Assembly (NCBI RefSeq): GCF_011040385.1
Contig: NZ_JAAIKB010000001.1
Location: 496,001-560,000 of the forward strand
Origin: Falsiroseomonas algicola
GTDB taxonomy: Bacteria; Pseudomonadota; Alphaproteobacteria; Acetobacterales; Acetobacteraceae
Reading direction: 5' to 3'
Length of the DNA: 64,000 bases
The position numbers and the translations under genes are program-made. Within the stretch, counting starts at the first letter, position 1, and every line of letters starts with the position of its first letter. Below the pieces are notes generated by a model. The model was not told the origin of the DNA and ran no database searches. It saw nothing but the letters and a program-made list of their open reading frames with translations. This document shows, one piece after another, positions 1-64,000 of this stretch.

Positions 1-312
1 GTCATCCGTCAGCGCCTCCCCCACCGGCCGCACCGCGATGCCGCGCGCCGCCATCCCCGCAAAATCCAGCTTGTCCGTGCCGGCACCGAGCGAGATGACC
101 TGCCGCAGGTTGGGCAGCCGCGCCAGCATTGCCGCGTCGCAGCCGGTATTCGCCATGGTGATGAGCACCGCGACCTCCGCGCGCTCCGCCTCGCCGAGGT
201 CGGCGACGGCGGCGGGACCGGCGACGGGGCGAAGCCGGCCGGCCTCCACCAGCTTCGGCATGCGCGCGCCGGGCAGGACATCGTAGAAGATCACGGTTCC
301 AGGCTGCGGCAT
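1..312 (-). CDS. D-2-hydroxyacid dehydrogenase, N-terminal part (runs off the window)
   Basis: The reading frame starts at ATG 312 (reading leftward) and is open to base 1, giving 104 codons; the rest lies outside the window. The residues around 69-80, VISLGAGTDKLD, followed by AARGIAV, match the end of the substrate-binding domain of NAD-dependent D-isomer 2-hydroxyacid dehydrogenases, where a tract of this kind precedes the Rossmann fold. It is the last visible gene of the leftward hyuA-hyuB operon, 53 bases after the dehydratase gene. The NAD-binding and catalytic residues cannot be seen, so the substrate is unknown; reduction of a 2-keto acid made by the upstream dehydratase is a plausible but unproven role. 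Confidence 0.75.
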   Translation of the reverse strand, partial: MPQPGTVIFYDVLPGARMPKLVEAGRLRPVAGPAAVADLGEAERAEVAVLITMANTGCDAAMLARLPNLRQVISLGAGTDKLDFAGMAARGIAVRPVGEALTDD

Positions 313-365
313 GGGCGGGGCTTTCTGCTGTGTGCGGAAGCCATGCCGCAGGCGTCGCGCGCTGG

Positions 366-1535
366 CTAGTCGCCCAACGCGATCTCCGCCGTCAGGAACG
401 GCGCCACGCGGCTTTCCACGAGATCGACGCCGAGCCCCGGCCGGTCCGGGATGGCGAGGCGCCCGTTCCTCACCTGCGGCTCCAGGGCCGCATCGACGAG
501 GTTGAAGTGGTCCGGCACCCGGAAGGGGTAGAGTTCCTGGATGAGGAAGTTCGGGATGCAGGCATCCAGCTGCAGCGCCGCCGCCGTCGCGACCGGCCCG
601 GCGCAGAGATGTGGCTGCACCCGCATGTTGTACATCTCCGCGATGGCCGCGATCTTCTTCGTCTCCATCAGCCCGCCGACCGTGCCGATATCCGGCTGCA
701 CCACCGCCACCGCCCGCAGCTCGAACAGCCGCCTGAAGCCGTAGCGGGTGTAGAGCCGCTCCCCGGCCGCGACCGGGCAGCGCAGCCCGTCGGCAACCGT
801 CTTCATCCCCTCGGGATCGAAGGGATCGACCGGCTCCTCCAGGAAAGTCAGGTCGAATTCCTCCAGCCGCCGGCCCAGGCGCAATATGTCGGCGGTGGTC
901 AGCTCCGCGCTCATATCCACCATGAGGTCGACCTTCGGCCCGACCGCATCCCGCACCGCCTTCACGCGGGCCACGGCCAGATCCTCGAAATCCCGGTCGA
1001 ATTCGCGGCGGGAGACATGGGCGAAGATGCCGTTCGGGTGGTTCCGGATCGGCGTCGCCAGCGGGTAGAATTTCAGCGCGTCATAGCCGGCCTTGAGCGG
1101 CATCTCCGTCGCCCTGGCCGTTTCTTCCGGCGTCACGGCGCGGAAGGACCAGCCATTGGCGTAGCAGCGAACTTCGCGGCGGTAGGACCCGCCCAGCAGC
1201 TGGTACACGGGCACGCCGAGCGCGCGGCCCTTGATGTCCCACAGCGCCGTCTCGATGGCGCTGATCGCGGCGAAGATGATCGGCCCGCCGCCCTTGGCCC
1301 AGAAGGTGTGGTCGTAGAGGTCCGACCAGATCGGCTCCACGTCATGCGGATCGCGCCCCAGCACGATCTTCCGCAACATCTCCTCGATCAGCGCCGCGGC
1401 GCCGGTCGCGCCGATGCCATAGGCCAGCGCCGCCTCCCCCAACCCCTGGATGCCGTCATCGGTCCAGAGGCGAAGGATGAGGGGCCGCCGCCCGTCGATC
1501 TCCGTCAGGTAGATCTGCGCGCGGGTGATCTTCAT
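366..1535 (-). CDS. Mandelate racemase/muconate lactonizing enzyme family dehydratase
   Basis: A 389-residue enolase-superfamily protein of normal length. The N-terminal capping domain (about 1-125) is followed by the TIM barrel. Recognisable active-site elements are K155 in DALKFYP, metal ligands D207 (VDMSAE), E233/E234 (FLEEPVDP) and E259 (AAGER), then D282 (QPDIGTVGG) and H309 (VQPHLCAG). The His placed after a QPD strand is the arrangement of sugar-acid dehydratases such as galactonate dehydratase, so acid-sugar dehydration to a 2-keto-3-deoxy acid is the best guess. It lies between a family-5 binding protein and a 2-hydroxyacid dehydrogenase in the same leftward operon. The exact substrate cannot be read from the sequence. 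Confidence 0.88.
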   Translation of the reverse strand: MKITRAQIYLTEIDGRRPLILRLWTDDGIQGLGEAALAYGIGATGAAALIEEMLRKIVLGRDPHDVEPIWSDLYDHTFWAKGGGPIIFAAISAIETALWDIKGRALGVPVYQLLGGSYRREVRCYANGWSFRAVTPEETARATEMPLKAGYDALKFYPLATPIRNHPNGIFAHVSRREFDRDFEDLAVARVKAVRDAVGPKVDLMVDMSAELTTADILRLGRRLEEFDLTFLEEPVDPFDPEGMKTVADGLRCPVAAGERLYTRYGFRRLFELRAVAVVQPDIGTVGGLMETKKIAAIAEMYNMRVQPHLCAGPVATAAALQLDACIPNFLIQELYPFRVPDHFNLVDAALEPQVRNGRLAIPDRPGLGVDLVESRVAPFLTAEIALGD

Positions 1536-1557
1536 GGCGGCGGCCCCTGCCGTTGCT

Positions 1558-3087
1558 TCAAGCGACTTCAGCGGTCTCGAAGGTCAGGCCGGAATAGAAG
1601 GTCAGCGCGCCCGGCATGTTCTTGAAGCCCGTGACCTGGCGGCGCATCGCATAGCCCTGGCTGCGCCAGGTCAGGCCCACGATCGGCGCCTGGTCGATGG
1701 CGATGCGCTCCATCTCCCGGTAGATGTCGCGACGCTTCGCGGTGTCGAACTCCGCGCGGCCCTGGTTCAGCAGCTCCGTGATCCGGTCGATCTTCAGGCC
1801 GAAGCTGCGGACATAGGAAGGCGAGAGCGAGCCATCGACGAAATTGGCGATGCCGTCGGGATCGTTGCTGTCCGCCGCCGTGCCCATCACCGCCATGTCG
1901 AACTGGCCGCGATTGCCGATGGACACGCGCGTCGCCCAATCCGGCATGTTCAGCTCCGCCCGGATGCCGACGGCGGCCAGGTGCTGCTGCACCACCTCCG
2001 CCGTATCCTTGTGCATGCCGTATTGCGCGGTGGAGAGCAGGTTGCAGCTGATGCCGTTGGCATGCCCGGCTTCCGCCAGCAGGCGGCGGGACAAGGCGGG
2101 GTCGTACTTCCAGCCTTCCTTGAACTCCGCATTGTAGAAGGGGCTGGATTCCGGCACCGGCAGCTGCATCAGCGGCGATCCGCGGCCGAAGAAGGCCGCG
2201 CGGACCAGCTCGTCCCGCCGGATCGCATGCGCCACGGCGCGGCGGACGCGATGGTCGTTGAAGGGCGCCTTCGTGCCGTTGAACACCAGGAACATGAAGG
2301 CCCCGTCCACGGCATCCAGGCGCAGGCGCTGGTCGGCGCTGATGGCATCGAAGGACTGCCAGGGCACGTATTCGATCAGGTCCACATCGCCCGACCGCAG
2401 CGCGGAGACGCGCAGGTTCTCATCCGCATAGGCCACGGCGCGGATGCCGCGCAGCTTCGGCAGGCCGGGCCGGAAGTAGCCGCGGAAGGGCTCGAGGTCG
2501 ATCGAGGTGCCGCGTTCCTGCGCCCGGATCATGAAGGGCCCGGCGCCGACGAAGGTGCCGCGCGGCGAGTTCCGGGAGATGATCGGCAGGTGGTAGGACG
2601 CCATCCAGATCGGCAGCGTCGCCACCGGCTCCTTCAGGAAGATGCGCACCGTCAAATCATCCGGCGTCTCGATCCGCTCCACCCCCTGCATCTCCGCCCG
2701 GAAATAGGCGGTGGAGCGTTCGGCGGCGATCTGCTCGATCGTCCACTTCACATCGGCCGACGTCACCTTCTCCCCGTTCTGGAAGCGGGCGTCGCGCAGC
2801 TTGAACTCCCAGCCCTGGGTGCCGATGGGTGCCCAGCTTTCCGCCAGCTCCCCCCGCAGCGCGCCATCGGGGCCGTAGGAGGTCAGGCCGCGATAGATCA
2901 TCAGCTTGATGGTCGCCGCGGCCGTGCCCGTGTTCTGCCAGGGCTGGATGGAAGGCGGGAAGGAGGAGAGGGCGAAGCGCAGCACCCCCGGCGTCTGCGC
3001 CCTGGCCTCCGGCATGCGGAGGAAGGGCAACATGGCCGATGCGGCGGAACCCGCCAGGACGGCGCGACGCGATGCTGACATGGTCAT
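1558..3087 (-). CDS. ABC transporter substrate-binding protein, family 5 (oligopeptide/dipeptide type)
   Basis: A 509-residue periplasmic binding protein of the SBP_bac_5 family. The N-terminus has a twin-arginine-like stretch (SRRAVLAG) and a hydrophobic core ending in EARAQ near residue 32, so Tat or Sec export is expected. Family signatures include FQNGEKVTSADVKWT and the late block for NDPDGIANF. An alternative start lies two codons downstream. It sits between hyuB and the enolase-superfamily dehydratase; no permease or ATPase genes of its own are in the window, so it must use a transporter encoded elsewhere or beyond base 1. Families of this type bind peptides, opines or small heterocycles; the cargo here is presumably what HyuAB processes. 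Confidence 0.9.
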   Translation of the reverse strand: MTMSASRRAVLAGSAASAMLPFLRMPEARAQTPGVLRFALSSFPPSIQPWQNTGTAAATIKLMIYRGLTSYGPDGALRGELAESWAPIGTQGWEFKLRDARFQNGEKVTSADVKWTIEQIAAERSTAYFRAEMQGVERIETPDDLTVRIFLKEPVATLPIWMASYHLPIISRNSPRGTFVGAGPFMIRAQERGTSIDLEPFRGYFRPGLPKLRGIRAVAYADENLRVSALRSGDVDLIEYVPWQSFDAISADQRLRLDAVDGAFMFLVFNGTKAPFNDHRVRRAVAHAIRRDELVRAAFFGRGSPLMQLPVPESSPFYNAEFKEGWKYDPALSRRLLAEAGHANGISCNLLSTAQYGMHKDTAEVVQQHLAAVGIRAELNMPDWATRVSIGNRGQFDMAVMGTAADSNDPDGIANFVDGSLSPSYVRSFGLKIDRITELLNQGRAEFDTAKRRDIYREMERIAIDQAPIVGLTWRSQGYAMRRQVTGFKNMPGALTFYSGLTFETAEVA

Positions 3088-3120
3088 TCTTCTCTTCCCT
3101 TCCCTGTTCCCAGACGGTGA

Positions 3121-4764
3121 CTACGCAGTGCGGTGGTAGACCTCTCGCGCGGTGGTGGCGCTGATGGTGCCCTCGGCCACGTCGCGGGCCAGGGCATCGG
3201 CGGCACGGCCTTCGGGCGGGCCATAGCCGCCGGCGCCGGGGCTCACGATGGCGAACCATTGGCCCGCCTTCAACTCGGCATTGTCGCGGTCGAAGACGAC
3301 GCCCGGCCCGCATTCGACGGCGCCATGGCCGCCGGCCCCGCCGCCCAGCAGGCCCCAGGACTTCGACGTCAGGCGGGAGACATCGACGCGCACGCGGCAA
3401 TCCTCATCCGCGCGATAGACGCGCCGCAGCCCCATGCCGCCGCGGAAGGTGCCGGGCCCGCCGGAATCCTCCACCAGCTCGTAGCGCAGCAGGGTCAGCG
3501 GGTATTCGATCTCCAGAGCCTCGACGGGCAGGTTGGAGGTGTTGGTAACGTGGACATGCACGCCATCCAGCCCGTCCTTCGTCGCCCTTGCGCCGGCGCC
3601 GCCGCCCATCGTCTCCAGATACACCCAGATGGCGCCGTCATCCTTGCGCTGCCCGATGAAGGTCGCGACGGTGCAGACGGAGTTGGAGCAGGCCGTGACC
3701 CGGTCCGGCACCGCTTGCGCCAGCGCGCCGAGGATCAGATCCGAGACGCGCTGGCAGGTCTGCACGCGCCCGTTCACCGCCGCGGGATGCGTGCAGTTGA
3801 GCACCGTGCCCTCCGGCGCCGTGATGGTCAGCGGCCGCGCCAGGCCGGCATTCGGCAGGATGGTCGGATCGACCACCGACTTCACGACGTAATAGGCGGT
3901 CGCCAGCAGCGCCGTGTAGGTCATGTTGAGCCCGGCACGGAGTTGCCTCGGGCTGTCGAAATGCAGCGACATGGCGTCGCCCGCGACCGTCACCGTCACC
4001 TTCAGCGGCAGGTGGGTGGTGACCTCCGTGCTCTCGAAGACATCCTCGAACACCCAGGTCCCGTCCGGGATGGCGGCGATGCCCGCGCGCATCTTGCGCT
4101 CGGCATAGTCCAGCAGCGCCGCGCCGGCCGACAGCACCGTCCCCGTGCCATACTTCCGGCACAGCGCCTGGAAGCGCTGCACGCCGACGCGGTTGGCCGC
4201 CATCTGGGCGCGGAGGTCCGACAGGCGTTCGCGCGGCACCTGGCAGTTCAGCAGGATGAGGTCCAGCACATCCTTCTGCAGCTCGCCCGCGCGATACAGC
4301 CGCACCGGCGGGATGCGCAGGCCTTCCTGGTAGATGTGCTGATGGCCGCGATCGGCGAAGTCGGAGTGGTGCGCCAGGTTCACCGTCCAGGCGACGATCC
4401 GGCCGTCCACGAAGATCGGCTCCGCCAGCACGATGTCCGGCAGATGGGTGCCGCCACCGGCATAGGCGTCGTTGCCGACGAAGACGTCGCCAGGCTGCAT
4501 CGCCGCCACGTCATGCAGCTTCAGGATATGCGGCACGATGCCGATGAAGCTGCCGAGGTGGATCGGGATGTGCTCCGCCTGGCACAGCGTGTTGCCCGCG
4601 ATGTCGAACAGCGCGGTGGAGCAGTCCCGCCTTTCCTTGATGTTGGTGGAGTAGGAGGCGCGGATCAGCGCCTCCCCCGTCTCCTCGACGATGGAGGAGA
4701 GGGCGGCGCCGATCACCTCCACGGTGATGGGATCGAGAGTCGGGGTGCTCACGACGGTATCCAT
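3121..4764 (-). CDS. hyuB: Hydantoinase B / oxoprolinase family subunit
   Basis: A 547-residue HyuB-type subunit. The family blocks CSTALFDIAGN, AEHIPIHLGS and DVFVGNDAYAGGGTHLPD are in the N-terminal third, and a glycine-rich C-terminus (GLLGGGAGGHG, SPGAGGYGPPEGR) is typical. These proteins pair with HyuA to hydrolyse cyclic amides such as N-methylhydantoin or 5-oxoproline with ATP, or to carboxylate ketones in relatives. The start codon shares one base with the hyuA stop (TGATG), so translation is coupled. Which cyclic substrate is used cannot be told from sequence. Confidence 0.92.
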   Translation of the reverse strand: MDTVVSTPTLDPITVEVIGAALSSIVEETGEALIRASYSTNIKERRDCSTALFDIAGNTLCQAEHIPIHLGSFIGIVPHILKLHDVAAMQPGDVFVGNDAYAGGGTHLPDIVLAEPIFVDGRIVAWTVNLAHHSDFADRGHQHIYQEGLRIPPVRLYRAGELQKDVLDLILLNCQVPRERLSDLRAQMAANRVGVQRFQALCRKYGTGTVLSAGAALLDYAERKMRAGIAAIPDGTWVFEDVFESTEVTTHLPLKVTVTVAGDAMSLHFDSPRQLRAGLNMTYTALLATAYYVVKSVVDPTILPNAGLARPLTITAPEGTVLNCTHPAAVNGRVQTCQRVSDLILGALAQAVPDRVTACSNSVCTVATFIGQRKDDGAIWVYLETMGGGAGARATKDGLDGVHVHVTNTSNLPVEALEIEYPLTLLRYELVEDSGGPGTFRGGMGLRRVYRADEDCRVRVDVSRLTSKSWGLLGGGAGGHGAVECGPGVVFDRDNAELKAGQWFAIVSPGAGGYGPPEGRAADALARDVAEGTISATTAREVYHRTA

Positions 4765-6833
4765 CAGGCCGCGACCTCCAGGATGAGGTTCAGATAGGCA
4801 TCGACCCGCGCGGTCATGCCGGGCAGCACCACGGTGGTGGTGTCCATCTGCTCGACGATGGCGGGGCCGGTGAAGGTGTTGCCGGGGTTCAGCGCGTCCC
4901 GGCTGTAGATCGGCGTGGCCACGAAGCCGCCGGCCTCGGGGAACCAGACCTCGCGCTTCCCGATGATGGCGCCGCTGGCATCCGGCCCGCGATCCGGGTG
5001 GGAGGCCAGCTTCGCCTTCCGGACCCGGCCCGTGGCTTCCAGGCGCAGCGTCACCAGCTGGATCGGCTCCTCCTCCGCCACGAAGCCGTAGCGTTGGCGA
5101 TGTGCCTCCGTGAAGCCGGTGGCAAGCGAGGCGATGGTCTCGGCCGTCACGGGGCCGGGCGGCAGGGGCACCGGCAATTCGTAGTTCTGGCCGGCGTAGC
5201 GGATATCGGCCGTGCGGGTCAGGCCGCGATCGCCCGGCGCGATCTCCTCATGCGCGAACCACTCCTCCGCGCGGGCCTCCAGCCCCTCGAAGGCCTGCGC
5301 CACATCGGTCACCGAGGCTTCGGTCGCCGGCATCAGCCGCGTCGCCGCGAAATCGGCGCGGAGGTCCGTCAGCAGCAGCCCCATGGCGCAGAGGATGCCG
5401 GGGTTGCGCGGCACCAGCACGCGCTTCATGTCGAGCTCGATGGCGAGCCGCGCCGCATGCAGCGGCCCCGCGCCGCCGAAGGCCATCAGCGTGTAGTCGC
5501 GGGGGTCATAGCCCCGCTGGATGGAGATCACGCGGATGGCGCGCGCCATGTTCGCGGTGACGACGCTGATGATGCCCTGCGCCGTCTCCATCACGCCAAG
5601 GCCCAGCTTTTCCGCCATGCCCGCGATGGCGCCCTTAGCGAGGGACTGGTCGATCTTCATCCGCCCGGCCAGCAGGTATTCCGGGTTCAGCGTCTGCAGC
5701 ACGACATTGGCGTCGGTCGTCGCGGGCTCCGCATTGCCGCGCCCGTAGCAGACCGGCCCGGGATCCGCCCCGCAGCTCCGCGGCCCCACCTTCAGCAGCC
5801 CGCCGCCATCGATGTACGCAATCGATCCACCACCCGCGCCGACCGTGTGGATGTCGAGCATCGGCGCCTTGATGGGATAGCCATGCACCGTGGCTTCCGA
5901 GGCCAGCTTGCACTGCCCGCCATTCAGCAGCGCCACATCGGTGGAGGTGCCGCCCATGTCGAAGGTGATGAGGTCCGGGAAGCCCGCCAGCTCCCCGATC
6001 GCCTGCGCGCCGACCACGCCCGTGGAGGGCCCGGACAGCACCGCCCGCACCGGCATCGCCGCCGCCGTGCCGAAGCCGATCACGCCGCCATTGGATTGCG
6101 TCAGGTGTGGCGTGGCCGTCATGCCGAGGTCGCGCAGCCTTGGCGTCAACCTCTCAATGTACCGCCGCATGACCGGCCCGAGATAGGCGTTCAGCACGAC
6201 GGTCGAGAGCCGCTCGAACTCCCTGAACTCCGGCGCGATCTCATGGCCCGCGGAGATGAAGACGTCGGGCATCTCCTCCCGCAGGATCGCGACCGCGCGG
6301 GCCTCATGCTCCGGCCGGATGAAGCCGTAGAGGAAGGAGACGGCGATCGCCTTCACCTCCGCCGCCTTCAGGGCCCGCGCGGCGGCGCGCACGGCGTCCT
6401 CGTCCAACGGTGCATCGATGCGCCCGTCATGGCGCACGCGCTCCGCCACCTGGAAGCGCAGGTCGCGCGGCACCAGCGTCGGCGGCTTGTCCGCCTGCAT
6501 GTCATAGAGGTCAGGGCGCTTCTGCCGCCCGATCTCCAGCAGGTCCCGGAAACCGTCCGTGGTGACGAGTCCCGTCTTCACGCCGCGATGCTGGATCAGC
6601 GCATTGGTCGCGACCGTGGTGCCATGGCCGAAATAGGTGATGGGGGCGCCTGGCTGCGCGGCCTCCGGCGCCACACGCCGCATGCCCTCTTCCACGCCCT
6701 GGGCGATGCCGCGGGAAGGATCGTCGGGGGTGGAGGAGACCTTCCAGACCTCGACCCGGCCGTCATCCTCGTCGAACAGGCAGACATCCGTGAAGGTGCC
6801 GCCGGAATCAACGCCGACCCGCCAACGCGCCAT
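4764..6833 (-). CDS. hyuA: Hydantoinase A / oxoprolinase family ATP-binding subunit
   Basis: A 689-residue HyuA protein. The N-terminus GVDSGGTFTDVCLFDE and the internal ITFDMGGTSTDVALL are the two phosphate-binding loops of the actin/sugar-kinase-like ATPase fold, and GHGTTVATNALIQHRG is the family hallmark. It is the first gene of the leftward operon and forms a heteromer with HyuB. The 158-bp gap to the divergent IclR gene would contain both promoters. The neighbouring binding protein, dehydratase and 2-hydroxyacid dehydrogenase suggest uptake and ring opening of a cyclic amide followed by breakdown of a hydroxy acid, but this order is inferred. Confidence 0.93.
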   Translation of the reverse strand: MARWRVGVDSGGTFTDVCLFDEDDGRVEVWKVSSTPDDPSRGIAQGVEEGMRRVAPEAAQPGAPITYFGHGTTVATNALIQHRGVKTGLVTTDGFRDLLEIGRQKRPDLYDMQADKPPTLVPRDLRFQVAERVRHDGRIDAPLDEDAVRAAARALKAAEVKAIAVSFLYGFIRPEHEARAVAILREEMPDVFISAGHEIAPEFREFERLSTVVLNAYLGPVMRRYIERLTPRLRDLGMTATPHLTQSNGGVIGFGTAAAMPVRAVLSGPSTGVVGAQAIGELAGFPDLITFDMGGTSTDVALLNGGQCKLASEATVHGYPIKAPMLDIHTVGAGGGSIAYIDGGGLLKVGPRSCGADPGPVCYGRGNAEPATTDANVVLQTLNPEYLLAGRMKIDQSLAKGAIAGMAEKLGLGVMETAQGIISVVTANMARAIRVISIQRGYDPRDYTLMAFGGAGPLHAARLAIELDMKRVLVPRNPGILCAMGLLLTDLRADFAATRLMPATEASVTDVAQAFEGLEARAEEWFAHEEIAPGDRGLTRTADIRYAGQNYELPVPLPPGPVTAETIASLATGFTEAHRQRYGFVAEEEPIQLVTLRLEATGRVRKAKLASHPDRGPDASGAIIGKREVWFPEAGGFVATPIYSRDALNPGNTFTGPAIVEQMDTTTVVLPGMTARVDAYLNLILEVAA

Positions 6834-6914
6834 TCTTCGCCATCCTCAACAAGCGGCCTGATCGGCCCCGTGACGTGACTATCCCGTTGCATTCTTGCGC
6901 GCGGCAAGCACCTA

Positions 6915-6959
6915 TTCACCGGAATGACAGTATCCGCCGCATATTCTCACTGAGTGGAA
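6915..6959. promoter_or_regulatory. Possible IclR operator region between hyuA and the regulator
   Basis: Two imperfect inverted repeats lie in the divergent intergenic gap: TTCACCGGAA at 6915-6924 and TTCTCACTGAGTGGAA at 6944-6959, the latter with a perfect CACTnAGTG core. IclR-family regulators commonly bind short imperfect palindromes of the TGGAA...TTCCA kind near their own start. Assignment is by position and symmetry only. Confidence 0.3.
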
Positions 6960-6991
6960 GTATCGGCGTGGCAGCGGAGCGTTCCCGATCC

Positions 6992-7807
6992 ATGAGCGAA
7001 AACGGCACCGACAGCACCGTCTCCGGCGTCGGCCGCGTCTTCAGCCTGCTGCGCCTGGTGGCGGAAGCGCCGCCCGGCGGGCTGCGCCTGACCGACATCG
7101 CCGCCCGCGCCGGCCTGCCGCGCCCGACCGTCCACCGCCTGCTGCGCGCGCTGGCGGCGGAAGGCGCGGTGGCCTTCGAGCCGCGCGGCAAGCGCTACAC
7201 CCTCGGGCTCGACCTGTTCCTGATGGCGGCGCGGGCCGGCGATGCGACGGGGCTGCGCGACCTGGCGCGGCCGACGCTGCTGCGGCTCACGGCCTCGCTG
7301 GGGGAGACGCTCTTCCTGCTGGTGCACAATGGCTACGATGCCGTCTGCATCGAACGCAGCGCGGGGCCGCTGCCCATCCGGTCCTTCACCGGCGATATCG
7401 GCGGCCGCGTGCCGCTCGGCATAGGCCAGGGGGCCACGGCCATCCTCGCCTTCCTGCCGCCGGCCGAGCAGGACGAGATCGTGCGCCACAACCTGCCCCG
7501 CATGCGGGATTTCGGCGGCCCGGACGAAGCGTCCCTCCGCGCCGAGATCGCCCGCGTGCGGCGGGAGGGATTTTGCGGCGGTGCGGCCGGCCTGATCCCG
7601 GGCATGGCCGGCATCGGTGCGCCCATCCTGGACCGGGACCAGCGCGCCGTCGCCGCCATCAGCATCGGCACCACGACCGACCGGCTGACGCCGGAGCGGC
7701 GGGAGGTGATCGCGGAGATGCTGAAGCGGGAGGCGACGGCCATCGGCCGCCAGATCAATCCCTTCGATCCCACGCTGCGCCGCGCCGGCGCCGCGATGGC
7801 GGGCTGA
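6992..7807 (+). CDS. IclR family transcriptional regulator
   Basis: A 271-residue regulator. The winged helix-turn-helix is at about residues 14-75 (LTDIAARAGLPRPTVHRLLR as recognition region) and the IclR effector domain follows, with the GQGATAILAFLP block near 145-160 and a Cys-containing segment (REGFCGG) that lines effector pockets in the family. The frame is open upstream to 6875, but the ATG at 6992 (MSENGTDSTV) fits the normal length before the helix-turn-helix. It is divergent from hyuA and so most likely controls that operon in response to a small acid. Its stop directly abuts the stop of the convergent methyltransferase gene (TGATCA). Confidence 0.9.
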   Translation: MSENGTDSTVSGVGRVFSLLRLVAEAPPGGLRLTDIAARAGLPRPTVHRLLRALAAEGAVAFEPRGKRYTLGLDLFLMAARAGDATGLRDLARPTLLRLTASLGETLFLLVHNGYDAVCIERSAGPLPIRSFTGDIGGRVPLGIGQGATAILAFLPPAEQDEIVRHNLPRMRDFGGPDEASLRAEIARVRREGFCGGAAGLIPGMAGIGAPILDRDQRAVAAISIGTTTDRLTPERREVIAEMLKREATAIGRQINPFDPTLRRAGAAMAG

Positions 7808-8359
7808 TCAGTCGTCCGACCAGCGGCCGAACCAGCGGCCGGTGCGGCTGCGGTAATCCTCCCACGCCGCGCCGAAGCGGGCCGCCAGGTGCCGCTCCTC
7901 CCGCAGCACGGCCAGGCGCAGCACGGCAAAGGATGCGACGGCCGCGGCCAGCAGGAACCACAGGTTGCAGAAGGCCAGCGCCGCGCCGGCCAGCAGCAGC
8001 CCGTTGCCGAGATAGATGGGGTTGCGCGACCAGGCATAGACGCCCGTGGTCACGAGCCGCGTCGCAGGCCGGTGCGGCAGGATATTCGCCTCATGCCAGG
8101 CCAGCGTCGCCACCGCCGCGATGTCGAGCCCCGCCCCCAGCGCCATCAGCGCCCAGCCGATTCCCTCGGCCACGCGGCCATCCAGCCACTCCGGCGCCGG
8201 TGCGATCCGACCCAGCGCGAAGGCGACCGCGGCCGCGCCGATGAAGATCAGCGGCGGCCAGGGCACGCGGTTGGGAGGCGGGATGCTCGTCGGCACGGTG
8301 CGTAGTGTGCCGGAAGCCGCGACATCGCGCCATGCGGGAATGCGCGCCGCAGCATTCAC
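7808..8359 (-). CDS. Isoprenylcysteine carboxyl methyltransferase-like membrane protein
   Basis: A 183-residue integral membrane protein. About four hydrophobic segments are visible (near 34-50, 64-88, 117-131 and 131-150). The C-terminal half has TGVYAWSRNPIYLGNGL and REERHLAARFGAAWEDYR, the methyl-donor-binding signature of the ICMT/phospholipid methyltransferase (PEMT) superfamily. The GTG start at 8359 is chosen because it overlaps the amidohydrolase stop by four bases (GTGA); the frame is open further upstream inside that gene. In bacteria the substrates are usually lipids or unknown; protein prenyl-cysteine methylation should not be assumed. Confidence 0.8.
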   Translation of the reverse strand: MNAAARIPAWRDVAASGTLRTVPTSIPPPNRVPWPPLIFIGAAAVAFALGRIAPAPEWLDGRVAEGIGWALMALGAGLDIAAVATLAWHEANILPHRPATRLVTTGVYAWSRNPIYLGNGLLLAGAALAFCNLWFLLAAAVASFAVLRLAVLREERHLAARFGAAWEDYRSRTGRWFGRWSDD

Positions 8360-9432
8360 GCGAGCGCCGCGAGCCCTCCGCCACCCGGCACCTGGTCGAG
8401 CCGGTAGGTGCGGATCGCCGTGCCGGCGAAAAGCGGCGCCTTCTCCCCCTCGCTTGCGCCCGCGGCGAGGCGCTTGAAGGCGTTCCACATCGCGGCGTAG
8501 CCGGCCATGCCCTTGTCGACCGGGAAGTTGCTCTCGAACATGCAGCGGCCGGCACCGAACAGCTCGATCACCGTCTCCACCCAGGGCTTCCAGGCCGCGG
8601 CCAGCTCGGCCGAGGACGGCGGCAAGGCGTGGTGATGGAAGTCGTAGCCGGTGACCTCCATGGCCAGGCCGCCGATCTTCACCCGCACATTGGGCAGCGC
8701 CGCCAGCGCGCGCATCTGATCGCGCCAGGGCGCGAAGACCTCCGCCCGCCTTCCCGCGAAGGGGCCGACACCCAGCGCGCCGCCGATGTGGTTCACGATC
8801 AGCGTCACCTCCGGCACCGCCTTCGCCAGCGCCAGCACATCGCCGAGTTGCGTGTGATAGGCCCAGACATCGAGCGTGAGCCCCAGCGCCGCCAGCCGCC
8901 GCGCGCCCACCGCGAAGGCGGGCTCGGCCAGCGGGCCCGGCGGCGGGGTGATGAGGTTGGAACGGACCTCCGGGTCCGGGTGCCAGGCCGTGCGGTTCCG
9001 CACGCCGCGGAACCGCGCGCCGGCGATCGCCACATGCGCCTCCAGCACCGGCGCCACCGCATCGCCCAGCAGCAGGTCGGCGAAGCCCACGATCCCGGCG
9101 CAGGCCAGCGTCTTCCCGTAGGTGCCGCTCGCTGCCGCCGCGGCGATGCCGTTGACGAACTCCGTCTCCCCCAGCGGCTTCAGCGCCGCCGGTCCATCGG
9201 GGCGGTACATGGAGGCACATTGGATGAAGACCGTGGCGCGGATGTCGTGGCCGCTACCGGTATCCCGCAGCAGGTCCGCCAGCAGATAGGTCTCGTCATG
9301 CCGGTCCCAGAGGTGATGGTGCGGATCGACGATCGGCCGCGCGGGGTCGAGGATCTCCTCCTCCCGCAGCGCCAGCCATTCCTCCCGGATCTCGACCTGC
9401 TTCGCGGCATTCAGGCGCCAGGACGGGACCAT
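8356..9432 (-). CDS. Amidohydrolase (COG3618-type metal-dependent hydrolase)
   Basis: A 358-residue TIM-barrel hydrolase of the amidohydrolase_2 group. The N-terminal metal motif is DPHHHLWD at 36-43, further ligands are expected at the HIGG block, and the catalytic Asp is D306 in SNFPVDKG. Relatives hydrolyse lactones or decarboxylate aromatic acids (for example pyrone dicarboxylate and fuconolactone hydrolases). ATG 9432 was chosen because it lies five bases after the RidA stop; the frame continues upstream inside ridA but without family similarity. It is translated between a RidA protein and a membrane methyltransferase; no substrate can be assigned. Confidence 0.88.
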   Translation of the reverse strand: MVPSWRLNAAKQVEIREEWLALREEEILDPARPIVDPHHHLWDRHDETYLLADLLRDTGSGHDIRATVFIQCASMYRPDGPAALKPLGETEFVNGIAAAAASGTYGKTLACAGIVGFADLLLGDAVAPVLEAHVAIAGARFRGVRNRTAWHPDPEVRSNLITPPPGPLAEPAFAVGARRLAALGLTLDVWAYHTQLGDVLALAKAVPEVTLIVNHIGGALGVGPFAGRRAEVFAPWRDQMRALAALPNVRVKIGGLAMEVTGYDFHHHALPPSSAELAAAWKPWVETVIELFGAGRCMFESNFPVDKGMAGYAAMWNAFKRLAAGASEGEKAPLFAGTAIRTYRLDQVPGGGGLAALA

Positions 9433-9437
9433 GGCGC

Positions 9438-9899
9438 TCAGCCCTTGATCAGGACGACGGCCTCGATCTCCACCGCGATCCCGCGCGGCAGGCTGCCCAT
9501 GCCGACCGCACTCCGCGCCGGGCGGCCATGGTCGCCGAAGACCTCGACGAAGAGGTCGGTGCAGCCATTGATCACCTCGGGATGCCCGCCGAACTCCAGC
9601 GTCCCGCGCACCATCCCCAGCACCTTCAGGATGGTGTCCACCCGGTCCAGGCTGCCGAGCGCGGAGCGCATATTGGCGAGCAGGTTCAACCCGCACAGCC
9701 GCGCCGCCGCATACCCTTCCTCCACGCCCATGCCCGCCCCGAGCACGCCGGTGATGGAGGACCCATCCGCCCGCCGCGGCCCGACGCCGGACAGGAACAG
9801 CAGCCCGCCGCCGATGCGCCAGGGCACGTAGTTCGCCATCGGCACCGGCGGATTCGGCAACTCAAGGCCCAGTGCGGCCAGGCGGGCTTCGGCGGACAT
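9438..9899 (-). CDS. RidA/YjgF-YER057c-UK114 family protein
   Basis: A 153-residue protein with the RidA fold: GLLFLSGVGPRR early, then TILKVLGMVRGT and the signature GRPARSAVGMGSLPRGIAVEIEA, which contains the Arg that salt-bridges the carboxylate of imine/enamine substrates. This group is longer than canonical RidA (about 130 residues) and resembles the YjgH/atu-type branch. ATG 9899 has a GAGGGAG ribosome-binding site six bases upstream; a TTG five codons earlier is also open. Members hydrolyse reactive enamines or act as isomerases in catabolic operons. Confidence 0.87.
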   Translation of the reverse strand: MSAEARLAALGLELPNPPVPMANYVPWRIGGGLLFLSGVGPRRADGSSITGVLGAGMGVEEGYAAARLCGLNLLANMRSALGSLDRVDTILKVLGMVRGTLEFGGHPEVINGCTDLFVEVFGDHGRPARSAVGMGSLPRGIAVEIEAVVLIKG

Positions 9900-9941
9900 G
9901 GCATGCTCCCTCAACGGTCACGCCACTCTGGCGCCGCGCGC

Positions 9942-10505
9942 TCAGAAATGCACCAGCTCGGGGGCGAAGAAACCGAGGCCCGCCAGCGTCACGCCGACCA
10001 CGCCCAAGCCGACCGATCCCAGCGCCAGCAGCGGCACCGCCGTGATGATGGAGGCCGAGGCCAGCACGATCGCCACCTGGAAGGCGGCCGAGGCGTATTC
10101 GTAGTTGTGGTAGGCGGCCATGCTGCGATCCCGCTTCGCCTCCGCCGCCCGCGCCCGCGCGCTCAGCTCACGCCGCCCCTCGCCGGAGGACGGCTCGCTC
10201 TCCCACCGGTCCGCCGTGCTGCGCCAGGCCTGCTGCTGCCGTTCGATCGCGGCAATGGCGGCCGCATCGGCGCGCGCGGCCTTCTCCAGCTCCGCCTCCT
10301 CCGCCGCCGTGCGGACGACCGTCTGCCGGATGGTGCGGGCCTGGAAGAAGGCCCAGAGATTCGCGGCCTCCACATTGCGGGAGATCGCCTCGGTCTGCGC
10401 ACTCTTGGCGCCCGTCTCCGCGATCGCCAGGAACAGGGCGAGGATCGCGATCAGCAGGGCAATGCGCTTGTCGCCCCCGTGATCGCCGTGATGATGGCCG
10501 GCCAA
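9942..10505 (-). CDS. DUF4337 family membrane protein
   Basis: A 187-residue protein that matches the DUF4337 layout: a His-rich N-terminus (GHHHGDHGG), one hydrophobic helix at about 15-30 followed by ETGAKSAQTEAI, a long charged helical middle (about 60-130), and two C-terminal hydrophobic helices (about 140-175). No function is known for the family. The frame begins at a TTG with GGAGA eight bases upstream; there is no in-frame ATG near it. It is divergent from the MgtC-like gene. Confidence 0.72.
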   Translation of the reverse strand: MAGHHHGDHGGDKRIALLIAILALFLAIAETGAKSAQTEAISRNVEAANLWAFFQARTIRQTVVRTAAEEAELEKAARADAAAIAAIERQQQAWRSTADRWESEPSSGEGRRELSARARAAEAKRDRSMAAYHNYEYASAAFQVAIVLASASIITAVPLLALGSVGLGVVGVTLAGLGFFAPELVHF

Positions 10506-10622
10506 TGATCAATCTCCGGTTGGATGGCGCGCCGCTTTGCCGAACCATCGGCTGGAACGCAATCCGCCAATGCCCTCGCAACCCTGGCGAAACGAAGGCC
10601 CCGGGACGGCGTTGGCGCGGCC

Positions 10623-11072
10623 ATGAACGCCAGCGACCTGATGCCGCCCCTCACCGGCCTCGCCTTCCTGCCCCACCTCCGCGACCTCGGCATCGCCTAT
10701 GCCCTCGCCTTCATCATCGGCTGGAACCGGGAGAAGGAGGACCGCAGCGCAGGGCTGCGCACCTTTCCCCTCGTCGCCGTCGCGGCCTGCGGCTTCATCC
10801 AGGCGACCGAGGGCCTGACACAGGGCGAACCCGAAGCCGCCGCCCGCATCATCGAAGGCGTCATCACCGGCATGGGCTTCATCGGCGGCGGCGCCATCCT
10901 CAAGCACGGCGGCGAAGTCCACGGCACCGCCACCGCCGCCTCCCTCTGGGCCACCGGCGCCATCGGCGTGGCGGTCGCCCTGACCGCCTACGACGTCGCC
11001 ATCGTCATCTGCGGCTTCACCGCCGTGACGCTGTACATCATGGCCCACCTCAAATCGCGGGAGCGCGGGTGA
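10623..11072 (+). CDS. MgtC/SapB family membrane protein
   Basis: A 149-residue inner-membrane protein. The family motif FIIGWNREKEDRSAGLRTF follows the first helix, and VITGMGFIGGGAILK plus GTATAASLWATGAIG follow in order, so it is a bona fide MgtC/SapB domain lacking the C-terminal ACT-like cytosolic domain of virulence MgtC. ATG 10623 is preferred over the open frame starting at 10524 because the extra 33 residues show no family similarity. Members are linked to magnesium limitation and regulation of F-type ATP synthase; the role here is not indicated by neighbours. Confidence 0.87.
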   Translation: MNASDLMPPLTGLAFLPHLRDLGIAYALAFIIGWNREKEDRSAGLRTFPLVAVAACGFIQATEGLTQGEPEAAARIIEGVITGMGFIGGGAILKHGGEVHGTATAASLWATGAIGVAVALTAYDVAIVICGFTAVTLYIMAHLKSRERG

Positions 11073-11113
11073 GCGCGCGGGAGTGACGTTGCGGAGGAGT
11101 GCGCTGGTGGCCC

Positions 11114-11335
11114 GGGGAAAGGGCTCCGCCCCTTCCCCGATACCCCTTCCCCGCCAAGGGCCAGCGGGCCCTTGGGAACCCATGAGATTGGTCGCTGAAG
11201 GGAGGGGCACAGCGCGACCGCTGGTTCGGAGCGCGCTCCATGCCCCTCCCTTCAGCGACCAATAACCTCGCGGTCCAGGAGGCCGCTGCCTCCTGGCGCG
11301 GGAGAGGTGCGGAGAGGGGCGCGCAGCCCCTCTCC
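11114..11335. repeat. Five-stem-loop intergenic element, copy A
   Basis: Between convergent mgtC-like and GMC genes there are five successive stem-loops: 11114-11138 (GC-rich, one mismatch), 11154-11175 (9 bp), a central perfect 22-bp stem at 11188-11209 with 11241-11262 and a 31-base loop, 11275-11296 (9 bp, 4-base loop) and 11311-11335 (10 bp). The layout and parts of the sequence recur at 26484, 53930 and 59789. Copies A and B have the same overall length (222 bases) and orientation. No reading frame is supported. A bidirectional transcription terminator is the simplest role. Confidence 0.85.
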
Positions 11336-11359
11336 GCGGCAACAAGCACGCCCTTCCTG

Positions 11360-12997
11360 CTACGCCGCCTCCGCCGCGCTCTCCCGCCCCCGGATGAAGT
11401 CGGCCGCGCGTTCGGCGATCATCAGGGTGGTGGCGTAGGTGTTGGCGGACGGCATGGAGGGCATGATGGAGGCGTCCACGATGCGGAGTGATTGCATGCC
11501 GTGGACGAGCAGGCGGTCGTTGACGACGGCGGTCGGGTCCGTCTCCGGTCCCATGCGGGCGGTGCCGATGAGGTGGTAGGTGGTGCTGCCGTTCTTCTTG
11601 GCGAAGTCGAGGAGTTCGTCGTCGGACTGCGCGCTCGGCCCCGGCAGCGTCTCCCGTTCCAGGAAGCGGGAGAGTTGCGGCGTGTTCAGCATGCGGCGCA
11701 CCAGGCGCATGCCGGCCAGGTGGACCCGGATGTCCATGGGGTCGGAGAGGTAGTTGGGGTTGATCTCCGGATCCTCGAAGACGTTGGTGCTGCGGGCGCG
11801 GACCCAGCCCGTGCTTTCCGGCCGGTGCTGCCAGGACCCGGCGGTGACGCCGGGGTAGTCGTCCAGGATGTAGACCTTGCCCTCGGCGTAGCTGCCGGGG
11901 GTGAAGACGCATTGCAGGTCCGGCTGGTCCAGCCCCTCGAAGCTCTTCCAGAAGACGTGGACGTGGGACGGCGCGGTGGCGAGGATATTGGGCTTGCCCA
12001 TCGCCCAGCGCGCCAGCTGCGCGCCGAGCTTCAGACCGCGGCCGAGCTGGTTCAGGGTCTCCACCCCCGGCTTGGCGCGCATGACGAGGCGCGATGCGTA
12101 GTGGTCCCGGAAGTTCGATCCGACGCCGCGGAGTTCATGCACGACGGGCACGCCGAGTCGACCGAGAAGGTCCGCGGGCCCGACGCCCGAGACCTGCAGC
12201 AGCCGCGCGGTGTTGCAGGTGCCGGCAGAGATGATGACCTCCCGCCGCGCCATCACGCGCTTCGGGGCCTCGCCCGGCCCGTGCAGGTATTCGATGCCGG
12301 TGGCGCGCTTGCCCTCGAAGAGGATGCGGCTGGCCCGCGCATTGGTGCGGACTTCCAGGTTCTTCCGCTGCATCGCCGGGTGCAGGAAGGCGCGGGCGGC
12401 GGAGATGCGGCGGCCGTTGCGGATGGTGCGCTGGTAGTAGCCGACGCCGGCCTGGTCGCCGGAATTGTAGTCCTTCGCGCGCGGAATCCCGAGGCCGAGG
12501 CAGCCCTCGATGAAGGCCTCGGAGACCGGGTGGATCCAGTCCATGTCGGTGACGGGGATGCCGCCTTCGGTCCTGCCGCGGGTCTCGCCGGAGACGCCGA
12601 TGCGGTTCTCGCTGCGGCGGTAATAGGGCAGGCAATCCGCGTAGCCCCAGCCGCGATTGCCGCGCTGCGCCCATGAATCGAGGTCCGCCGGCTGGCCACG
12701 ATTGTAGATCATGCCGTTGACGGAGGAGCCGCCGCCGAGGGTGCGGCCCTGGGTGGTGCTGATCCGGCGGCCGCCCGTCATCGGGATGCCCTCGGTCTTG
12801 AACTGCCAGGTGACGCCGGGATCGGCCAGCGTCTTCACGAAGCCGGCGGGCAGATGGATGAAGGGGTTGCGGTCCGGCGGCCCGGCTTCCAGCACGCAGA
12901 CGGTGACGCCGGGGTCGCTGGTGAGGCGGTTGGCAAGGACGGAGCCGGCCGCGCCGGATCCCACGATCACGTAGTCGAAGTGTTCTTCTGTCGCCAT
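11360..12997 (-). CDS. GMC family oxidoreductase (choline/alcohol dehydrogenase-like)
   Basis: A 545-residue FAD enzyme. The dinucleotide-binding motif VGSGAAGSVLA is at residues 12-22, the GMC signature GRTLGGGSSVNGM is near 85-97, and the active-site His is H475 in HLIGTARMG; the second catalytic position is N519 in SANTYATT. The length is normal for bacterial choline dehydrogenase-like GMC proteins, which oxidise primary alcohols and pass electrons to the respiratory chain. ATG 12997 (MATEEHFD) is preferred over an open start five codons upstream. It is divergent from an efflux gene and its substrate is unknown. Confidence 0.9.
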   Translation of the reverse strand: MATEEHFDYVIVGSGAAGSVLANRLTSDPGVTVCVLEAGPPDRNPFIHLPAGFVKTLADPGVTWQFKTEGIPMTGGRRISTTQGRTLGGGSSVNGMIYNRGQPADLDSWAQRGNRGWGYADCLPYYRRSENRIGVSGETRGRTEGGIPVTDMDWIHPVSEAFIEGCLGLGIPRAKDYNSGDQAGVGYYQRTIRNGRRISAARAFLHPAMQRKNLEVRTNARASRILFEGKRATGIEYLHGPGEAPKRVMARREVIISAGTCNTARLLQVSGVGPADLLGRLGVPVVHELRGVGSNFRDHYASRLVMRAKPGVETLNQLGRGLKLGAQLARWAMGKPNILATAPSHVHVFWKSFEGLDQPDLQCVFTPGSYAEGKVYILDDYPGVTAGSWQHRPESTGWVRARSTNVFEDPEINPNYLSDPMDIRVHLAGMRLVRRMLNTPQLSRFLERETLPGPSAQSDDELLDFAKKNGSTTYHLIGTARMGPETDPTAVVNDRLLVHGMQSLRIVDASIMPSMPSANTYATTLMIAERAADFIRGRESAAEAA

Positions 12998-13144
12998 GCC
13001 GGCCTGTCCCAACCCTGTCGAGCTCCAGGATAGGGACCGCCGCCGCCGCCCGCAAAGATGGGGGGCCTGTTCATCGCGGCGTGATCGGCCGCGCGGGGCG
13101 GGCGCGGCGTGCTAAGGCCTGGGGCAACCTCCCCCGGATACCCC

Positions 13145-14308
13145 ATGCCACGTTGGCTTCCCCTGCTGCTCGGCTTCCTGACGGCGGTCGGGCCGCTTTC
13201 CACCGACATGTACCTGCCTGCCTTCCCCGCCATCGAGGGGGAGCTCGGCACGGGCTGGGGTGGCGTGCAGATCACGCTGGCGGCCTGGTTCGTGGGGCTC
13301 GCCGTGGGGCAGCTGGTGCAGGGAACGCTGGCGGACCGGCTCGGGCGGCGGCGGCCGCTGGTGGTGGGGACGGCGATCTACACCCTGGCCTCGATCGGCT
13401 GCGCCCTGGCGCCGGACATGGTGACGCTGTCGGCCTGGCGATGCCTCGCGGCCTTCGGCGGCGCGGCGAGTGCCGTGATCCCCCGCGCCATGGTGCGCGA
13501 CCTGGCGACGGGGCATGAGGCGGCGAAGCTAATGTCCCGCCTGATGCTGGTTATGGGCGCGGCGCCCATCCTGGCGCCCACCATCGGCGGGCTGCTGCTG
13601 GTGGGCGGCGGCTGGCGGATGATCTTCTGGGCCTCCGCCTTCTATGGCGCGGCGTCCTGCGCGCTCGCCTGGGCGCTGCTGCCGGAGACGCTGCCGCCGC
13701 ATCTGCGCAGCCGCCGGTCGCCGATCGGCATGGTGGAGGATTTCGGCCGCATCGCGACGGAGCGCGGCTTCATCACCCATGCGGTGATGGGCGGCACGGC
13801 GATGTTCGCGGTCTTCGCCTTCATCAGCGGCGCGCCGGACGTCTACATCCAGCAATACGGCATCGCGCCGGCGCAGTTCGGGCTGCTGTTCGGCATCAGC
13901 GCCGTGGGCTTCATCGGTGCCTCCCAGGTCAATCCCTGGCTGCTGAGGCGGCTCGGCACGCGACGGGTGCCGACGCTGGCGCTGCGGACGAGCCTCGGCG
14001 CGGTGGTGGTGATGGTGGCGGCCGCGGCGACGGGGGTGGGCGGCTTTCTCGGCATCTTCATCCCGGCCGTGGTGGCGCTGGCGTCCACCGGCCTCGTCTT
14101 CCCGAACAGCGCGGTGGGCGCGCTGGCGCGGCATGCGACGCGGGCGGGCAGTGCCTCCGCCCTGTTGGGTACGCTGCAATTCGCGCTGGCCGCGCTGGGG
14201 GCGGCGCTGGTCGGCGTGCTGAGCAACGGGACGCCGCTGCCGATGGCGCTGATGATGCTGCTGGGCGTAGGCCTGGCGGCGACGGCGGATGCGTTCCGTC
14301 CCCGCTGA
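13145..14308 (+). CDS. Bcr/CflA family multidrug efflux MFS transporter
   Basis: A 387-residue, 12-helix major facilitator. STDMYLPAFP at residues 19-28 in the first loop is diagnostic of the Bcr/CflA (DHA1) drug/H+ antiporters, and LADRLGRRRPLV at 62-73 is MFS motif A. A motif-C-like GAAPILAPTIGG lies in helix 5. ATG 13145 was taken because it puts the first helix at the N-terminus; the frame is open 12 codons further upstream. It exports small drugs or metabolites across the inner membrane. The gene is divergent from the GMC oxidoreductase. Confidence 0.9.
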   Translation: MPRWLPLLLGFLTAVGPLSTDMYLPAFPAIEGELGTGWGGVQITLAAWFVGLAVGQLVQGTLADRLGRRRPLVVGTAIYTLASIGCALAPDMVTLSAWRCLAAFGGAASAVIPRAMVRDLATGHEAAKLMSRLMLVMGAAPILAPTIGGLLLVGGGWRMIFWASAFYGAASCALAWALLPETLPPHLRSRRSPIGMVEDFGRIATERGFITHAVMGGTAMFAVFAFISGAPDVYIQQYGIAPAQFGLLFGISAVGFIGASQVNPWLLRRLGTRRVPTLALRTSLGAVVVMVAAAATGVGGFLGIFIPAVVALASTGLVFPNSAVGALARHATRAGSASALLGTLQFALAALGAALVGVLSNGTPLPMALMMLLGVGLAATADAFRPR

Positions 14309-14556
14309 TCGCAGGCGGGCTGTGGCTTTTTAGTCACTAAGCCCTTTAAGCCGATTATGCCGTTTATGCACGTTTAGCACCGTTTCTCGCGTGCCGTTCC
14401 GGGGGTCCCGGCCCCGGCGGTTGGCCGCCGGACGCAGGGATGGCGTTGGCGGCGCGGAACATAGCAGAAACAACCGGCGAAATGCCAGGGATTTCGGGGG
14501 GCTTTGCCCCTGCCCTGCCCGGCCCTACCGTCCCCGCCATCGCATGGGGATGGGTG
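14309..14556. other. Intergenic region with 9-bp tandem units and hairpins
   Basis: No gene is supported here. Bases 14341-14385 form five degenerate 9-bp units, each starting with GC and ending in a T/A-rich tail (consensus GCCGTTTAT), unusually AT-rich for this genome. Downstream are a 7-bp stem (14414-14431) and a stem around 14485-14515 whose GGGGGGC-TTT-GCCCC core resembles one arm of the five-stem-loop elements. The ribosome-binding site GGGGA for the following oxidase gene is at 14546-14550. Confidence 0.5.
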
Positions 14557-15804
14557 ATGGCAGGCAAGCGGGTTCTGGTGGTCGGCGCGGGGATCGTGGG
14601 GCTGGCGCTGGCCTGGCGGCTGCAACGCCTCGGCGCCGAGGTCGCGATCGTGGACCCGGAGCCCCCCGGCGAGGGCGGCGCCAGCTTCGGCAATGCGGGC
14701 GCCATCTCGGCCAGTTCCGTCGTGCCGCTGGCGACACCAGGCGTGCTGAAGACGGTGCCGCAGATGCTGCTGGACCCGAAGGCGCCGCTGCACATCCCGG
14801 CGGGCTACTGGCTGCAGGCCGCGCCCTGGCTGGCCCGCTTCGTCGCCAGCGCCACCCCCGCCACCGTGGCGCGCGTGGCCAAGGCGCTGGACCAGTTGCT
14901 GCACCTCGCGACCGAGCAGCACCAGGCCCTGGCGCGGGAGGTCGGCGTGCCGGAGGTGCTGGTCGCGAAGGGGCAGCTCTATGTCTATCGGGACGAGAAG
15001 CAGCTTGCGAAGGATACCTCCAGCTGGGCGATGCGGCGGGCGGCCGGGGCGGAGGTCGTGCGGCTCGACCGTGCGGGGATCGAGGCGCTGGAGCCCGAGA
15101 TCGGCCCTGCCTACCAGCTCGGCATGTTCATGCCGGACCACACGCATTGCGCCTCCCCTTTTCGATACGCACAGGCGGTGGCGACGGCCTTCCGCGACGC
15201 GGGCGGGGAGATCCGGCAGGACCGGGTGCTGGCGCTGACGGTGAGCGACGGCCGCGTGACCGGCGCGCAGGGCGAAGTCATGCACCACAGGGCCGAGGAG
15301 GTGGTGGTGGCCGCCGGCGCCTGGTCCGCGCGGCTGGTGGCGCCGCTGGGCTACCGCATCCCGCTGGAGACGCAGCGCGGCTACCATGTGAACCTTTTTG
15401 ATTCGGGGCTATCGCTGCAACGGCCGGTGATCCCGGCGGACCGGAAGGTGTTCATCACGCCGATGGAGGGCGCGTTGCGCGTCGCCGGCACGGTGGAGTT
15501 CGGGGGCCTGGAGCGAGCACCGAACGAGGAACGCGCGCGGCTGCTGTATGGCGACCTGACGGCGGTGTTCCCGCAGGCGCGGGTGGACGGCGCCGAGGGC
15601 TTCTGGATGGGGCACCGGCCCTGCCTGCCCGACAGCGTGCCGGTGATCGGGCCGGCGGAGCGGGTGAAGGGGCTGTGGTTCGCCTTCGGGCACGGGCATC
15701 TGGGGCTGACCGGGTCAGCGCCGACGGCGGAGATGCTGGCGCCGGCGATCATGGGACGGCCGGGGAATGCGGATATGGGGGGGTACGCGGCGGAGAGGTT
15801 TTGA
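14557..15804 (+). CDS. FAD-dependent D-amino acid dehydrogenase-like oxidoreductase (DadA family)
   Basis: A 415-residue DAO-fold flavoenzyme. VLVVGAGIVGLALAWRLQ at residues 6-23 is the FAD-binding motif; GGASFGNAGAIS, HTHCASPFRY and the C-terminal GHGHLGLTGSAPTAEMLA block match the DadA branch, which deaminates D-amino acids to keto acids on the cytoplasmic face and feeds the quinone pool. ATG 14557 with GGGGA upstream gives the family length; the open frame from 14440 adds 39 unlikely residues. It ends 25-30 bases before the composition changes into the reverse-transcriptase island. Confidence 0.88.
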   Translation: MAGKRVLVVGAGIVGLALAWRLQRLGAEVAIVDPEPPGEGGASFGNAGAISASSVVPLATPGVLKTVPQMLLDPKAPLHIPAGYWLQAAPWLARFVASATPATVARVAKALDQLLHLATEQHQALAREVGVPEVLVAKGQLYVYRDEKQLAKDTSSWAMRRAAGAEVVRLDRAGIEALEPEIGPAYQLGMFMPDHTHCASPFRYAQAVATAFRDAGGEIRQDRVLALTVSDGRVTGAQGEVMHHRAEEVVVAAGAWSARLVAPLGYRIPLETQRGYHVNLFDSGLSLQRPVIPADRKVFITPMEGALRVAGTVEFGGLERAPNEERARLLYGDLTAVFPQARVDGAEGFWMGHRPCLPDSVPVIGPAERVKGLWFAFGHGHLGLTGSAPTAEMLAPAIMGRPGNADMGGYAAERF

Positions 15805-15973
15805 GGAGCGGCGGACTTGAGCGGATCTGACTTATGCCATCTTAGCGACCGCTAAAGCGCTCGATCGAAATGGGCGGATTTGGCGGTAGCGAGTGCCGAT
15901 CCCATCAAAGGCGTAAAGCACAAGAACTTGCCCTCTTGAACCGTTATGGATGCGGTGCCAATTCTAGCCAGCG
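15805..15973. other. Left edge of the AT-richer island, no gene seen
   Basis: Composition drops abruptly after the oxidase stop. A short symmetric sequence, TTAGCgaccGCTAA, lies at about 15842-15855. No coding frame with a ribosome-binding site was found; a frame starting at 15946 runs through the first 147-bp repeat but its residues look random. Confidence 0.4.
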
Positions 15974-16120
15974 GGCTTGTTGATGCTGGGCTATGGGCTG
16001 CCGTCAGGCAGCGCCGTGCAGCTTGGCGGAAGCCTCTGCCTCCGGGTGACCGGGGCAGAGCGGGTCGATGCGGAGGCGGCAGGTCGCCGTGCCCCGCGCC
16101 TCGATGGTCGGCGCCTGTCC
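15974..16120 (+). repeat. 147-bp direct repeat, copy 1, upstream of the reverse transcriptase
   Basis: This block is identical, base for base, to 16338-16484; the two copies start 364 bases apart. Flanking bases differ immediately on both sides. Inside it are a perfect 6-bp hairpin (GCTGCC-GTCA-GGCAGC), a longer stem built on CTCTGCC and GGCAGAG, and a GAGGCG/CGCCTC stem, so the transcript would be strongly folded. It contains few adenines and no credible gene. Possible roles are a duplicated noncoding RNA locus serving the reverse transcriptase or a recent duplication without function. Confidence 0.8.
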
Positions 16121-16269
16121 TGGACTGCTGGTTTCACAGCGGGAGTTCGCCTGGTTTCCGGGAGCTTCTGGACCGCTGCCAGCATTTCTATCCGGGGCGG
16201 GCGAGCGGGCGGCAAGGCCGACTTGCTGACGGGGGCGAAAATGCTACCCGCAAGGCAAAGGAGGCCGCG

Positions 16270-16347
16270 ATGCCACGCTCATGCAAAAACGTGCCAGCCA
16301 GGGCGGCGCCAAGTTGGCGTTCGCGGGTCTGGTCACCGGCTTGTTGA
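16270..16347 (+). CDS. Possible 25-residue leader peptide between the two repeats
   Basis: The spacer between the repeats contains the strongest ribosome-binding site of the island, AAAGGAGG at 16257-16264, five bases before ATG 16270. The frame encodes 25 residues (MPRSCKNVPARAAPSW then RSRVWSPAC) and stops inside the start of repeat copy 2. A second ATG at 16281 in another frame would give an 81-residue product with one hydrophobic segment (LAFAGLVTGLLMLGYGL) but is badly spaced from the site. No homologue is recognised for either. It may be a translated leader, or chance. Confidence 0.25.
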   Translation: MPRSCKNVPARAAPSWRSRVWSPAC

Positions 16348-16484
16348 TGCTGGGCTATGGGCTGCCGTCAGGCAGCGCCGTGCAGCTTGGCGGAAGCCTC
16401 TGCCTCCGGGTGACCGGGGCAGAGCGGGTCGATGCGGAGGCGGCAGGTCGCCGTGCCCCGCGCCTCGATGGTCGGCGCCTGTCC
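16338..16484 (+). repeat. 147-bp direct repeat, copy 2, 56 bp before the reverse transcriptase
   Basis: Identical to 15974-16120. Its end lies 56 bases before the start codon of the reverse transcriptase, the position where retrons and some defence reverse transcriptases carry their noncoding RNA. The perfect identity means the pair is either recent or maintained by conversion or selection. There are no adenine-specific differences of the sort expected for template and variable repeats of diversity-generating retroelements. Confidence 0.8.
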
Positions 16485-16540
16485 AGCAGTAGGGATCGAA
16501 TGTGCCAGAAGCTCCCAGCTGCATGAGTTAGAGGTGACAT

Positions 16541-17830
16541 TTGGCCACCCTCTTGCAACAGCTCCGATCCACGAAGGTGCTTGAGGCTGCCGCGCGTCAC
16601 GTGTGTGGAAAATCGCGCAATTCACGCTCAAGCGCTATCCGCACTGAGACGCAAAATTTCGAGGCAAGACTTCCAACGAACGTCCGGCGCCTGCAAGAGG
16701 AGCTACGCTCGGCCGAGTTTCGGTTCGGACAACAGATAGCCGTTAAGATTCCGCGGCCCGGCAAATCCGATCGACTAATTTTGGTTGCACCGCTCCGCGA
16801 CCGCATCATCCATCGCGCGATCCTAATCGTCCTGCAGGGCAGGCCCGATATGGGAATTCCTGGCGTGCCACTCGTGCAGAAAGCACTAGAGTTTCCCTTT
16901 AGCGTAGGCGGTATCGAGGGAATCGACAAAGGCATCGCCTTAGTGGCAGAGAGTCTGCGAGCCGGCGCAACATACTACGCAAACGCGGATATAAAAGATT
17001 TTTTCCCCCACATTCCAAGGCGCCGTGTTCTTGACAGCCTTCTGAGCGCGACCAAGGACGATCAACTGGTCGAACTCATTGATACAGCACTTGCAATACA
17101 CATCAAAAATGCCAACGATCTTACTAAGGAGGACCTTGTGCGGCTACCTGGAGACAGCGCGGGTGTGCCGCAGGGATCCGCGTTAAGCATGTTGTTTGGA
17201 AACCTTGCACTACAGGACTTTGACCGCCTAATGCAAGGTCGCGGTATTCGCTGCGTTCGCTATGTCGACGATTTTATATTACTCGGCGCTAGCGAGACTA
17301 AGGTAAAGGCGGCATTTAAATCGGCTCGGACTTCTCTCACTGCCATGGGCCTGACGACCTATGAGCCGGGCGACGGCTCCGGAAAGGCAAGCGCTGGCAA
17401 AACCGCGATGGGATTCACTTTTTTAGGTTGCCAGATAAACGGCTCTCTAATTGCTCCAGGGTCTGCTGCGCGGGCCGCGCTTCTTGCTGACGTTGATGAC
17501 TTGTTGAAGGAGGGATGCAGAAATATTTCCAAGACTTTGCGGAGCAGCGGTGCGCGCGAGCGCATTAGCGGCGCCACGGAAGCGCTCCAAAAAGTGTCGC
17601 GAACTGTAAAAGGATGGGGTGAAGCGTTCGCTTTTTGCAATTCGGATATCATCAGACAGCATCTAGACAGCGAGATAGACGAACGCATCGACCGATTTCA
17701 ACGCTGGGTGACGCAAAAATCAAACGGCCTGGATGTTGATCAGCGCATGCGCGCTTTAGGCGTAACCAGGCTAAAAGACCTGAAACAGAAGCAGCTAACT
17801 TTGTCAGATCGAGCCCTCACACGTTCATAA
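16541..17830 (+). CDS. Reverse transcriptase (RNA-directed DNA polymerase), group II-like, class uncertain
   Basis: A 429-residue reverse transcriptase. In order: AVKIPRPGKSDRLILVAPLRDRIIHRAI at 67-94 (motifs 1-2, given here only by its edges), ADIKDFFPHI at 149-158 with catalytic D150, GVPQGSALS at 208-216 (motif 4), YVDD at 241-244, and FLGCQI at 295-300. A thumb-like VKGWGEAFAFCN follows at 356-367. There is no endonuclease or maturase domain. Motif 4 is QGxxxS, not the GxxxSQ form of diversity-generating retroelements, and no NAxxH retron motif is seen. The start is a TTG with GAGGTG four bases upstream, because TGA at 16535 closes the frame. Its base composition is clearly lower in GC than its neighbours, indicating transfer. 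Confidence 0.85.
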   Translation: MATLLQQLRSTKVLEAAARHVCGKSRNSRSSAIRTETQNFEARLPTNVRRLQEELRSAEFRFGQQIAVKIPRPGKSDRLILVAPLRDRIIHRAILIVLQGRPDMGIPGVPLVQKALEFPFSVGGIEGIDKGIALVAESLRAGATYYANADIKDFFPHIPRRRVLDSLLSATKDDQLVELIDTALAIHIKNANDLTKEDLVRLPGDSAGVPQGSALSMLFGNLALQDFDRLMQGRGIRCVRYVDDFILLGASETKVKAAFKSARTSLTAMGLTTYEPGDGSGKASAGKTAMGFTFLGCQINGSLIAPGSAARAALLADVDDLLKEGCRNISKTLRSSGARERISGATEALQKVSRTVKGWGEAFAFCNSDIIRQHLDSEIDERIDRFQRWVTQKSNGLDVDQRMRALGVTRLKDLKQKQLTLSDRALTRS

Positions 17831-17977
17831 TTCCGGTTACCGCGTCGGCGCGCATACCACTGAACTGTATTCGCGAGGCGACTAGCCAAAAACCAGCCCG
17901 TCAAATGATACGCAAAGCCATGCCAGTTTGAATAGCCGGTTGATTGCCATACAGTGCTCCGATGGCGCGTGCGCACC

Positions 17978-19117
17978 TTACCCCCTCCCCATCCCCACCA
18001 CCCCCATCTCCCCCATCGTCTCCGCCAGCGCCTCCAGCGCCCGCCCGATATCCGCCTCCGTCACCACCCCGATGCAGGCGATCCGGAAGGTGTTCGCCGC
18101 CGCGAGCCGCCCCGGGAAGATGATGAAGCCGCGCCGCTTCATCCCCTCATACAGCGCCTTGAAGGAGTATCCGGGGTCCAGCGGCTCATGGAAGGTCGCG
18201 ACGATCGGCGACGCGACGGCGTCTTCCAGCAGCGTCCGAAACCCCATCTGGCGCATGCCATCCACGAGGCGGCGCCAGCTGCGGTGGTAGCGGGCGTGGC
18301 GGCCCTCGATGCCGCCTTCCTCCTCGTGCTCGCGTAGCGCCTCGGCGAAGGCCAGCAGCAGGTGCGTCGCCGGCGTGAAGCGGAACATCCCTGTGCGGTC
18401 GAGGTGCTGGTTCTGGTCCCAGAGGTCGAGCGTCAGGCTATGGGCGTTGCCCTTCGCCTCCTCCAGCGCCGACTTCTTCGCCACGATCCAGGCGAGCCCC
18501 GGCGGCGCCTGCAGCCCCTTGTTGGCGGAACAGATCACGGCATCGAAGGACAGCGTCCGCGCATCCAGGCGGAAGGCGCCGAAGCTCGCCACCGCGTCGA
18601 TCAGCAGGCCCTTGCCCAGGCGCCGGCAGACCGCGGCGATGGGCTCGATCGGGTTCAGGATGCCGGTGGAGGTCTCGCAGTGGACGAGCATCACATGCGT
18701 GATGCCGGGGTCGGCGGCGATCGCGGCCTCGAACTGCTCGGGCGTCGGCGGCGTGTAGGGGGCGGTGCGGAAGCTGGTGTAGGGGGTGCGGATGCGGCGC
18801 GCGATCTCCACCAGGCGGTCGCCATAGACGCCGTTGGTGTGGATGAGCAGCTTGCCATTGGCGGGGACGAAGGTGCCGATCACGGCCTCCGTCCCCGAGG
18901 TTCCGCTGCCCACCAGCGGAATCGCCGTGTGCGTGCCCTGCGCGTTGCAAAGGCCGAGCAGGTATCGCCGCGACCAGGCGATGGTCTCCTGCATCGCGGG
19001 CTCGCCGGAGGCGAGGTCCCGCAGCATGGCGCGCTTCACGCGGGCGGAGAGGGTGACGGGACCGGGGGTGAGCAGCAGGGGCTCGTCCTCGATCCGCACC
19101 GACTCGACATGGTCCAT
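17978..19117 (-). CDS. phnW: 2-aminoethylphosphonate--pyruvate transaminase-like class V aminotransferase
   Basis: A 379-residue PLP enzyme. LLTPGPVTLSARVKRAML opens the fold, GSGTSGTEAV is the phosphate-binding loop near 71-79, and the Schiff-base lysine is K200 in SANKGLQAPPG. HCETSTGILNPIEPI, SLDLWDQ-like and RFTPATH blocks match PhnW more closely than serine-glyoxylate aminotransferases. PhnW converts 2-aminoethylphosphonate and pyruvate to phosphonoacetaldehyde and alanine. The start at 19117 has GGAGGAG about seven bases upstream. No phosphonoacetaldehyde hydrolase (phnX) or phosphonate transporter is nearby, so the physiological amine could differ. It is last in a leftward run and convergent with the reverse transcriptase. 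Confidence 0.78.
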   Translation of the reverse strand: MDHVESVRIEDEPLLLTPGPVTLSARVKRAMLRDLASGEPAMQETIAWSRRYLLGLCNAQGTHTAIPLVGSGTSGTEAVIGTFVPANGKLLIHTNGVYGDRLVEIARRIRTPYTSFRTAPYTPPTPEQFEAAIAADPGITHVMLVHCETSTGILNPIEPIAAVCRRLGKGLLIDAVASFGAFRLDARTLSFDAVICSANKGLQAPPGLAWIVAKKSALEEAKGNAHSLTLDLWDQNQHLDRTGMFRFTPATHLLLAFAEALREHEEEGGIEGRHARYHRSWRRLVDGMRQMGFRTLLEDAVASPIVATFHEPLDPGYSFKALYEGMKRRGFIIFPGRLAAANTFRIACIGVVTEADIGRALEALAETMGEMGVVGMGRG

Positions 19118-19166
19118 CGCGCAACTCCTCCGCCGCCCGGGGCATCGTGGCGGCGGAGGGTGCGGG

Positions 19167-20504
19167 CTACAAGCGCAGCGCCGCCAGGTCGATCGCGCTG
19201 CCCATCGCGACATAGCCCGCGCGATTCGGGTGCAGCTTGTCACCGGGGCCGCCCGTGGTGCTGTCGGGCACGAATTCGGGCCTGAGCTGGCCCGTCGCGC
19301 TGTCCAGCGTCGCGCCGTCGAAATCGGCCACCGCGTCGAAGACGCCGCCGTTCCGGATGAAGTCGTTGAGCGCGCGGCGCTTCTGGTCCTGCTCCGCGAA
19401 GCCATGCGCGGCGCTGGTGCTGCCGAGCGCGGTGGTGACGGTCGCGCCGATCACGCGGATGCCCGGCAGCTTCTCCCGCAGGGTCGCGACGCCGCGGCGC
19501 ATGCCGGCGATCACCGCCTCGGCCGTCGCGTTGCCGTTGCGGGAGAAGTCGTTGGTGCCCTCCAGCCAGATGAGGTGCGTGACGCCCGAGAGGGTGATCA
19601 CGTCGCGTTCCAGCCGCGCCAGCGCCGAGGGCCCGCCCGGGAAGGGCGTGGCGGGCGTGTATTCCGGCGGCCCCACCACCTGGTTGCCGCCGATGCCCGC
19701 ATTCACCACGGCGACGCGGTTGGGCTGGGCGCCGTGCAGGCGGCGCTGGAGCACATCGGGCCAGCGGTCATCGCCATTCATGGTGCTGGCGGTGCCATCG
19801 GTGATGCTGTCGCCGAAGCAGACGATCACGGGCGTCGCCGCCGGCATCATCATGTCCACGGCATCGAGGAAGAACCAGGAGGCGGTCGGATGCGGGAAGG
19901 CGGCGTCCGTCTCCTCCGCCCCGCGCGCGCCGGCGCCGGGCGCCGTGGCGTAGGAGGTCTGGAGCGCCTTGGCGTGCCAGGTCATCGGCCCGCTGCTGCC
20001 GGCCACGTGGAAGGAGACAGCGAGCTTGCGCCCCGCCAGCAGGGGCGAGGCCGGATCGGCGGCGAAGGGCAGCGCCACGGCGTCGCTCCAGGCATCGCGG
20101 CCGGGGGCGATGGTGATGCTGCCTTGCCCGCCGAAGCGGACGGGCTGGCTGGTGCCGGGCATCACGGTGGCGCCGCCATGCTGCAGGCCCACGAAGACGC
20201 CATCCAGGGTCAGCGGCCTGGTGCCGAGCGCGTTGGAGAAGCGGAAGCGCGCCTGCGGGCCCCAGACCGTGGGCCGGACGATCATGCGCAACGACTGGTC
20301 GCGCGCGCCCTCGGCCGGGGTCGGGAAGGCGAAGGACTGGTTGGGCTGGGCCGAGGGATTGCCCACGGGATAGGGCCCCTGGACGGAGGCCGCCCAGCTG
20401 GTGGCCCAGCGTCCCGGCGCGGCGGTCTGTGCCAGGGCTGGCGTGGCCGCGGCGGCGGCCATCAGCGCGCCCACCGCGCGGCGCGGCATGCGGAACTCGG
20501 ACAT
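19167..20504 (-). CDS. Secreted SGNH/GDSL-family hydrolase
   Basis: A 445-residue exported esterase-type protein. A signal peptide is visible in residues 1-26 (MPRRAVGALMAAAAATPALAQ). The SGNH blocks occur in the second half: FGDSITDGT (nucleophile Ser), GIGGN, EGTNDFSR and DKLHPNRAGY (catalytic Asp and His). About 220 residues precede the catalytic domain and resemble the N-terminal part of GDSL proteins acting on acylated sugars. ATG 20504 is preceded by GGAGGA. It lies between phnW and a flavin monooxygenase gene. The substrate is not predictable; a periplasmic esterase is the safe call. Confidence 0.87.
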   Translation of the reverse strand: MSEFRMPRRAVGALMAAAAATPALAQTAAPGRWATSWAASVQGPYPVGNPSAQPNQSFAFPTPAEGARDQSLRMIVRPTVWGPQARFRFSNALGTRPLTLDGVFVGLQHGGATVMPGTSQPVRFGGQGSITIAPGRDAWSDAVALPFAADPASPLLAGRKLAVSFHVAGSSGPMTWHAKALQTSYATAPGAGARGAEETDAAFPHPTASWFFLDAVDMMMPAATPVIVCFGDSITDGTASTMNGDDRWPDVLQRRLHGAQPNRVAVVNAGIGGNQVVGPPEYTPATPFPGGPSALARLERDVITLSGVTHLIWLEGTNDFSRNGNATAEAVIAGMRRGVATLREKLPGIRVIGATVTTALGSTSAAHGFAEQDQKRRALNDFIRNGGVFDAVADFDGATLDSATGQLRPEFVPDSTTGGPGDKLHPNRAGYVAMGSAIDLAALRL

Positions 20505-20517
20505 GGTGCTTCCTCCA

Positions 20518-20544
20518 TCGCCGCCGGGTTGGCCCCGGCGGCGA
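20518..20544. other. Perfect 11-bp hairpin upstream of the SGNH hydrolase gene
   Basis: TCGCCGCCGGG and CCCGGCGGCGA pair perfectly around a five-base loop. The hairpin lies in the 58-bp gap between the flavin monooxygenase stop and the SGNH start, close to the GGAGGA ribosome-binding site. It could protect the transcript end or attenuate the last two genes of the run. Confidence 0.5.
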
Positions 20545-20562
20545 GGGGAAGGCTGGCACGCA

Positions 20563-21573
20563 TCACGCCGCCAGGGAATGCGGCACGTCGCGGGCGACCT
20601 CCGCCAGGATGGCGAAGGAACGGAGCCGCGCCTGGTGGTCATGGATCTGCGCGGTCACCATCAGCTCATCCGCGCCGGTGCGGGCGATGAAGTCGGCCAG
20701 GCCGCGCTTCACGGTTTCCGGCCCGCCGACGATGGAGCAGGAGAGCGAATGCGACAGCATGGCCTGGGCCTGCGGGTCCAGGATCATGTCCGCGCGCGGC
20801 GGCGGCAGCTTGCCCGGCGTGCCGCGGCGGAGGTTGAGGAAGGCCTGCTGAAGCGAGGTGAAGAGCAGTCGGGCCTCTGCATCCGTCCCCGCGGCGAAGA
20901 CGTTCACGCCGAGCATGACATGCGGCTTCGCGAGGCGCTCCGAGGGCCGGAAGCGCTCCCGGTAGATCGCGACGGCATCCATCATCTGCGCCGGCGCGAA
21001 GTGGGAAGCGAAGGCGTAGGGAAGGCCGAGCATGGCGGCGAGCTGCGCGCCATAGGTGGAGGAGCCGAGGATCCAGGCCTCCACGCTCTCCCCCGCACCC
21101 GGCACCGCGACCAGGCGCTGGCCGGGCTCGGCCGGCTTGAAGTAGTTCAGCAATTCGACGACGTCGCGTGGGAAGTCCTCGACATCGCCATCGAGGTTGC
21201 GGCGCAGCGCCCGCGCCGCCAGCTGGTCCGACCCCGGCGCGCGGCCGAGGCCGAGATCGATCCGGCCGGGGTGCAGCGCGGCGAGCGTGCCGAACTGCTC
21301 CGCCACCATCAGCGGCGCATGGTTCGGCAGCATGATGCCGCCGGCGCCGATGCGGATGGTCCGCGTCGCGGCGCCGACATGGGCCAGCGCCACGGCCGTC
21401 GCCGCGCTCGCGATGCCGACCATGTTGTGGTGCTCCGCCATCCAGTAGCGGGTGTAGCCGAGGCGCTCCGCCTGCTGGGCCAGCGAGGCCGAGTTGCGCA
21501 GCGCGTCGCCGGCGTTGCTGCCTTCGGGAATGGGGGAGAGGTCGAGGACGGAGAGCTTTGCCATGGCCGCCAT
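20563..21573 (-). CDS. LLM-class flavin-dependent oxidoreductase (bacterial luciferase-like)
   Basis: A 336-residue monooxygenase of the MsnO8/YhbW group. [13 protein letters not shown] at the N-terminus, [24 protein letters not shown] and [11 protein letters not shown] are the ordered family blocks for FMN binding. Such enzymes hydroxylate or cleave small molecules with reduced FMN supplied by a separate reductase. The start is placed at ATG 21573, 11 bases after the PuuE stop; a second ATG at 21564 is equally possible. It sits between the allantoinase and SGNH genes, so a role in nitrogen-compound breakdown is possible but unproven. Confidence 0.87.
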
Positions 21574-21584
21574 ATGGTGCCTGG

Positions 21585-22487
21585 TCAGGCCTCGGGGAAG
21601 CGGGAGAGCCAGTGGCGGGCGATGCTGTCGCGCCGCGCGAACCAGGCGCCGCCCTTGTCGCGCATATGGCGCAGCAGCCGGTCCAGCCCGGCGATGCGGC
21701 CGGCGCGGCCTATCATGCGGAGGTGCAGGCCGATGGAGAGCATGCGGGGATGGTCCGCGCCCTCGGCCCAAAGCGCGTCATAGGCATCGACGCAATACTC
21801 CGTGAAATGCGCGGCAGTGGTGAAGCGCTGGCTGCCCTGGTGGAAATGCATGTCGTTGGTGTCGAAGCTGTAGGGCAGCACCAGGTGCCGCGTGGCGCCG
21901 ACGCGCGTGAAGAAGGGCAGGTCGTCGCTGTAGGCGTCGCTGTCGTAGAGGAAGCCGCCGTGTTCCAGGAGCAGGCGGCGGGTGTTGGCGGAGGGCGCGG
22001 ACCTTGTGTGCCAGCCGATCGGCGCGGTGCCGCAGGCGTCCCGGATGGCGGCGACGGCGCGGGCGATGGTGGCCCTTTCATGCGCCTCCTCCATTCCCGC
22101 ATGGCGTTCCCAGCGCCAGCCATGGCAGGCCACCTCATGCCCCCGCGCCACCGCATCCTGCGCCAGCCAGGGCGAACGCTGGATGGCACGGCCGCAGGCG
22201 TTCAGCGTGGAGGGCGCGCCATGCGCGTCCAGCACCCGCATGATTCGGTGGTAGCCGACGCGGGTGCCGTATTCGAAATGCGTGTCGCGGCAGGGATCGG
22301 GGCCGCCCTTCACCTCATCCGTCACCTCATAGACCGCCTCGTTCCGCTCATCGCCATCGATGATGGAAAGCTCCGCCCCTTCCTCGACATTGACGACGAA
22401 GGAGACGGCGACGCGCGCGCCGCCCGGCCAGCGCGGGTCCGGCGGGTTGGCGCCATAGCCGAGGAAGTCGCGGGTGTCGGTGGTCAA
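21585..22487 (-). CDS. puuE: Allantoinase of the polysaccharide-deacetylase family (PuuE)
   Basis: A 300-residue NodB-fold protein. The N-terminus [20 protein letters not shown] followed by [14 protein letters not shown] is the PuuE signature; [10 protein letters not shown] and [14 protein letters not shown] are later conserved blocks, and the usual metal-binding deacetylase residues are altered as in PuuE. It opens the allantoin ring to allantoate. The partners for earlier steps (PuuD and hydroxyisourate hydrolase) are at 42582-44118 and a candidate allantoate hydrolase is at 48627, so the pathway is split over about 27 kb. It lies in a leftward run between a gamma-glutamyltransferase-like gene and a flavin monooxygenase. 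Confidence 0.88.
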
Positions 22488-22520
22488 GGGCGGGGCTCCG
22501 GCGAGTCGGGAGCGGGTATC

Positions 22521-24224
22521 CTATATCGCCATCGCATAGGCCGGGCGGCGGGGATCGGCGGCGGCGGCGATCAGCCCGCTGGCGGGCTCGGTGCGGATCA
22601 CCTCCACGCAGCCGGCCAGCGCGGTCCATTCGGGCCAGTCGGCGATGACATGGCCGCGCGCGGCCAGGGCCTCCCGTGTCTCCGCCGGAATGCGCGCTTC
22701 CAGCGAGACGCGGCCCGGGAAGTAGTCATGCGGCGAGGAGGAGGAGGGGAAGGCATAGGTCGCGATGCGCGGCGCCTCCACCGCGGCCTGCGGCTCCATG
22801 CCGAAATGCAGGATGTTCAGCAGGACCTGGAGCATGGCCTGGGGCTGCACGTCATTGCCCGGGGAGCCGAAGGGCATGATGCCGCCATCCGCGAGTTCCA
22901 CCATCGCCGGATTGGGCGTCAGCCGCGGCCGCTTGCCGGGCGCGTAGCCCGCGGGGTGCGTCGGATCGGGCCGGTTCTGCGAGCCGCGCCCCGAGACCAT
23001 CAGCCCCGTCCCCGGCACCAGCGGCCCGGTCCAGGACCCGTCCGACGGCGTGGCGGAGACCGCATTGCCCCAGCGATCCACGACGCAGACATAGGAGGTG
23101 CCGGCCTCGACCGGCGGCTCCTCCTCCGCCGAGACCGGCGGGTTGGCGTTCTCGCCCAGGCCGATCAGCCGCTCCGGCATCCCCGGATGGGCGCGGGCGG
23201 GATCGATGGCGGCGGCGCGGCGCGCGATGTGCGCCGCCGACAGCATCTCCGCGATCGGCACATCGACGAAGTTCGGGTCGCCCACATGGTATTCGCGATC
23301 GGCGAAGGCGCCCTTCAGCGCCTCCGCGATCACATGCAGGTACTCCGGCGAGTTGTGGGCCAGGCCATCGAGGCCGTGCCGCTCCGCGATCAGCAGCGAT
23401 TCCAGCAGCGCCGGGCCCTGGCACCAGGGGCCGCAGCCCAGCACGCGGTGGCCGCGCCAATCGACGGCGAGCGCGGGCTCGATGGGCGAGCGGTAGGCGG
23501 CCATGTCCGCCATGGTCAGGTAGCCGCCCTCCCGCGCCTGGAAGGCCGTGATCTCCCGCGCCAGATCGCCCTGGTAGAAGGCGGCGCGGGCGGCTTCCAG
23601 CCCGGCCTCCCGCCCCCGCCCCGCGGCGGCCTTCTCCTCATCCATCATGTAGGCCAGCGACCGCGCCAGGTCCGCCTGCACGAATTTCTCGCCGACGCGC
23701 GGCGCGCGGCCGCCGGGGTGGAAGATCGCGGCGTTGTAGTCCCAGCGCGCATAATCCGCCTGGCGCTTGGACAGGCTGTTGTGCAGCAGCCCATAGACCG
23801 CGAAGCCCTCCGCGGCGAAGCGCCAGGCGAAGCCCGCGATGTCGCTGAAGCTCATCGTCCCATGCCGCCGCAGCGCCGTGATCCAGGCATCGGGTGCGGC
23901 CGGCACCACCGTCCGCAACACGCCGGGCGGCATCTTCCCCCCATGCTTTTCCCGGAACAGGTCGGGCGGGATGGAAGCCGGCCAGGGGCCGAGCCCGACG
24001 ATCGTCTCCACCCGCCCATCCGCCATGCGGATCATGATCGGCGCCACCCCCGCGACGCTCACGATATCCGGCTGCAGCACGCCGAGCGCGAAGCCCGCCG
24101 CGCAGGCCGCATCCACCGCATTGCCGCCGCCCTCCAGCACCGAAAACGCCGCCGCGGTGGCGAGGTAGTGGCCCGCGGAGACGGCATGGCGCGTGCCCGC
24201 GATGGTCGGCCTGGTCAATGGCAT
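22521..24224 (-). CDS. ggt: Gamma-glutamyltransferase family protein
   Basis: A 567-residue Ntn-hydrolase proenzyme. The presumed autocleavage nucleophile is T376 in EAGTSYVCVVDRWGN, which would begin the small subunit; GGNAVDAACAAGFALGV and the late GSPGNDVQPQ block (in place of the common GSPGG) are also family features. No signal peptide is evident, unlike periplasmic GGT, so this is probably a cytosolic branch member acting on gamma-glutamyl amides or acyl compounds. It is translated between a Bug-type receptor and the allantoinase. The exact substrate is unknown. Confidence 0.85.
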   Translation of the reverse strand: MPLTRPTIAGTRHAVSAGHYLATAAAFSVLEGGGNAVDAACAAGFALGVLQPDIVSVAGVAPIMIRMADGRVETIVGLGPWPASIPPDLFREKHGGKMPPGVLRTVVPAAPDAWITALRRHGTMSFSDIAGFAWRFAAEGFAVYGLLHNSLSKRQADYARWDYNAAIFHPGGRAPRVGEKFVQADLARSLAYMMDEEKAAAGRGREAGLEAARAAFYQGDLAREITAFQAREGGYLTMADMAAYRSPIEPALAVDWRGHRVLGCGPWCQGPALLESLLIAERHGLDGLAHNSPEYLHVIAEALKGAFADREYHVGDPNFVDVPIAEMLSAAHIARRAAAIDPARAHPGMPERLIGLGENANPPVSAEEEPPVEAGTSYVCVVDRWGNAVSATPSDGSWTGPLVPGTGLMVSGRGSQNRPDPTHPAGYAPGKRPRLTPNPAMVELADGGIMPFGSPGNDVQPQAMLQVLLNILHFGMEPQAAVEAPRIATYAFPSSSSPHDYFPGRVSLEARIPAETREALAARGHVIADWPEWTALAGCVEVIRTEPASGLIAAAADPRRPAYAMAI

Positions 24225-24253
24225 CTCGACGTTTCCTTCAGTCAGCCCGGCTT

Positions 24254-25234
24254 TCAGTCAGCCCTGGCGCCGGAACGCTTCACCACATCCGTCCAGCGCG
24301 CGATCTCCACCGGCAGGAAGGCGGCGAAATCGGCGGCGGAGAGCGAGCGCGGCCGCATCCCCGCGGCCACCATCTGGTCGCGGAAGCGCGGGCTCTCCGT
24401 CACGCGCCGGATCGCCTCCGCCGCCGTCGCCACCACCTCCGGCGGCGTGCCGGCGGGCATGGCGAAGCCGAGCCATCCGCTGGCCTCATAGGCCGGATAG
24501 CCCACTTCGGCGAAGGTCGGCACATCCGGCAGCAGCGGGTCCCTGCCCTGCCCCGTCGTCGCCAGCGCGCGGATGGTGCCGGCGCGGATGCCCGGCAGCA
24601 GCGCGTTGATGGTGTTGAAGGTCGTCTCCACCTGGCCGCCGAGCAGATCCGTGATGGCCTGCGGGCTGCCGCGATAGGGCACATGCGTGATGTCCACCCC
24701 TGCCACCAGGCGGAACAACTCGCCCGCCATATGCGTGGAGGACCCGCTGCCGGCGGAAGCCCAGTTCAGCGCGCCGGGCCTCGCCCGCGCCGCCGCCACC
24801 ACATCCGCCACGCTGCGGAAGCGGCTATCCGCCCGCACCGCCAGCGCGCAATCATTGCTGGCGCCAAGCCCGAGCGGCGCGAAGCTGGTCAGCGGGTTGT
24901 AGGGCACGTCCGGGATGATCGCCGGCGCGATCGCCAGCGACGACGAATTCACCACCCCCATCGTGTAGCCATCGCGCGGCGCCTTCGCCAGCACATCGGT
25001 GCCGAGCGTCCCGCCCGCGCCGAAGCGGTTCTCCACCACCACCGGCTGGCCCCAGGCCTCCGACAGCGCCTGCGCCACGGCCCGGCCGAGGATGTCCATC
25101 CCCGCCCCCGCCGCGGCCGGGACGATCATGCGCACGGGGCGCGAGGGCCAGGCAGGCTGCGCGCGCACCGCACCCGGCAGCGCCAGTCCGAGCCCCGCCA
25201 GCATCGCCCCGCGCCGTGTCAGAAGCACCCGCAT
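24254..25234 (-). CDS. Tripartite tricarboxylate transporter receptor (Bug family)
   Basis: A 326-residue periplasmic receptor. TRRGAMLAGLGLALPGAVRAQ is a signal peptide ending near 26. WPSRPVRMIVPAAAGAGMDILGR and the PVVVENRFGAGGTLGTDVLAKA segment are hallmarks of Bug receptors, and HVPYRGSPQAITDLLGGQV follows in the second lobe. These bind carboxylates or amino acids and hand them to TctAB permeases, but neither permease subunit is in the window. It begins the leftward run down to phnW and is divergent from the YihY gene. Confidence 0.92.
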   Translation of the reverse strand: MRVLLTRRGAMLAGLGLALPGAVRAQPAWPSRPVRMIVPAAAGAGMDILGRAVAQALSEAWGQPVVVENRFGAGGTLGTDVLAKAPRDGYTMGVVNSSSLAIAPAIIPDVPYNPLTSFAPLGLGASNDCALAVRADSRFRSVADVVAAARARPGALNWASAGSGSSTHMAGELFRLVAGVDITHVPYRGSPQAITDLLGGQVETTFNTINALLPGIRAGTIRALATTGQGRDPLLPDVPTFAEVGYPAYEASGWLGFAMPAGTPPEVVATAAEAIRRVTESPRFRDQMVAAGMRPRSLSAADFAAFLPVEIARWTDVVKRSGARAD

Positions 25235-25301
25235 GCGCGCCCCCTCGCTCCGTGTCGCGAAAGCCTAGTCCCCCGTCGCCACCACGGACAATCACCGCAA
25301 C

Positions 25302-25320
25302 CGGCATCAGCGTGATGCCG
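25302..25320. promoter_or_regulatory. 8-bp inverted repeat in the Bug/yihY divergent gap
   Basis: CGGCATCA and TGATGCCG form a perfect inverted repeat with a three-base centre in the 141-bp divergent gap. It could be an operator or a small hairpin; no cognate regulator gene is adjacent. Confidence 0.3.
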
Positions 25321-25375
25321 CGGCACCAGCGCCCGCCTGCCGCGTTACCCGCGCGAACGGGAACGGGGCAGCCCC

Positions 25376-26461
25376 ATGCGCGCGCAGGTGGAGAAGACGA
25401 GCTGGATGATCGCGGCGGCCGCCCTCGCGGGCGCGCTTGCCTTGCAGGCCGCGAACCGGCCCCCGCCACCGCGCCGCATCCCCGCCGGACGCGGCACCAC
25501 CGAAACCCCGCCCCAGGACAGTTCCGGCGCCGGCAGCAACGCCGCCACCCCTTCCGAGATTCCCGCCCGTGGCTGGTGGGACATCCTGAAGCGCGCCGTG
25601 ATGGAAGCCGGCAGCGACAGGCTGCTGACGGAGGCCGCGGGCGTCACCTTCTACACGCTCCTCGCCCTCTTCCCCGGCATCGCGGCGCTCGTCTCGCTCT
25701 ACGGCCTCATCGCCGATCCCGCGACGGTGTCCGACCACCTCGGCGCGCTGGCGGGCTTCATCCCCGGCGGCGGGATGGAGATCATCAACGAACAGGTCAC
25801 GCGCATTACCTCCAAGGAACAGGCGACACTCGGCCTTTCGGCCCTGATCGGCCTGGCGCTCTCCCTCTGGAGTGCGAACCAGGCGGCGAAGGCACTCTTC
25901 GATGCGCTCAACGTCGTCTATGAGGAGAAGGAGAAACGCTCCTTCATCCGCCTCAACCTGGTCAGCCTGACCTTCACGATCGGCGGCATCCTCTTCGCCG
26001 TGCTCGCCATGGGCGCCGTCATCGCGCTCCCCGTGCTGCTGACCGCCATCGGCCTCGGCACCGCCACCGAAACCCTGCTGCGCTGGGCGCGCTGGCCCCT
26101 GCTGCTGGTCGGCATCGCCCTCGCCCTCGCCTGCCTCTACCGCTGGGGGCCGAGCCGCGCCGAAGCGCGCTGGCGCTGGGTGACCTGGGGCAGCGCCTTC
26201 GCCGCCATCGCCTGGATGATCTTCTCCGCCGGCTTCTCCTTCTACGTGGAGAACTTCGGCACCTACAACGAAACCTACGGATCGCTCGGCGCCGTCATCG
26301 GCTTCATGACCTGGATCTGGCTCTCCGCCGCCGTCGTGCTCTTCGGCGGCGAACTGAACGCCGAAGCCGAACACCAGACCGCCCGCGACACGACGACAGG
26401 ACCGGAACTCCCCATGGGCACGCGCGACGCCCGCATGGCGGACCGGGTAGCGCCGGGGTGA
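25376..26461 (+). CDS. YihY/virulence factor BrkB family membrane protein
   Basis: A 361-residue inner-membrane protein. After one N-terminal hydrophobic helix (about 10-26) and a Pro/Thr-rich linker, the YihY domain covers about 65-340 with six helices; EAAGVTFYTLLALFPGIAAL, LSLWSANQAAKALFDALN and YGSLGAVIGFMTWIWLSA are its conserved blocks. The N-terminal extension with its own helix is longer than in E. coli YihY. The function of the family is not established; relation to RNase BN was withdrawn. It is convergent with the citE-like gene across a five-stem-loop element. Confidence 0.88.
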   Translation: MRAQVEKTSWMIAAAALAGALALQAANRPPPPRRIPAGRGTTETPPQDSSGAGSNAATPSEIPARGWWDILKRAVMEAGSDRLLTEAAGVTFYTLLALFPGIAALVSLYGLIADPATVSDHLGALAGFIPGGGMEIINEQVTRITSKEQATLGLSALIGLALSLWSANQAAKALFDALNVVYEEKEKRSFIRLNLVSLTFTIGGILFAVLAMGAVIALPVLLTAIGLGTATETLLRWARWPLLLVGIALALACLYRWGPSRAEARWRWVTWGSAFAAIAWMIFSAGFSFYVENFGTYNETYGSLGAVIGFMTWIWLSAAVVLFGGELNAEAEHQTARDTTTGPELPMGTRDARMADRVAPG

Positions 26462-26483
26462 GAAGGGTTGCGCTGGCTGCCTC

Positions 26484-26705
26484 GGGGAAAGGGCTCCGCC
26501 CCTTCCCCGAACCCCTTCCCCGCCGAGGGGCAGCGGCCCCTCGGAACCCATGAGATCGGTGGATGAAGGGAGGGGCGCGGCGCGACCGCGTGTTCGGCAC
26601 GCGCTCCGTGCCCCTCCCTTCATCCACCGATAACCTCGCGGTCCAGGGTCCCGCTGGACCCTGGCGCGGGAGAGGTCCGGAGAGGGGTGCGCAGCCCCTC
26701 TCCGG
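26484..26705. repeat. Five-stem-loop intergenic element, copy B
   Basis: Stem-loops lie at 26484-26508, 26523-26544 (9 bp), a central perfect 21-bp stem 26556-26576 with 26610-26630, 26643-26664 (9 bp, 4-base loop) and 26677-26705 (11 bp). Copy A has the same order, the same 222-base span and nearly identical linkers (AACCTCGCGG before stem 4), while the stems differ with compensating changes on both arms. It separates the convergent yihY and citE-like genes. Confidence 0.85.
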
Positions 26706-26727
26706 AAGCCACCCGCGCGCCCTGCGT

Positions 26728-27591
26728 TCACCCCCGCGCCCCCCGGGCCAGCGTGCGGCGCGCGCGTTCGACGATGGGCAGGTCGATCATGGCGCCTTCG
26801 AAGGCGACGGCGCCGAGGCCCTTCGACAAGGCGTCTTCGAAGGTGGCGATGAGGCGGCGGGCGCGGTCGAGTTCGGCGGGGGTGGCGCCGTAGATCTCGT
26901 TGATGAGGGGGACGTGGGCGGGGTGGATGCAGGAGGCCGTGGCGAAGCCGAGGTTTTTCGCGCGGGTGAGCGCGGCGCGATAGGCGTCGAGGTCGTCGAT
27001 CTGGGCAAGGGCGCCGAGGGAGCCCATGGGCAGGATGTTGGCGCTGCGGGCGGCGGCGATGCAGTGCATGGCCCAGACATACATGCTGTCGGCGGAGGGG
27101 ATGCCGCCGAATTCGGTGGCCAGGTCCTCGGCGCCGACGGCCAGCGCCGCCATGCGCGGATCGGCGGCGGCGATGGCGTAGAGGTGGGGGAGCGCGGCGG
27201 CGGTTTCGGCGAGCGCCAGGAAGCGTGTGCGGCCGAGGGGGATGCCGTGGGCGGCTTCGCGCGTGGCGACGACTTCGGAGAGCAGGCGGATGTGCTCGGG
27301 GCCCATGACCTTGGGCAGGATCAGGCCGGTGGCGCCGGCGGCGACCGCGGCGGCGATGTCTGGGAGCGCCAGGTCGAGCGGGCGGTTGATGCGGACGATC
27401 ACGTCGGCGCCGGACTGGGCGACGCGGGGTGCGGCGGCGGCCAGGGCGTTGCGGGCGGCGTCCTTGGCATCGGGCGGGATGCTGTCCTCGAGGTCGAGGA
27501 TGATGGCGTCGGCGCCCCGCGTATGCGCCTTGGCGATGAAGCGTTCGGCGGTGGCGGGGACGAAGAGGAGGGAGCGCCAGTTCGGGGTCAT
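26728..27591 (-). CDS. HpcH/HpaI (CitE-like) aldolase/citrate lyase family protein
   Basis: A 287-residue CitE-fold protein. RSLLFVPATAERFIAKA at the N-terminus, ILDLEDSIPPDAKD, LALAETAAAL and AVGAEDLATEFG are the ordered family blocks, the acidic residues among them binding magnesium. Together with the CoA-transferase and hydratase genes upstream it most resembles malyl- or citramalyl-CoA lyase. The ATG at 27591 overlaps the CoA-transferase stop by four bases. It is the last gene of the leftward fru/mesaconate run and ends at the copy B element. Confidence 0.88.
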   Translation of the reverse strand: MTPNWRSLLFVPATAERFIAKAHTRGADAIILDLEDSIPPDAKDAARNALAAAAPRVAQSGADVIVRINRPLDLALPDIAAAVAAGATGLILPKVMGPEHIRLLSEVVATREAAHGIPLGRTRFLALAETAAALPHLYAIAAADPRMAALAVGAEDLATEFGGIPSADSMYVWAMHCIAAARSANILPMGSLGALAQIDDLDAYRAALTRAKNLGFATASCIHPAHVPLINEIYGATPAELDRARRLIATFEDALSKGLGAVAFEGAMIDLPIVERARRTLARGARG

Positions 27592-28793
27592 GCGGTGGGG
27601 GCTTTCGCGGCGCCGGCTTCCATCATCGCGGCGATCTGGGTGTCGTCGTAGCCGAGTTGCGCGAGGAGTTCGCGCGTCTGCGCGCCGAGGCGCGGGGCCG
27701 GCAGCTTGTCCTCGCGCATGCCGCCGCTGAAGCGGTTCGGCGTGCGGGTGCGGCGGAGCGCGCCTTCGGTCGGGTGGTCCTCGGGCTCGAAGAAATTCAC
27801 GTCCGCCAGGTGGGGGTCGGCCATGAGGTCCTCGAAGGTGTTGTAGCGGGCGCAGGGGATGTCGCGCGGACCGAGGATGGCGAGCCATTCATCGGTGGTG
27901 CGGCTCGCCATCGCCGATTTGCGGATGCTGAAATAGTGCGCGGCATTGGCGGTGCGGGCGCTCGCGCTGTTGAGGCGCGGGTCGTGCCTGAGTTCCGGCT
28001 GGCCGATGGCGTCGAAGAAGGCGAAGGCCTGGGCGTCCGTGTTGGGGCCGATGGTGATGAAGCCGTCCTTGGTCGGCAGCGGGCGGTAGTCCGGGCTCAG
28101 CAGGCGGTTGTCGCCGGAGGGGCCGGCGGGCGGATCGAAGGTCGCGGCGCCCATGTGTTCGCTCATGACGAAGGACGCCATATTCTCGAACATCGGGACC
28201 TCGATCGCCTCGCCGATGCCGGTGCGTTCGCGGCGAAACAGGGCGAAGCCGATGCATTGCGCGGCGATCAGGCCGGTGACGTGGTCCGTCATCACCATGG
28301 GCACGAAGCGCGGTTCGCCCGTGGCGCGGTGGAAGGTGGCGGCGACCCCCGACAGGCTCTGGATGACGGGGTCATAGGCCGGGCGGTTGGCGTAGCGGCC
28401 CTCGCTGCCGAAGGCGAGGATGCCGACATGGATGAGGCGCGGGTTCAGCGCGGCCAGCGTCGCGGGATCGAGGCCGAGGCGTTCCAGCGCGTTGGGCCTG
28501 ACATTGCTGACGAAGACGTCGGCGTTCTCCAGAAGCTTCCGCATCGCCGCCATGCCGTCCTGCTGCTTCAGGTCCAGGCAGATGGAGCGCTTGTTGCGGT
28601 TGAACTGGATGAACTTGCCGGACATGCCGGGGTTGCGGCTGCCCTGCGCCAGGCGGCGGAGGATGTCGCCCTCCGGCGGTTCCACCTTGATGACGTCGGC
28701 GCCCTGGTCCGCCAGCATCCGCGTGCAGATCGGCCCGACGACCACGGAGGTGAGGTCGATGACGCGGATGCCCTCCAGCGGCCCGCCGCTCAT
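27588..28793 (-). CDS. CaiB/BaiF class III CoA-transferase
   Basis: A 401-residue family III CoA-transferase of normal length. GIRVIDLTSVVVGPICTRML and DQGADVIKVEPPEGD open the protein, NKRSICLDLK follows, and the catalytic aspartate is D170 in MTDHVTG. These form an aspartyl-CoA mixed anhydride and move CoA between dicarboxylic acids, or within one molecule as in mesaconyl-CoA C1:C4 transferase. Both ends overlap neighbouring genes by four bases. The flanking hydratase and lyase argue for a C5 dicarboxylate such as mesaconate, itaconate or citramalate. Confidence 0.88.
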   Translation of the reverse strand: MSGGPLEGIRVIDLTSVVVGPICTRMLADQGADVIKVEPPEGDILRRLAQGSRNPGMSGKFIQFNRNKRSICLDLKQQDGMAAMRKLLENADVFVSNVRPNALERLGLDPATLAALNPRLIHVGILAFGSEGRYANRPAYDPVIQSLSGVAATFHRATGEPRFVPMVMTDHVTGLIAAQCIGFALFRRERTGIGEAIEVPMFENMASFVMSEHMGAATFDPPAGPSGDNRLLSPDYRPLPTKDGFITIGPNTDAQAFAFFDAIGQPELRHDPRLNSASARTANAAHYFSIRKSAMASRTTDEWLAILGPRDIPCARYNTFEDLMADPHLADVNFFEPEDHPTEGALRRTRTPNRFSGGMREDKLPAPRLGAQTRELLAQLGYDDTQIAAMMEAGAAKAPTA

Positions 28794-29662
28794 GCGCCGA
28801 ACTCCGCGGTCATTTCCGCGGCCTGGTGGCCATCCTTGTCGGCGACCCAGGCGCGGAGGGTGTTGCCCTCGGCCGTGCCTTCGAAGCGTGCGGTGTCGCC
28901 GACGAAGAGCGGCCGCATGAGGCGGGCGGAGAAGCCGCGCAGCGCGCCGGGCGCGCGCTTCAAAGCGGAATCGAGCAGCAGGTGCATGGTCAGGCCGCCA
29001 TTCATCACCACGCCGGGATAGCCCTCCGTGCCCCTCGTGTAGTCTGCGTCGTAGTGGATGCGATGCGCGTTCCAGGTGATGGCGCCGTAGCGGAAGACCT
29101 GGACGGGATCGAGCAGCGTCGTGTCCGACCAGGCGGCGCCGGTGGGCGCGGGGATGGGCGCGGTGGTGGTGCTGGCGGCACCGGGCGGCACGGCTTCCCG
29201 GTAGATCGCGTCGAACTCGTCCACGGCCAGCGTCTGGCCGCGCGCGGTGATGGTGTGGCGCATGGTCAGCACGACGATGGTGCCGCTGCGCGCAGCCTTG
29301 GGCGCGATGCCCGCGACCTCAACCGTTTTCGTTGCATCATCGCCGACGCGGAGCGCGCCATGCACCTGCACACGGCGGCCCGCACCCATGCGGCGGGGCA
29401 GCGGGATGGGGGGCAGGAACTCGCCCTTCCGCGGATGGCCGTCCGGCCCGATGGCGGAATGCCGCGCCACGTCGCTGAAGAAGAGGTTGAACCAGTGGGA
29501 GGGGATCTCGGAGCCCTCCCGGAACGCGTCAGGGTCCAGGTCGAAGGTCCCGGCGATGCGGCGCACGGCGGCGAGCGCGATGCGCTCCTCCACCACGCGC
29601 TTGCGGCCGATCCAGCCCGCCAGTTCCGGCATGGCGGCGGCGACGTCCTCCGCGGCGCTCAT
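28790..29662 (-). CDS. MaoC-like hydratase, mesaconyl-C4-CoA hydratase type
   Basis: A 290-residue double-hotdog protein. The N-terminal half carries SHWFNLFFSDVARHSAIGPDGHP-type residues (IPSHWFNLFF, GPDGHPRKGEF) and the C-terminal half has the hydratase stretch ITWNAHRIHYDADYTRG followed by GYPGVVMNGGLTMHLLLD. This layout matches HTD2/mesaconyl-C4-CoA hydratase proteins rather than short MaoC enzymes. Expected reaction: hydration of mesaconyl-C4-CoA to citramalyl-CoA. It overlaps both neighbours by four bases, so four genes appear translationally coupled. Confidence 0.82.
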   Translation of the reverse strand: MSAAEDVAAAMPELAGWIGRKRVVEERIALAAVRRIAGTFDLDPDAFREGSEIPSHWFNLFFSDVARHSAIGPDGHPRKGEFLPPIPLPRRMGAGRRVQVHGALRVGDDATKTVEVAGIAPKAARSGTIVVLTMRHTITARGQTLAVDEFDAIYREAVPPGAASTTTAPIPAPTGAAWSDTTLLDPVQVFRYGAITWNAHRIHYDADYTRGTEGYPGVVMNGGLTMHLLLDSALKRAPGALRGFSARLMRPLFVGDTARFEGTAEGNTLRAWVADKDGHQAAEMTAEFGA

Positions 29663-30633
29663 TCCGCGACGAGCCTCAGGCGGCGGACCAGCGCGGACCA
29701 GATCTCGCCGCGCTGGCGGAGGAAGGCGCCGAATTCCTCGGGGCTGTTGGGCACGGCGGGGTCGGCGCCGACGCGGAGGAAGCTGTCGCGCACGCTCTCC
29801 GTGCGGAGCGCGTCGTTCAGCGCCTCGTTCATGCGGGCGATGATCTCGGGCGGCGTGCGGGCGGGCACGGCGAGGCCGAAGGCGTTCACGGCCTCATAGC
29901 CCGGCAGGGTTTCCGCCACCGTCGGCACCTCCGGCCATTGCGGGTTGCGCTGCGTGCCGGTGACGGCCAGCGCGCGGATGGCGGGGTTGCCCTTCACGGG
30001 CTCGGCTTCCGGCAGGCCGAGGCTGCGCGCCTGCACGCGGCCGGCCAGCAGATCCGTCATGCCCTGCGTCGATTGGCGGTAGGGGACGTGCACCATCTCG
30101 ATCCCCGCCCTCTCCGACAGCAATTCCATCGAGAGATGCGTGGTCGCGCCGACACCGGAGGAGGCGTAGTTGATCCGCCCGGGGTTCGCCTTGGCGTAGG
30201 CGATGAACTCCGGAAGCGTGCGCGCGGGCAGGCTGTTGTGCACCAGGATGACGTTCTGCGCGGTGGTGAAGAGGCCGATCGGCGCGAAGTCCCGCTGCCA
30301 GTCATAGCCGAGGGTCCGGTAGAGCGCGGCGTTGACGCCACCGAGTGGACCCGTCGAGCCCACCATCATGGTGTAGCCATCGGCCGGCGCGCGGCTGACC
30401 AACTCTGCGGCGAGGTTCCCGGCCGCACCCGGGCGGTTGTCGGCCAGCACGGGGGTGCCGAGGCGCTGGGCGATCGCCTCCCCGATCAGGCGGGAGACGA
30501 CGTCGGTCTGCCCGCCGCCGCCATAGGGAATCACCAGCCGGATCGGCCGTTCCGGCCAGGCGGCGAGCGCCAGGCGCGGCGCCGCCAGGGTGAGCGCGGC
30601 GCCAAGCGCGGCGCGGCGTCCGATCAGGACCAT
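29659..30633 (-). CDS. Tripartite tricarboxylate transporter receptor (Bug family)
   Basis: A 324-residue receptor with signal peptide RRAALGAALTLAAPRLALA (cleavage near 24). WPERPIRLVIPYGGGGQTDVVSR and the PVLADNRPGAAGNLAAELV block are Bug signatures; VHVPYRQSTQGMTDLLAGRV is in the second lobe. It is coupled by an ATGA overlap to the hydratase gene, so the ligand is probably the C5 dicarboxylate degraded by the downstream enzymes. No TctA/TctB is present. Its ribosome-binding site is buried in a perfect hairpin (see 30640-30664). Confidence 0.9.
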   Translation of the reverse strand: MVLIGRRAALGAALTLAAPRLALAAWPERPIRLVIPYGGGGQTDVVSRLIGEAIAQRLGTPVLADNRPGAAGNLAAELVSRAPADGYTMMVGSTGPLGGVNAALYRTLGYDWQRDFAPIGLFTTAQNVILVHNSLPARTLPEFIAYAKANPGRINYASSGVGATTHLSMELLSERAGIEMVHVPYRQSTQGMTDLLAGRVQARSLGLPEAEPVKGNPAIRALAVTGTQRNPQWPEVPTVAETLPGYEAVNAFGLAVPARTPPEIIARMNEALNDALRTESVRDSFLRVGADPAVPNSPEEFGAFLRQRGEIWSALVRRLRLVAE

Positions 30634-30639
30634 GCTTCG

Positions 30640-30664
30640 CTTCCTCCATTGTCGTTGGAGGAAG
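30640..30664 (-). promoter_or_regulatory. Hairpin that sequesters the ribosome-binding site of the Bug receptor
   Basis: On the coding strand CTTCCTCCA pairs perfectly with TGGAGGAAG across a seven-base loop. The second arm contains the GGAGG ribosome-binding site, which lies nine bases before ATG 30633. Folding would block translation of the receptor, or act as a weak terminator after fruA. Confidence 0.55.
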
Positions 30665-30699
30665 CCTAGGCCGGGGAAGGCGCGGCGCGCAGCCCCCCG

Positions 30700-32382
30700 T
30701 TATGCGATCGCAGGCTTCTTGAAAACGCGCAGCATCAGCGCCGTGACCACCGTGCCCGCGACCAATGCCACGACGTAGCCCAGCAGGTGGCTCACGGCGT
30801 TCGGGATGGGTAGGACGAAGATGCCGCCATGCGGCACGCGAAGCTCCGCCCCCACCATCATGGACAGCGCCCCCGCCACGGCGGAGCCCACGACGAGCGA
30901 GGGGATCACCCGCAGCGGGTCCTTGGCGGCGAAGGGGATCGCGCCCTCGCTGATAAAGGCGAGGCCCAGCACGCCGGCGGCGGGTGCGGCTTCCCGCTCT
31001 TCCGCCGTGAAGCGGTCGCGGAAGAGATAGGCCGCGAGCGCCAGGCCCAGCGGCGGCGTCATCCCCGCCGCCATGGCGGCGGCCATGGGCGCATAGACCT
31101 CGCTCGCGATGAGCCCCGTGGAGAAGGCATAGGCCGCCTTGTTCACCGGCCCGCCCATGTCGAAGGCCATCATGGCGCCGATGATGAGGCCGAGCAGGAT
31201 GGCGCCGCTGCCCTGCATGCCGCGGAGGAATTCCGTCAGCGCGGCGAGCGCCGTCGCCACCGGCCCGCCGGCCACGTAGATCATGAAGAGGCCCGTCACC
31301 AGCGCGCCCAGCACCGGCAGGATCAGCACGGGCTTCAGCCCCTCCAGCGTGCGGGGCAGCTTCAGGTTGTTGTTGAGCCAGGCGACGAAGTAGCCGGCGA
31401 CGAAGCCCGCCACGATGCCGCCGAGGAAGCCGGCATTGAGCTGCCCCGCGATCATGCCGCCGATCATGCCGGGCGCGATGCCGGGACGGTCCGCGATGGA
31501 ATAGGCGATGTAGCCGCCGAGTGCCGGCACCATCAGCGCCAGCGCCGCGCGCCCGCCGATCTGGAACAGCGCGCCGGCGAAGGTGCCCTTATGCGCGTCG
31601 TCGAAGGCGTAGATGCCGCCGAAGGCGAAGGCCAGCGCCACCAGCAGCCCGCCCGCCACCACGAAGGGCAGCATGAAGGACACGCCCGTCATCAGGTGCT
31701 TGTAGGGGCCGGTCAGCTGCTTCTTGCCGGGCGCGGGCGCGGCGGCGGCGGTGCCGCCCTGCACGGTCGCTTCCGCGAAGGCGCGCTGCACCAGCGCCTG
31801 GCCGCCATTGATCGCGGGCTTGGTGCCCGAGAGGAAGACGCGCTTGCCGCCGAAGCGCGCCAGGTCCACCTGCGTATCGGCCGCGATCAGCACCAAATCG
31901 GCGGCCGCGATGTCCTCCGCCGTCAGCGTGTTCTGCGCGCCGACGGAGCCCTGCGTCTCCACCTTGATGGTGTGACCGAGCGCCCTGGCCGCGCCCTCCA
32001 GCCCCTCCGCCGCCATGAAGGTGTGCGCGATGCCGGTGGGGCAGGAGGTGATGGCGACGATCCGCTTCGCGCCAGACGCCGCCGGCACGGCGGGCGACAG
32101 GGTGCGGTCCAGCACCGCGACGGCATCGGCCAGCACATCCTCCACCTTCGCGCGGATCGGCTTGAGGCCAGTCAGCGCCTCCGGCGCCGCGGCATCGCCG
32201 ACCAGCAGCAGGGCATCGGCCTCCGGCTGCGCGGGCAGCGGATGAAGCACGCCGGTGGGGGTGCGGATTTCCACTGTCAACTCACGCCCCCCCTTGCGGG
32301 CGGCCTGGCGCAGCGCTTCCGCTGCCAGCATGGCCTGGACGGGGTTCTCGCCCCCATCCACGACCGCGATCACGCCGGACAT
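30700..32382 (-). CDS. fruA: PTS fructose-specific transporter, EIIBC component
   Basis: A 560-residue membrane permease. A degenerate IIB-prime domain (about 1-95) precedes the active IIB domain with phospho-accepting C114 in [17 protein letters not shown]; the IIC domain (about 225-555) has eight or more helices with [11 protein letters not shown] and [19 protein letters not shown] signatures. It takes up fructose with phosphorylation to fructose-1-phosphate. ATG 32382 has GGAGG seven bases upstream and is preferred to the ATG two codons earlier. It is third in fruB-fruK-fruA, 13 bases after fruK. Confidence 0.96.
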
Positions 32383-32395
32383 GGTCATTCCTCCG

Positions 32396-33322
32396 TCAGT
32401 CGATGGGGTCGGCGGCGAGGGTGGCGGCGATCGCCTCCACCGCCGCACGGCCGGGGATCTGGGCGCCGGTCTTCCGGAGCTTGCCGGCGGCGAAGGCGGT
32501 GGCGCGGCAGGCGAGGGCCGGGAGTGGCAGCTTCTCCGCCAGCCCCGCGACGATGCCCGCCACCATGGCGTCACCCGCGCCGACGCTGCTGGTCACGGGC
32601 ACCGAAGGCGGCTTCACCCGCAGCGCGGCGTCCGCGGTGACGAACAACGCCCCCTCCCCGCCCATGGAGACGACGACCAGCCCGACTCCCTGCGCGACCA
32701 GCCGGCGCGCGGCGGCGAGCAGGGCGGCGGTGTCGGGCAGCGCGTGGCCGACCAGCCCTTCCAGCTCATGCCGGTTCGGCTTGACGGCGTGCGGCATCAC
32801 GGGTCCCGCCAGCAGCGCCTGCAGCGGCCCCCCGCTGGCATCCGCCACCACGCGCACGCCGCGCGCCGCCAGCGTCGCGGTGAGGCGCGCATAGATGTCA
32901 GGCGCCACGCCGCGCGGCAGGCTGCCGGACAGCACGGCGATGTCGGTCGCGCGCTGGACCTCCGCGATGCAGGACTCGACCGCGCCGGCATCCGGCGCCA
33001 GGCCCGGCATGTTGATGTCCGTGGTCTCGCCGCTCGTGCGATCCAGGATCTTGATGTTGGTCCGCGTCTCGCCGGGGATGCGGATGCAGCGATCGGCGAT
33101 CAGCTTCTCCCGGAACAGGCTGCGGAAGATCGAATCATTGTCGGCGCCGAGCAGCCCGGTCGCGGTGACATCCGCCCCCCAATCCGCCAGGCAGGCCGCG
33201 ACATTGATCCCCTTCCCCGCGGCGTGGCGTTCCGTGTGCAGCGCCGTGTTCACCGCGCCGGGGCGAAGCGCCTCCAGCGTCACCGTCGCATCGATGGCGG
33301 GGTTGAGCGTGAGGGTGAGCAT
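32396..33322 (-). CDS. fruK: 1-phosphofructokinase
   Basis: A 308-residue PfkB-family kinase. [12 protein letters not shown] begins the protein, AAGKGINVA and [12 protein letters not shown] are 1-phosphofructokinase-type blocks, and the catalytic aspartate is in [12 protein letters not shown] (about residue 251). It converts fructose-1-phosphate to fructose-1,6-bisphosphate. The ATG at 33322 shares one base with the fruB stop; a GTG one codon earlier is also open. Confidence 0.95.
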
Positions 33323-35871
33323 CACGCCGCCGCCTGCTCCGCCGGGGCGAGGTCGGCTTCCAGCGCGCGGACCTCATCGGCCGTCGCGCACTCCAGCGCC
33401 TTGGCCGCCACGGCCTGCAGCTGGTCCATGGAGGCACCGCGCAGCGCGGCCTTCACGGCGGGGATGTCGCGCGGCGTCATGGAGAGTTCGCGCACGCCCA
33501 TGCCGGCCAGCAGCGCGGCCCCGAAGGGCTCCCCGGCCAGGCCGCCGCAGACGCCGGTCCATTTCCCCGCGCGCTCCGCCGCCTGCACGGTCATGGCGAT
33601 CATGCGCAGCACGGCGGGATGGAGGCTGTCGGCCTCCGGCGCCAGCTCGGGATTCTGGCGATCCATGGCGAGCACGTATTGCGTCAAATCGTTGGTGCCG
33701 ATGGAGAAGAAGTCCACATGCTTCGCCAGCGCATCGGCCTGCACGGCGGCGGCGGGGACCTCCACCATGATGCCGACCGGCACTTCCGGCGCACCGACCG
33801 CGGCGCGGATGCGGTCGCAGGCGGCGCGGAGCGCCACCACCTCCGCTACCGAAGTCACCATCGGGAACATGATGGACAGCGCGCCACCCGCGGCGGCCGC
33901 GCGATACAAGGCGCGGAGCTGCGGCTCCATCAGGTCCGGCCGGCGCAGCAGCAGGCGGGCACCGCGCACGCCGAGGAAGGGGTTGGCCTCCACCGGCAGG
34001 CGGAGATGCGGCACCTGCTTGTCGCCGCCGATATCCAGCGCGCGGACGATCAGCGGCTTGCCCTGTAGCGCCTCGATCATCGCGCGGTAGGTCGCGAATT
34101 GGCTGTCCTCATCCGGCGTGACGCCGGATTCGAGGAACAGGAACTCGGTCCGCATCAGGCCGACGCCCTCCGCGCCCTGGGCGAGGGCGAAGGCGGCCTG
34201 GTCGGGCAGGTTGATGTTGGCCGCGACCTCGATCCGCGTGCCGTCGCGGGTGGCGGCTGGCTCGGCGCGCTGCGCGGCCTCCCGCGCGCGCCGCTCCGCC
34301 TGGCGGGCGATGAAGCTGCGGGCGGCGGAGAGGTCGGCCTCGGTCGGATCGAGATGCAGGCGCCCGGCGATGCCATCGATGATGGCCTCCGTGCCGGGCT
34401 TGAGGTCCATGAGCCCCGCGCCGCCCGCCACCAGGGCGGGCACGCCGAGGGTGCGCGCCAGGATCGCGGTGTGGGAAGTGGGGCCGCCGGTCGCGGTCGC
34501 GAGGCCCACCACGCGATCGGGGTCGAGGCCCGCGGTGTCCGACGGCGAGAGATCCTCCGCCACCAGAATCACCTTGCCCTCCGGCAGGTCGGACAGGCTG
34601 CCGCCGGCGAGCGAAGGGTCGATCTGGCCGAGCACGCGGCGCCCGACATCGCGCAGATCCGCGGCGCGGCCCGCCAGCACGGGGTTGCCAAGGGCCGAGA
34701 GCGAGCCGGCGATACGGTCCACCGCCTGGTGCCAGGACCAGGCCAGGCCATGGCCCTCCACCATCAGCTGGCAGGTGGTGGTGATGAGGTCGGGGTCGTC
34801 CAGCAGCCCGGCCTGCGCCTTGAAGATGGCGGCATCGGCGGCGCCGAGACGCCTGCCCGTGTCATCCTCCAGCGCCTTCAGCTGGGCGCGGGTGGCGCGG
34901 ATGGCGTGTTCCAGCCGGGCGCCGCCCTCGGCCAGCGGCAGGGGCTGGTCGGGGATGGCGACCTGGTGGGACAGCAGCAGGTGCAGCCGGCCGATGGCGA
35001 GGCCGGGGCTGGCCCCGATGCCGGCGAGGGTGATGACCGGCCCCGTCGGCTCGAAGCCCTTCGTCGCGGTGGTGGCGCGGCGGGCGGCCATCGCGGCGTC
35101 CGCCTTCTCCTGCGCCGAGAGCCCGGTGATGGTGGCGCGGAAGCGCGCGAGGGCCGCGGCGGCGTCACGGCCCTCGGCCGAGACGGTGATGGCGTCGCCG
35201 GGGCGGAGCCCGAGTTGCAGCAGGGCGATGAGGGCCGAGGCATCGGCGGCCTGCGCGCCATGGCGCACCTGGATGCGGGCCCCGGTGGCGCGCGCCGCCT
35301 CCACCCAGCGCGTGGCGGGGCGGGCGTGGAGGCCCGTGGGGTAGTCGAGCACCCAGTCGAAGCGCTCCGCCAGATCCGTCGCGGCGACGGCAGCGACGTC
35401 CGGCGTTTCGGCGCCGAGCGCGGCGATGATCGCGGCGGGGTCGGTGACGGTCAAGAGGCGGGCGAGCGAGGCCTCGTCCTGCATCAGCCGGGTCAGGCGA
35501 CGGAGGATGGCGATGTGTTCGTCCGACGCCGCGGCGATGCCGACGATGAGATGCGCGCGCTGGCCGGGGTTCCACTCGATCCCGTCGCGGACCTGCAGGA
35601 TGGCGAGGCCGTTGCGCCGGACCAGGTGGCGGTCGGCGGCCATGCCATGCGGGATGGCGACGCCATGGCCGAGGAAGGTGTTCGCCGCCTGCTCCCGCGC
35701 CGCCATGCTGGCGGCATAGGCGGGATCGGTACAGCCGGCGGCGGCGAGGAGCTGCCCGAGTTGCTGGATGGCCGCCGCCTTGTCGGACGGCCGCGCATCG
35801 AGGCGCACCAGTTCCGGCGCGATGGCCATGGCGGTGCCGGGGGAGGCGGTCTGGGGCGCTGTATTCGCCAT
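33322..35871 (-). CDS. fruB: PTS fructose multiphosphoryl transfer protein, EIIA-HPr-EI fusion
   Basis: An 849-residue fusion that carries the whole soluble phosphorelay. EIIA-Fru occupies about 17-155 with H75 in GVAIPHGM, the HPr domain about 172-255 with H182 in YPTGLHARPA, and enzyme I about 280-840 with H467 in GGPTSHTAILAR and active-site C775 in GVCGGLAGEP. Phosphate flows from PEP through EI, HPr and IIA to FruA. It is the first gene of the operon and starts opposite fruR. Having its own EI means the system needs no separate ptsHI. Confidence 0.96.
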   Translation of the reverse strand: MANTAPQTASPGTAMAIAPELVRLDARPSDKAAAIQQLGQLLAAAGCTDPAYAASMAAREQAANTFLGHGVAIPHGMAADRHLVRRNGLAILQVRDGIEWNPGQRAHLIVGIAAASDEHIAILRRLTRLMQDEASLARLLTVTDPAAIIAALGAETPDVAAVAATDLAERFDWVLDYPTGLHARPATRWVEAARATGARIQVRHGAQAADASALIALLQLGLRPGDAITVSAEGRDAAAALARFRATITGLSAQEKADAAMAARRATTATKGFEPTGPVITLAGIGASPGLAIGRLHLLLSHQVAIPDQPLPLAEGGARLEHAIRATRAQLKALEDDTGRRLGAADAAIFKAQAGLLDDPDLITTTCQLMVEGHGLAWSWHQAVDRIAGSLSALGNPVLAGRAADLRDVGRRVLGQIDPSLAGGSLSDLPEGKVILVAEDLSPSDTAGLDPDRVVGLATATGGPTSHTAILARTLGVPALVAGGAGLMDLKPGTEAIIDGIAGRLHLDPTEADLSAARSFIARQAERRAREAAQRAEPAATRDGTRIEVAANINLPDQAAFALAQGAEGVGLMRTEFLFLESGVTPDEDSQFATYRAMIEALQGKPLIVRALDIGGDKQVPHLRLPVEANPFLGVRGARLLLRRPDLMEPQLRALYRAAAAGGALSIMFPMVTSVAEVVALRAACDRIRAAVGAPEVPVGIMVEVPAAAVQADALAKHVDFFSIGTNDLTQYVLAMDRQNPELAPEADSLHPAVLRMIAMTVQAAERAGKWTGVCGGLAGEPFGAALLAGMGVRELSMTPRDIPAVKAALRGASMDQLQAVAAKALECATADEVRALEADLAPAEQAAA

Positions 35872-35899
35872 GGATGGACGTTCCTGCCTGCGTTGCGAC

Positions 35900-35929
35900 G
35901 AGTGAAAACGTTTCCACTCATCCTGTCAA
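35900..35929 (-). promoter_or_regulatory. fruB promoter with FruR operator in its spacer
   Basis: Bases 35900-35919 form a 20-bp palindrome, GAGTGAAAACGTTTCCACTC, broken at a single symmetrical pair and with the central CG typical of LacI-family sites. On the fruB strand a perfect TTGACA -35 box (35924-35929) stands 17 bases from a weak -10 (35901-35906), so the operator fills the spacer and -10 and would repress fruBKA; it also lies before fruR, allowing autoregulation. Confidence 0.8.
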
Positions 35930-36012
35930 AGTTTTTTTCGGTGATTGGGCGGTCCATGGCCGGAAATGCGTTGAACCCTGGCGTCGCCCTCGGCATTGTT
36001 GGGGGCACGTCC

Positions 36013-37014
36013 ATGAAATCGATCACATCCCCCTCCCCCGTCATCGGCATCAAGGATGTGGCGCGCGCCGCCGGCGTGGCGCCGGCCACCGTATCCCGTG
36101 CGCTTGGCAAGGGGCCGATCAGCGACGCGCTTCGCGAACAGGTGATGGAGGCGGTGCGCGCCACGGGCTACCGCCCCAACCTGGCCGCGCGCCGGCTGCG
36201 GTCCCAGGAATCCGGGACCATCGGCCTGATGGTCGCGGACATCGCCAACCCCTTCTTCACCGGCGTCGCCCGCGCCGTGGAGCATGCGGCCTTCGAGGCC
36301 GGGCTGCGCGTCATCCTCTGCGATTCCGACCGCGATCCGGCGCGGGAGGCCAGCTACCTCCAGCTGATGCAGGCGGAGCGGGTGACGGGCCTCATCATGG
36401 CGCCGACCCGCGCCACGGCGCAGCGCCTGGCGGGCATGGCGCTGGATGTGCCGACCGTGCTGATCGACCGCGCCGGCCCGCCAGGCCTGTTCGACAGCGT
36501 GCTGCTGGACAATGCGGAGGCCGCTTCGAGCCTGGTGGATCACCTCGTCGCCAATGGCCACACGCGCATCACCGGCCTGTTCGGGGAGACAAGCGACACC
36601 GGCCGGGCGCGGGCGGAAGGCTATGCGGCCGCCATGGCGCGGCATGGGCTGTCGCCCGATGCCCGCTTCATCCCGGCCGCGACGCCGCCGGAGCAGGTCG
36701 CGCTGGCGGCGCTGCGGGACGGGCCCCCCGGTGCGCTGCTGGCCGCCAACTCCCTGCAATTGCTCGGCGCGCTGCGCGCCACGCGCGAGGCGGGGTTGCG
36801 CGTGCCGGGCGACCTCGCGCTCTGCGGCTTCGACAACGAACCCTGGACGGAGCTGGTGGAGCCGGGGCTCACAGTGATCGAGCAGCCGCTGGAGGAGATC
36901 GGGCGCGGCGCGATGCGGCTGCTCTTCGACCGGCTGCGGGACCCGGAGGCGCCGGTACGGAAGGTGATGCTCAGCGGGCGGCGCGTGGTGCGGGGATCGA
37001 CCGCGGCGCGATAG
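36013..37014 (+). CDS. fruR: LacI family transcriptional regulator of the fructose operon
   Basis: A 333-residue regulator. The DNA-binding helix-turn-helix is at about 11-35 (IKDVARAAGVAPATVSRALG) with hinge helix YRPNLAARRLRS near 54-65; the periplasmic-binding-protein-like domain follows, with GLMVADIANPFFTG, LIDRAGPP and CGFDNEPWTELVEPGLTVI. It is divergent from fruB across a LacI-type operator and probably responds to fructose-1-phosphate or fructose-1,6-bisphosphate. The frame is open far upstream through fruB on the other strand; ATG 36013 after GGGGG gives the correct family length. Confidence 0.93.
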   Translation: MKSITSPSPVIGIKDVARAAGVAPATVSRALGKGPISDALREQVMEAVRATGYRPNLAARRLRSQESGTIGLMVADIANPFFTGVARAVEHAAFEAGLRVILCDSDRDPAREASYLQLMQAERVTGLIMAPTRATAQRLAGMALDVPTVLIDRAGPPGLFDSVLLDNAEAASSLVDHLVANGHTRITGLFGETSDTGRARAEGYAAAMARHGLSPDARFIPAATPPEQVALAALRDGPPGALLAANSLQLLGALRATREAGLRVPGDLALCGFDNEPWTELVEPGLTVIEQPLEEIGRGAMRLLFDRLRDPEAPVRKVMLSGRRVVRGSTAAR

Positions 37015-37017
37015 GGA

Positions 37018-37470
37018 TCAGCGGCGGGACCGGCGGCCAGTGGCGCGCTTCGGCTTCGCCTTGGGCCGTGGCTTCGGCGCGGGTTTCGGCTTGCGCGTGG
37101 GCGCCGCCGGCTGCGCGATGAGGACGGGCTTCGGCGCAGGGATCCCGGCGGGGCCGGCATAGCGCTGCAGGGTCGCCTCCGCCGCCAGATGCGGATAGGC
37201 GCGGGCGCCCTTGGGCCAGGCGCGGGCGAAGGCCTTCACCTCCGCCTGGTCATGCCCGCGGATGGCCTGGACCAGGGCTTCCGCCGCCTGCTGCGGCTTC
37301 ATCCGCTGCTGGTTCAGCAGGCGGAGATGCCATTCCCGCGCGCGCAGCGGGCACCAATCCACCAGCGATTCCTGCAAGGCACGGCGCACCACCGGCGGCA
37401 GCGCCTCATAGGCGCGATAGGCATCGCCCTTCAGCGTGCTGCGGGGCGTGGTGGCCATGCTGTTGTCCAT
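37018..37470 (-). CDS. DUF6525-like small basic protein
   Basis: A 150-residue protein. The first 110 residues are helical and include YEALPPVVRRALQESLVDWCPLRAR, reminiscent of a DUF6525-type domain; the last 35 residues are a Lys/Pro/Arg-rich tail (KPKPAPKPRPKAKPKR). Such tails bind nucleic acid or act as targeting tails in other proteins. Starts at 37470 or 37458 are both possible. It is convergent with fruR, three bases apart. Function unknown. Confidence 0.6.
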   Translation of the reverse strand: MDNSMATTPRSTLKGDAYRAYEALPPVVRRALQESLVDWCPLRAREWHLRLLNQQRMKPQQAAEALVQAIRGHDQAEVKAFARAWPKGARAYPHLAAEATLQRYAGPAGIPAPKPVLIAQPAAPTRKPKPAPKPRPKAKPKRATGRRSRR

Positions 37471-37525
37471 CGGCGGCTTCTATCGAAGCGGCACAGCCTT
37501 CGGAACCGCGCGTTGCGCGGCCCTG

Positions 37526-38053
37526 TCACGCGGTGGCGTAGGCCAGCCGCACGACGCCATCGCCCACCTCGTCATGCGCCAGCAGGCGCAATGGCGGGCG
37601 CGGCCCGACGAAGAAGGGCCGGCCATGCCCCAGCGCGACGGGGTGGACATAGAGGTGGTAGCCATCGACCAGCCCGGCCTCCGCCAGGCTCTGCGCCAGG
37701 GTCGGGCCGGAGACGGCGATGTCGCCGTCGAGTTCCGCCGTCAGGCGCCGCGCCGCCGCTACGGCATCGGTGACGAGGGTGGCGTTGGGCCCGGGAGCGG
37801 CCAGCGTGCCGGACGCCACCCATTTCCGCTGGCCCTGCCAGGCCCGGGCGAAGTCGCGCTGGTCGGCGCTCCATTCCGGCCGATCCTCGTCCCAGTAGCG
37901 CATGAGGTCGTAGACGCGGCGGCCGTAGAAGCCGCCCGCCACGCCGCGCACCGCGCCGATCCAGTGGCGGAACAGGGCGGGGCCGGTCGTCATCCGGTCA
38001 TGGTCCACGAAGCCGTCGAGCGAGACGTTCATGCGGACGATGAGCCGGCCCAT
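37526..38053 (-). CDS. Dihydrofolate reductase family protein (RibD C-terminal domain type)
   Basis: A 175-residue single-domain protein. RLIVRMNVSLDGFVDHD at the N-terminus and GFYGRRVYDLMRYW, then GDIAVSGPTLAQSLAEAGLVDGYHLYVHPVALGHGRPFF in pieces, match the RibD_C/DHFR-like reductases common in actinobacteria and proteobacteria. They bind NADPH; the physiological substrate is unknown and they are not canonical FolA. ATG 38053 lies five bases after the SDR stop, so it is probably co-transcribed. Confidence 0.82.
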   Translation of the reverse strand: MGRLIVRMNVSLDGFVDHDRMTTGPALFRHWIGAVRGVAGGFYGRRVYDLMRYWDEDRPEWSADQRDFARAWQGQRKWVASGTLAAPGPNATLVTDAVAAARRLTAELDGDIAVSGPTLAQSLAEAGLVDGYHLYVHPVALGHGRPFFVGPRPPLRLLAHDEVGDGVVRLAYATA

Positions 38054-38058
38054 GGCGG

Positions 38059-38823
38059 CTACACCGTCAGCCCGCCATCCACGACGACGGTCTGGCCCGT
38101 GACCATCGCCGCACCCGCCAGCAGGAAGACCATCACCTCCGCCAGATCCTCCGGCGTGCAGCGGCGCTTGAGCAGCGCGTTGTCGATGGACGACGCCCGC
38201 TGTTCGTTCGTCCACTCGATCATCCAGGTGCTGTCCACGGCGCCGGGCGCCACGGCGTTGACGCGCACCTCCGGCGCCAGGCCGCGCGCCAGGTTCTTCG
38301 TCAGGCTGATGACGCCGGCCTTGGTGGCGCCATAGGCCATCGAGGACCCCGGCGAGTTGATCCCGGCGATCGAGGCGGTGTTGACGATGGCGCCGCGCGC
38401 GGCCCGCAGCGCCGGTGCCGCGGCCTTGGCGCAACGGAAGACGCCGAGCAGGTTCACCTCGATCACGGCCTGCCAGAGTTCCTCCGTCAGCCGATCCAGC
38501 TCATGCGGCGCGACGGTGGTGCGGGTGCCGGGCGTGCCCGCGTTGTTCACGAGGTAGTCGAGCCGCCCGAGATCGGCGACGGCCTTCTCCACCATCGCCG
38601 CGGCGCCGGCAGCTTCGGCGACGGAGCCGGGGGCGGAGACGATTCGGGCGCCGGTCTCCGCGGCGAGCTTCGCCACCGCCTCCGGCCCGCGCGGGTCGTC
38701 GGCCAGGTGGTTGATGGCCACCGCGCAGCCGCTGCGCGCCAGCAGCGTCGCGGTGGCGAGGCCGATGCCGGATGCGCCGCCCGTGACCAGCGCCGCCTTG
38801 CCCTTGAGGTCGTAGGTGATCAT
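38059..38823 (-). CDS. Short-chain dehydrogenase/reductase
   Basis: A 254-residue classical SDR. The cofactor motif TGGASGIG is at 14-21, NNAG at 93-96, and the catalytic set is S151, Y164 and K168 (AYGATK). The acidic residue that selects NAD is not in its usual place, as residue 40 region reads NHLADDP, so cofactor preference is unclear. Its start overlaps the stop of the hydroxyacyl-CoA dehydrogenase gene by four bases. Confidence 0.92.
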   Translation of the reverse strand: MITYDLKGKAALVTGGASGIGLATATLLARSGCAVAINHLADDPRGPEAVAKLAAETGARIVSAPGSVAEAAGAAAMVEKAVADLGRLDYLVNNAGTPGTRTTVAPHELDRLTEELWQAVIEVNLLGVFRCAKAAAPALRAARGAIVNTASIAGINSPGSSMAYGATKAGVISLTKNLARGLAPEVRVNAVAPGAVDSTWMIEWTNEQRASSIDNALLKRRCTPEDLAEVMVFLLAGAAMVTGQTVVVDGGLTV

Positions 38824-39785
38824 GCGCTGCGTCCCTGCCCTGCCATCGTCCCGATGCGCCGGATGGCGCGCTTCAGTTCCATCAGCCGCCGGTCACGCGC
38901 CTCGAACAGCGCGGCCGCGTCCTGGCCGCCCCAATCGTAGAAGCCGGCGCCGGCCATGACGCCGGTCTTGCCCTCCGCCACCAGCGCATCCACCGCCTCG
39001 CACTTCCCGCGGACGGGCGGCGGTTCGTACATGCGGTTGGCGAGGCTCGCCTGCATGAAGGGCAGGCCGGTGAAGTCGGCCTTGGCCAGCATGCCGAGGA
39101 TGGGCAGGCGCAGCGCGATGCCCTCGATGATGGCGGTGTCGATCTCCTCCGCCGTGGCCACGCCGTCATCCAGCAGCTTCTGGATCTCGAGCCCGATGGC
39201 GGATTGCACGCGATTGGCGATGTAGCCCGGGACGAATTTCCGCATCACCACGGGTGCCTTGCCCATGGCCAGGCAGAGTTCGCGCGCGAAGGCCACGCAG
39301 GCTGGGTCGCATTCGGGGCCGCCGACGATGTCCACCAAATCCACCAGATAGGGCGGCGTGTACCAGTGCATGATGATGGCGCGCGCCTGGCGGCGCGCCG
39401 GAATCAGCGGGAAGGGATCGAGGTAGCTGGTGTTGCTGGCGATGATCGCGGCCATGGGCGCCACGGCATCGAGCTGCTCGAACAGCACGCGCTTGGCGTC
39501 CGGCTTCTCGATGATCGCCTCGACGATCAGGTCCGCCTCCTCCACCGTTTCCGCCAGCGTGGGCAGGCGCGTGACCGCGGCGTGCAGCCATTCGGCGTCG
39601 CGGTCGGGCGGCGCCTCCCCGGCCTGCACCAGCGTGGCGAGGGCCGTCTCCATCAGCGGGCCCGCCTTGTCGAGCGTCGCCATGGAATTGTCGGTCAGCC
39701 GCACCTCATGCCCGCCCAGCGCATAGACCAGCGCGAGGGCGTGCCCCATCGTGCCGGCGCCGATCACCGCGACCTTGATGGCCAT
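38820..39785 (-). CDS. 3-hydroxyacyl-CoA dehydrogenase family protein
   Basis: A 321-residue NAD-dependent dehydrogenase. VAVIGAGTMGHALALVYALG at the start binds NAD; ASNTSYLDPF and HWYTPPYLVDLVDIVGG contain the catalytic His and neighbours; the C-terminal domain has GYIANRVQSAI. The single-domain length and the sequence HWYTPPYLV are closer to carnitine/L-gulonate/3-hydroxybutyrate-type dehydrogenases than to beta-oxidation enzymes. A GTG at 39797 overlapping the previous stop is an alternative start to the ATG at 39785. Confidence 0.88.
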   Translation of the reverse strand: MAIKVAVIGAGTMGHALALVYALGGHEVRLTDNSMATLDKAGPLMETALATLVQAGEAPPDRDAEWLHAAVTRLPTLAETVEEADLIVEAIIEKPDAKRVLFEQLDAVAPMAAIIASNTSYLDPFPLIPARRQARAIIMHWYTPPYLVDLVDIVGGPECDPACVAFARELCLAMGKAPVVMRKFVPGYIANRVQSAIGLEIQKLLDDGVATAEEIDTAIIEGIALRLPILGMLAKADFTGLPFMQASLANRMYEPPPVRGKCEAVDALVAEGKTGVMAGAGFYDWGGQDAAALFEARDRRLMELKRAIRRIGTMAGQGRSA

Positions 39786-39793
39786 CCTGTCAG

Positions 39794-41458
39794 TCACTCC
39801 GTCGGTGTGTAGGGTTCGGGCGCGCGCGCCTCGATATCGGTGCGGACGTCGATCACGACCGTCTCGTTGGACGCCAGCGCGTCGCGCAGCGCGGGGGCGA
39901 TGTCCTCCGGCCGCTCGACCACGATGCCGCGCAGGCCGAAGCCGCGGGCGATGGCGGCGAAATCGGCGTGGTCGCCGAAGCGCAGCAGCTCCGCCGCCGC
40001 CGCCGGGTCGTTCCCTGCGGCGCGGCGGAGGTTGGGCCAGCCCTGGCCGAAGCCCTGGTTGTTGTTGACCACGCAGACCACGGCGATGCCGAGGCGCTTC
40101 GCCGTCTCCAGCTCCGCCAGGTGGTAGTGGAAGGCGCCGTCGCCGGACCAGCATAGCACGGGCCGGTCGGGCGCCGCGCATTTCGCCCCGAGCGCCGCCG
40201 GGAAGGCCCAGCCGAGCGAGCCCGCCGCGCGCTGGTAGCCCTGCGTCGAGAGGTCGATCATGGTGCCTGTCCAGATGCCGGAATAGCCGGTATCGGCGAC
40301 GAGGATGCCGTCCGGCGGCAGCGCCGCGGTGATCTCGGCGCAGAGGCGCGCCGGGTCGATCGGCATGGCGTCGCTCGCCAGCCGCGGGGCGACCGAGGCG
40401 CGCCATTCGGCGACCAGCGCCGCCGCTTCCCGCGCGAAGGCCTCGTCGCGCGCAGGCCTGCCGAGCTGGTCGAGCAGTTCCGAGAGCACGGCGCGCGGGT
40501 CGCCCAGCAGCGCCACCGTCGCGGGCAGGCTGCGGTCGAAGTCGAGCGGGTCGGCATCCACCTGCACGATGGGAACGCCCGCGCGCGGCAGGCGCCAGCC
40601 ATGGGTCATCTGGTCGCCGGTGTCGCAGCCCACCAGCAGCACCAGCCCGGCCCCCTCCAGCACGCGGTTGGCCGGCGGCGCCGAATAGGAACCGACCACG
40701 CCCGCCACGCGGGGATGCGCCGTCGGCACCAGCGCCCGCGCGCCGAGCGTCGTCAGCACCGGCGCCTCCAGCGCCTCCGCCAGCGCCAGCACCTCCGCCC
40801 CGCAGCCCGACAGCATCGCGCCATCGCCGGCCACGATGACGACGCGCTCCGCCGCGACCAGCGCGGCGACGGCGGCGGCGACCGCATCCGGGTCCGGCCC
40901 GCCCCGGAAGCGCGGCGCCGTCAGCGCGGACAGGTCGGCGGGCGGGTCCGGCACGCGGCCCTGCTCCACCACCTCCGCCATCAGCCCGTGCAGGTCGAGA
41001 TGGACGGGCCGCACGGGGACGGAGACGGCGGCCGCCCAGGCCTGGCACAGCAGGCGCGGCAGATGCGCGGCCTCCGCCACCTCCGCCGAGAACTTCGTGA
41101 CGGCCTGGAACAGAGGCGCGTGCGCCACTTCCTGGTAGGCGTTGCGGTGCTGGGCGGCGTGGGGCTTGCGGCCGGTCAGGGCGATGACCGGGCTGCGGGC
41201 GAGATACGCATCCTGCAGCCCGGCGGCGAGGTTCGCCGCGCCCACCGACTGCGCCGCCACCACGCCCGGCCGGCCGCTGACCCGGCCATAGGCATCGGCC
41301 ATGTAGACGGCCGCCTTCTCCGTATGCGCCAGCACCGGCTTCACGCCGAGCCGCGACAGCGCCATCAGCGTCGGCCGCAGCACGGCATCGACGAAGAAGA
41401 CGTGGCTCTGCCCGGAAGCCGCCAGGCTTGCGGCCAGCCATTCGGCACCGGTCATCAT
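39794..41458 (-). CDS. Thiamine pyrophosphate-dependent enzyme, acetolactate synthase-like
   Basis: A 554-residue three-domain TPP enzyme. The activating glutamate is E47 in AHTEKAAVYMADAYGR, the central domain has RVVIVAGDGAMLSGCG, and the C-terminal TPP-binding motif is GDGAFHYHLAELETA followed by VVNNNQGFGQG. It resembles large-subunit acetolactate synthase relatives that act in catabolism (for example oxalyl-CoA or benzoylformate-type decarboxylases); no small subunit is nearby. ATG 41458 has GGGGGA seven bases upstream. It heads a leftward group with the 3-hydroxyacyl-CoA dehydrogenase, SDR and DHFR-like genes. Confidence 0.87.
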   Translation of the reverse strand: MMTGAEWLAASLAASGQSHVFFVDAVLRPTLMALSRLGVKPVLAHTEKAAVYMADAYGRVSGRPGVVAAQSVGAANLAAGLQDAYLARSPVIALTGRKPHAAQHRNAYQEVAHAPLFQAVTKFSAEVAEAAHLPRLLCQAWAAAVSVPVRPVHLDLHGLMAEVVEQGRVPDPPADLSALTAPRFRGGPDPDAVAAAVAALVAAERVVIVAGDGAMLSGCGAEVLALAEALEAPVLTTLGARALVPTAHPRVAGVVGSYSAPPANRVLEGAGLVLLVGCDTGDQMTHGWRLPRAGVPIVQVDADPLDFDRSLPATVALLGDPRAVLSELLDQLGRPARDEAFAREAAALVAEWRASVAPRLASDAMPIDPARLCAEITAALPPDGILVADTGYSGIWTGTMIDLSTQGYQRAAGSLGWAFPAALGAKCAAPDRPVLCWSGDGAFHYHLAELETAKRLGIAVVCVVNNNQGFGQGWPNLRRAAGNDPAAAAELLRFGDHADFAAIARGFGLRGIVVERPEDIAPALRDALASNETVVIDVRTDIEARAPEPYTPTE

Positions 41459-41596
41459 CGGTCGTTCCCCCATGGCGCGAGCCTGCCCGTGCGGGGCCGG
41501 TGGGGCAAGACGCCCACCCTGGGACGCCCGATGCGCCGGCTGGAGCCGGCCGCCCCGCTGCGCGACACTGCGGGCACAGGAGACGCACGGCCGCCC

Positions 41597-42562
41597 ATGT
41601 TCTTCACGCCACCCAGCCTGCCGCCGCTCGGCTTCGATCTCGACTGGATCCATGTCGTGGGGTCAGTCCCATCGCAGGGCGAGGCGAAGCTTCTGGACGG
41701 CCGTTCCTTCGAGATCAGCTACCGCCATGGCTGGCTGAAACTTACCTGGATCGAGCCGCCCCCCCAGGCGGAGGCGGGATCGGTGTTCTTCGAGCGGGCC
41801 GTGGGCCCGGAATACGATGGTTGCATCACGGCGGGGCAGCTTGGTGAACTTCTCGGCCTCCGGCTGCGGGGGCTCCCTCTCCTCATCGGCAGCGCCGGAG
41901 ACCGGAAGGCGACGGACGCGACCAGCGACCTGTCCGGACGCACGACCTATTGGACAGCGCATGCCTTGCTGACCGCGGCGGATGCGGAAGCGCTTCTTGC
42001 GCGCCTGGGGCGCCGCTTCCCCGGCATCGCTGTCCTGAGCCTGGTGACGCAGCATGACGCGGGCGGCGACCCGATCGGGTTCCAGTGGGAGCGGGTGCGG
42101 GAGCCCTCCATCGCCGCGGGCCACCACTCGCTCGCCCTACTGCCTGCCATGCCGGACAGCCTGGAGCGAGCGGCCATCGGCGCGGCGCTGGACCGCGGCG
42201 GGGTGCAGTTCCGGGCGGGCTGGCACCTCCGGACCAGGCGGGCATTCAACCACCGGCTGACGGTCGGGTCGCGCAGCTACGATCGATCCGGCGTCTTCCC
42301 GACCGTCTTCTCGGGACAATTCCTGCGAAGCGAGGCAGCGGGTTCGGCCTTCGTCCACGGCATCGCCGAGGTGCTGGAGGCCTATTGCTCCTGCCGCGTC
42401 GTGCTCTTCGACCTTGCCAGCGGCGAGGTCGTGCGCGCCGAGGAGAACCCGAGGATGCGGCATGGCCCGGACTACGCCACATGGTTCCACCAGGCCGATG
42501 ACCGGCTGCTCGGCGAGCACCAGGATGAATCAGGCCGCTGGTTCGGCTGCCGCCCGGCGTGA
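41597..42562 (+). CDS. Hypothetical protein, 321 residues, unrecognised
   Basis: An intact frame of 322 codons with codon use like its neighbours, divergent from the TPP enzyme and convergent with hydroxyisourate hydrolase. No signal peptide, membrane segment or known motif was recognised. It is mixed alpha/beta in character, with Cys-containing EAYCSCRVVLFDLASGE near 262-278 and a C-terminus HQADDRLLGEHQDESG. An alternative start at ATG 41531 adds 22 residues. Nothing suggests its function. Confidence 0.65.
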   Translation: MFFTPPSLPPLGFDLDWIHVVGSVPSQGEAKLLDGRSFEISYRHGWLKLTWIEPPPQAEAGSVFFERAVGPEYDGCITAGQLGELLGLRLRGLPLLIGSAGDRKATDATSDLSGRTTYWTAHALLTAADAEALLARLGRRFPGIAVLSLVTQHDAGGDPIGFQWERVREPSIAAGHHSLALLPAMPDSLERAAIGAALDRGGVQFRAGWHLRTRRAFNHRLTVGSRSYDRSGVFPTVFSGQFLRSEAAGSAFVHGIAEVLEAYCSCRVVLFDLASGEVVRAEENPRMRHGPDYATWFHQADDRLLGEHQDESGRWFGCRPA

Positions 42563-42581
42563 TGCCGCCCCAGGAACGCGC

Positions 42582-42920
42582 TCAGCTGCCCCGATAGGTC
42601 GCGTAGCTCCAGGGCGTGCAGAGCAGCGGCACGTGGTAGTGCCCCTCCCCTGCCCGCAGCGTCACCACGATCGGCACCTCGTCGAGAAAACCCTCGCCCT
42701 TGAAATGGGCGCCGATGTGGAAGCGGAGTTCATAGGTGCCGGCCGCGAAGTCGGCGGCGGTCATCAGGGGGGCGTCGGTGCGGCCATCGGCGTTGGTCAG
42801 CGCCTCCGTCACCTTCACCCGGGCCGCGCCCTCCAGCCGGAACAGCTCCACCCGCACGCCCTGCGCCGGCCTGCCGGAGGCGGTGTCGAGGATATGGGTC
42901 GTCAGCGCGCTGGCCTTCAT
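42582..42920 (-). CDS. uraH: 5-hydroxyisourate hydrolase (transthyretin-like)
   Basis: A 112-residue transthyretin-family enzyme. THILDTASGRPAQGVRVEL near the N-terminus contributes His and Arg of the active site, GAHFKGEGFLDEVPIVV lies in the middle, and the protein ends in the diagnostic YRGS. It hydrolyses 5-hydroxyisourate, the product of urate hydroxylase, to OHCU. ATG 42920 is preceded by GGGGG; a TTG one codon earlier is open. It follows puuD after 13 bases. OHCU decarboxylase (the next enzyme) is not encoded in the window. Confidence 0.93.
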   Translation of the reverse strand: MKASALTTHILDTASGRPAQGVRVELFRLEGAARVKVTEALTNADGRTDAPLMTAADFAAGTYELRFHIGAHFKGEGFLDEVPIVVTLRAGEGHYHVPLLCTPWSYATYRGS

Positions 42921-42933
42921 CAATCGGCCCCCT

Positions 42934-44118
42934 TCAATCCGCCCGGGCGCCCGCCGCGACCCAGGCCAGCAGCTTCTGCCGTTCCTCCCGCGTCATCTCC
43001 GTCATGTTGCCGGGGGGCATCGCCTCCGTCGCCACCTGCTGGCGCATGGCCTGCGCCCAGCGGCGGATCTGCGCGGGGTCGTCGAAGCGCACGCCCTTGG
43101 GCGCGGCGGCAATGCCCTCGAAGCTCGGCCGGGCCGCGTGGCAGGCGGCGCAGTGGGAGGCGGTGATCGCCTGCACCTCCGCGAAGCTCGGCACATCCAC
43201 GCCCGCGATATCGGGGCCGCGCTTCGGCATCAGCATGATCGCCAGCACCACCACGGCGGTGGCCATGGCGGGCAGCATCACCTGGTTGCGGCCAGACTGG
43301 CGCAGCACGAAGTACTGGCGCACCAGCGCGCCGGCCAGCGTGATGGCCAGCAGCACCACCCAGTTCCACTGGCTGCCCCAGGTCATGGGGTAGTGCGGGC
43401 TGATCATCAGGAACAGCACGGGCAGGGTCAGGTAGGTGTTGTGGACGCTGCGCTGCTTGCCCCAGCGGCCGTATTTCGGATCGGGCTCCTGCCCCGCCTG
43501 CATGGCGGCGACCATCTTCCGCTGGCCGGGGATGATCACCATGGCGACGTTGGCCACCATGATCGTGCCCGTCATCGCGCCGATCTGCAGGAACGCCCCG
43601 CGCCCGCTGAAGACGTGACAGGCGACGAAGGCCGCCACCACCAGCAGCGCCACGCCGAAGATCGAGAGGTTGCGCTCGTTCTCCCCGAACTTCGACCGGC
43701 AGACCAGGTCATAGACCACCCAGCCGCCCACCAGCATGGCGGCCGAGATCGCGACCGCGACGCCGGGGGAGAGGTCCATCACCGCGGGATCGATGAGGTA
43801 GGTGCTGGCCTGGCCCCAGTAGATCAGCATGAACAGCGAGAAGCCGCTGATCCAGGTCCAGTAGGCCTCCCATTTGAACCAGTGGAGCTTTTCCGGCAGC
43901 TGCGCCGGGGCGTTCAGGTACTTCTCCTTCCGGTAGAAGCCCCCGCCATGGATCGCCCACTGCTCCCCCTTCACGCGGGGGTTGCCGTCCCGCGGCGGGT
44001 CCAGCTGGTTGTCGAGGCCGATGAAGTAGAAGCTGGTCCCGATCCAGGCGATGCCGGTGATCAGGTGCAGCCACCGGATCAGCAGGTTGGCCCAGTCGGC
44101 GAGATAGGCGAGGTCCAT
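42934..44118 (-). CDS. puuD: Urate hydroxylase PuuD, membrane-bound with cytochrome c domain
   Basis: A 394-residue inner-membrane enzyme. Nine or so helices fill about residues 5-300, beginning with IRWLHLITGIAWIGTSFYFI, and conserved WAIHGGGFYRKEKY follows in the first loop. The C-terminal periplasmic domain carries a covalent haem site CAACH at 323-327 with a distal methionine candidate in AMPPGNM. PuuD oxidises urate to 5-hydroxyisourate and passes electrons to the respiratory chain. ATG 44118 has AGGG six bases upstream; ATG 44124 is also open. It is coupled with hydroxyisourate hydrolase. Confidence 0.93.
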   Translation of the reverse strand: MDLAYLADWANLLIRWLHLITGIAWIGTSFYFIGLDNQLDPPRDGNPRVKGEQWAIHGGGFYRKEKYLNAPAQLPEKLHWFKWEAYWTWISGFSLFMLIYWGQASTYLIDPAVMDLSPGVAVAISAAMLVGGWVVYDLVCRSKFGENERNLSIFGVALLVVAAFVACHVFSGRGAFLQIGAMTGTIMVANVAMVIIPGQRKMVAAMQAGQEPDPKYGRWGKQRSVHNTYLTLPVLFLMISPHYPMTWGSQWNWVVLLAITLAGALVRQYFVLRQSGRNQVMLPAMATAVVVLAIMLMPKRGPDIAGVDVPSFAEVQAITASHCAACHAARPSFEGIAAAPKGVRFDDPAQIRRWAQAMRQQVATEAMPPGNMTEMTREERQKLLAWVAAGARAD

Positions 44119-44208
44119 CGGCATCCCTGGTGCGCGTCACGGCGCTGTCTTTTTGCGCTGCAACAATCGCGAAACGGGACGCCACGGGCAAGGGCCTTCG
44201 CCGGCGGC

Positions 44209-44916
44209 CTACCGCACCTCGTGCCAGGGCTCCGGCCTTTCGCCCCGACGGAACAGGATCATGCTGTCGAAGAAGCTGACGCTCTCCGTCGTCCGGCAGA
44301 GGTTGCTCACCGCGTCGCCCGGCCCGCGCTCCGCCGGCGGGACGCCGAGGCGGTCCATGGACCCCACGCGCCCGGTCCATTCATGCAGGCGCTGGCAGAC
44401 GGCGAAGGCCACATCGTAGATCGACCGCCCCTGCGGGTCGTCGGCGAAGGGGCCGCCCCAGAAGGCGGTGTGGGTGTCCTCGATCAGGTAGGCGCCGGGC
44501 AGGCGCATGGCGGGGTAGAGCACGTCGAAGGTGGTGATCTGCTGGCGCGCGGTATGGCCGCCATCATCCAGCACGATGTCGGGCGGCCCCATCTCCGCCA
44601 GCGCGGCGCGTAGGAAATCCGGGTCCGCCTGGTCGCCCACGAAGACCTTGGCGCCAGGCAGGGCATGCGCTTCCGTCGCCGGGTCGATATCCATGCCGAA
44701 GATGCGGGCCTGCGGGCCGAGATAGTCCTGCCACATGCGCAAGCTGCCGCCGCGCTGCACCCCGATCTCCAGCATCGTCACCGGCCGGCCGCGGAAGGGG
44801 GCGAAGGCCTGGTGATAGACCTCGAAATAGTGGTGCCATTTATGGATCGGGGGCGCGTCCCGGCTGCCCTGCAGGAAGCGGAGGTAGAGCGGGTTGTCGG
44901 GGGCGCTGTGGTGCAT
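44209..44916 (-). CDS. Class I SAM-dependent methyltransferase
   Basis: A 235-residue methyltransferase. VTMLEIGVQRGGSLRMWQDY at about 47-66 is the SAM motif I, FGMDIDP is the post-I acidic loop, and PDIVLDDGGHTARQQITTFD is motif II. The arrangement matches the CmcI/rhamnosyl O-methyltransferase-like group that modifies sugars or antibiotics. The start at 44916 leaves the usual short N-terminus; an ATG 16 codons upstream is also open. It is 90 bp downstream of the puuD start on the same strand and likely an independent gene. Confidence 0.8.
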   Translation of the reverse strand: MHHSAPDNPLYLRFLQGSRDAPPIHKWHHYFEVYHQAFAPFRGRPVTMLEIGVQRGGSLRMWQDYLGPQARIFGMDIDPATEAHALPGAKVFVGDQADPDFLRAALAEMGPPDIVLDDGGHTARQQITTFDVLYPAMRLPGAYLIEDTHTAFWGGPFADDPQGRSIYDVAFAVCQRLHEWTGRVGSMDRLGVPPAERGPGDAVSNLCRTTESVSFFDSMILFRRGERPEPWHEVR

Positions 44917-45083
44917 CCTGCGGGGCCTTTCCGCCGGCCGGTTGCCGGGTCCAGTCGCCGGCATAGCGGCCAGGGCGCCAACAAGCGGTTAAGCTCACCT
45001 TCCCGTGCCCGCCCCCCACGCTCCCCTTCGACAAGGCGCGGCGCTGCTGTAGCCTGCCGCGGAACGAACACCGGGAGCCGCCG

Positions 45084-46811
45084 ATGCGCCGTCGCCTCGT
45101 CATCATCGCCGTCGCCGGCGCCATCGCCCTGCCGGTGGCCGGCGCCCTTGCCCAGGCGGAGGCGGAGCGCCGCGTGGACCGCGCGATCGAGTTCCTGCGC
45201 CAGTCCATCGGGCCGGATGCGCGGATCGCCTGGGGCCTGCGGCAGGTGGACCCCGTCACCGGCCGCACCCGGCTCGGCGATGTCACCGTCACCAGCGGCA
45301 ATCGCCGGGTCACGGTGGCGGAGGTGCTGATCACGGACGTCTCCGACACGCGGCTCGGCCGGGCGGAGATGCGGTCGCTGCTGATGACGGAGGGCAAGGG
45401 GGAGCGATCGGAAGTCGCCCGCCTGGTGCTGGGCGGCATCCCCATCCCGGCCACGGGGGCCGTGGACTTCACCCGCTTCGAGATCGGCACGCTGGAGGCC
45501 GAGGCGGTGTCCATGCGGGGGCCGGAGGGCAACCTGCAGCTGGGCCGCCTGGTGGCGGAGGGCTATGCCCCCGGCGCGCTCGGCCAGGCGACGGCGGAGG
45601 GCTTCGAGTTCCGCGGCGCCGGCGCCACGTCGAACCATGCCCGGATCGGCCGCTTCGCCGTGGCCGGCGTAACCATGCCGGCGCCGGGGCAGGATTTCGA
45701 CATCAAGGATGTCACCGTGCGCAGCGCCAGCCTGGAAGGCGCGACGCTGACGGACCCCGAGAAGAAGGTGGACCTGGCCCTCGGCCGGCTCGCGATGCGC
45801 GACTGGGCGCCGGGGCGGCTGCTGGACCTGGCGGTGGAGGGCGTCTCGCTCGGCGCGGAGTTCGGGGCGATGGGGCCGGGCGTGTTCCGCCTCGGCCGCT
45901 TCGTGGTGCAGGGCATCGATGCGGCGGGCCTCGCCACCGCCTGGTCCACCAATGTCCAGCCGCCGGACCCGGCCCCCGGCGTGCCGCAGCTGATCCTGGC
46001 GGAGGGCATCACGGCGGAAGCGAATGGCGCGCCGCTGCTGAGCCTGGGCCGTATCCAGACCGATGGCAGCATGGCCGCGGATGGCGTGATCAGCGGGACG
46101 CTGGCGGTGGACGGGCTGCGCATCACCCTGCCGCGCGGCACCTCGGCGCCGCTGGAACAGCTGGGCTACACCGAGATCGCGGGCGGGATGGAGATGCTGG
46201 GCAGCTTCGCCCGCCAGGGCGGCATGCTGGCCATCGGCCCCTGGCGCACGACCTGGAACGAGGCGGCTACCCTGACCCTGTCCGGCCGCTTCCTGGAGAT
46301 GCCGGCGCCGGCGCCTGGCACGCCGATCGACCCGGATGCGCAGACCGCGGCGCTGCTGGCGGCGCGGCTGCAACAGCTGACGCTGTCCTGGCGCGACCAG
46401 GGGCTGCTCGGCCGCGCCATCGCCATGCAGGCGCGCCAGCAGCGGGTGCCGGAAGCGCGCATCCGGGAGCAATGGGCGCAGATGGTGATGGGCATGCCGA
46501 TCCCGGGCGCCGGGCCGTCCGCCCCGCCCCGCGGCCGCGCCGCGCCACCGGCCCCCGCCACCAAGGGCGCCGCCACCCCCGCGCCCGCCACCGGCAAGGG
46601 CGCCGCGCCGGCGCCGGCCGCGCCTGCCGCCGGCCAGCCTGACCCCTTCATGCCGCTGCGGGAGGCGCTGGCCCAGTTCATCCGCCAGCCGCGGGAGATC
46701 GAGATCAGCCTGCGCCCGCTGACGCCGATCGCCTTCGGGGAGCTGACCGGGCTGGCGGGCCAGAGCGCGGAGGCCGCAAGGCTGCTCGGCCTGACGGTGC
46801 GGCTGCCCTGA
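45084..46811 (+). CDS. Secreted protein of unknown function, possible AsmA/YdgA-like repeats
   Basis: A 575-residue protein with a clear signal peptide (residues 1-24, ending ALAQA). The body consists of repeating beta-type units of about 40-50 residues in which segments such as GRTRLGDVTVTSG, KKVDLALGRLAMRDWAPG and VFRLGRFVVQGIDAAG resemble each other, a pattern seen in AsmA/YdgA-like envelope proteins. A Pro/Ala-rich linker lies at about 475-525, followed by a conserved-looking C-terminal region FIRQPREIEISLRPLTPI. Function unknown; periplasmic or outer-envelope location is inferred. ATG 45084 has GGGAGCC upstream. Confidence 0.65.
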   Translation: MRRRLVIIAVAGAIALPVAGALAQAEAERRVDRAIEFLRQSIGPDARIAWGLRQVDPVTGRTRLGDVTVTSGNRRVTVAEVLITDVSDTRLGRAEMRSLLMTEGKGERSEVARLVLGGIPIPATGAVDFTRFEIGTLEAEAVSMRGPEGNLQLGRLVAEGYAPGALGQATAEGFEFRGAGATSNHARIGRFAVAGVTMPAPGQDFDIKDVTVRSASLEGATLTDPEKKVDLALGRLAMRDWAPGRLLDLAVEGVSLGAEFGAMGPGVFRLGRFVVQGIDAAGLATAWSTNVQPPDPAPGVPQLILAEGITAEANGAPLLSLGRIQTDGSMAADGVISGTLAVDGLRITLPRGTSAPLEQLGYTEIAGGMEMLGSFARQGGMLAIGPWRTTWNEAATLTLSGRFLEMPAPAPGTPIDPDAQTAALLAARLQQLTLSWRDQGLLGRAIAMQARQQRVPEARIREQWAQMVMGMPIPGAGPSAPPRGRAAPPAPATKGAATPAPATGKGAAPAPAAPAAGQPDPFMPLREALAQFIRQPREIEISLRPLTPIAFGELTGLAGQSAEAARLLGLTVRLP

Positions 46812-46908
46812 CGGCGCGCGGGGCGGCGGCCATTCGCTTGCGCGGGGACATGGCGGCTTGCCTCCCCTGTTCCGCCGCCCGGGCGCGGCACAGGCGCGTG
46901 CCGGCTGG

Positions 46909-48630
46909 ATGAGGCTCCGCTTGTCCCTGTCCCGCTTCCGATCGGCGCTGCAGTCGCGCCGCGCCGTCGGGCCCGGCTCCATCCGGGGCCATGGCCTGGC
47001 GCTGCTGCTGTTCGGCCTGGCGCTGGCGGGCCGCTTCGCCCTGGCCGATGTCCTGCCGGCGACGGGCTTCCCCTTCCTGACCTTCTTCCCCGCCGTGCTG
47101 CTCGCGGCCTTCCTGGCCGGCATGGGGCCGGGATTGCTGGCGGCCGCGCTCAGCATCCTCGCCGCCTGGTATTTCTTCATCCCACCGGCCGAATCCTTCG
47201 TGCTGACCACGACGGCCGACGTGATCGCGCTGGGGTTCTTCGCGGCCATCCTGCTGGTCGATGTCGTCGTCATCCACCTGATGAACGCCGCCGTGAACCG
47301 GGTGGAGGAGGAGAAGTCGCGCAGCGCGGGGCTGGCGGAGGACCTCCGGCGGCTCAACGCCTCGCTGGAGGACCGCGTGCAGCGGGAGGTCGCGGCGCGG
47401 GAGGCCGCGCAGCTGAAGCTGGCGCAGGACCAGCGGCTGCGCGCGCTTGGCCAGCTTGCCGGCGGTGTCGCGCATGATTTCAACAACATCATGCAGGCGG
47501 TGCAGAGCGGGGCGAGCCTGATCCGCCGCCGCGCCGAAAGCCCCGACGCCGTGCGGCACCTGGCCCAGATGGTGGAGGAGGCGACGCAGCGCGGCGCCTC
47601 CGTCACGCGCCGGCTGCTTTCCTTCGCGCGCCGCGGCGATTTGCGGCCGGAAGCGGTGGACCCCGCGGCGCTGGCGCGGGGGCTGGAGGAGATCCTGTGG
47701 CACACGCTGGGCAGCCTGGTGCGCGTCGAGGTCAGGCTGGGCGAAGCGCTGCCGTCGGTGGTGACGGATCGCGGCCAGCTGGAGACGGTGCTGGTCAACC
47801 TGTCCACCAACGCCCGAGACGCCATGCCGAACGGCGGCCTGCTGACCATCGCCGCCACCGCGGAGCGGCTGGAGGGGGCGGCGGCGGACGCCCTTGGCCT
47901 GGCCCCCGGCAGCTATGTCCGCTTCACCGTCCGCGACACCGGCGACGGCATGCCGCCCGATGTGTTGGCCCGGGCCGGGGAGCCCTTCTTCTCGACCAAG
48001 GGCGCCGGCGCCGGCACGGGCCTCGGCCTCGCCATGGCGCGCGGCTTCGCGGAACAGTCGGATGGCGCGCTGGCGATCGAGAGCGCGGTCGGCCAGGGCA
48101 CGGCGGTCAGCCTCTGGCTTCCTGCCGCGGCGGCGGAGGGCGACGGCGCGGCTGCCGCCGCCACCGCCGATCCTCCGCAGCGATCCCTGCGCATCCTGCT
48201 GGTGGATGACGACGTGATGGTCCGGGACTTCCTGGCGCAGGCGCTGGGCGACCAGGGCCTGGCCGTGCTCTGCGCCAGCGGCGGTCCCGCCGCGCTCGCC
48301 CTGCTGGCCGCAGGCGAGAAGCCGGATGTGCTGGTGACGGATTACGAGATGCCGGGCCTGAACGGCCTTGCCCTGATCGATGCGGTGCGCGCCCGGCCGG
48401 CGCTGCGCGACCTGCCGGTGATCCTGCTGACCGGGAATCTGGAAGCCGGGCTGGACCGGCAGCTGGAGGAGCGCCTTGCCAACGACGCCTGGCTGCGGGT
48501 CCTGCGCAAGCCGGTCAGCGCGGAGGTGCTGGCAACGGCCATGGAGACACTGGCCGGGGGGCGCGCCGTTGATTTCACGGCGCCCGACCGCCAAACAGCA
48601 CCGGGCTTGGCAAGGGGGCACGAGGGATGA
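46909..48630 (+). CDS. Hybrid sensor histidine kinase with DUF4118 sensor and receiver domain
   Basis: A 573-residue hybrid kinase. DUF4118-type helices span about 25-125, a coiled coil follows at 130-185, the phospho-accepting His is H189 in GGVAHDFNN (ntrB-like class), and the ATPase has N-box NARDAMPNG and G-boxes DTGDGMP and GTGLGLAMARG. A receiver domain at about 427-545 has its phosphorylation site at D478 in VTDYEMPGLNG and a Lys in LRKPVS. ATG 46909 was chosen; a TTG at 46858 is open. It overlaps the M20 hydrolase gene by four bases, which is unusual for a sensor. Confidence 0.9.
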   Translation: MRLRLSLSRFRSALQSRRAVGPGSIRGHGLALLLFGLALAGRFALADVLPATGFPFLTFFPAVLLAAFLAGMGPGLLAAALSILAAWYFFIPPAESFVLTTTADVIALGFFAAILLVDVVVIHLMNAAVNRVEEEKSRSAGLAEDLRRLNASLEDRVQREVAAREAAQLKLAQDQRLRALGQLAGGVAHDFNNIMQAVQSGASLIRRRAESPDAVRHLAQMVEEATQRGASVTRRLLSFARRGDLRPEAVDPAALARGLEEILWHTLGSLVRVEVRLGEALPSVVTDRGQLETVLVNLSTNARDAMPNGGLLTIAATAERLEGAAADALGLAPGSYVRFTVRDTGDGMPPDVLARAGEPFFSTKGAGAGTGLGLAMARGFAEQSDGALAIESAVGQGTAVSLWLPAAAAEGDGAAAAATADPPQRSLRILLVDDDVMVRDFLAQALGDQGLAVLCASGGPAALALLAAGEKPDVLVTDYEMPGLNGLALIDAVRARPALRDLPVILLTGNLEAGLDRQLEERLANDAWLRVLRKPVSAEVLATAMETLAGGRAVDFTAPDRQTAPGLARGHEG

Positions 48631-49925
48631 CGGCATGGCGCGACGGCAGGGCGGCACAGGCGCCCAATCTGGTCGCCGCCGTCTCCGAGGCACGGCAATG
48701 GGACCGGATCGCGCAGATGGCGCGGCTCGGCGGCTTCACCGATGCCGATGGCCACCAGGGCGTGAACCGCGCCGCGCTGACGAAGCTGGACCGGGAGGCG
48801 CGGCGCCTGCTGCTGAGCTGGGCGGCGCCGCTCGGCCTCAAGCCCTCCGTCGATGTGCTCGGCAACCTCTTCCTGCGGCATGAGGGGACGGAGCCGGCGG
48901 CCGCACCCGTCATGGCGGGCAGCCACATGGACAGCCAGCCCAATGGCGGGCGCTTCGACGGCATCTGGGGCGTGCTGGCGGCGCTGGAGGCGGTGCAGGC
49001 GATCCGCGAGGCCGGCATCGCCACGAAGCGTCCGATCGAGATCGTGGCCTGGACCAACGAGGAAGGCGGCCGCTTCGCCCCGGGCTGCATGGGCAGCATG
49101 GCCTGGTCCGGCCACCGCCCGCCCGATACCTGGAACGACACGCTGGATGGGGAGGGGCTGCGCTTCGGCGACGAACTGGCCGCGCTGCTGGCCTCGGAGG
49201 CCGATATCCCGCGCCGCGGCCTCGGCATCGTCGAAGGCCCCCGCCCCTTCGCCTATGTGGAGCCGCATATCGAGCAGGGGCCGCTGCTGGAGGCGGAGGG
49301 TCTCGACATCGGCGTCGTCACCGGCATCCAGGGCAGCCGCTGGTTCCTGGTGGAGATCGAGGGCAAGACGGACCATGCGGGCACGGCGCCGCTGTCGCTC
49401 CGCCAGGACGCGGTGCAGGACATGGTGCGCGTCATCAACGCGCTGAACGCGCTGATGGCGGACCCGACGGACATCCTGCGCTTCACCGTGGGCCGGATCG
49501 AGGTCTCCCCCAATTCCAGCAACACCGTCGCGGACCGCGCGCGCTTCACCATCGATTTCCGCCACCCCGACCCCGCCGTGCTGCTGCCGAAGGGCGATGC
49601 GATCGAGGCCACGGTGAAGGGCGCGCTGACGCGCTGCCGCGCGACGGTGACGGAACGCTTCCACGCCCTGCCCGCCCGCTTCGACCCCCTGGTGCAGGAC
49701 CTGATCGAGGGTGCCGCCGCGGCGCAGGGGCTCAGGAGCCGGCGCATGCCCTCCGGCGCCTTCCACGACGCGCAATTCCTGGTGCCGATCTGCCCGACGG
49801 GGATGATCTTCATCCCCTCCCGCGGCGGGGTCAGCCACCACCCGGCGGAATTCAGCACGCCCGCGCAGCTGGCCAATGGCGCGCGGGTGCTGGCGCAGGT
49901 CCTGGTTGATCTGGCGAACCGCTGA
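48627..49925 (+). CDS. M20-family Zn-dependent amidohydrolase (allantoate amidohydrolase/N-carbamoyl amino acid hydrolase type)
   Basis: A 432-residue M20 enzyme. AGSHMDSQPNGGRFDG at 98-112 supplies H100 and D111, TNEEGGRF at 143-150 the general base and metal ligand, HIEQGPLLE is the family-specific block, and VSHHPAEFS near the end gives a late His ligand. This pattern covers allantoate amidohydrolase (AllC/HyuC) and beta-ureidopropionase. With PuuD, hydroxyisourate hydrolase and PuuE in the same window an allantoate role is attractive, but HyuC-type carbamoylase is equally consistent with hyuAB. Its start lies inside the sensor kinase stop (ATGA). Confidence 0.85.
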   Translation: MTAWRDGRAAQAPNLVAAVSEARQWDRIAQMARLGGFTDADGHQGVNRAALTKLDREARRLLLSWAAPLGLKPSVDVLGNLFLRHEGTEPAAAPVMAGSHMDSQPNGGRFDGIWGVLAALEAVQAIREAGIATKRPIEIVAWTNEEGGRFAPGCMGSMAWSGHRPPDTWNDTLDGEGLRFGDELAALLASEADIPRRGLGIVEGPRPFAYVEPHIEQGPLLEAEGLDIGVVTGIQGSRWFLVEIEGKTDHAGTAPLSLRQDAVQDMVRVINALNALMADPTDILRFTVGRIEVSPNSSNTVADRARFTIDFRHPDPAVLLPKGDAIEATVKGALTRCRATVTERFHALPARFDPLVQDLIEGAAAAQGLRSRRMPSGAFHDAQFLVPICPTGMIFIPSRGGVSHHPAEFSTPAQLANGARVLAQVLVDLANR

Positions 49926-49992
49926 GGTTGCGACGACCGCGATCGCACGCCGCGGAAGTTGAGTCGCCACGCAGCGCCGCTCAAGGTTATAG

Positions 49993-51522
49993 ATGGCCAC
50001 GGCTCCCGCGAGCGCGGGCGCCAGCCGCCCATCGAACGGGGCCGCTGGCAGGCGAGAGACACGGTGCATGGGCGGAGACGACATCGGCGATGCCCCGCCA
50101 ACGGGCGCAGGACTGGACCCCATTCCCCGCTGCCCCGACGGCGCTGACCCGTCGCTGGCCACCATCCTCCGGCTGATGCGCCATTCGCGCCAGCCCATGT
50201 TCGTGGCGTGGGGGCCGGACCTCGCCTTCTTCTACAACGATGCCTATGCGCCGATCCTGGGCGGGCGCCACCCCGGCGCCCAGGGCCGGCCCTTCCGGCA
50301 GGTCTGGCCCGAGATCTGGGACGACATCTGGCCGTTGATCCGCCAGGCGCTGGCGGGACAGGCGACCTGGAGCGAGAACCTCCACCTCCTCATGGAACGC
50401 CATGGCTACAAGGAGGACACCTGGTGGACCTTCTCCTACAGCCCGGCGCATGACGAGGCCGGGCGCGTCGCCGGCATGTTCTGTTCCTGCATCGAGACCA
50501 CCGGCCAGGTGCTGGCGGAACGCCGGCTGCGGGAGAATGAAGGCCGCTTCCGCGCGCTGCTGGACGCCGCGCCGGCCCTGATGTGGGTGACCGACCGCAC
50601 GGGCTACTGCACCCATCTCAGCCGCAGCTGGTACGCCTTCACGGGCCAGACGCCGGCGGAGGGGCTGGGCACGGGATGGCTGGACGCGGTCCACCCGGAC
50701 GACCGCTCCGCCAGCAAGGTCCGCTTCCTGCAGGCGGTGCGGGACCGAACGCCGCTGCGGCTGGACTACCGCCTGCGCCGCGCCGATGGGGTCTGGCGCT
50801 GGGCGATCGATGCCGCCGAGCCGCGGCTCGGCCCCGGTGGCGAGTATCTCGGCCATGTCGGCTCCGTGCTCGACATCACGGAGCGGCGGGAGGCGGAGGA
50901 GCACCAGGCCCTGCTGGCGCGGGAGGTGGACCACCGCGCGAAGAACGTCCTGGCCGTGGTGCAGGCCGTGCTGCGCCTGACCCGGGCGCCGGACCTGCCG
51001 AGCTTCGCCCGCGCCGTCGAAGGCCGCGTCGCCGCGCTGGCCCGGGCGCAGACGCTGCTGTCCAAGGATCGCTGGGCAGGCGCCGATCTGCGCACCGTCG
51101 TGGCGGGGGAGCTGGCGCCGTTCCTGGTCGAACATGGTGGTGCCGAAAGCCGTGCCACGCTGCGCGGCAGCCCCGTCGTCGTGCCAGCCGCCGCGGCGCA
51201 ACCCCTCACCATGCTGGTGCATGAACTCGCGACCAACGCCATGAAGCATGGCGCGCTGTCGGTCGAATCGGGCCGGCTCCTGGTCACCTGGCGGGTGGAA
51301 GACGGCGCCCTGCATCTGGGCTGGATCGAGACCGGCGGGCCCGCCATCGCGGCACCGCCCGCTCGCAGCGGCTTCGGCACGAGGGTGCTGGACGGCACGG
51401 CCCGGGCGCAGCTGGGCGGCTCCATCACGCTGGACTGGCGGCCCGAGGGCCTGGCCTGCCACATCACCGTCCCGCTCTCCCTGCCGCAGGAGGAAGATGC
51501 GGCGATCGACTGGGCAGGCTAG
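49993..51522 (+). CDS. PAS-domain HWE-family sensor histidine kinase
   Basis: A 509-residue soluble sensor without membrane segments. A first PAS/GAF-like domain at about 55-180 (FVAWGPDLAFFYNDAYAPIL) is followed by a PAS-PAC at 184-298 (FRALLDAAPALMWVTDRTG). The HWE kinase core has H314 in REVDHRAKNVLAVV and the N-box HELATNAMKHGALS, with the Trp-Glu at WIETGGP. HWE kinases often act in light or general-stress signalling. ATG 49993 has AAGG seven bases upstream; ATG 50068 is an alternative. Its stop overlaps that of the convergent HAD gene within CTAG. Confidence 0.88.
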   Translation: MATAPASAGASRPSNGAAGRRETRCMGGDDIGDAPPTGAGLDPIPRCPDGADPSLATILRLMRHSRQPMFVAWGPDLAFFYNDAYAPILGGRHPGAQGRPFRQVWPEIWDDIWPLIRQALAGQATWSENLHLLMERHGYKEDTWWTFSYSPAHDEAGRVAGMFCSCIETTGQVLAERRLRENEGRFRALLDAAPALMWVTDRTGYCTHLSRSWYAFTGQTPAEGLGTGWLDAVHPDDRSASKVRFLQAVRDRTPLRLDYRLRRADGVWRWAIDAAEPRLGPGGEYLGHVGSVLDITERREAEEHQALLAREVDHRAKNVLAVVQAVLRLTRAPDLPSFARAVEGRVAALARAQTLLSKDRWAGADLRTVVAGELAPFLVEHGGAESRATLRGSPVVVPAAAAQPLTMLVHELATNAMKHGALSVESGRLLVTWRVEDGALHLGWIETGGPAIAAPPARSGFGTRVLDGTARAQLGGSITLDWRPEGLACHITVPLSLPQEEDAAIDWAG

Positions 51523-52127
51523 GCCGGCAGCCCCTCCGCCCGCAGCGCCGCGCGCAGCCCTTCGGCATCGCGGAAATGATGCGCCCGCATGCCCACCGCC
51601 CGCGCGCCGACCACGTTCTTCTCGCTGTCGTCGATGAACAGGCAATCCGCTGCCACCAGGCCGTTGCGGTCCAGCAGGCGGCGGTAGATGGCGGGATCGG
51701 GCTTCAGCAGCCCCTCCTCGGCCGAGACCACCACATCGATGAAACCTGCCAGGAAGGGGAAGCGCGCCCGGGCCTCCGCGAATTTCTCGCTGGAGAAATT
51801 GGTGATGGCATAGAGCGGCACGCCCGCCTCCCGCAGCCCCTCCAGGATCGCGACCGTCCCCGGGACCTCCCCCGGCACCATGTCATGCCAACGGTCGCTA
51901 TAGGCGGCGATGAGGTCGGCCTGGTCGGGGAACAGCGCCGTGCGCTCGGCCACCGCATCGGCCCAGCGGCGGCCGCGATCCTGCTCCAGGTTCCATTCCA
52001 TCGAGCAGACCCGCGCCAGGAAATCCGCCCGCATGGCCGCATCCGGAATGAGCTTGCGATACAGATGCTCCGGGTCCCATTCGATCAGCACATTGCCGAC
52101 GTCGAAGACCACCACCGAAGTCGCCAT
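51519..52127 (-). CDS. HAD superfamily phosphatase (YihX-like)
   Basis: A 202-residue HAD hydrolase. VVFDVGNVLIEWDP at the N-terminus is the FDxGNVL form of motif I found in YihX alpha-glucose-1-phosphatases, YAITNFSSEKF is motif II (Thr/Ser), and GLLKPDPAIYRRLL with LFIDDSEKNV are motifs III and IV. The substrate is probably a sugar phosphate but is not determined. ATG 52127 is preferred to the GTG one codon upstream. Confidence 0.88.
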   Translation of the reverse strand: MATSVVVFDVGNVLIEWDPEHLYRKLIPDAAMRADFLARVCSMEWNLEQDRGRRWADAVAERTALFPDQADLIAAYSDRWHDMVPGEVPGTVAILEGLREAGVPLYAITNFSSEKFAEARARFPFLAGFIDVVVSAEEGLLKPDPAIYRRLLDRNGLVAADCLFIDDSEKNVVGARAVGMRAHHFRDAEGLRAALRAEGLPA

Positions 52128-52141
52128 CACCCCACCCCGCG

Positions 52142-52414
52142 CTATGCGTGGGGCAGGGTAGCGCCGAAGGGCTCCTCGATCCCAGCCCGGGCGAGATCGG
52201 CCGCGAGGCGCCCGGCGGGGTCGTCGCCGCGCCGCACCGCCTCCGCCGCCGACAGCGCGTAGAGCAGCAGCGCCGGCCCGGCGAGGCCGATCCTCAGCCC
52301 GACCCGGCCCGCCCTCGCCAGCGCATCCCGCGCCCGCGGGTCGTCGCCGGCCATCTCGGCCAGCGCATCCAGCGCATCGCCCTGCAGCGCCATCTGCCGC
52401 CGGGACTCAACCAT
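52142..52414 (-). CDS. Small hypothetical protein upstream of the HAD gene
   Basis: A 90-residue frame (MVESRRQMALQGDALDALAE...) ending 14 bases before the HAD gene on the same strand. It is alanine/arginine rich and helical, with one apolar stretch AGPALLLYALSAAEAV. No family is recognised. Starts at 52414, 52393 or the far upstream 52507 are all possible, and no clear ribosome-binding site decides between them. Confidence 0.45.
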   Translation of the reverse strand: MVESRRQMALQGDALDALAEMAGDDPRARDALARAGRVGLRIGLAGPALLLYALSAAEAVRRGDDPAGRLAADLARAGIEEPFGATLPHA

Positions 52415-52657
52415 GCCGCGACGCGGCCATCTCACCACTCCTCCCGCCACGCGCACGCGATCCGGCGCGCATGAAGAACCTGTCAGCCCAACGCCAGGGA
52501 TAGCCAAGGGAATCGCCGGTGCCGAGTGACATAAGGTTACAGCATTTTCACGAAGACGGCACCCCCCCTCCCGCCCGCGGCAACGCCACCCTTGCCCCGC
52601 CGGTCCAACGGGGGCAGAGAGGCGCCCCCTTCATCCTCCCCGGATGCCCAGCGCCCC

Positions 52658-53905
52658 ATGAACGACCGCATCTCCCTCCCCAAGGACCGCATCCGCATCC
52701 TGCTGCTGGAAGGCATCGCGGACAGCGCCGTCGAACTGTTCGGCGCCGCCGACTACGTGACCATCACGCGCGAGAAGAAGGCGCTGGAAGGCCAGGCGCT
52801 GATCGACGCCGTGAAGGGCGTCCATATCCTCGGCATCCGGTCCCGCACCGAGGTGACGGAGGAGGTGCTCGCCGCCGCCGACCGGCTGATCGCCATCGGC
52901 TGCTTCTGCATCGGCACCAACCAGGTGGACCTGGACGCCGCCGCGCGCCGGGGTGTGGCGGTGTTCAACGCGCCCTTCAGCAACACCCGCAGCGTCGCCG
53001 AACTGACGCTGGCGGAAGCCGTGATGCTGATGCGCGGCATCGTGGACAAGTCCAACGCCGCCCATGCCGGCGGCTGGGACAAGTCCGCCGCCAACAGCTG
53101 GGAGATGCGCGGCAAGACGCTCGGCATCATCGGCTACGGCAATATCGGCAGCCAGCTCTCCGTGCTCGCGGAAGCCTTCGGCATGCGGGTGCTCTACCAC
53201 GACCACACCAACAAGCTGCCGCATGGCAACGCAACGCCGGCGTCCTCGCTGCGCGACCTGATGGCGCAGTCGGATGTGGTGACCATCCATGTGCCGGAGA
53301 CGCCGGACACGGTCGGCATGATCGGCGCGCGCGAACTGGGCTGGATGAAGCCCAGCGCCATCTTCATCAACAACGCCCGCGGCACCGTCGTGGACGTCGA
53401 AGCCCTCGCCGCCGCCCTGCGGGAAAAGCGCATCCTGGGCGCGGCGGTGGACGTCTTCCCGGTGGAGCCCAAGCGCAACGGCGACCCCTTCGAAAGCCCG
53501 CTCCAGGGCCTGCCCAACGTGCTGCTGACGCCGCATATCGGCGGCAGCACCGCGGAAGCCCAGGACCGCATCGGCCAGGAAGTCGCCCGCAAGCTTGTGG
53601 ACTACAGCGACACCGGCGCCACCATGGGCGCGGTCAACCTGCCGCAGGTCCAGCTGCCCGTCCGCCCGGCCGGCGCGCGCTGGACCCACCTGCACCGCGA
53701 CGCACCCGGCATGCTGTCCCGCATCAACGAATGCTTCGGCCGGCGGGGACTCAACATCGCCGCCCAGTACTACCAGACCGATTCCGAACTCGGCTACATC
53801 GTGGTCGAAAGCGTCGAAGCCCGCGCGGAAGCAGAGGCGATCCTTGCCGAGCTGCGGGAACTGCCGGGGACGGTGCGGGCGCGCCTGATCTACGAGCGGC
53901 GGTAG
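52658..53905 (+). CDS. serA: D-3-phosphoglycerate dehydrogenase
   Basis: A 415-residue SerA of the short bacterial type with one ACT domain. The NAD-binding motif is GYGNIGSQLSVLAEAFGM; catalytic Arg, Glu and His lie in FCIGTNQVDLDAA, EPKRNGDPFE and LTPHIGGSTAEAQ. The C-terminal ACT domain begins near 340 and includes NIAAQYYQTDSELGYIVVE, the serine-feedback region. It makes 3-phosphohydroxypyruvate, the first step of serine synthesis. The start at 52658 is chosen by comparison with the family; the frame is open to 52592. It is convergent with the amino-acid binding protein across element C. Confidence 0.94.
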   Translation: MNDRISLPKDRIRILLLEGIADSAVELFGAADYVTITREKKALEGQALIDAVKGVHILGIRSRTEVTEEVLAAADRLIAIGCFCIGTNQVDLDAAARRGVAVFNAPFSNTRSVAELTLAEAVMLMRGIVDKSNAAHAGGWDKSAANSWEMRGKTLGIIGYGNIGSQLSVLAEAFGMRVLYHDHTNKLPHGNATPASSLRDLMAQSDVVTIHVPETPDTVGMIGARELGWMKPSAIFINNARGTVVDVEALAAALREKRILGAAVDVFPVEPKRNGDPFESPLQGLPNVLLTPHIGGSTAEAQDRIGQEVARKLVDYSDTGATMGAVNLPQVQLPVRPAGARWTHLHRDAPGMLSRINECFGRRGLNIAAQYYQTDSELGYIVVESVEARAEAEAILAELRELPGTVRARLIYERR

Positions 53906-53929
53906 CACGGGTTGCCGCAGGGAGGGCGT

Positions 53930-54103
53930 TGCCCTCCCCGCACCCCACCCACCAGGAGGCAGGGGCCTCCTGGACCACCGGCAATAGATGCAGAAAGGGA
54001 GGGGGGCACTTCGGCCCCCCTCCCTTTCTGCATGTAAGGTCCTGGCGGGGCCCGGGGGGCGCCACGCCCCCCGGCGGGGGTGCAGGGGGCAGAGCCCCCT
54101 GCA
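53930..54103. repeat. Five-stem-loop intergenic element, copy C
   Basis: Stems: 53930-53948 (8 bp), 53952-53973 (9 bp), a central perfect 20-bp stem 53988-54007 with 54014-54033 and only a six-base loop, 54052-54074 (9 bp) and 54081-54103 (10 bp, perfect). Stem 2 resembles the reverse complement of stem 4 in copy A, so this copy is in the opposite orientation. It fills the gap between convergent serA and the binding protein gene and ends eight bases before the latter's stop. Confidence 0.8.
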
Positions 54104-54111
54104 GGCGCGCC

Positions 54112-55143
54112 CTACCTGATCGGCGGCGCGTACATCAGGCCGCCGCGCGTCCACAGGTCGTTCACGCCGCGCGGCAGGCCGACCGGGGAGCCGGCGCCGA
54201 GGTGGCGGTCGAAGATCTCGCCGTAGTTGCCCACGGCCTTGATGGCGTTGTAGGCCCAGCGGCGGTCGAGGCCCATGAAGGGGCCGTGGTCGCCGGTGAC
54301 GCCGAGCAGGCGGCGCACGTCCGGGCGTTCGCTGCGCAGCATCTCGTCCACATTGGCTTGCGTGACGCCGAGTTCCTCGGCCTCGATCAGCGCGAAGATG
54401 GTCCAGCGGACGATGTCGAACCACTGGTCGTCGCCCTGGCGGACGGCGACGCCGAGGGGTTCCTTCGAGATGAGTTCGGGCAGCACCACGTGTTCCGCGG
54501 GGTTGCGGAGTGCGGTGCGGGTGCCGGCGAGCTGGGAGGCGTCGGTGGTGAAGACGTCGCAGCGGCCGGACTGGTAGGCGACGCGGGTTTCGTCGTTGTT
54601 CTCGAAGACCAGCGGACGGACGGTCAGGCGGTTGGCGCGCGCCCAGTCCGCCAGGTTGAGTTCGCTGGTGGTGCCGGCGGTGACGCAGAAGGTCGCGCCA
54701 TCGAGTTGCGTGGCACGCGTGACGCCGAGGCTGCGGCGGATCAGGAAGCCCTGGCCGTCGTAGAAGTTGACGGCGGTGAAGTTCAGGCCGTTGGCGGTAT
54801 CGCGCGAATGGGTCCAGGTGGTGGTGCGGGGCAGCACGTCGATCTGCCCGGCCTGGAGCGCCGTCATGCGCGTGGAGGAGGTGAGCGTGGTGAAGCGCAC
54901 CTTGTTGCCGTCCCCAAGCACGGCGGCGGCGATGGCGCGGCAGGTATCGGCATCCAGCCCGGCATAGCTGCCGCGGCTGTCCATGACGCCGAAGCCGGGT
55001 GCGCCGGGGTGGCCGCCGCAATCGACCACGCCCTTGGCGCGCACCTGCGTCAGCGTCGGCCCGGCGGCCACCGGCGCCTGGGCGGCGGCGGGCAGCGCCG
55101 TCGTCGCCAAGGCAAGCAGCGCGGCCATCGTGCTGCGGATCAT
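54112..55143 (-). CDS. Amino acid ABC transporter substrate-binding protein (AapJ/BztA-like)
   Basis: A 343-residue periplasmic protein with signal peptide (1-21, ending PAAAQA). GVMDSRGSYAGLDADTCRAIAAAVLGD, RMTALQAGQIDVLPRTTTWTHSRDT and the late GLDRRWAYNAIKAVGNYGEIFDRHLG are the general L-amino-acid (AapJ/BztA) signature blocks. The AapQMP permease genes are absent; instead its start overlaps the stop of a TRAP permease gene by four bases with a shared GGGAGG ribosome-binding site. It may serve a transporter elsewhere. Confidence 0.9.
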   Translation of the reverse strand: MIRSTMAALLALATTALPAAAQAPVAAGPTLTQVRAKGVVDCGGHPGAPGFGVMDSRGSYAGLDADTCRAIAAAVLGDGNKVRFTTLTSSTRMTALQAGQIDVLPRTTTWTHSRDTANGLNFTAVNFYDGQGFLIRRSLGVTRATQLDGATFCVTAGTTSELNLADWARANRLTVRPLVFENNDETRVAYQSGRCDVFTTDASQLAGTRTALRNPAEHVVLPELISKEPLGVAVRQGDDQWFDIVRWTIFALIEAEELGVTQANVDEMLRSERPDVRRLLGVTGDHGPFMGLDRRWAYNAIKAVGNYGEIFDRHLGAGSPVGLPRGVNDLWTRGGLMYAPPIR

Positions 55144-57053
55144 GACAGACCTCCCTGATTGAGGCGCGCGGTTCTTGCCGCCGCCCATTGATAGCCGGCG
55201 ATGCTGGCCAGCACGCCGGCGCCGATCGCAAAGCGCAGCACGTCGTCCAGCATGTGCGCGAAGGCCGCGACCAGGCCCGCGATGCCCATGGCGATGCGCA
55301 GCGGCCAGCCGGTATGCGCCAGCAGGAAGCCGGCATAGCTGGCGGTGATGAGGGTCAGCGCCACGAGTTGGATGCCGGTGGCGAGCAGGATGTCCAGCAG
55401 CGATCCGCGCAGCATGATCCCGGGGTCGTAGATGAAGGCGAAGCCCACGGTGAAGCCGGCGATGCCGAAGCGCGTCGCGTGCACGCTGGTGATGGTGGGG
55501 CTGGCTTTCGCGATGGCGGCCGCGGCGAAGGCGGCGGCGGCCACGGGCGGCGTCGCATCCGCGATGACGGCGAAGTAGAAGGTGAACATATGCGCGGCCA
55601 GCGGATCGACGCCGATCGACTTGCCGAGTTCCAGCACCTGCGGCACGCCGATCGCGGCGGCGATGATGTAGGAGGGCGTCGTCGGGATGCCGAGGCCGAG
55701 CACCAGCACGGTCAGCGCCAGCAGCACCAGCAGCAGGCCGAGATTGCCGTCCGCCAGCCCCTTGATGATGCCGCCGAAGGCCACGACCATGCCCGTTGCC
55801 GTCAGCGCGGAGACGATGATGCCGGCGCCGGCGATGGAGACGGCGAGCGGCGCCATGGTCAGCCCGGCGCGGGCCAGGGCCTCCACGATGTCGCGCAGGC
55901 TCATGCGCGACCGGTGCTTCAGCATGGCGACGGCGACCATGGCGACGGTGGCGCAGAAGGCGGCGTAGTTGCCGGACCAGCGGTCCATCATCATCCAGAC
56001 CAGGACGGCGATCGGCAGCACCAGGTGGACATCGGCCAGCACCTCCCGCCAGGCGGGGATGTCGGCCAGGGCCATGCCGGTCATGCCCTGCTTCATCGCC
56101 TCGAAATGCACGGCGGCGAGGATGGCGAAGTAGTAGAGGAATGCGCCGATGGCCGCGGCGACGACGATGTCGCCATAGGGGATGTTGGTGATCTCCGCCA
56201 TCACGAAGGCGGCCGCGCCCATCACCGGCGGCACCAGCGCGCCGCCGACGGAGGCCGCACTCTCGATCCCCCCCGCGACGGCGGGCTTGTAGCCGATGCG
56301 CGTCATCAGCGGGATCGTCATCGCGCCGGTGGTGATGACGTTGGAGACGGAGGAACCGCTCATCGTGCCGAACAGGCCCGAGGTGATGACGGCGACCTTG
56401 GCCGGCCCGCCGGTGTAGCGGCCCGCGAGCGCGGCGCCGAGGTTGCTGAACAGGCGGCCCGTGCCGCTGCCCTGCATGAAACTGCCGAACAGGATGAAGA
56501 CCGCGATGGTGGTGGCGACGATGCCGGTCAGCGGGCCATAGACGCCGCCCGCGGTCGGCACCAGCCAAGCCGCTTCAACGATCTCTTCCGGCGTGAAGGC
56601 GCGCGCGTTGAAGATGCCGGGGATCAGGTAGCCCCACTGCATGTAGGCGAGGCTGCCCGCCACCATCCAGGCCAGGCCCGGTTCCACCGCGCGCCGCGTC
56701 GCTTCCAGCAGCGTGACGATGCAGGTGATGCCGAGCACCATCATGGTGGGCGTGAAGGGATCGACGTATTCCATGCGGTCCGCGACCGCCATCCAGTTCC
56801 ACATCACCCAGGCATGCGGCGCGGCGCTGGCGAAGGCCCAGGCCCAGTCGAAGACGGAGGGCCGCCGCGCCGGGGATTTCCCTGGCCGTGCCGGGTAGAG
56901 CAGGAACAGGATCGGCGTGAAGACCAGCAGGTGGAACCCACGCATCTGGATGGGCTCGGGGAATCCCACGGCGCCGAAATAGAGATGGACCGCGGCTGCC
57001 GCCGCGGCCCATGCCCAACACACCCACTTCAGTGGGCCGGAGAGATCACGCAT
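55140..57053 (-). CDS. TRAP transporter fused 4TM/12TM permease (TAXI system)
   Basis: A 637-residue polytopic protein. The small (DctQ-like) part is about the first 160 residues; the large (DctM-like) part follows with LFGTMSGSSVSNVITTGAMTIP, ASVGGALVPPVMGAAAF and a repeated GLGIPTTPSYIIAAAIG / ATPPVAAAAFAAAAIAK pair that form the transport hairpins. Fusion of both membrane subunits is typical of TAXI-type TRAP systems. It imports an organic or amino acid with a sodium gradient and follows the TAXI receptor after 28 bases. Confidence 0.93.
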   Translation of the reverse strand: MRDLSGPLKWVCWAWAAAAAAVHLYFGAVGFPEPIQMRGFHLLVFTPILFLLYPARPGKSPARRPSVFDWAWAFASAAPHAWVMWNWMAVADRMEYVDPFTPTMMVLGITCIVTLLEATRRAVEPGLAWMVAGSLAYMQWGYLIPGIFNARAFTPEEIVEAAWLVPTAGGVYGPLTGIVATTIAVFILFGSFMQGSGTGRLFSNLGAALAGRYTGGPAKVAVITSGLFGTMSGSSVSNVITTGAMTIPLMTRIGYKPAVAGGIESAASVGGALVPPVMGAAAFVMAEITNIPYGDIVVAAAIGAFLYYFAILAAVHFEAMKQGMTGMALADIPAWREVLADVHLVLPIAVLVWMMMDRWSGNYAAFCATVAMVAVAMLKHRSRMSLRDIVEALARAGLTMAPLAVSIAGAGIIVSALTATGMVVAFGGIIKGLADGNLGLLLVLLALTVLVLGLGIPTTPSYIIAAAIGVPQVLELGKSIGVDPLAAHMFTFYFAVIADATPPVAAAAFAAAAIAKASPTITSVHATRFGIAGFTVGFAFIYDPGIMLRGSLLDILLATGIQLVALTLITASYAGFLLAHTGWPLRIAMGIAGLVAAFAHMLDDVLRFAIGAGVLASIAGYQWAAARTARLNQGGLS

Positions 57054-57081
57054 CCCGGCGTGCGAGGATACCGGCGCCCGA

Positions 57082-58083
57082 TCAGGCCGCCGGCATCACG
57101 CCCGCTTCGCGGAAGGCACGCGCGGCGCCGGGGTGCAGCGGCAGGCCGTTGTACTTCCAGGCCTCGCGCGGGTTGAAGGCGGCGCAGCTGGCATGGATCT
57201 GCGTCAGGCGCGGGCCGGCATGCTTGATGAGGGTGCGCGTGATGCCATAGGCCACCGGCTCCGGCAGCGTGTTGTGGACCATGATCACGGTGTCCATGGT
57301 CGTCACCATCATGTCCTGCGTCTGGCCGAGGCCCGGATAGGTGTTCGCCGGCAGCAGGCCCTGGTTGTAGGCGTAGGTGTCCTGCAGGTGCTTCCGCACA
57401 TCCTCCGGCCAGGCGACCATGCGCGTCGCGCGGCGGCCCTGGCCGATCTCGGTCAGGATCGCCGCGGGCTTGGCCAGCGCGCAGTAGAGATAGTCCACCT
57501 GGCCGTCATTATAGGCCGCCGCGATGTCGGCATAGGAGCCGTTGAGGTAGCGCCCGCCGCTGCTGCGGATGGCGTCCGGGCTGGTGCCGAGAAAGCGCAG
57601 GATGCGCTGCAGCGTCATCTCATCGGTCGAGGACCGCTGCGGGCAGGCGATCTTCAGGCCGCGCTGGGTCAGGATCTCCCGCATCCCCTCCGGCCCGCCA
57701 TCCGCGCGGCGGATCAGGTTGTGCTCGGTCGGGCTGTAGCCGACGCCGAGGGAGGAGATGTTCTCGTGCTTCGCCGTATACGGCTCCTCGCCCCGGCGGG
57801 CGGCGGCGGCGAAGGCATCGATGCCGAAGCCGACCTGGGACTGGTTGTTGTTCACGCGGGTGGAATTGGCCAGGCCGCCGCCCGGCACCACGCGCAGGCG
57901 GATCTCCGGATTCTCCTCCGCGACCAGGGAGGAGAAGCCGGCCGCGATGGTGTACCAGCCGCCGCCGACGGACCCGGCCACGAATTCGAAGGTCTGCTGC
58001 GCCTGCGCGGTCCGCACGAAAGGCGAAGCCAGCGCGGCGGCGGCACCGAGCAGCGCGGCGCGGCGCGGAACGAACAGGGCCAT
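57082..58083 (-). CDS. TAXI family TRAP transporter solute-binding protein
   Basis: A 333-residue periplasmic receptor. The signal peptide contains PRRAALLGAAAALASPFVR and cleaves near 28. FVAGSVGGGWYTIAAGFSSLV and GGGLANSTRVNNNQSQVGFG are TAXI blocks; the central region has GLKIACPQRSSTDEMT. Such receptors bind glutamate, other amino acids or carboxylates for the downstream permease. ATG 58083 has GGGAGAG eight bases upstream; a TTG five codons earlier is open. It is divergent from a family-5 binding protein gene. Confidence 0.92.
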   Translation of the reverse strand: MALFVPRRAALLGAAAALASPFVRTAQAQQTFEFVAGSVGGGWYTIAAGFSSLVAEENPEIRLRVVPGGGLANSTRVNNNQSQVGFGIDAFAAAARRGEEPYTAKHENISSLGVGYSPTEHNLIRRADGGPEGMREILTQRGLKIACPQRSSTDEMTLQRILRFLGTSPDAIRSSGGRYLNGSYADIAAAYNDGQVDYLYCALAKPAAILTEIGQGRRATRMVAWPEDVRKHLQDTYAYNQGLLPANTYPGLGQTQDMMVTTMDTVIMVHNTLPEPVAYGITRTLIKHAGPRLTQIHASCAAFNPREAWKYNGLPLHPGAARAFREAGVMPAA

Positions 58084-58185
58084 GATCTTCTCTCCCAACC
58101 TCGACCTGATGGGCGATCATGCGCGGCATTGCGCGGGCTGGGCAAGGCCCGGCATCCTGCGCCTTTCACCGCCCGGGAGAATCCC

Positions 58186-59781
58186 ATGCGCCGCCGTACC
58201 CTGCTGACCGGCCTTGCCGCCGCCTCGACCACCAGCCTTGGCCTGCCCGCCGCACCGTCTCTGGCGCAGGGCACCGCCGCGACCACGCTGCGCTACATGC
58301 CGCAGGCCGACGTCACCTCGATCGATCCCATGAGCACGACGAGCTACGGCGTGCGCAACCACGGCCACATGTGCTGGGACACGCTCTACGGCCCGGACGA
58401 GAACTTCGTCATCCGCCCGCAGCTGGCCGCCGGCCATACCGTGGAGGATGACGGGCTGCGCTGGGTCTTCACGCTGCGGGAGGGCGTGAAGTTCCACGAC
58501 AACGAACCGGTCCGCGCGCGCGATGCCGTCGCCTCCATCCAGCGCTGGTGGGCACGCGACACGCTGGGCCAGACGCTGCGGGACCGGACGGAGGCGATCA
58601 CGGCGCTGGACGACCGCCGCTTCGAGATCCGCCTGAAGCAGCGCTTCGGGCCGATGCTGGAAGCGCTGGGCAAGCCCAGCTCCTATGCCTGCTTCATCTT
58701 CCCCGAACGCTTCGCGACCGTCGATCCCGCGCGCCCCTTCACGGAAGTCGTGGGCTCCGGCCCCTATCGCTGGGTGGCGGCGGAACGCCTCTCCGGCGCG
58801 CGGGCCGTGTACCAGCGGTTCGAGGGCTACGTCCCCAACCCCGCCGCGCCCAGCCTGCTCGGCGGCGCGAAGGTCGCGCATTTCGAGCGCGTGGTCTTCA
58901 ACTGGATTCCCGATGCCGGCACGGCGGCCGCCGCGCTGCAATCCGGCGAGATCGACATGTACGAACAGGTGGCACCCGACCTGCGCGGCGTGCTGGCGCG
59001 CCACCGCGACGTGGTGGTGGACCGCGTCGATACCGGCGGCCTGGTTGCGCATCTCCGCTTCAACCAGCTGCATCCGCCCTTCGACAACCCCGCCATCCGC
59101 CGCGCCCTGCTGCATTCGATCCAGCAATCCGATTTCATGACCGCCATCATGGGCAGCGACCGGCGCCTCTGGTCGGACGGCATCGGCGCCTTCCCCAGCG
59201 CCTCGCCCCTCGCGAACGACGAAGGCATCACCGCGCTGACCAGCCCGCGCAGTACCGACCGCGCGCGGGAAGCCCTGCGCGCCGCGGGCTACGCGAACAC
59301 CCCCGTCACTGTCCTGCACCCGACCGACGTCACCAACAACAACACGCTGACGACGCTGCTGACGGATGTGATGAAGCGCAGCGGCCTGAACGCCGAAAGC
59401 GCCACCAGCGACTGGGCCACCGTCCTGCAGCGCCGCGCCAACCAGAACCCGCCCGGCCAGGGCGGGTGGAACGCGCTGATCGTCCTCTTCGGCGGCGTGG
59501 ACCTGGCGAACCCCGGCGTCCACCCGCTGATGCGCGGCAATGGCCGCCAGGCCTGGTTTGGCTGGCCCACCAGCCCGACGCTGGAATCGCTGCGCGACGA
59601 ATGGCTCGCCGCCCCGACGCTCGAGGCGCAGCGCCCCATCGCGCGCCGCGTGCAGGCCGCCGTCTGGCAGGACGTCCCCTACATCCCGCTCGGCCAGTAC
59701 TTCATCGACGCCGCCTGGCGCCGCGGCCTGACGGGGATCCAGAAGGGGATGACACTGCCGCTGAACGTGCGGCGGGGCTGA
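58186..59781 (+). CDS. ABC transporter substrate-binding protein, family 5
   Basis: A 531-residue exported binding protein. RRRTLLTGLAAASTTSLGLP is a twin-arginine type signal peptide ending near 28. LRYMPQADVTSIDPM, WVFTLREGVKFHDNEPVRARD and VGSGPYRW are SBP_bac_5 blocks. It binds peptides, nickel or opines in characterised relatives. ATG 58186 has GGGAGA upstream. No permease genes follow; the next gene is an unrelated exporter after element D. Confidence 0.91.
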   Translation: MRRRTLLTGLAAASTTSLGLPAAPSLAQGTAATTLRYMPQADVTSIDPMSTTSYGVRNHGHMCWDTLYGPDENFVIRPQLAAGHTVEDDGLRWVFTLREGVKFHDNEPVRARDAVASIQRWWARDTLGQTLRDRTEAITALDDRRFEIRLKQRFGPMLEALGKPSSYACFIFPERFATVDPARPFTEVVGSGPYRWVAAERLSGARAVYQRFEGYVPNPAAPSLLGGAKVAHFERVVFNWIPDAGTAAAALQSGEIDMYEQVAPDLRGVLARHRDVVVDRVDTGGLVAHLRFNQLHPPFDNPAIRRALLHSIQQSDFMTAIMGSDRRLWSDGIGAFPSASPLANDEGITALTSPRSTDRAREALRAAGYANTPVTVLHPTDVTNNNTLTTLLTDVMKRSGLNAESATSDWATVLQRRANQNPPGQGGWNALIVLFGGVDLANPGVHPLMRGNGRQAWFGWPTSPTLESLRDEWLAAPTLEAQRPIARRVQAAVWQDVPYIPLGQYFIDAAWRRGLTGIQKGMTLPLNVRRG

Positions 59782-59788
59782 CGGTGCT

Positions 59789-60000
59789 CCGAGGGGGACG
59801 TTGTCCCCCTCGGGCTCCCCCTACCAGGAGCCAGCGGGCTCCTGGACCTCATGCTTTGCATCGATGGATGATGGGAGGGGCTCGGCGGTACCGCCGGACA
59901 GGAAGGCGTTCCGCGCCCCTCCCATCATCCATCGATTGAAGGGGGTTCCAAGGGGCCGCTGTCCCTTGGTGGGTGGGGCGCGGGGAGGGCAAAGCCCTCC
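59789..60000. repeat. Five-stem-loop intergenic element, copy D
   Basis: Stems: 59789-59813 (11 bp, perfect, three-base loop), 59824-59845 (9 bp), a central perfect 22-bp stem 59860-59881 with 59915-59936, 59948-59969 (7 bp plus a G-U) and 59982-60002 (imperfect 9 bp). It has the orientation of copy C. Unlike the other copies it lies between two genes in the same direction, the binding protein and the ABC exporter, so it separates two transcripts rather than convergent ends. Confidence 0.8.
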
Positions 60001-60050
60001 TCGCAACTCCCCGTTTGCACCCGGCGCATGCCAGGGTGTATCGCCCCCTC

Positions 60051-61766
60051 ATGATCCGACAATTCGCCCGTTTCTATCGCCCGCATCTCCGGCTGGTGTT
60101 GATTGCCTTCGGCTGTGCCGCGGCGTCGGGGTTGCTGGAGTTGTTCTTCCCGATGGCGGTGCGGGCCTTCATTGATCACCTGCTGCCGCGGCAGGACATG
60201 CAGGTGGTGGTGCTGGCGATCGTGGGCTTGCTCGCGATCTATGTGCTGAATGCCGCGCTGATGGCGGTGGTGACCTATTGGGGCCATGTGCTCGGCATCG
60301 CGATCGAGACGGAGTTGCGCCGGCGGGCCTTCGATCATCTGCTGGGGCTGTCGCACCGTTTCTACGATGAGCAGAAGACGGGCCACCTGGTCGGCCGCGT
60401 GACCAAGAACCTGGAGGATATCGGGGAGGTCGCGCATCACGGGCCGGAGGATCTGCTGATCGCAGCCCTGACCTTCGCCGGCGCCTTCGCGCTGATGGTG
60501 ATGGTGAGCCCGGAGCTGGCGCTGCTGACGGCGTTGATCGTGCCGATCGTGGGCTGGGCGGTCGCGCATTTCGGCGGGCGGATGACCGGCAACTGGCAGG
60601 CGCAGTTCAGGCGCGTCGGCGCCTTCAACGCGCGGATCGAGGAGGCGGTCGGCGGCATCCGCGTGGTGAAGGCCTTCGCCAATGAAGCGCATGAGCGGCG
60701 CCTGTTTGCCGCCGACAATGCGGGCTATCAGCGCACCAAGCTCGATGCCTATCGCATCATGGCGATCGGCACGACCTTCAACTACCTCGGCATGCGCCTG
60801 GTGCAGCTGGTGGTGATGCTGGCGGGCGCCGCCTTCATCGTGGCGGGCAGCCTCACCATCGGCGATTTCGTCGCCTTCCTGCTGCTGGTGAACGTGTTCT
60901 ACCGGCCTCTCGAGAAGATCAACGCCGTCATCGAGACCTATCCCAAGGGCATCGCGGGCTTCCGCAGCTATCTGGAGCTGATGGCGACGAAGCCGGATAT
61001 CACCGATGCGCCGGATGCGACGCCCGCCCCGGCGTTGCGCGGCGACGTGCGGCTGGAAGGCGTCGGCTTCGGCTACGACCCCGCGAGGCCGGTGCTGCGC
61101 GGCATCGATCTCTCGGTGAAGGCCGGTGAGACGGTGGCGCTGGTCGGGCCTTCGGGCGCGGGCAAGACGACGCTCTGTTCGCTGCTGCCGCGCTTCTACG
61201 ACGTGCAGGAAGGCCGCATCACCATCGATGGCATCGACATCAGGCGGATGACGCTGGCGTCCCTGCGCGCACAGATCGGGCTGGTGCAGCAGGATGTCTT
61301 CCTCTTCGCCGGCACGATGCGGGAGAACATCGCCTATGGCCGGCTTGGGGCGTCGGACGCCGAGATCATGCAGGCGGCGCGGCGCGCGCGGCTGGATGGG
61401 CTGATCGAGGCGATGCCTGCGGGCCTGGACACGCTGATCGGGGAGCGTGGCGTGAAGCTCTCCGGCGGGCAGAAGCAGCGCATGGCGATCGCGCGCATCT
61501 TCCTGATGAACCCGCCAATCCTGATATTGGATGAGGCGACGAGCGCGCTCGACACGGAGACGGAGCGCGCGATCCAGGCCGCGCTGACCGAGCTGGCGGA
61601 GGGACGCACCACCTTCGTCATCGCGCACCGCCTGGCGACGATCCGCGACGCCGACCGCATCGTGGTGGTGACGGAGGACGGCATCGCGGAGCAGGGCACG
61701 CATCAGGACCTGCTGGCGCGCCCCGGCCCCTATCGCCGGCTGCATGAGGCGCAGTTCGCGTCCTAG
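60051..61766 (+). CDS. ABC exporter, fused membrane and ATPase domains
   Basis: A 571-residue half-transporter that would act as a homodimer. Six membrane helices occupy about 10-300; the ATPase has Walker A GPSGAGKT at 366-373, Q-loop in VQQDVFLFA near 412-420, signature LSGGQKQR at 470-477, Walker B LILDEA at 491-496 and the switch His H526. Lipids, drugs or peptides are typical cargo. ATG 60051 gives the usual N-terminus. Its stop overlaps the stop of the convergent TetR gene inside CTAG. Confidence 0.92.
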   Translation: MIRQFARFYRPHLRLVLIAFGCAAASGLLELFFPMAVRAFIDHLLPRQDMQVVVLAIVGLLAIYVLNAALMAVVTYWGHVLGIAIETELRRRAFDHLLGLSHRFYDEQKTGHLVGRVTKNLEDIGEVAHHGPEDLLIAALTFAGAFALMVMVSPELALLTALIVPIVGWAVAHFGGRMTGNWQAQFRRVGAFNARIEEAVGGIRVVKAFANEAHERRLFAADNAGYQRTKLDAYRIMAIGTTFNYLGMRLVQLVVMLAGAAFIVAGSLTIGDFVAFLLLVNVFYRPLEKINAVIETYPKGIAGFRSYLELMATKPDITDAPDATPAPALRGDVRLEGVGFGYDPARPVLRGIDLSVKAGETVALVGPSGAGKTTLCSLLPRFYDVQEGRITIDGIDIRRMTLASLRAQIGLVQQDVFLFAGTMRENIAYGRLGASDAEIMQAARRARLDGLIEAMPAGLDTLIGERGVKLSGGQKQRMAIARIFLMNPPILILDEATSALDTETERAIQAALTELAEGRTTFVIAHRLATIRDADRIVVVTEDGIAEQGTHQDLLARPGPYRRLHEAQFAS

Positions 61767-62368
61767 CGCGCGATGCCCTTCGCCAGGGCCAGGACCACGG
61801 CGGTGAGCTGCGCGCGCAGCGCCGGCAGCGGCGTCTCCTCCAGCTTCTCGTCGAGGCCCAGCGAGACGATGCCGTGCACGGCCGCGAAGATGGACCGCGC
61901 CAGCGCGGCGCGATCCTCTGCCGGCGCCCCCGGCATCAGCGCGGCGAGCGGCGCCTCCACATGGCGGAACAGGCGCGCGCGCTGGTCGCGGTAGCTCTCC
62001 GGGATCGTCGCGTCCGGCGGCAGGCGATGCTCGAACAGCGCGGCCCAGCGCGGACGATGCGCGGCGGCCCAGTCGAGATAGGCGAGCGAGAGGGCGAGCA
62101 TCTGGCCGGCGGGGTCACTCCCCTGCCCCGCCGCGGCGGACACCGCCGCATCCAGCAGGTCCAGCGTGCGGGCCTGCACGGCGAAGACCAGCGCGTCGAG
62201 GTCGGGGAAGTGGAGGTAGATGGCGCCGACCGCGCAGCCCGCCTCCTTCGCCAGGTCACGCGCCTTCAGCGCGGCAAGTCCGCCCTTGGCGATGCGGCGT
62301 TCGGCGATGTCGATCAGGGCGGCGCGGAGCGCGGCCTGGCGGTCGGCGGTGGACATGGAGGACAGCAT
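61763..62368 (-). CDS. TetR family transcriptional regulator
   Basis: A 201-residue repressor. The helix-turn-helix is at about 28-58 (GLAALKARDLAKEAGCAVGAIYLHF, split here as GLAALKARDLAKEAG and VGAIYLHF), followed by a nine-helix ligand domain with a WHG-type C-terminal half (AHRPRWAALFEHR). It is divergent from an unknown membrane protein with three operator-like boxes in the gap and convergent with an ABC exporter. ATG 62368 was chosen; ATG 62356 is a second choice. The ligand is unknown. Confidence 0.9.
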   Translation of the reverse strand: MLSSMSTADRQAALRAALIDIAERRIAKGGLAALKARDLAKEAGCAVGAIYLHFPDLDALVFAVQARTLDLLDAAVSAAAGQGSDPAGQMLALSLAYLDWAAAHRPRWAALFEHRLPPDATIPESYRDQRARLFRHVEAPLAALMPGAPAEDRAALARSIFAAVHGIVSLGLDEKLEETPLPALRAQLTAVVLALAKGIAR

Positions 62369-62374
62369 AGCGCT

Positions 62375-62441
62375 TGAACGTCGTTCATAAAACTGTTGAA
62401 CGCCGTTCATGGCGATGGCATAGCGCATTAAACCTCGTTCA
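62375..62441. promoter_or_regulatory. Three TetR operator-like boxes
   Basis: TGAACGTCGTTCA (62375-62387) and TGAACGCCGTTCA (62397-62409) are palindromes with centres 22 bases apart; a weaker third, TAAACCTCGTTCA, is at 62429-62441, 32 bases further. The spacings of about two and three helical turns put all on one face of the DNA between tetR and the divergent gene, suggesting autoregulation and co-repression. Confidence 0.75.
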
Positions 62442-62452
62442 AGGAGCGCTCT

Positions 62453-63580
62453 ATGCATCACACCCCCACTCCGGGCGCGAAGCCCGACCTGCTGGACGGG
62501 CTGCGCGACCTGGTCGTGGCCATCGCGGGCGTTGTCATGGCCTTCCTGATCCTGGCGGAGGCCAAGTGGTTCGGCCTGCCCGGACCGGTCGCGCAGGTCA
62601 TCGCGCTGGCGTTGCTGGCCATCATCCCCGCCATGATCATGATCGCCCTGCCTCTGAAGGTGCTGAAGCTGGGCTGCAGGCGGGACGCGCTCCTGCCCTT
62701 CGCCATCGTCCATGCGGTGGCAATCGCGGTGTCCGTGCCGGCCCTCCTCGGCCCGGGCCTGCCGACGGTGCTGATGACCTTCATGCCGGCCATCGGCGCG
62801 CTGCTGCTGGTAGCGCTGAACGCCGCCCTGGCCCTGTCAGTCTGGTGGCCCGCCTTCCTCGTAGCGCGGATCACGGGGCGGCGGCGCCCGGCGCTGCTGC
62901 TGGCCGCGGCCCTCCTCGCGGCCCTGTCCATCCCGCCGGGCCTCGCCTCTCGCCTCGTGGCGGAGCGGGAGGCCGTGGCCCTGCGCGCGGAGGACGTCGC
63001 CGGGCGGGTGGAGGGCGCGGCGCCGAGGCGGCTGGAGATTGCCGTGGCCTCGGTCGCGGAACGGGGCGCGCCGCAGCCCTTCCTGGATGCGCGCTGCGAC
63101 GCGCTGTGCGAGGGCCTGCTGCGCTCCGGCCAGGTGGACCGGCTGCGCATCACCTGGCAGGCGCCGGATGCGCCGCCGCGCAGCGCCATCTACGCCGCCG
63201 CCGCGCCCGAGACCTGCCGGGCGGGGCGGCCCTGCGTCGCCACGATCGAGGAGGCGGATTGGGCGCCCTCCCCCCGCGTCTCGGTGACGGAAACCACCCT
63301 GCCGGGGCCGCGCGCCGGGGACCGCCGCGGCAGCCGCCTGATGACGCGCTTCGAGGTCACGCTGCCCGATGAGGGCGGCGACCACCTGGCGGCGCGCTCG
63401 ACCATGCTGCGCGCGTCCGTCGTCACCATCCCGGCGCTGGTGGACTACAACTGGCCGGACCACCAGACGGCGGTGGTCGGCGTCTCCCGCATTCATCGGC
63501 TGATGAACCCCACCGGGGTCCGCGACATCCTCCTGAACACGCTGGGCTACGACGTGCCGCCCGATGAACGGCCTTCCTGA
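62453..63580 (+). CDS. Membrane protein of unknown function under TetR control
   Basis: A 375-residue protein with AAGGAG six bases before its ATG. About five hydrophobic helices fill residues 18-165; the remaining 200 residues are soluble and contain pairs of Cys (DARCDALCEG, PETCRAGRPC) that could form disulfides in the periplasm. No family was recognised. The operator boxes directly upstream indicate inducible expression, perhaps for envelope stress or drug response. Confidence 0.7.
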   Translation: MHHTPTPGAKPDLLDGLRDLVVAIAGVVMAFLILAEAKWFGLPGPVAQVIALALLAIIPAMIMIALPLKVLKLGCRRDALLPFAIVHAVAIAVSVPALLGPGLPTVLMTFMPAIGALLLVALNAALALSVWWPAFLVARITGRRRPALLLAAALLAALSIPPGLASRLVAEREAVALRAEDVAGRVEGAAPRRLEIAVASVAERGAPQPFLDARCDALCEGLLRSGQVDRLRITWQAPDAPPRSAIYAAAAPETCRAGRPCVATIEEADWAPSPRVSVTETTLPGPRAGDRRGSRLMTRFEVTLPDEGGDHLAARSTMLRASVVTIPALVDYNWPDHQTAVVGVSRIHRLMNPTGVRDILLNTLGYDVPPDERPS

Positions 63581-63630
63581 CCGCGCCGTGCAAGCCCATG
63601 CTGCGCGCAAGACCACCGGGAGGAACCGCC

Positions 63631-64000
63631 ATGCTTCGCCGCAGCCTGCTGGCCGCCGCCGCGCTTTGCGCCGCGCATCCCGCCTTTGCCCAGCCCGCCG
63701 ACGCCGCGACACGGGCGCAGCTGGTGCCGACCGGGCGGCTTCGCGTCGGCATCGGCGTCGGCCCGGCGGCCTCCGCCTTCTGGGCCATGCGCCAGCCCGA
63801 TGGCAGCGCGCGCGGCGTGACGGTGGCGCTGGGGGAGGAGGCGGCGCGGCGGCTCGGCGTGCCGCTCGACCTGCTGCTGCTGAACTCCTCCGGGGAGGTG
63901 GTGGAGGCCGGCGCCATCGCCGAGCCGCGCTGGGATCTGTCCTTCATGCCGGTCGATGCGGAACGCGTGGCGCGGCTGGATTTCGGGCCGGACTACTACC
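63631..64000 (+). CDS. Extracellular solute-binding protein, family 3 type (truncated by the window end)
   Basis: A partial frame of 123 codons from ATG 63631 (GGGAGGA upstream). It has a signal peptide (LLAAAALCAAHPAFAQP, cleavage near 22) and then TGRLRVGIGVGPAASAFWAM and RGVTVALGEEAARRLGVPLDLLLLN, the first lobe of a SBP_bac_3 receptor. The rest lies beyond base 64000, so ligand residues are not visible. Confidence 0.8.
   Translation, partial: MLRRSLLAAAALCAAHPAFAQPADAATRAQLVPTGRLRVGIGVGPAASAFWAMRQPDGSARGVTVALGEEAARRLGVPLDLLLLNSSGEVVEAGAIAEPRWDLSFMPVDAERVARLDFGPDYY

What the first reader, a model, noticed from the sequence alone, without database searches (positions are those of the whole stretch)
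15805..17977. Transferred island with a lone reverse transcriptase preceded by two identical 147-bp structured direct repeats
A 429-residue reverse transcriptase with intact YVDD and a group II-like thumb but no maturase, endonuclease or partner gene sits in DNA clearly lower in GC than the surroundings. Directly upstream are two identical 147-bp blocks (15974-16120 and 16338-16484) with several hairpins; the second ends 56 bases before the start codon. Retrons and some defence reverse transcriptases place their noncoding RNA there. Motif 4 (QGxxxS) and absence of NAxxH argue against both the standard DGR and retron classes, so this may be an undescribed RT/RNA system.
Basis: partly seen in the sequence, partly recalled or inferred. 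Interest (0 to 1): 0.8.

Follow-up and report, generated by a model that had tools for sequence, protein, structure and literature searches.

The report
Reverse transcriptase beside a scrambled gene
Next to a bacterial reverse transcriptase lies a small gene stored in the wrong order, with its middle part present twice, so that it can be read whole only after the pieces are re-joined; this suggests that a class of enzymes known for DNA repair also builds a gene from RNA.

Summary
In detail: two identical 147-bp repeats (R1, R2) precede a 429-aa reverse transcriptase (RT). The RT falls in the G2L4 clade, described in print as double-strand-break repair enzymes. In the literature I could search, nobody describes its upstream region. 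The layout P1-R1-spacer-R2-RT recurs in 41 of 68 loci scanned (39 tabulated): repeats 116-147 bp, 93-100% identical within a locus, period 334-382 bp, second copy a median 56 bp before the RT.

The repeats look like the shared middle of a circularly permuted gene: its N-terminal part lies before R2, its C-terminal part after R1. In 17 aligned loci, length changes in N-R and R-C are multiples of three; in control segments they are not. Entry into the frame seems to need a -1 shift at C-AAA-AAC. Sequences after R1 and after R2 pair as a covarying pseudoknot, present in the window too.

Best reading: the RT copies this RNA and uses the repeats for strand transfer, making DNA that carries the whole gene. 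This works like DRT2 gene assembly, with another RT class and long terminal repeats. The product is a small, probably membrane-anchored protein, perhaps a phage-defence effector. No joined DNA has been seen; excision of an R-spacer circle is the main rival.

The parts
15807..17978 (+). accessory cassette between two convergent host genes
   Evidence: flanks conserved in 3 of 25 relatives searched, contents replaced
15936..15965 (+). candidate promoter P1 (TTGAAC-18-AATTCT), weak in this genome
   Evidence: read; across loci P1 beats shuffles by 1 or more in 14 of 39, against 3-6 of 39 in controls
15974..16120 (+). R1, first copy of the 147-bp repeat, 5' end of the presumed template RNA
   Evidence: recurrent geometry
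16121..16269 (+). C-terminal coding part of the permuted gene (in frame with R1)
   Evidence: 42 codons after R1 open in the R frame in 37 of 37 loci; phase test; translation of the contiguous window piece
16124..16131 (+). pseudoknot strand A, pairs with 16483-16490
16137..16142 (+). hairpin C, 5' arm
   Evidence: family helix 2
16160..16171 (+). pseudoknot strand B, 12 bp with 16505-16516
16173..16178 (+). hairpin C, 3' arm
16223..16250 (+). candidate promoter P2 at the family position (TTGCTG-16-TACCCG), weak in this genome
   Evidence: position read by analogy; the scan itself preferred another site in the window; family-wide P2 is strong, 24 of 39
16270..16290 (+). SD-preceded ATG (16270) in frame with the AAA-AAC shift site (16285-16290)
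16281..16337 (+). N-terminal coding part (MQKRA..., hydrophobic), -1 frame
16338..16484 (+). R2, second copy of the repeat
16483..16490 (+). pseudoknot strand A'
16505..16516 (+). pseudoknot strand B'
16541..17830 (+). G2L4-clade reverse transcriptase, 429 aa, YVDD

Best explanation
A reverse-transcription module that assembles a gene. A transcript starting near R1 (P1) runs R1 - spacer - R2 and into the RT gene; the sequences just after R1 and just after R2 fold together into a pseudoknot, a likely platform for the G2L4-clade RT. cDNA that reaches the 5' end of the RNA ends in R1 sequence; because R2 is identical, it re-anneals to R2 and goes on copying (strand transfer as between the R regions of a retrovirus; G2L4 enzymes are known strong strand annealers). 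After one or more jumps, and second-strand synthesis, the DNA carries P2, N-terminal part, R and C-terminal part in the right order. P2 then drives a protein of roughly 110-130 aa with an N-terminal hydrophobic segment, reached by a -1 shift at C-AAA-AAC. In the chromosome only the truncated N-R2 version can be made. I think the protein is a cell-arresting membrane effector in phage defence. Shown by sequence comparison: layout, near-identity of R1 and R2, reading-frame conservation, pseudoknot, P2, phase of the shift site. Inferred: that the RT makes the joined DNA, that the protein is made, what it does.
For: Layout in 41 of 68 loci scanned; geometry and 41 mismatches in 4992 repeat bases in 39 loci; absent from 0 of 25 other RT loci, i.e. 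none has it. Pseudoknot: RNAalifold finds helix A unprompted; 94.3% of cells paired, 18 of 24 pairs with changes on both sides, 36 such cells against 7.9 shuffled, slid controls collapse; own A+B helices beat shuffles by 2 sd in 35 of 39 loci, window included. Coding: frame after R1 open in 37 of 37 loci against 5 and 4 in the other frames; N-to-R distances take 7 lengths, all multiples of 3, R-to-C 77 or 80, while R-to-post-R2 takes every phase (17 loci). Hydrophobic segment spans the N-R junction in 33 of 37. P2 in 24 of 39, controls 3-6 of 39. Shift site: SD-ATG in frame with AAA-AAC in 27 of 29, N-R-C frame always -1 (32 of 32). Precedent: DRT2 builds a gene from a pseudoknotted ncRNA (PMC12039810). 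Strand annealing by G2L4 RT: PMC12337344.
Against: No joined DNA, cDNA or RNA was seen. Amino-acid constraint is weak: pN/pS 0.54 (N), 0.74 (R), 0.84 (C); no codon-position signal in C; frames were chosen partly because they are open. P1 is weak (14 of 39), and in the window both promoters are poor. 11 loci hold a single R without spacer (9 confirmed by blastn; 2 by eye), so the complete layout is not always kept. In 18 of 37 loci R1 holds an in-frame ATG near its start, so R1-C could be read alone there. Published work assigns G2L4 RT to DNA repair. Whole-region duplex energies were less clear than the helix test (own best of all in 5 of 39; window 16 of 38 cross pairs as good). No defence gene is a constant neighbour.
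Confidence: 0.58

Rival explanations
1. DNA-level excision. Recombination or RT-assisted annealing between R1 and R2 pops out an R-spacer circle of about 334-382 bp that carries P2-N-R-C, leaving a single R in the chromosome. The RT acts as an annealing or end-joining enzyme, not as a gene builder.
For: Single-R loci are exactly what would be left: R and post-R2 kept, spacer gone, 9 of 11 confirmed, one (L075) in a genome of 2 contigs; L044 has an R 100% identical over 130 bp to that of L048 but no spacer. G2L4 RT does microhomology end joining (PMC12337344).
Against: It does not explain why the regions after R1 and R2 covary as RNA helices. Single-R loci may be assembly collapses of a short repeat; searches of those genomes for the spacer were empty but weak. 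Three of three genomes in one contig, and a finished plasmid, carry two copies.
Confidence: 0.2
2. Retron- or antitoxin-like control: cDNA copied from R1 is antisense to the N-R2 message and silences a small membrane toxin encoded by N-R2; phage infection relieves it.
For: R1 and R2 identical; N-R2 has its own promoter and hydrophobic segment in the chromosome; small membrane toxins are common in such systems (recalled).
Against: It gives no reason for an open, phase-kept frame after R1 nor for the loss of phase after R2.
Confidence: 0.12
3. A DGR-like system in which R1 is a template repeat copied faithfully into R2.
For: Template-like repeat followed by structured RNA, second copy at the end of an ORF, concerted evolution.
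Against: No adenine bias: 7 of 41 mismatches are at A in R1, 23 of 39 loci are 100% identical. The RT is not a DGR RT.
Confidence: 0.05

Closest known systems
G2L4 reverse transcriptases (P. aeruginosa enzyme, PDB 9d5x and 9d4s; PMC12337344, PMC13015716)
   Same: Same RT clade, size and thumb, no intron RNA; strand annealing would suit transfer between repeats
   Different: Published role is break repair; a word search of both papers shows no mention of an associated RNA or repeats; window protein has YVDD and PQG, not YIDD and AQG
DRT2 / neo gene assembly (PMC12039810, PMC11100668)
   Same: RT, pseudoknotted RNA beside it, gene readable only after the template is repeated or re-joined
   Different: Other RT class; 120-nt repeat unit against 334-382 bp; DRT2 gene lies on the strand antisense to the ncRNA, here on the sense strand; here 116-147 bp direct repeats, and 23 of 37 joined frames meet a stop
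DRT10 (UG17; PMC12632851)
   Same: RT with ncRNA and a membrane partner; PADLOC UG17 model gives 114 bits
   Different: That model gives up to 179 bits to unrelated YADD RTs; no SLATT gene, 9-nt repeats there
Retroviral / LTR genomes (recalled)
   Same: R at both ends of the RNA allows strand transfer that puts U3 before R and U5 after it
   Different: Bacterial, RT gene outside the repeats, no integrase or gag

Membership tests
G2L4 RT | sequence kinship to solved G2L4 RTs over the whole protein | tested here: met
   210.7 bits over residues 2-414, next best 68.1; family profile 400.5 against 126.9 bits; 32 of 34 relatives, window among them, in one clade at 99 SH-aLRT, but the tree held only group II-like comparators
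G2L4 RT | YIDD active site (Toro 2014, PMC4244168, passages) | tested here: not met
   window has YVDD; 26 of 34 relatives have YIDD. So: G2L4-clade protein, divergent in this motif
G2L4 RT | AQG in motif RT4 (PMC12337344) | tested here: not met
   window has PQG; 27 of 34 relatives AQG
G2L4 RT | no intron RNA | tested here: met
   no Rfam match at E up to 1 in 15800-18000
G2L4 RT | break repair by end joining | not testable with these tools
   published for the P. aeruginosa enzyme only
DRT2 | UG2-class RT | tested here: not met
   Drt2 NCBIfam 29.4 bits, cut-off 390; Drt2 chains 46 bits in PDB search
DRT2 | never-ending ORF in joined repeats | tested here: not met
   14 of 37 frames open to the end of the second spacer, 23 meet a stop
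DRT2 | pseudoknotted RNA beside the RT | tested here: met
   the topology was not compared with that of DRT2
DRT10 (UG17) | SLATT partner gene | tested here: not met
   RT flanked by an oxidoreductase and an aminotransferase-like gene on reading the ORFs; no SLATT model was run on the flanks of the window
Retron | retron-class RT | tested here: not met
   retron St85 model 33.6 bits, cut-off 235
DGR | adenine-specific differences between the two repeats | tested here: not met
   7 of 41 mismatches at A in R1; 23 of 39 loci identical

The most novel reading that the evidence does not exclude
G2L4-clade RTs, now seen as domesticated DNA-repair enzymes, are RNA-templated gene builders: by retrovirus-like strand transfer between terminal repeats they un-permute and switch on a frameshift-gated membrane protein, probably in phage defence.
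Probability: 0.5. Interest if true: 0.93.

Novelty: new variant of a known kind. Interest (0 to 1): 0.86.

Why it matters
It would add a second, unrelated class of bacterial RT to gene assembly by reverse transcription, so far known from DRT2, and give it a mechanism close to retroviral strand transfer. It would also change the question asked of G2L4 enzymes, whose crystal structures and repair assays were read without an RNA partner, and it shows that genes can lie permuted and unannotated in front of lone RTs. The predictions (junction reads, RT dependence) are directly testable in laboratory strains.

Tried and rejected
UG17/DRT10: the model match of 114 bits looked good, but the same model rings at up to 179 bits for YADD RTs that resemble group II intron RTs. 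DGR: no adenine bias. Repeats as plain noncoding RNA: replaced by the permuted-gene reading. First phase test by indel lengths of pairwise alignments was noisy: multiples of three in C 74 of 146, N 61 of 103, R 23 of 42, against P2 20 of 61 and post-R2 29 of 153; net lengths there were not usable because R ends vary. AlphaFold2 on the contiguous R1-C piece of 18 loci: mean pLDDT 46.5, no use. The 15-mer TGCAAAAACGTGCCA as a probe of viral contigs: 1 of 38 hits lies before a G2L4 RT, so the 15-mer alone is not specific. No relative in E. coli genomes by DNA search. Neighbourhood scan: 114 of 123 listed ORFs from 32 loci; no family in more than 4 of 114. A bug: the scripts read gapped alignment rows for some loci, so their start-codon and promoter counts are void and were redone; the hydropathy part used saved data and stands. 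Downstream control: besides L077, whose upstream side lies there, scores were 78 (L050, offset 1039) and 29 (L026), the rest 19 or less.

Full report
1. Observation. The two repeats are real and identical (147 bp); the RT is intact (429 aa). The cassette 15807-17978 sits between two convergent genes. Of 25 relatives searched, 3 keep both flanks in order with other DNA between them: one holds an FRG-domain gene and one a Fic gene with a DUF2188 neighbour; the third (L123) has a Fic-like ORF by eye only. The site is thus a small slot for accessory genes. Only the RT part is low in GC.

2. The RT. Pfam, PADLOC and NCBIfam give only generic or sub-threshold matches. Against solved structures the window protein matches the P. 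aeruginosa G2L4 RT at 210.7 bits over residues 2-414; the next hit has 68.1 bits. In a quick tree of 53 RTs, 32 of 34 relatives including the window protein form one clade (99), apart from 19 group II-like RTs. Retron, DGR and UG proteins were not in that tree. The window protein has YVDD and PQG where most relatives (26 and 27 of 34) have YIDD and AQG.

3. The layout is conserved. I scanned 68 loci, most from one scan of a species-level genome collection. 41 have a long direct repeat upstream of the RT (L077 on the reverse side; L082 duplicates L036; 39 tabulated). 10 have under 500 nt of usable upstream DNA, 2 have gaps of N (L028, L065), 4 show no repeat (L060, L072, L073, L080), and 11 have a single R. 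In the 39: R is 116-147 bp (median 129), period 334-382 (median 367), R2 to RT 36-143 (median 56; RT starts are match starts in most loci), 23 loci identical, 41 mismatches in 4992 bases, 22 of them in the first third of R. Between loci R differs strongly, so the two copies evolve in concert. 0 of 25 other RT loci have such repeats.

4. Single-R loci. Nine of the 11 were confirmed by blastn: one R and the post-R2 segment, no spacer; L022 and L029 rest on reading. L044 has the R of L048 unchanged over 130 bp but no spacer. These may be recombination products or assembly collapses. Searches for the spacer elsewhere in those genomes were empty (0 of 10; 0 of 4; 0 of 3), which the tool itself calls uninformative.

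5. A pseudoknot joins the two downstream sides. On 19 loci aligned from the end of R1 to the RT, RNAalifold chose helix A (after R1 with after R2) and hairpin C; a column scan added helix B, between the loop of C and the segment after A'. Counted together: 94.3% of cells paired (86.3 shuffled), 18 of 24 pairs with changes on both sides, 36 such cells (7.9 shuffled), slides fall to 26-42%. Over all 39 loci, A plus B beat shuffled sequence by 2 sd in 35; exceptions L031, L037, L061, L079. The window was not in that alignment and has A of 8, C of 6 and B of 12 pairs. A cruder duplex-energy test gave own -39.6 against cross-locus -33.7 and controls -27.9 and -28.4, with own best of all in only 5 of 39. 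So an RNA that contains both sides, hence spacer and R2, is under selection.

6. A permuted gene. Reading spacer + R + spacer in 37 loci (P. aeruginosa left out) gives a frame running N - R - C. The 42 codons after R1 are open in that frame in 37 of 37 loci, in the other frames in 5 and 4; the choice of frame favours open ones, and related loci are not independent. Before R2 the frame is open over 20 codons in 36 of 37, but another frame is open in 33. The phase test is cleaner (17 of the 19 aligned loci, L034 and L035 left out beforehand): shift site to R anchor takes seven lengths from 174 to 195, all multiples of 3; R anchor to B is 77 or 80; B to P2 is 56, 59, 62 or 65 in 16 of 17 (L046: 58). 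Controls vary freely: R anchor to post-R2 37-41, P2 to shift site 42-46. Thus frame is kept into R2 and out of R1, not out of R2. Upstream of R1 there is an in-frame ATG in 5 of 37, and a stop within 30 codons in 29 of 37. Against strong protein constraint: pN/pS 0.54, 0.74, 0.84 for N, R, C in 24 pairs and hardly any codon-position signal in C. A hydrophobic segment spans the N-R junction in 33 of 37 (28 of 37 reach a mean hydropathy of 1.6).

7. Promoters and recoding. P2 inside the spacer (TTGACA/TTGCC, 15-16 nt, TAnnnT) beats shuffles by 1 or more in 24 of 39, P1 in 14 of 39, three controls in 5, 6 and 3 of 39. Of 37 loci, 32 have AAAAAC before R2; the N-R-C frame is -1 to the AAA-AAC reading in 32 of 32. 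Of these, 29 have an SD-preceded ATG: 27 in frame with AAA-AAC, 2 (L066, L069) directly in the N-R-C frame; 3 have none by my rule. A hairpin follows the site in the aligned group. This looks like a -1 frameshift or slippage, though C-AAA-AAC is not a textbook site (recalled).

8. Mechanism. DRT2 RT makes tandem cDNA from a pseudoknotted RNA, which rebuilds a promoter and ORF (PMC12039810, abstract and most of one section read; PMC11100668, abstract). Here identical repeats at both ends of the template RNA would do the jumping. G2L4 RT favours strand annealing over extension (PMC12337344: abstract, first part and passages). One jump from the 5' end of R1 to R2, on cDNA begun beyond R2, already gives P2-N-R-C. 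Primer, second strand and trigger are unknown. Defence is suggested by accessory slots, prophage and island neighbours (integrase in 4, type I restriction in 2 of 114 neighbour ORFs; capsid gene beside L088; TIR and resolvase genes near L016), not shown.

9. Novelty. Library searches (open-licence PubMed Central only) and word searches in the two G2L4 papers found no mention of RNA or repeats tied to G2L4. The 2022 paper that assigned the repair role is not held and was not read. I therefore call this a new variant of a known kind: it works like DRT2 assembly but is not a member.

Noticed in passing
L079:921-1414: A more distant RT (outside the main clade) has the same repeat geometry (119 bp, period 375) but no clear A/B helices; the layout may be older than the pseudoknot.
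   Followed up: partly
window 16285-16310 and homologous sites: On the minus strand the AAAAAC element with its hairpin reads like an intrinsic terminator (hairpin then TTTTT); an antisense transcript could end there.
   Followed up: no
L121, L122, L123: Same-genus relatives carry an FRG-domain gene or a Fic gene with a DUF2188 neighbour in the slot where the window has the RT cassette.
   Followed up: partly
L088:6303-7271: In this viral contig the RT cassette is followed by a phage major capsid gene (Phage_cap_E), so it can ride in prophages.
   Followed up: no
39 tabulated loci: R1/R2 mismatches crowd in the 5' third of R (22 of 41), as if homogenisation starts at the 3' side near helix A.
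   Followed up: partly
L016:7425-11190: A P. aeruginosa megaplasmid island carries the module beside a resolvase-family recombinase and a TIR-domain protein.
   Followed up: no
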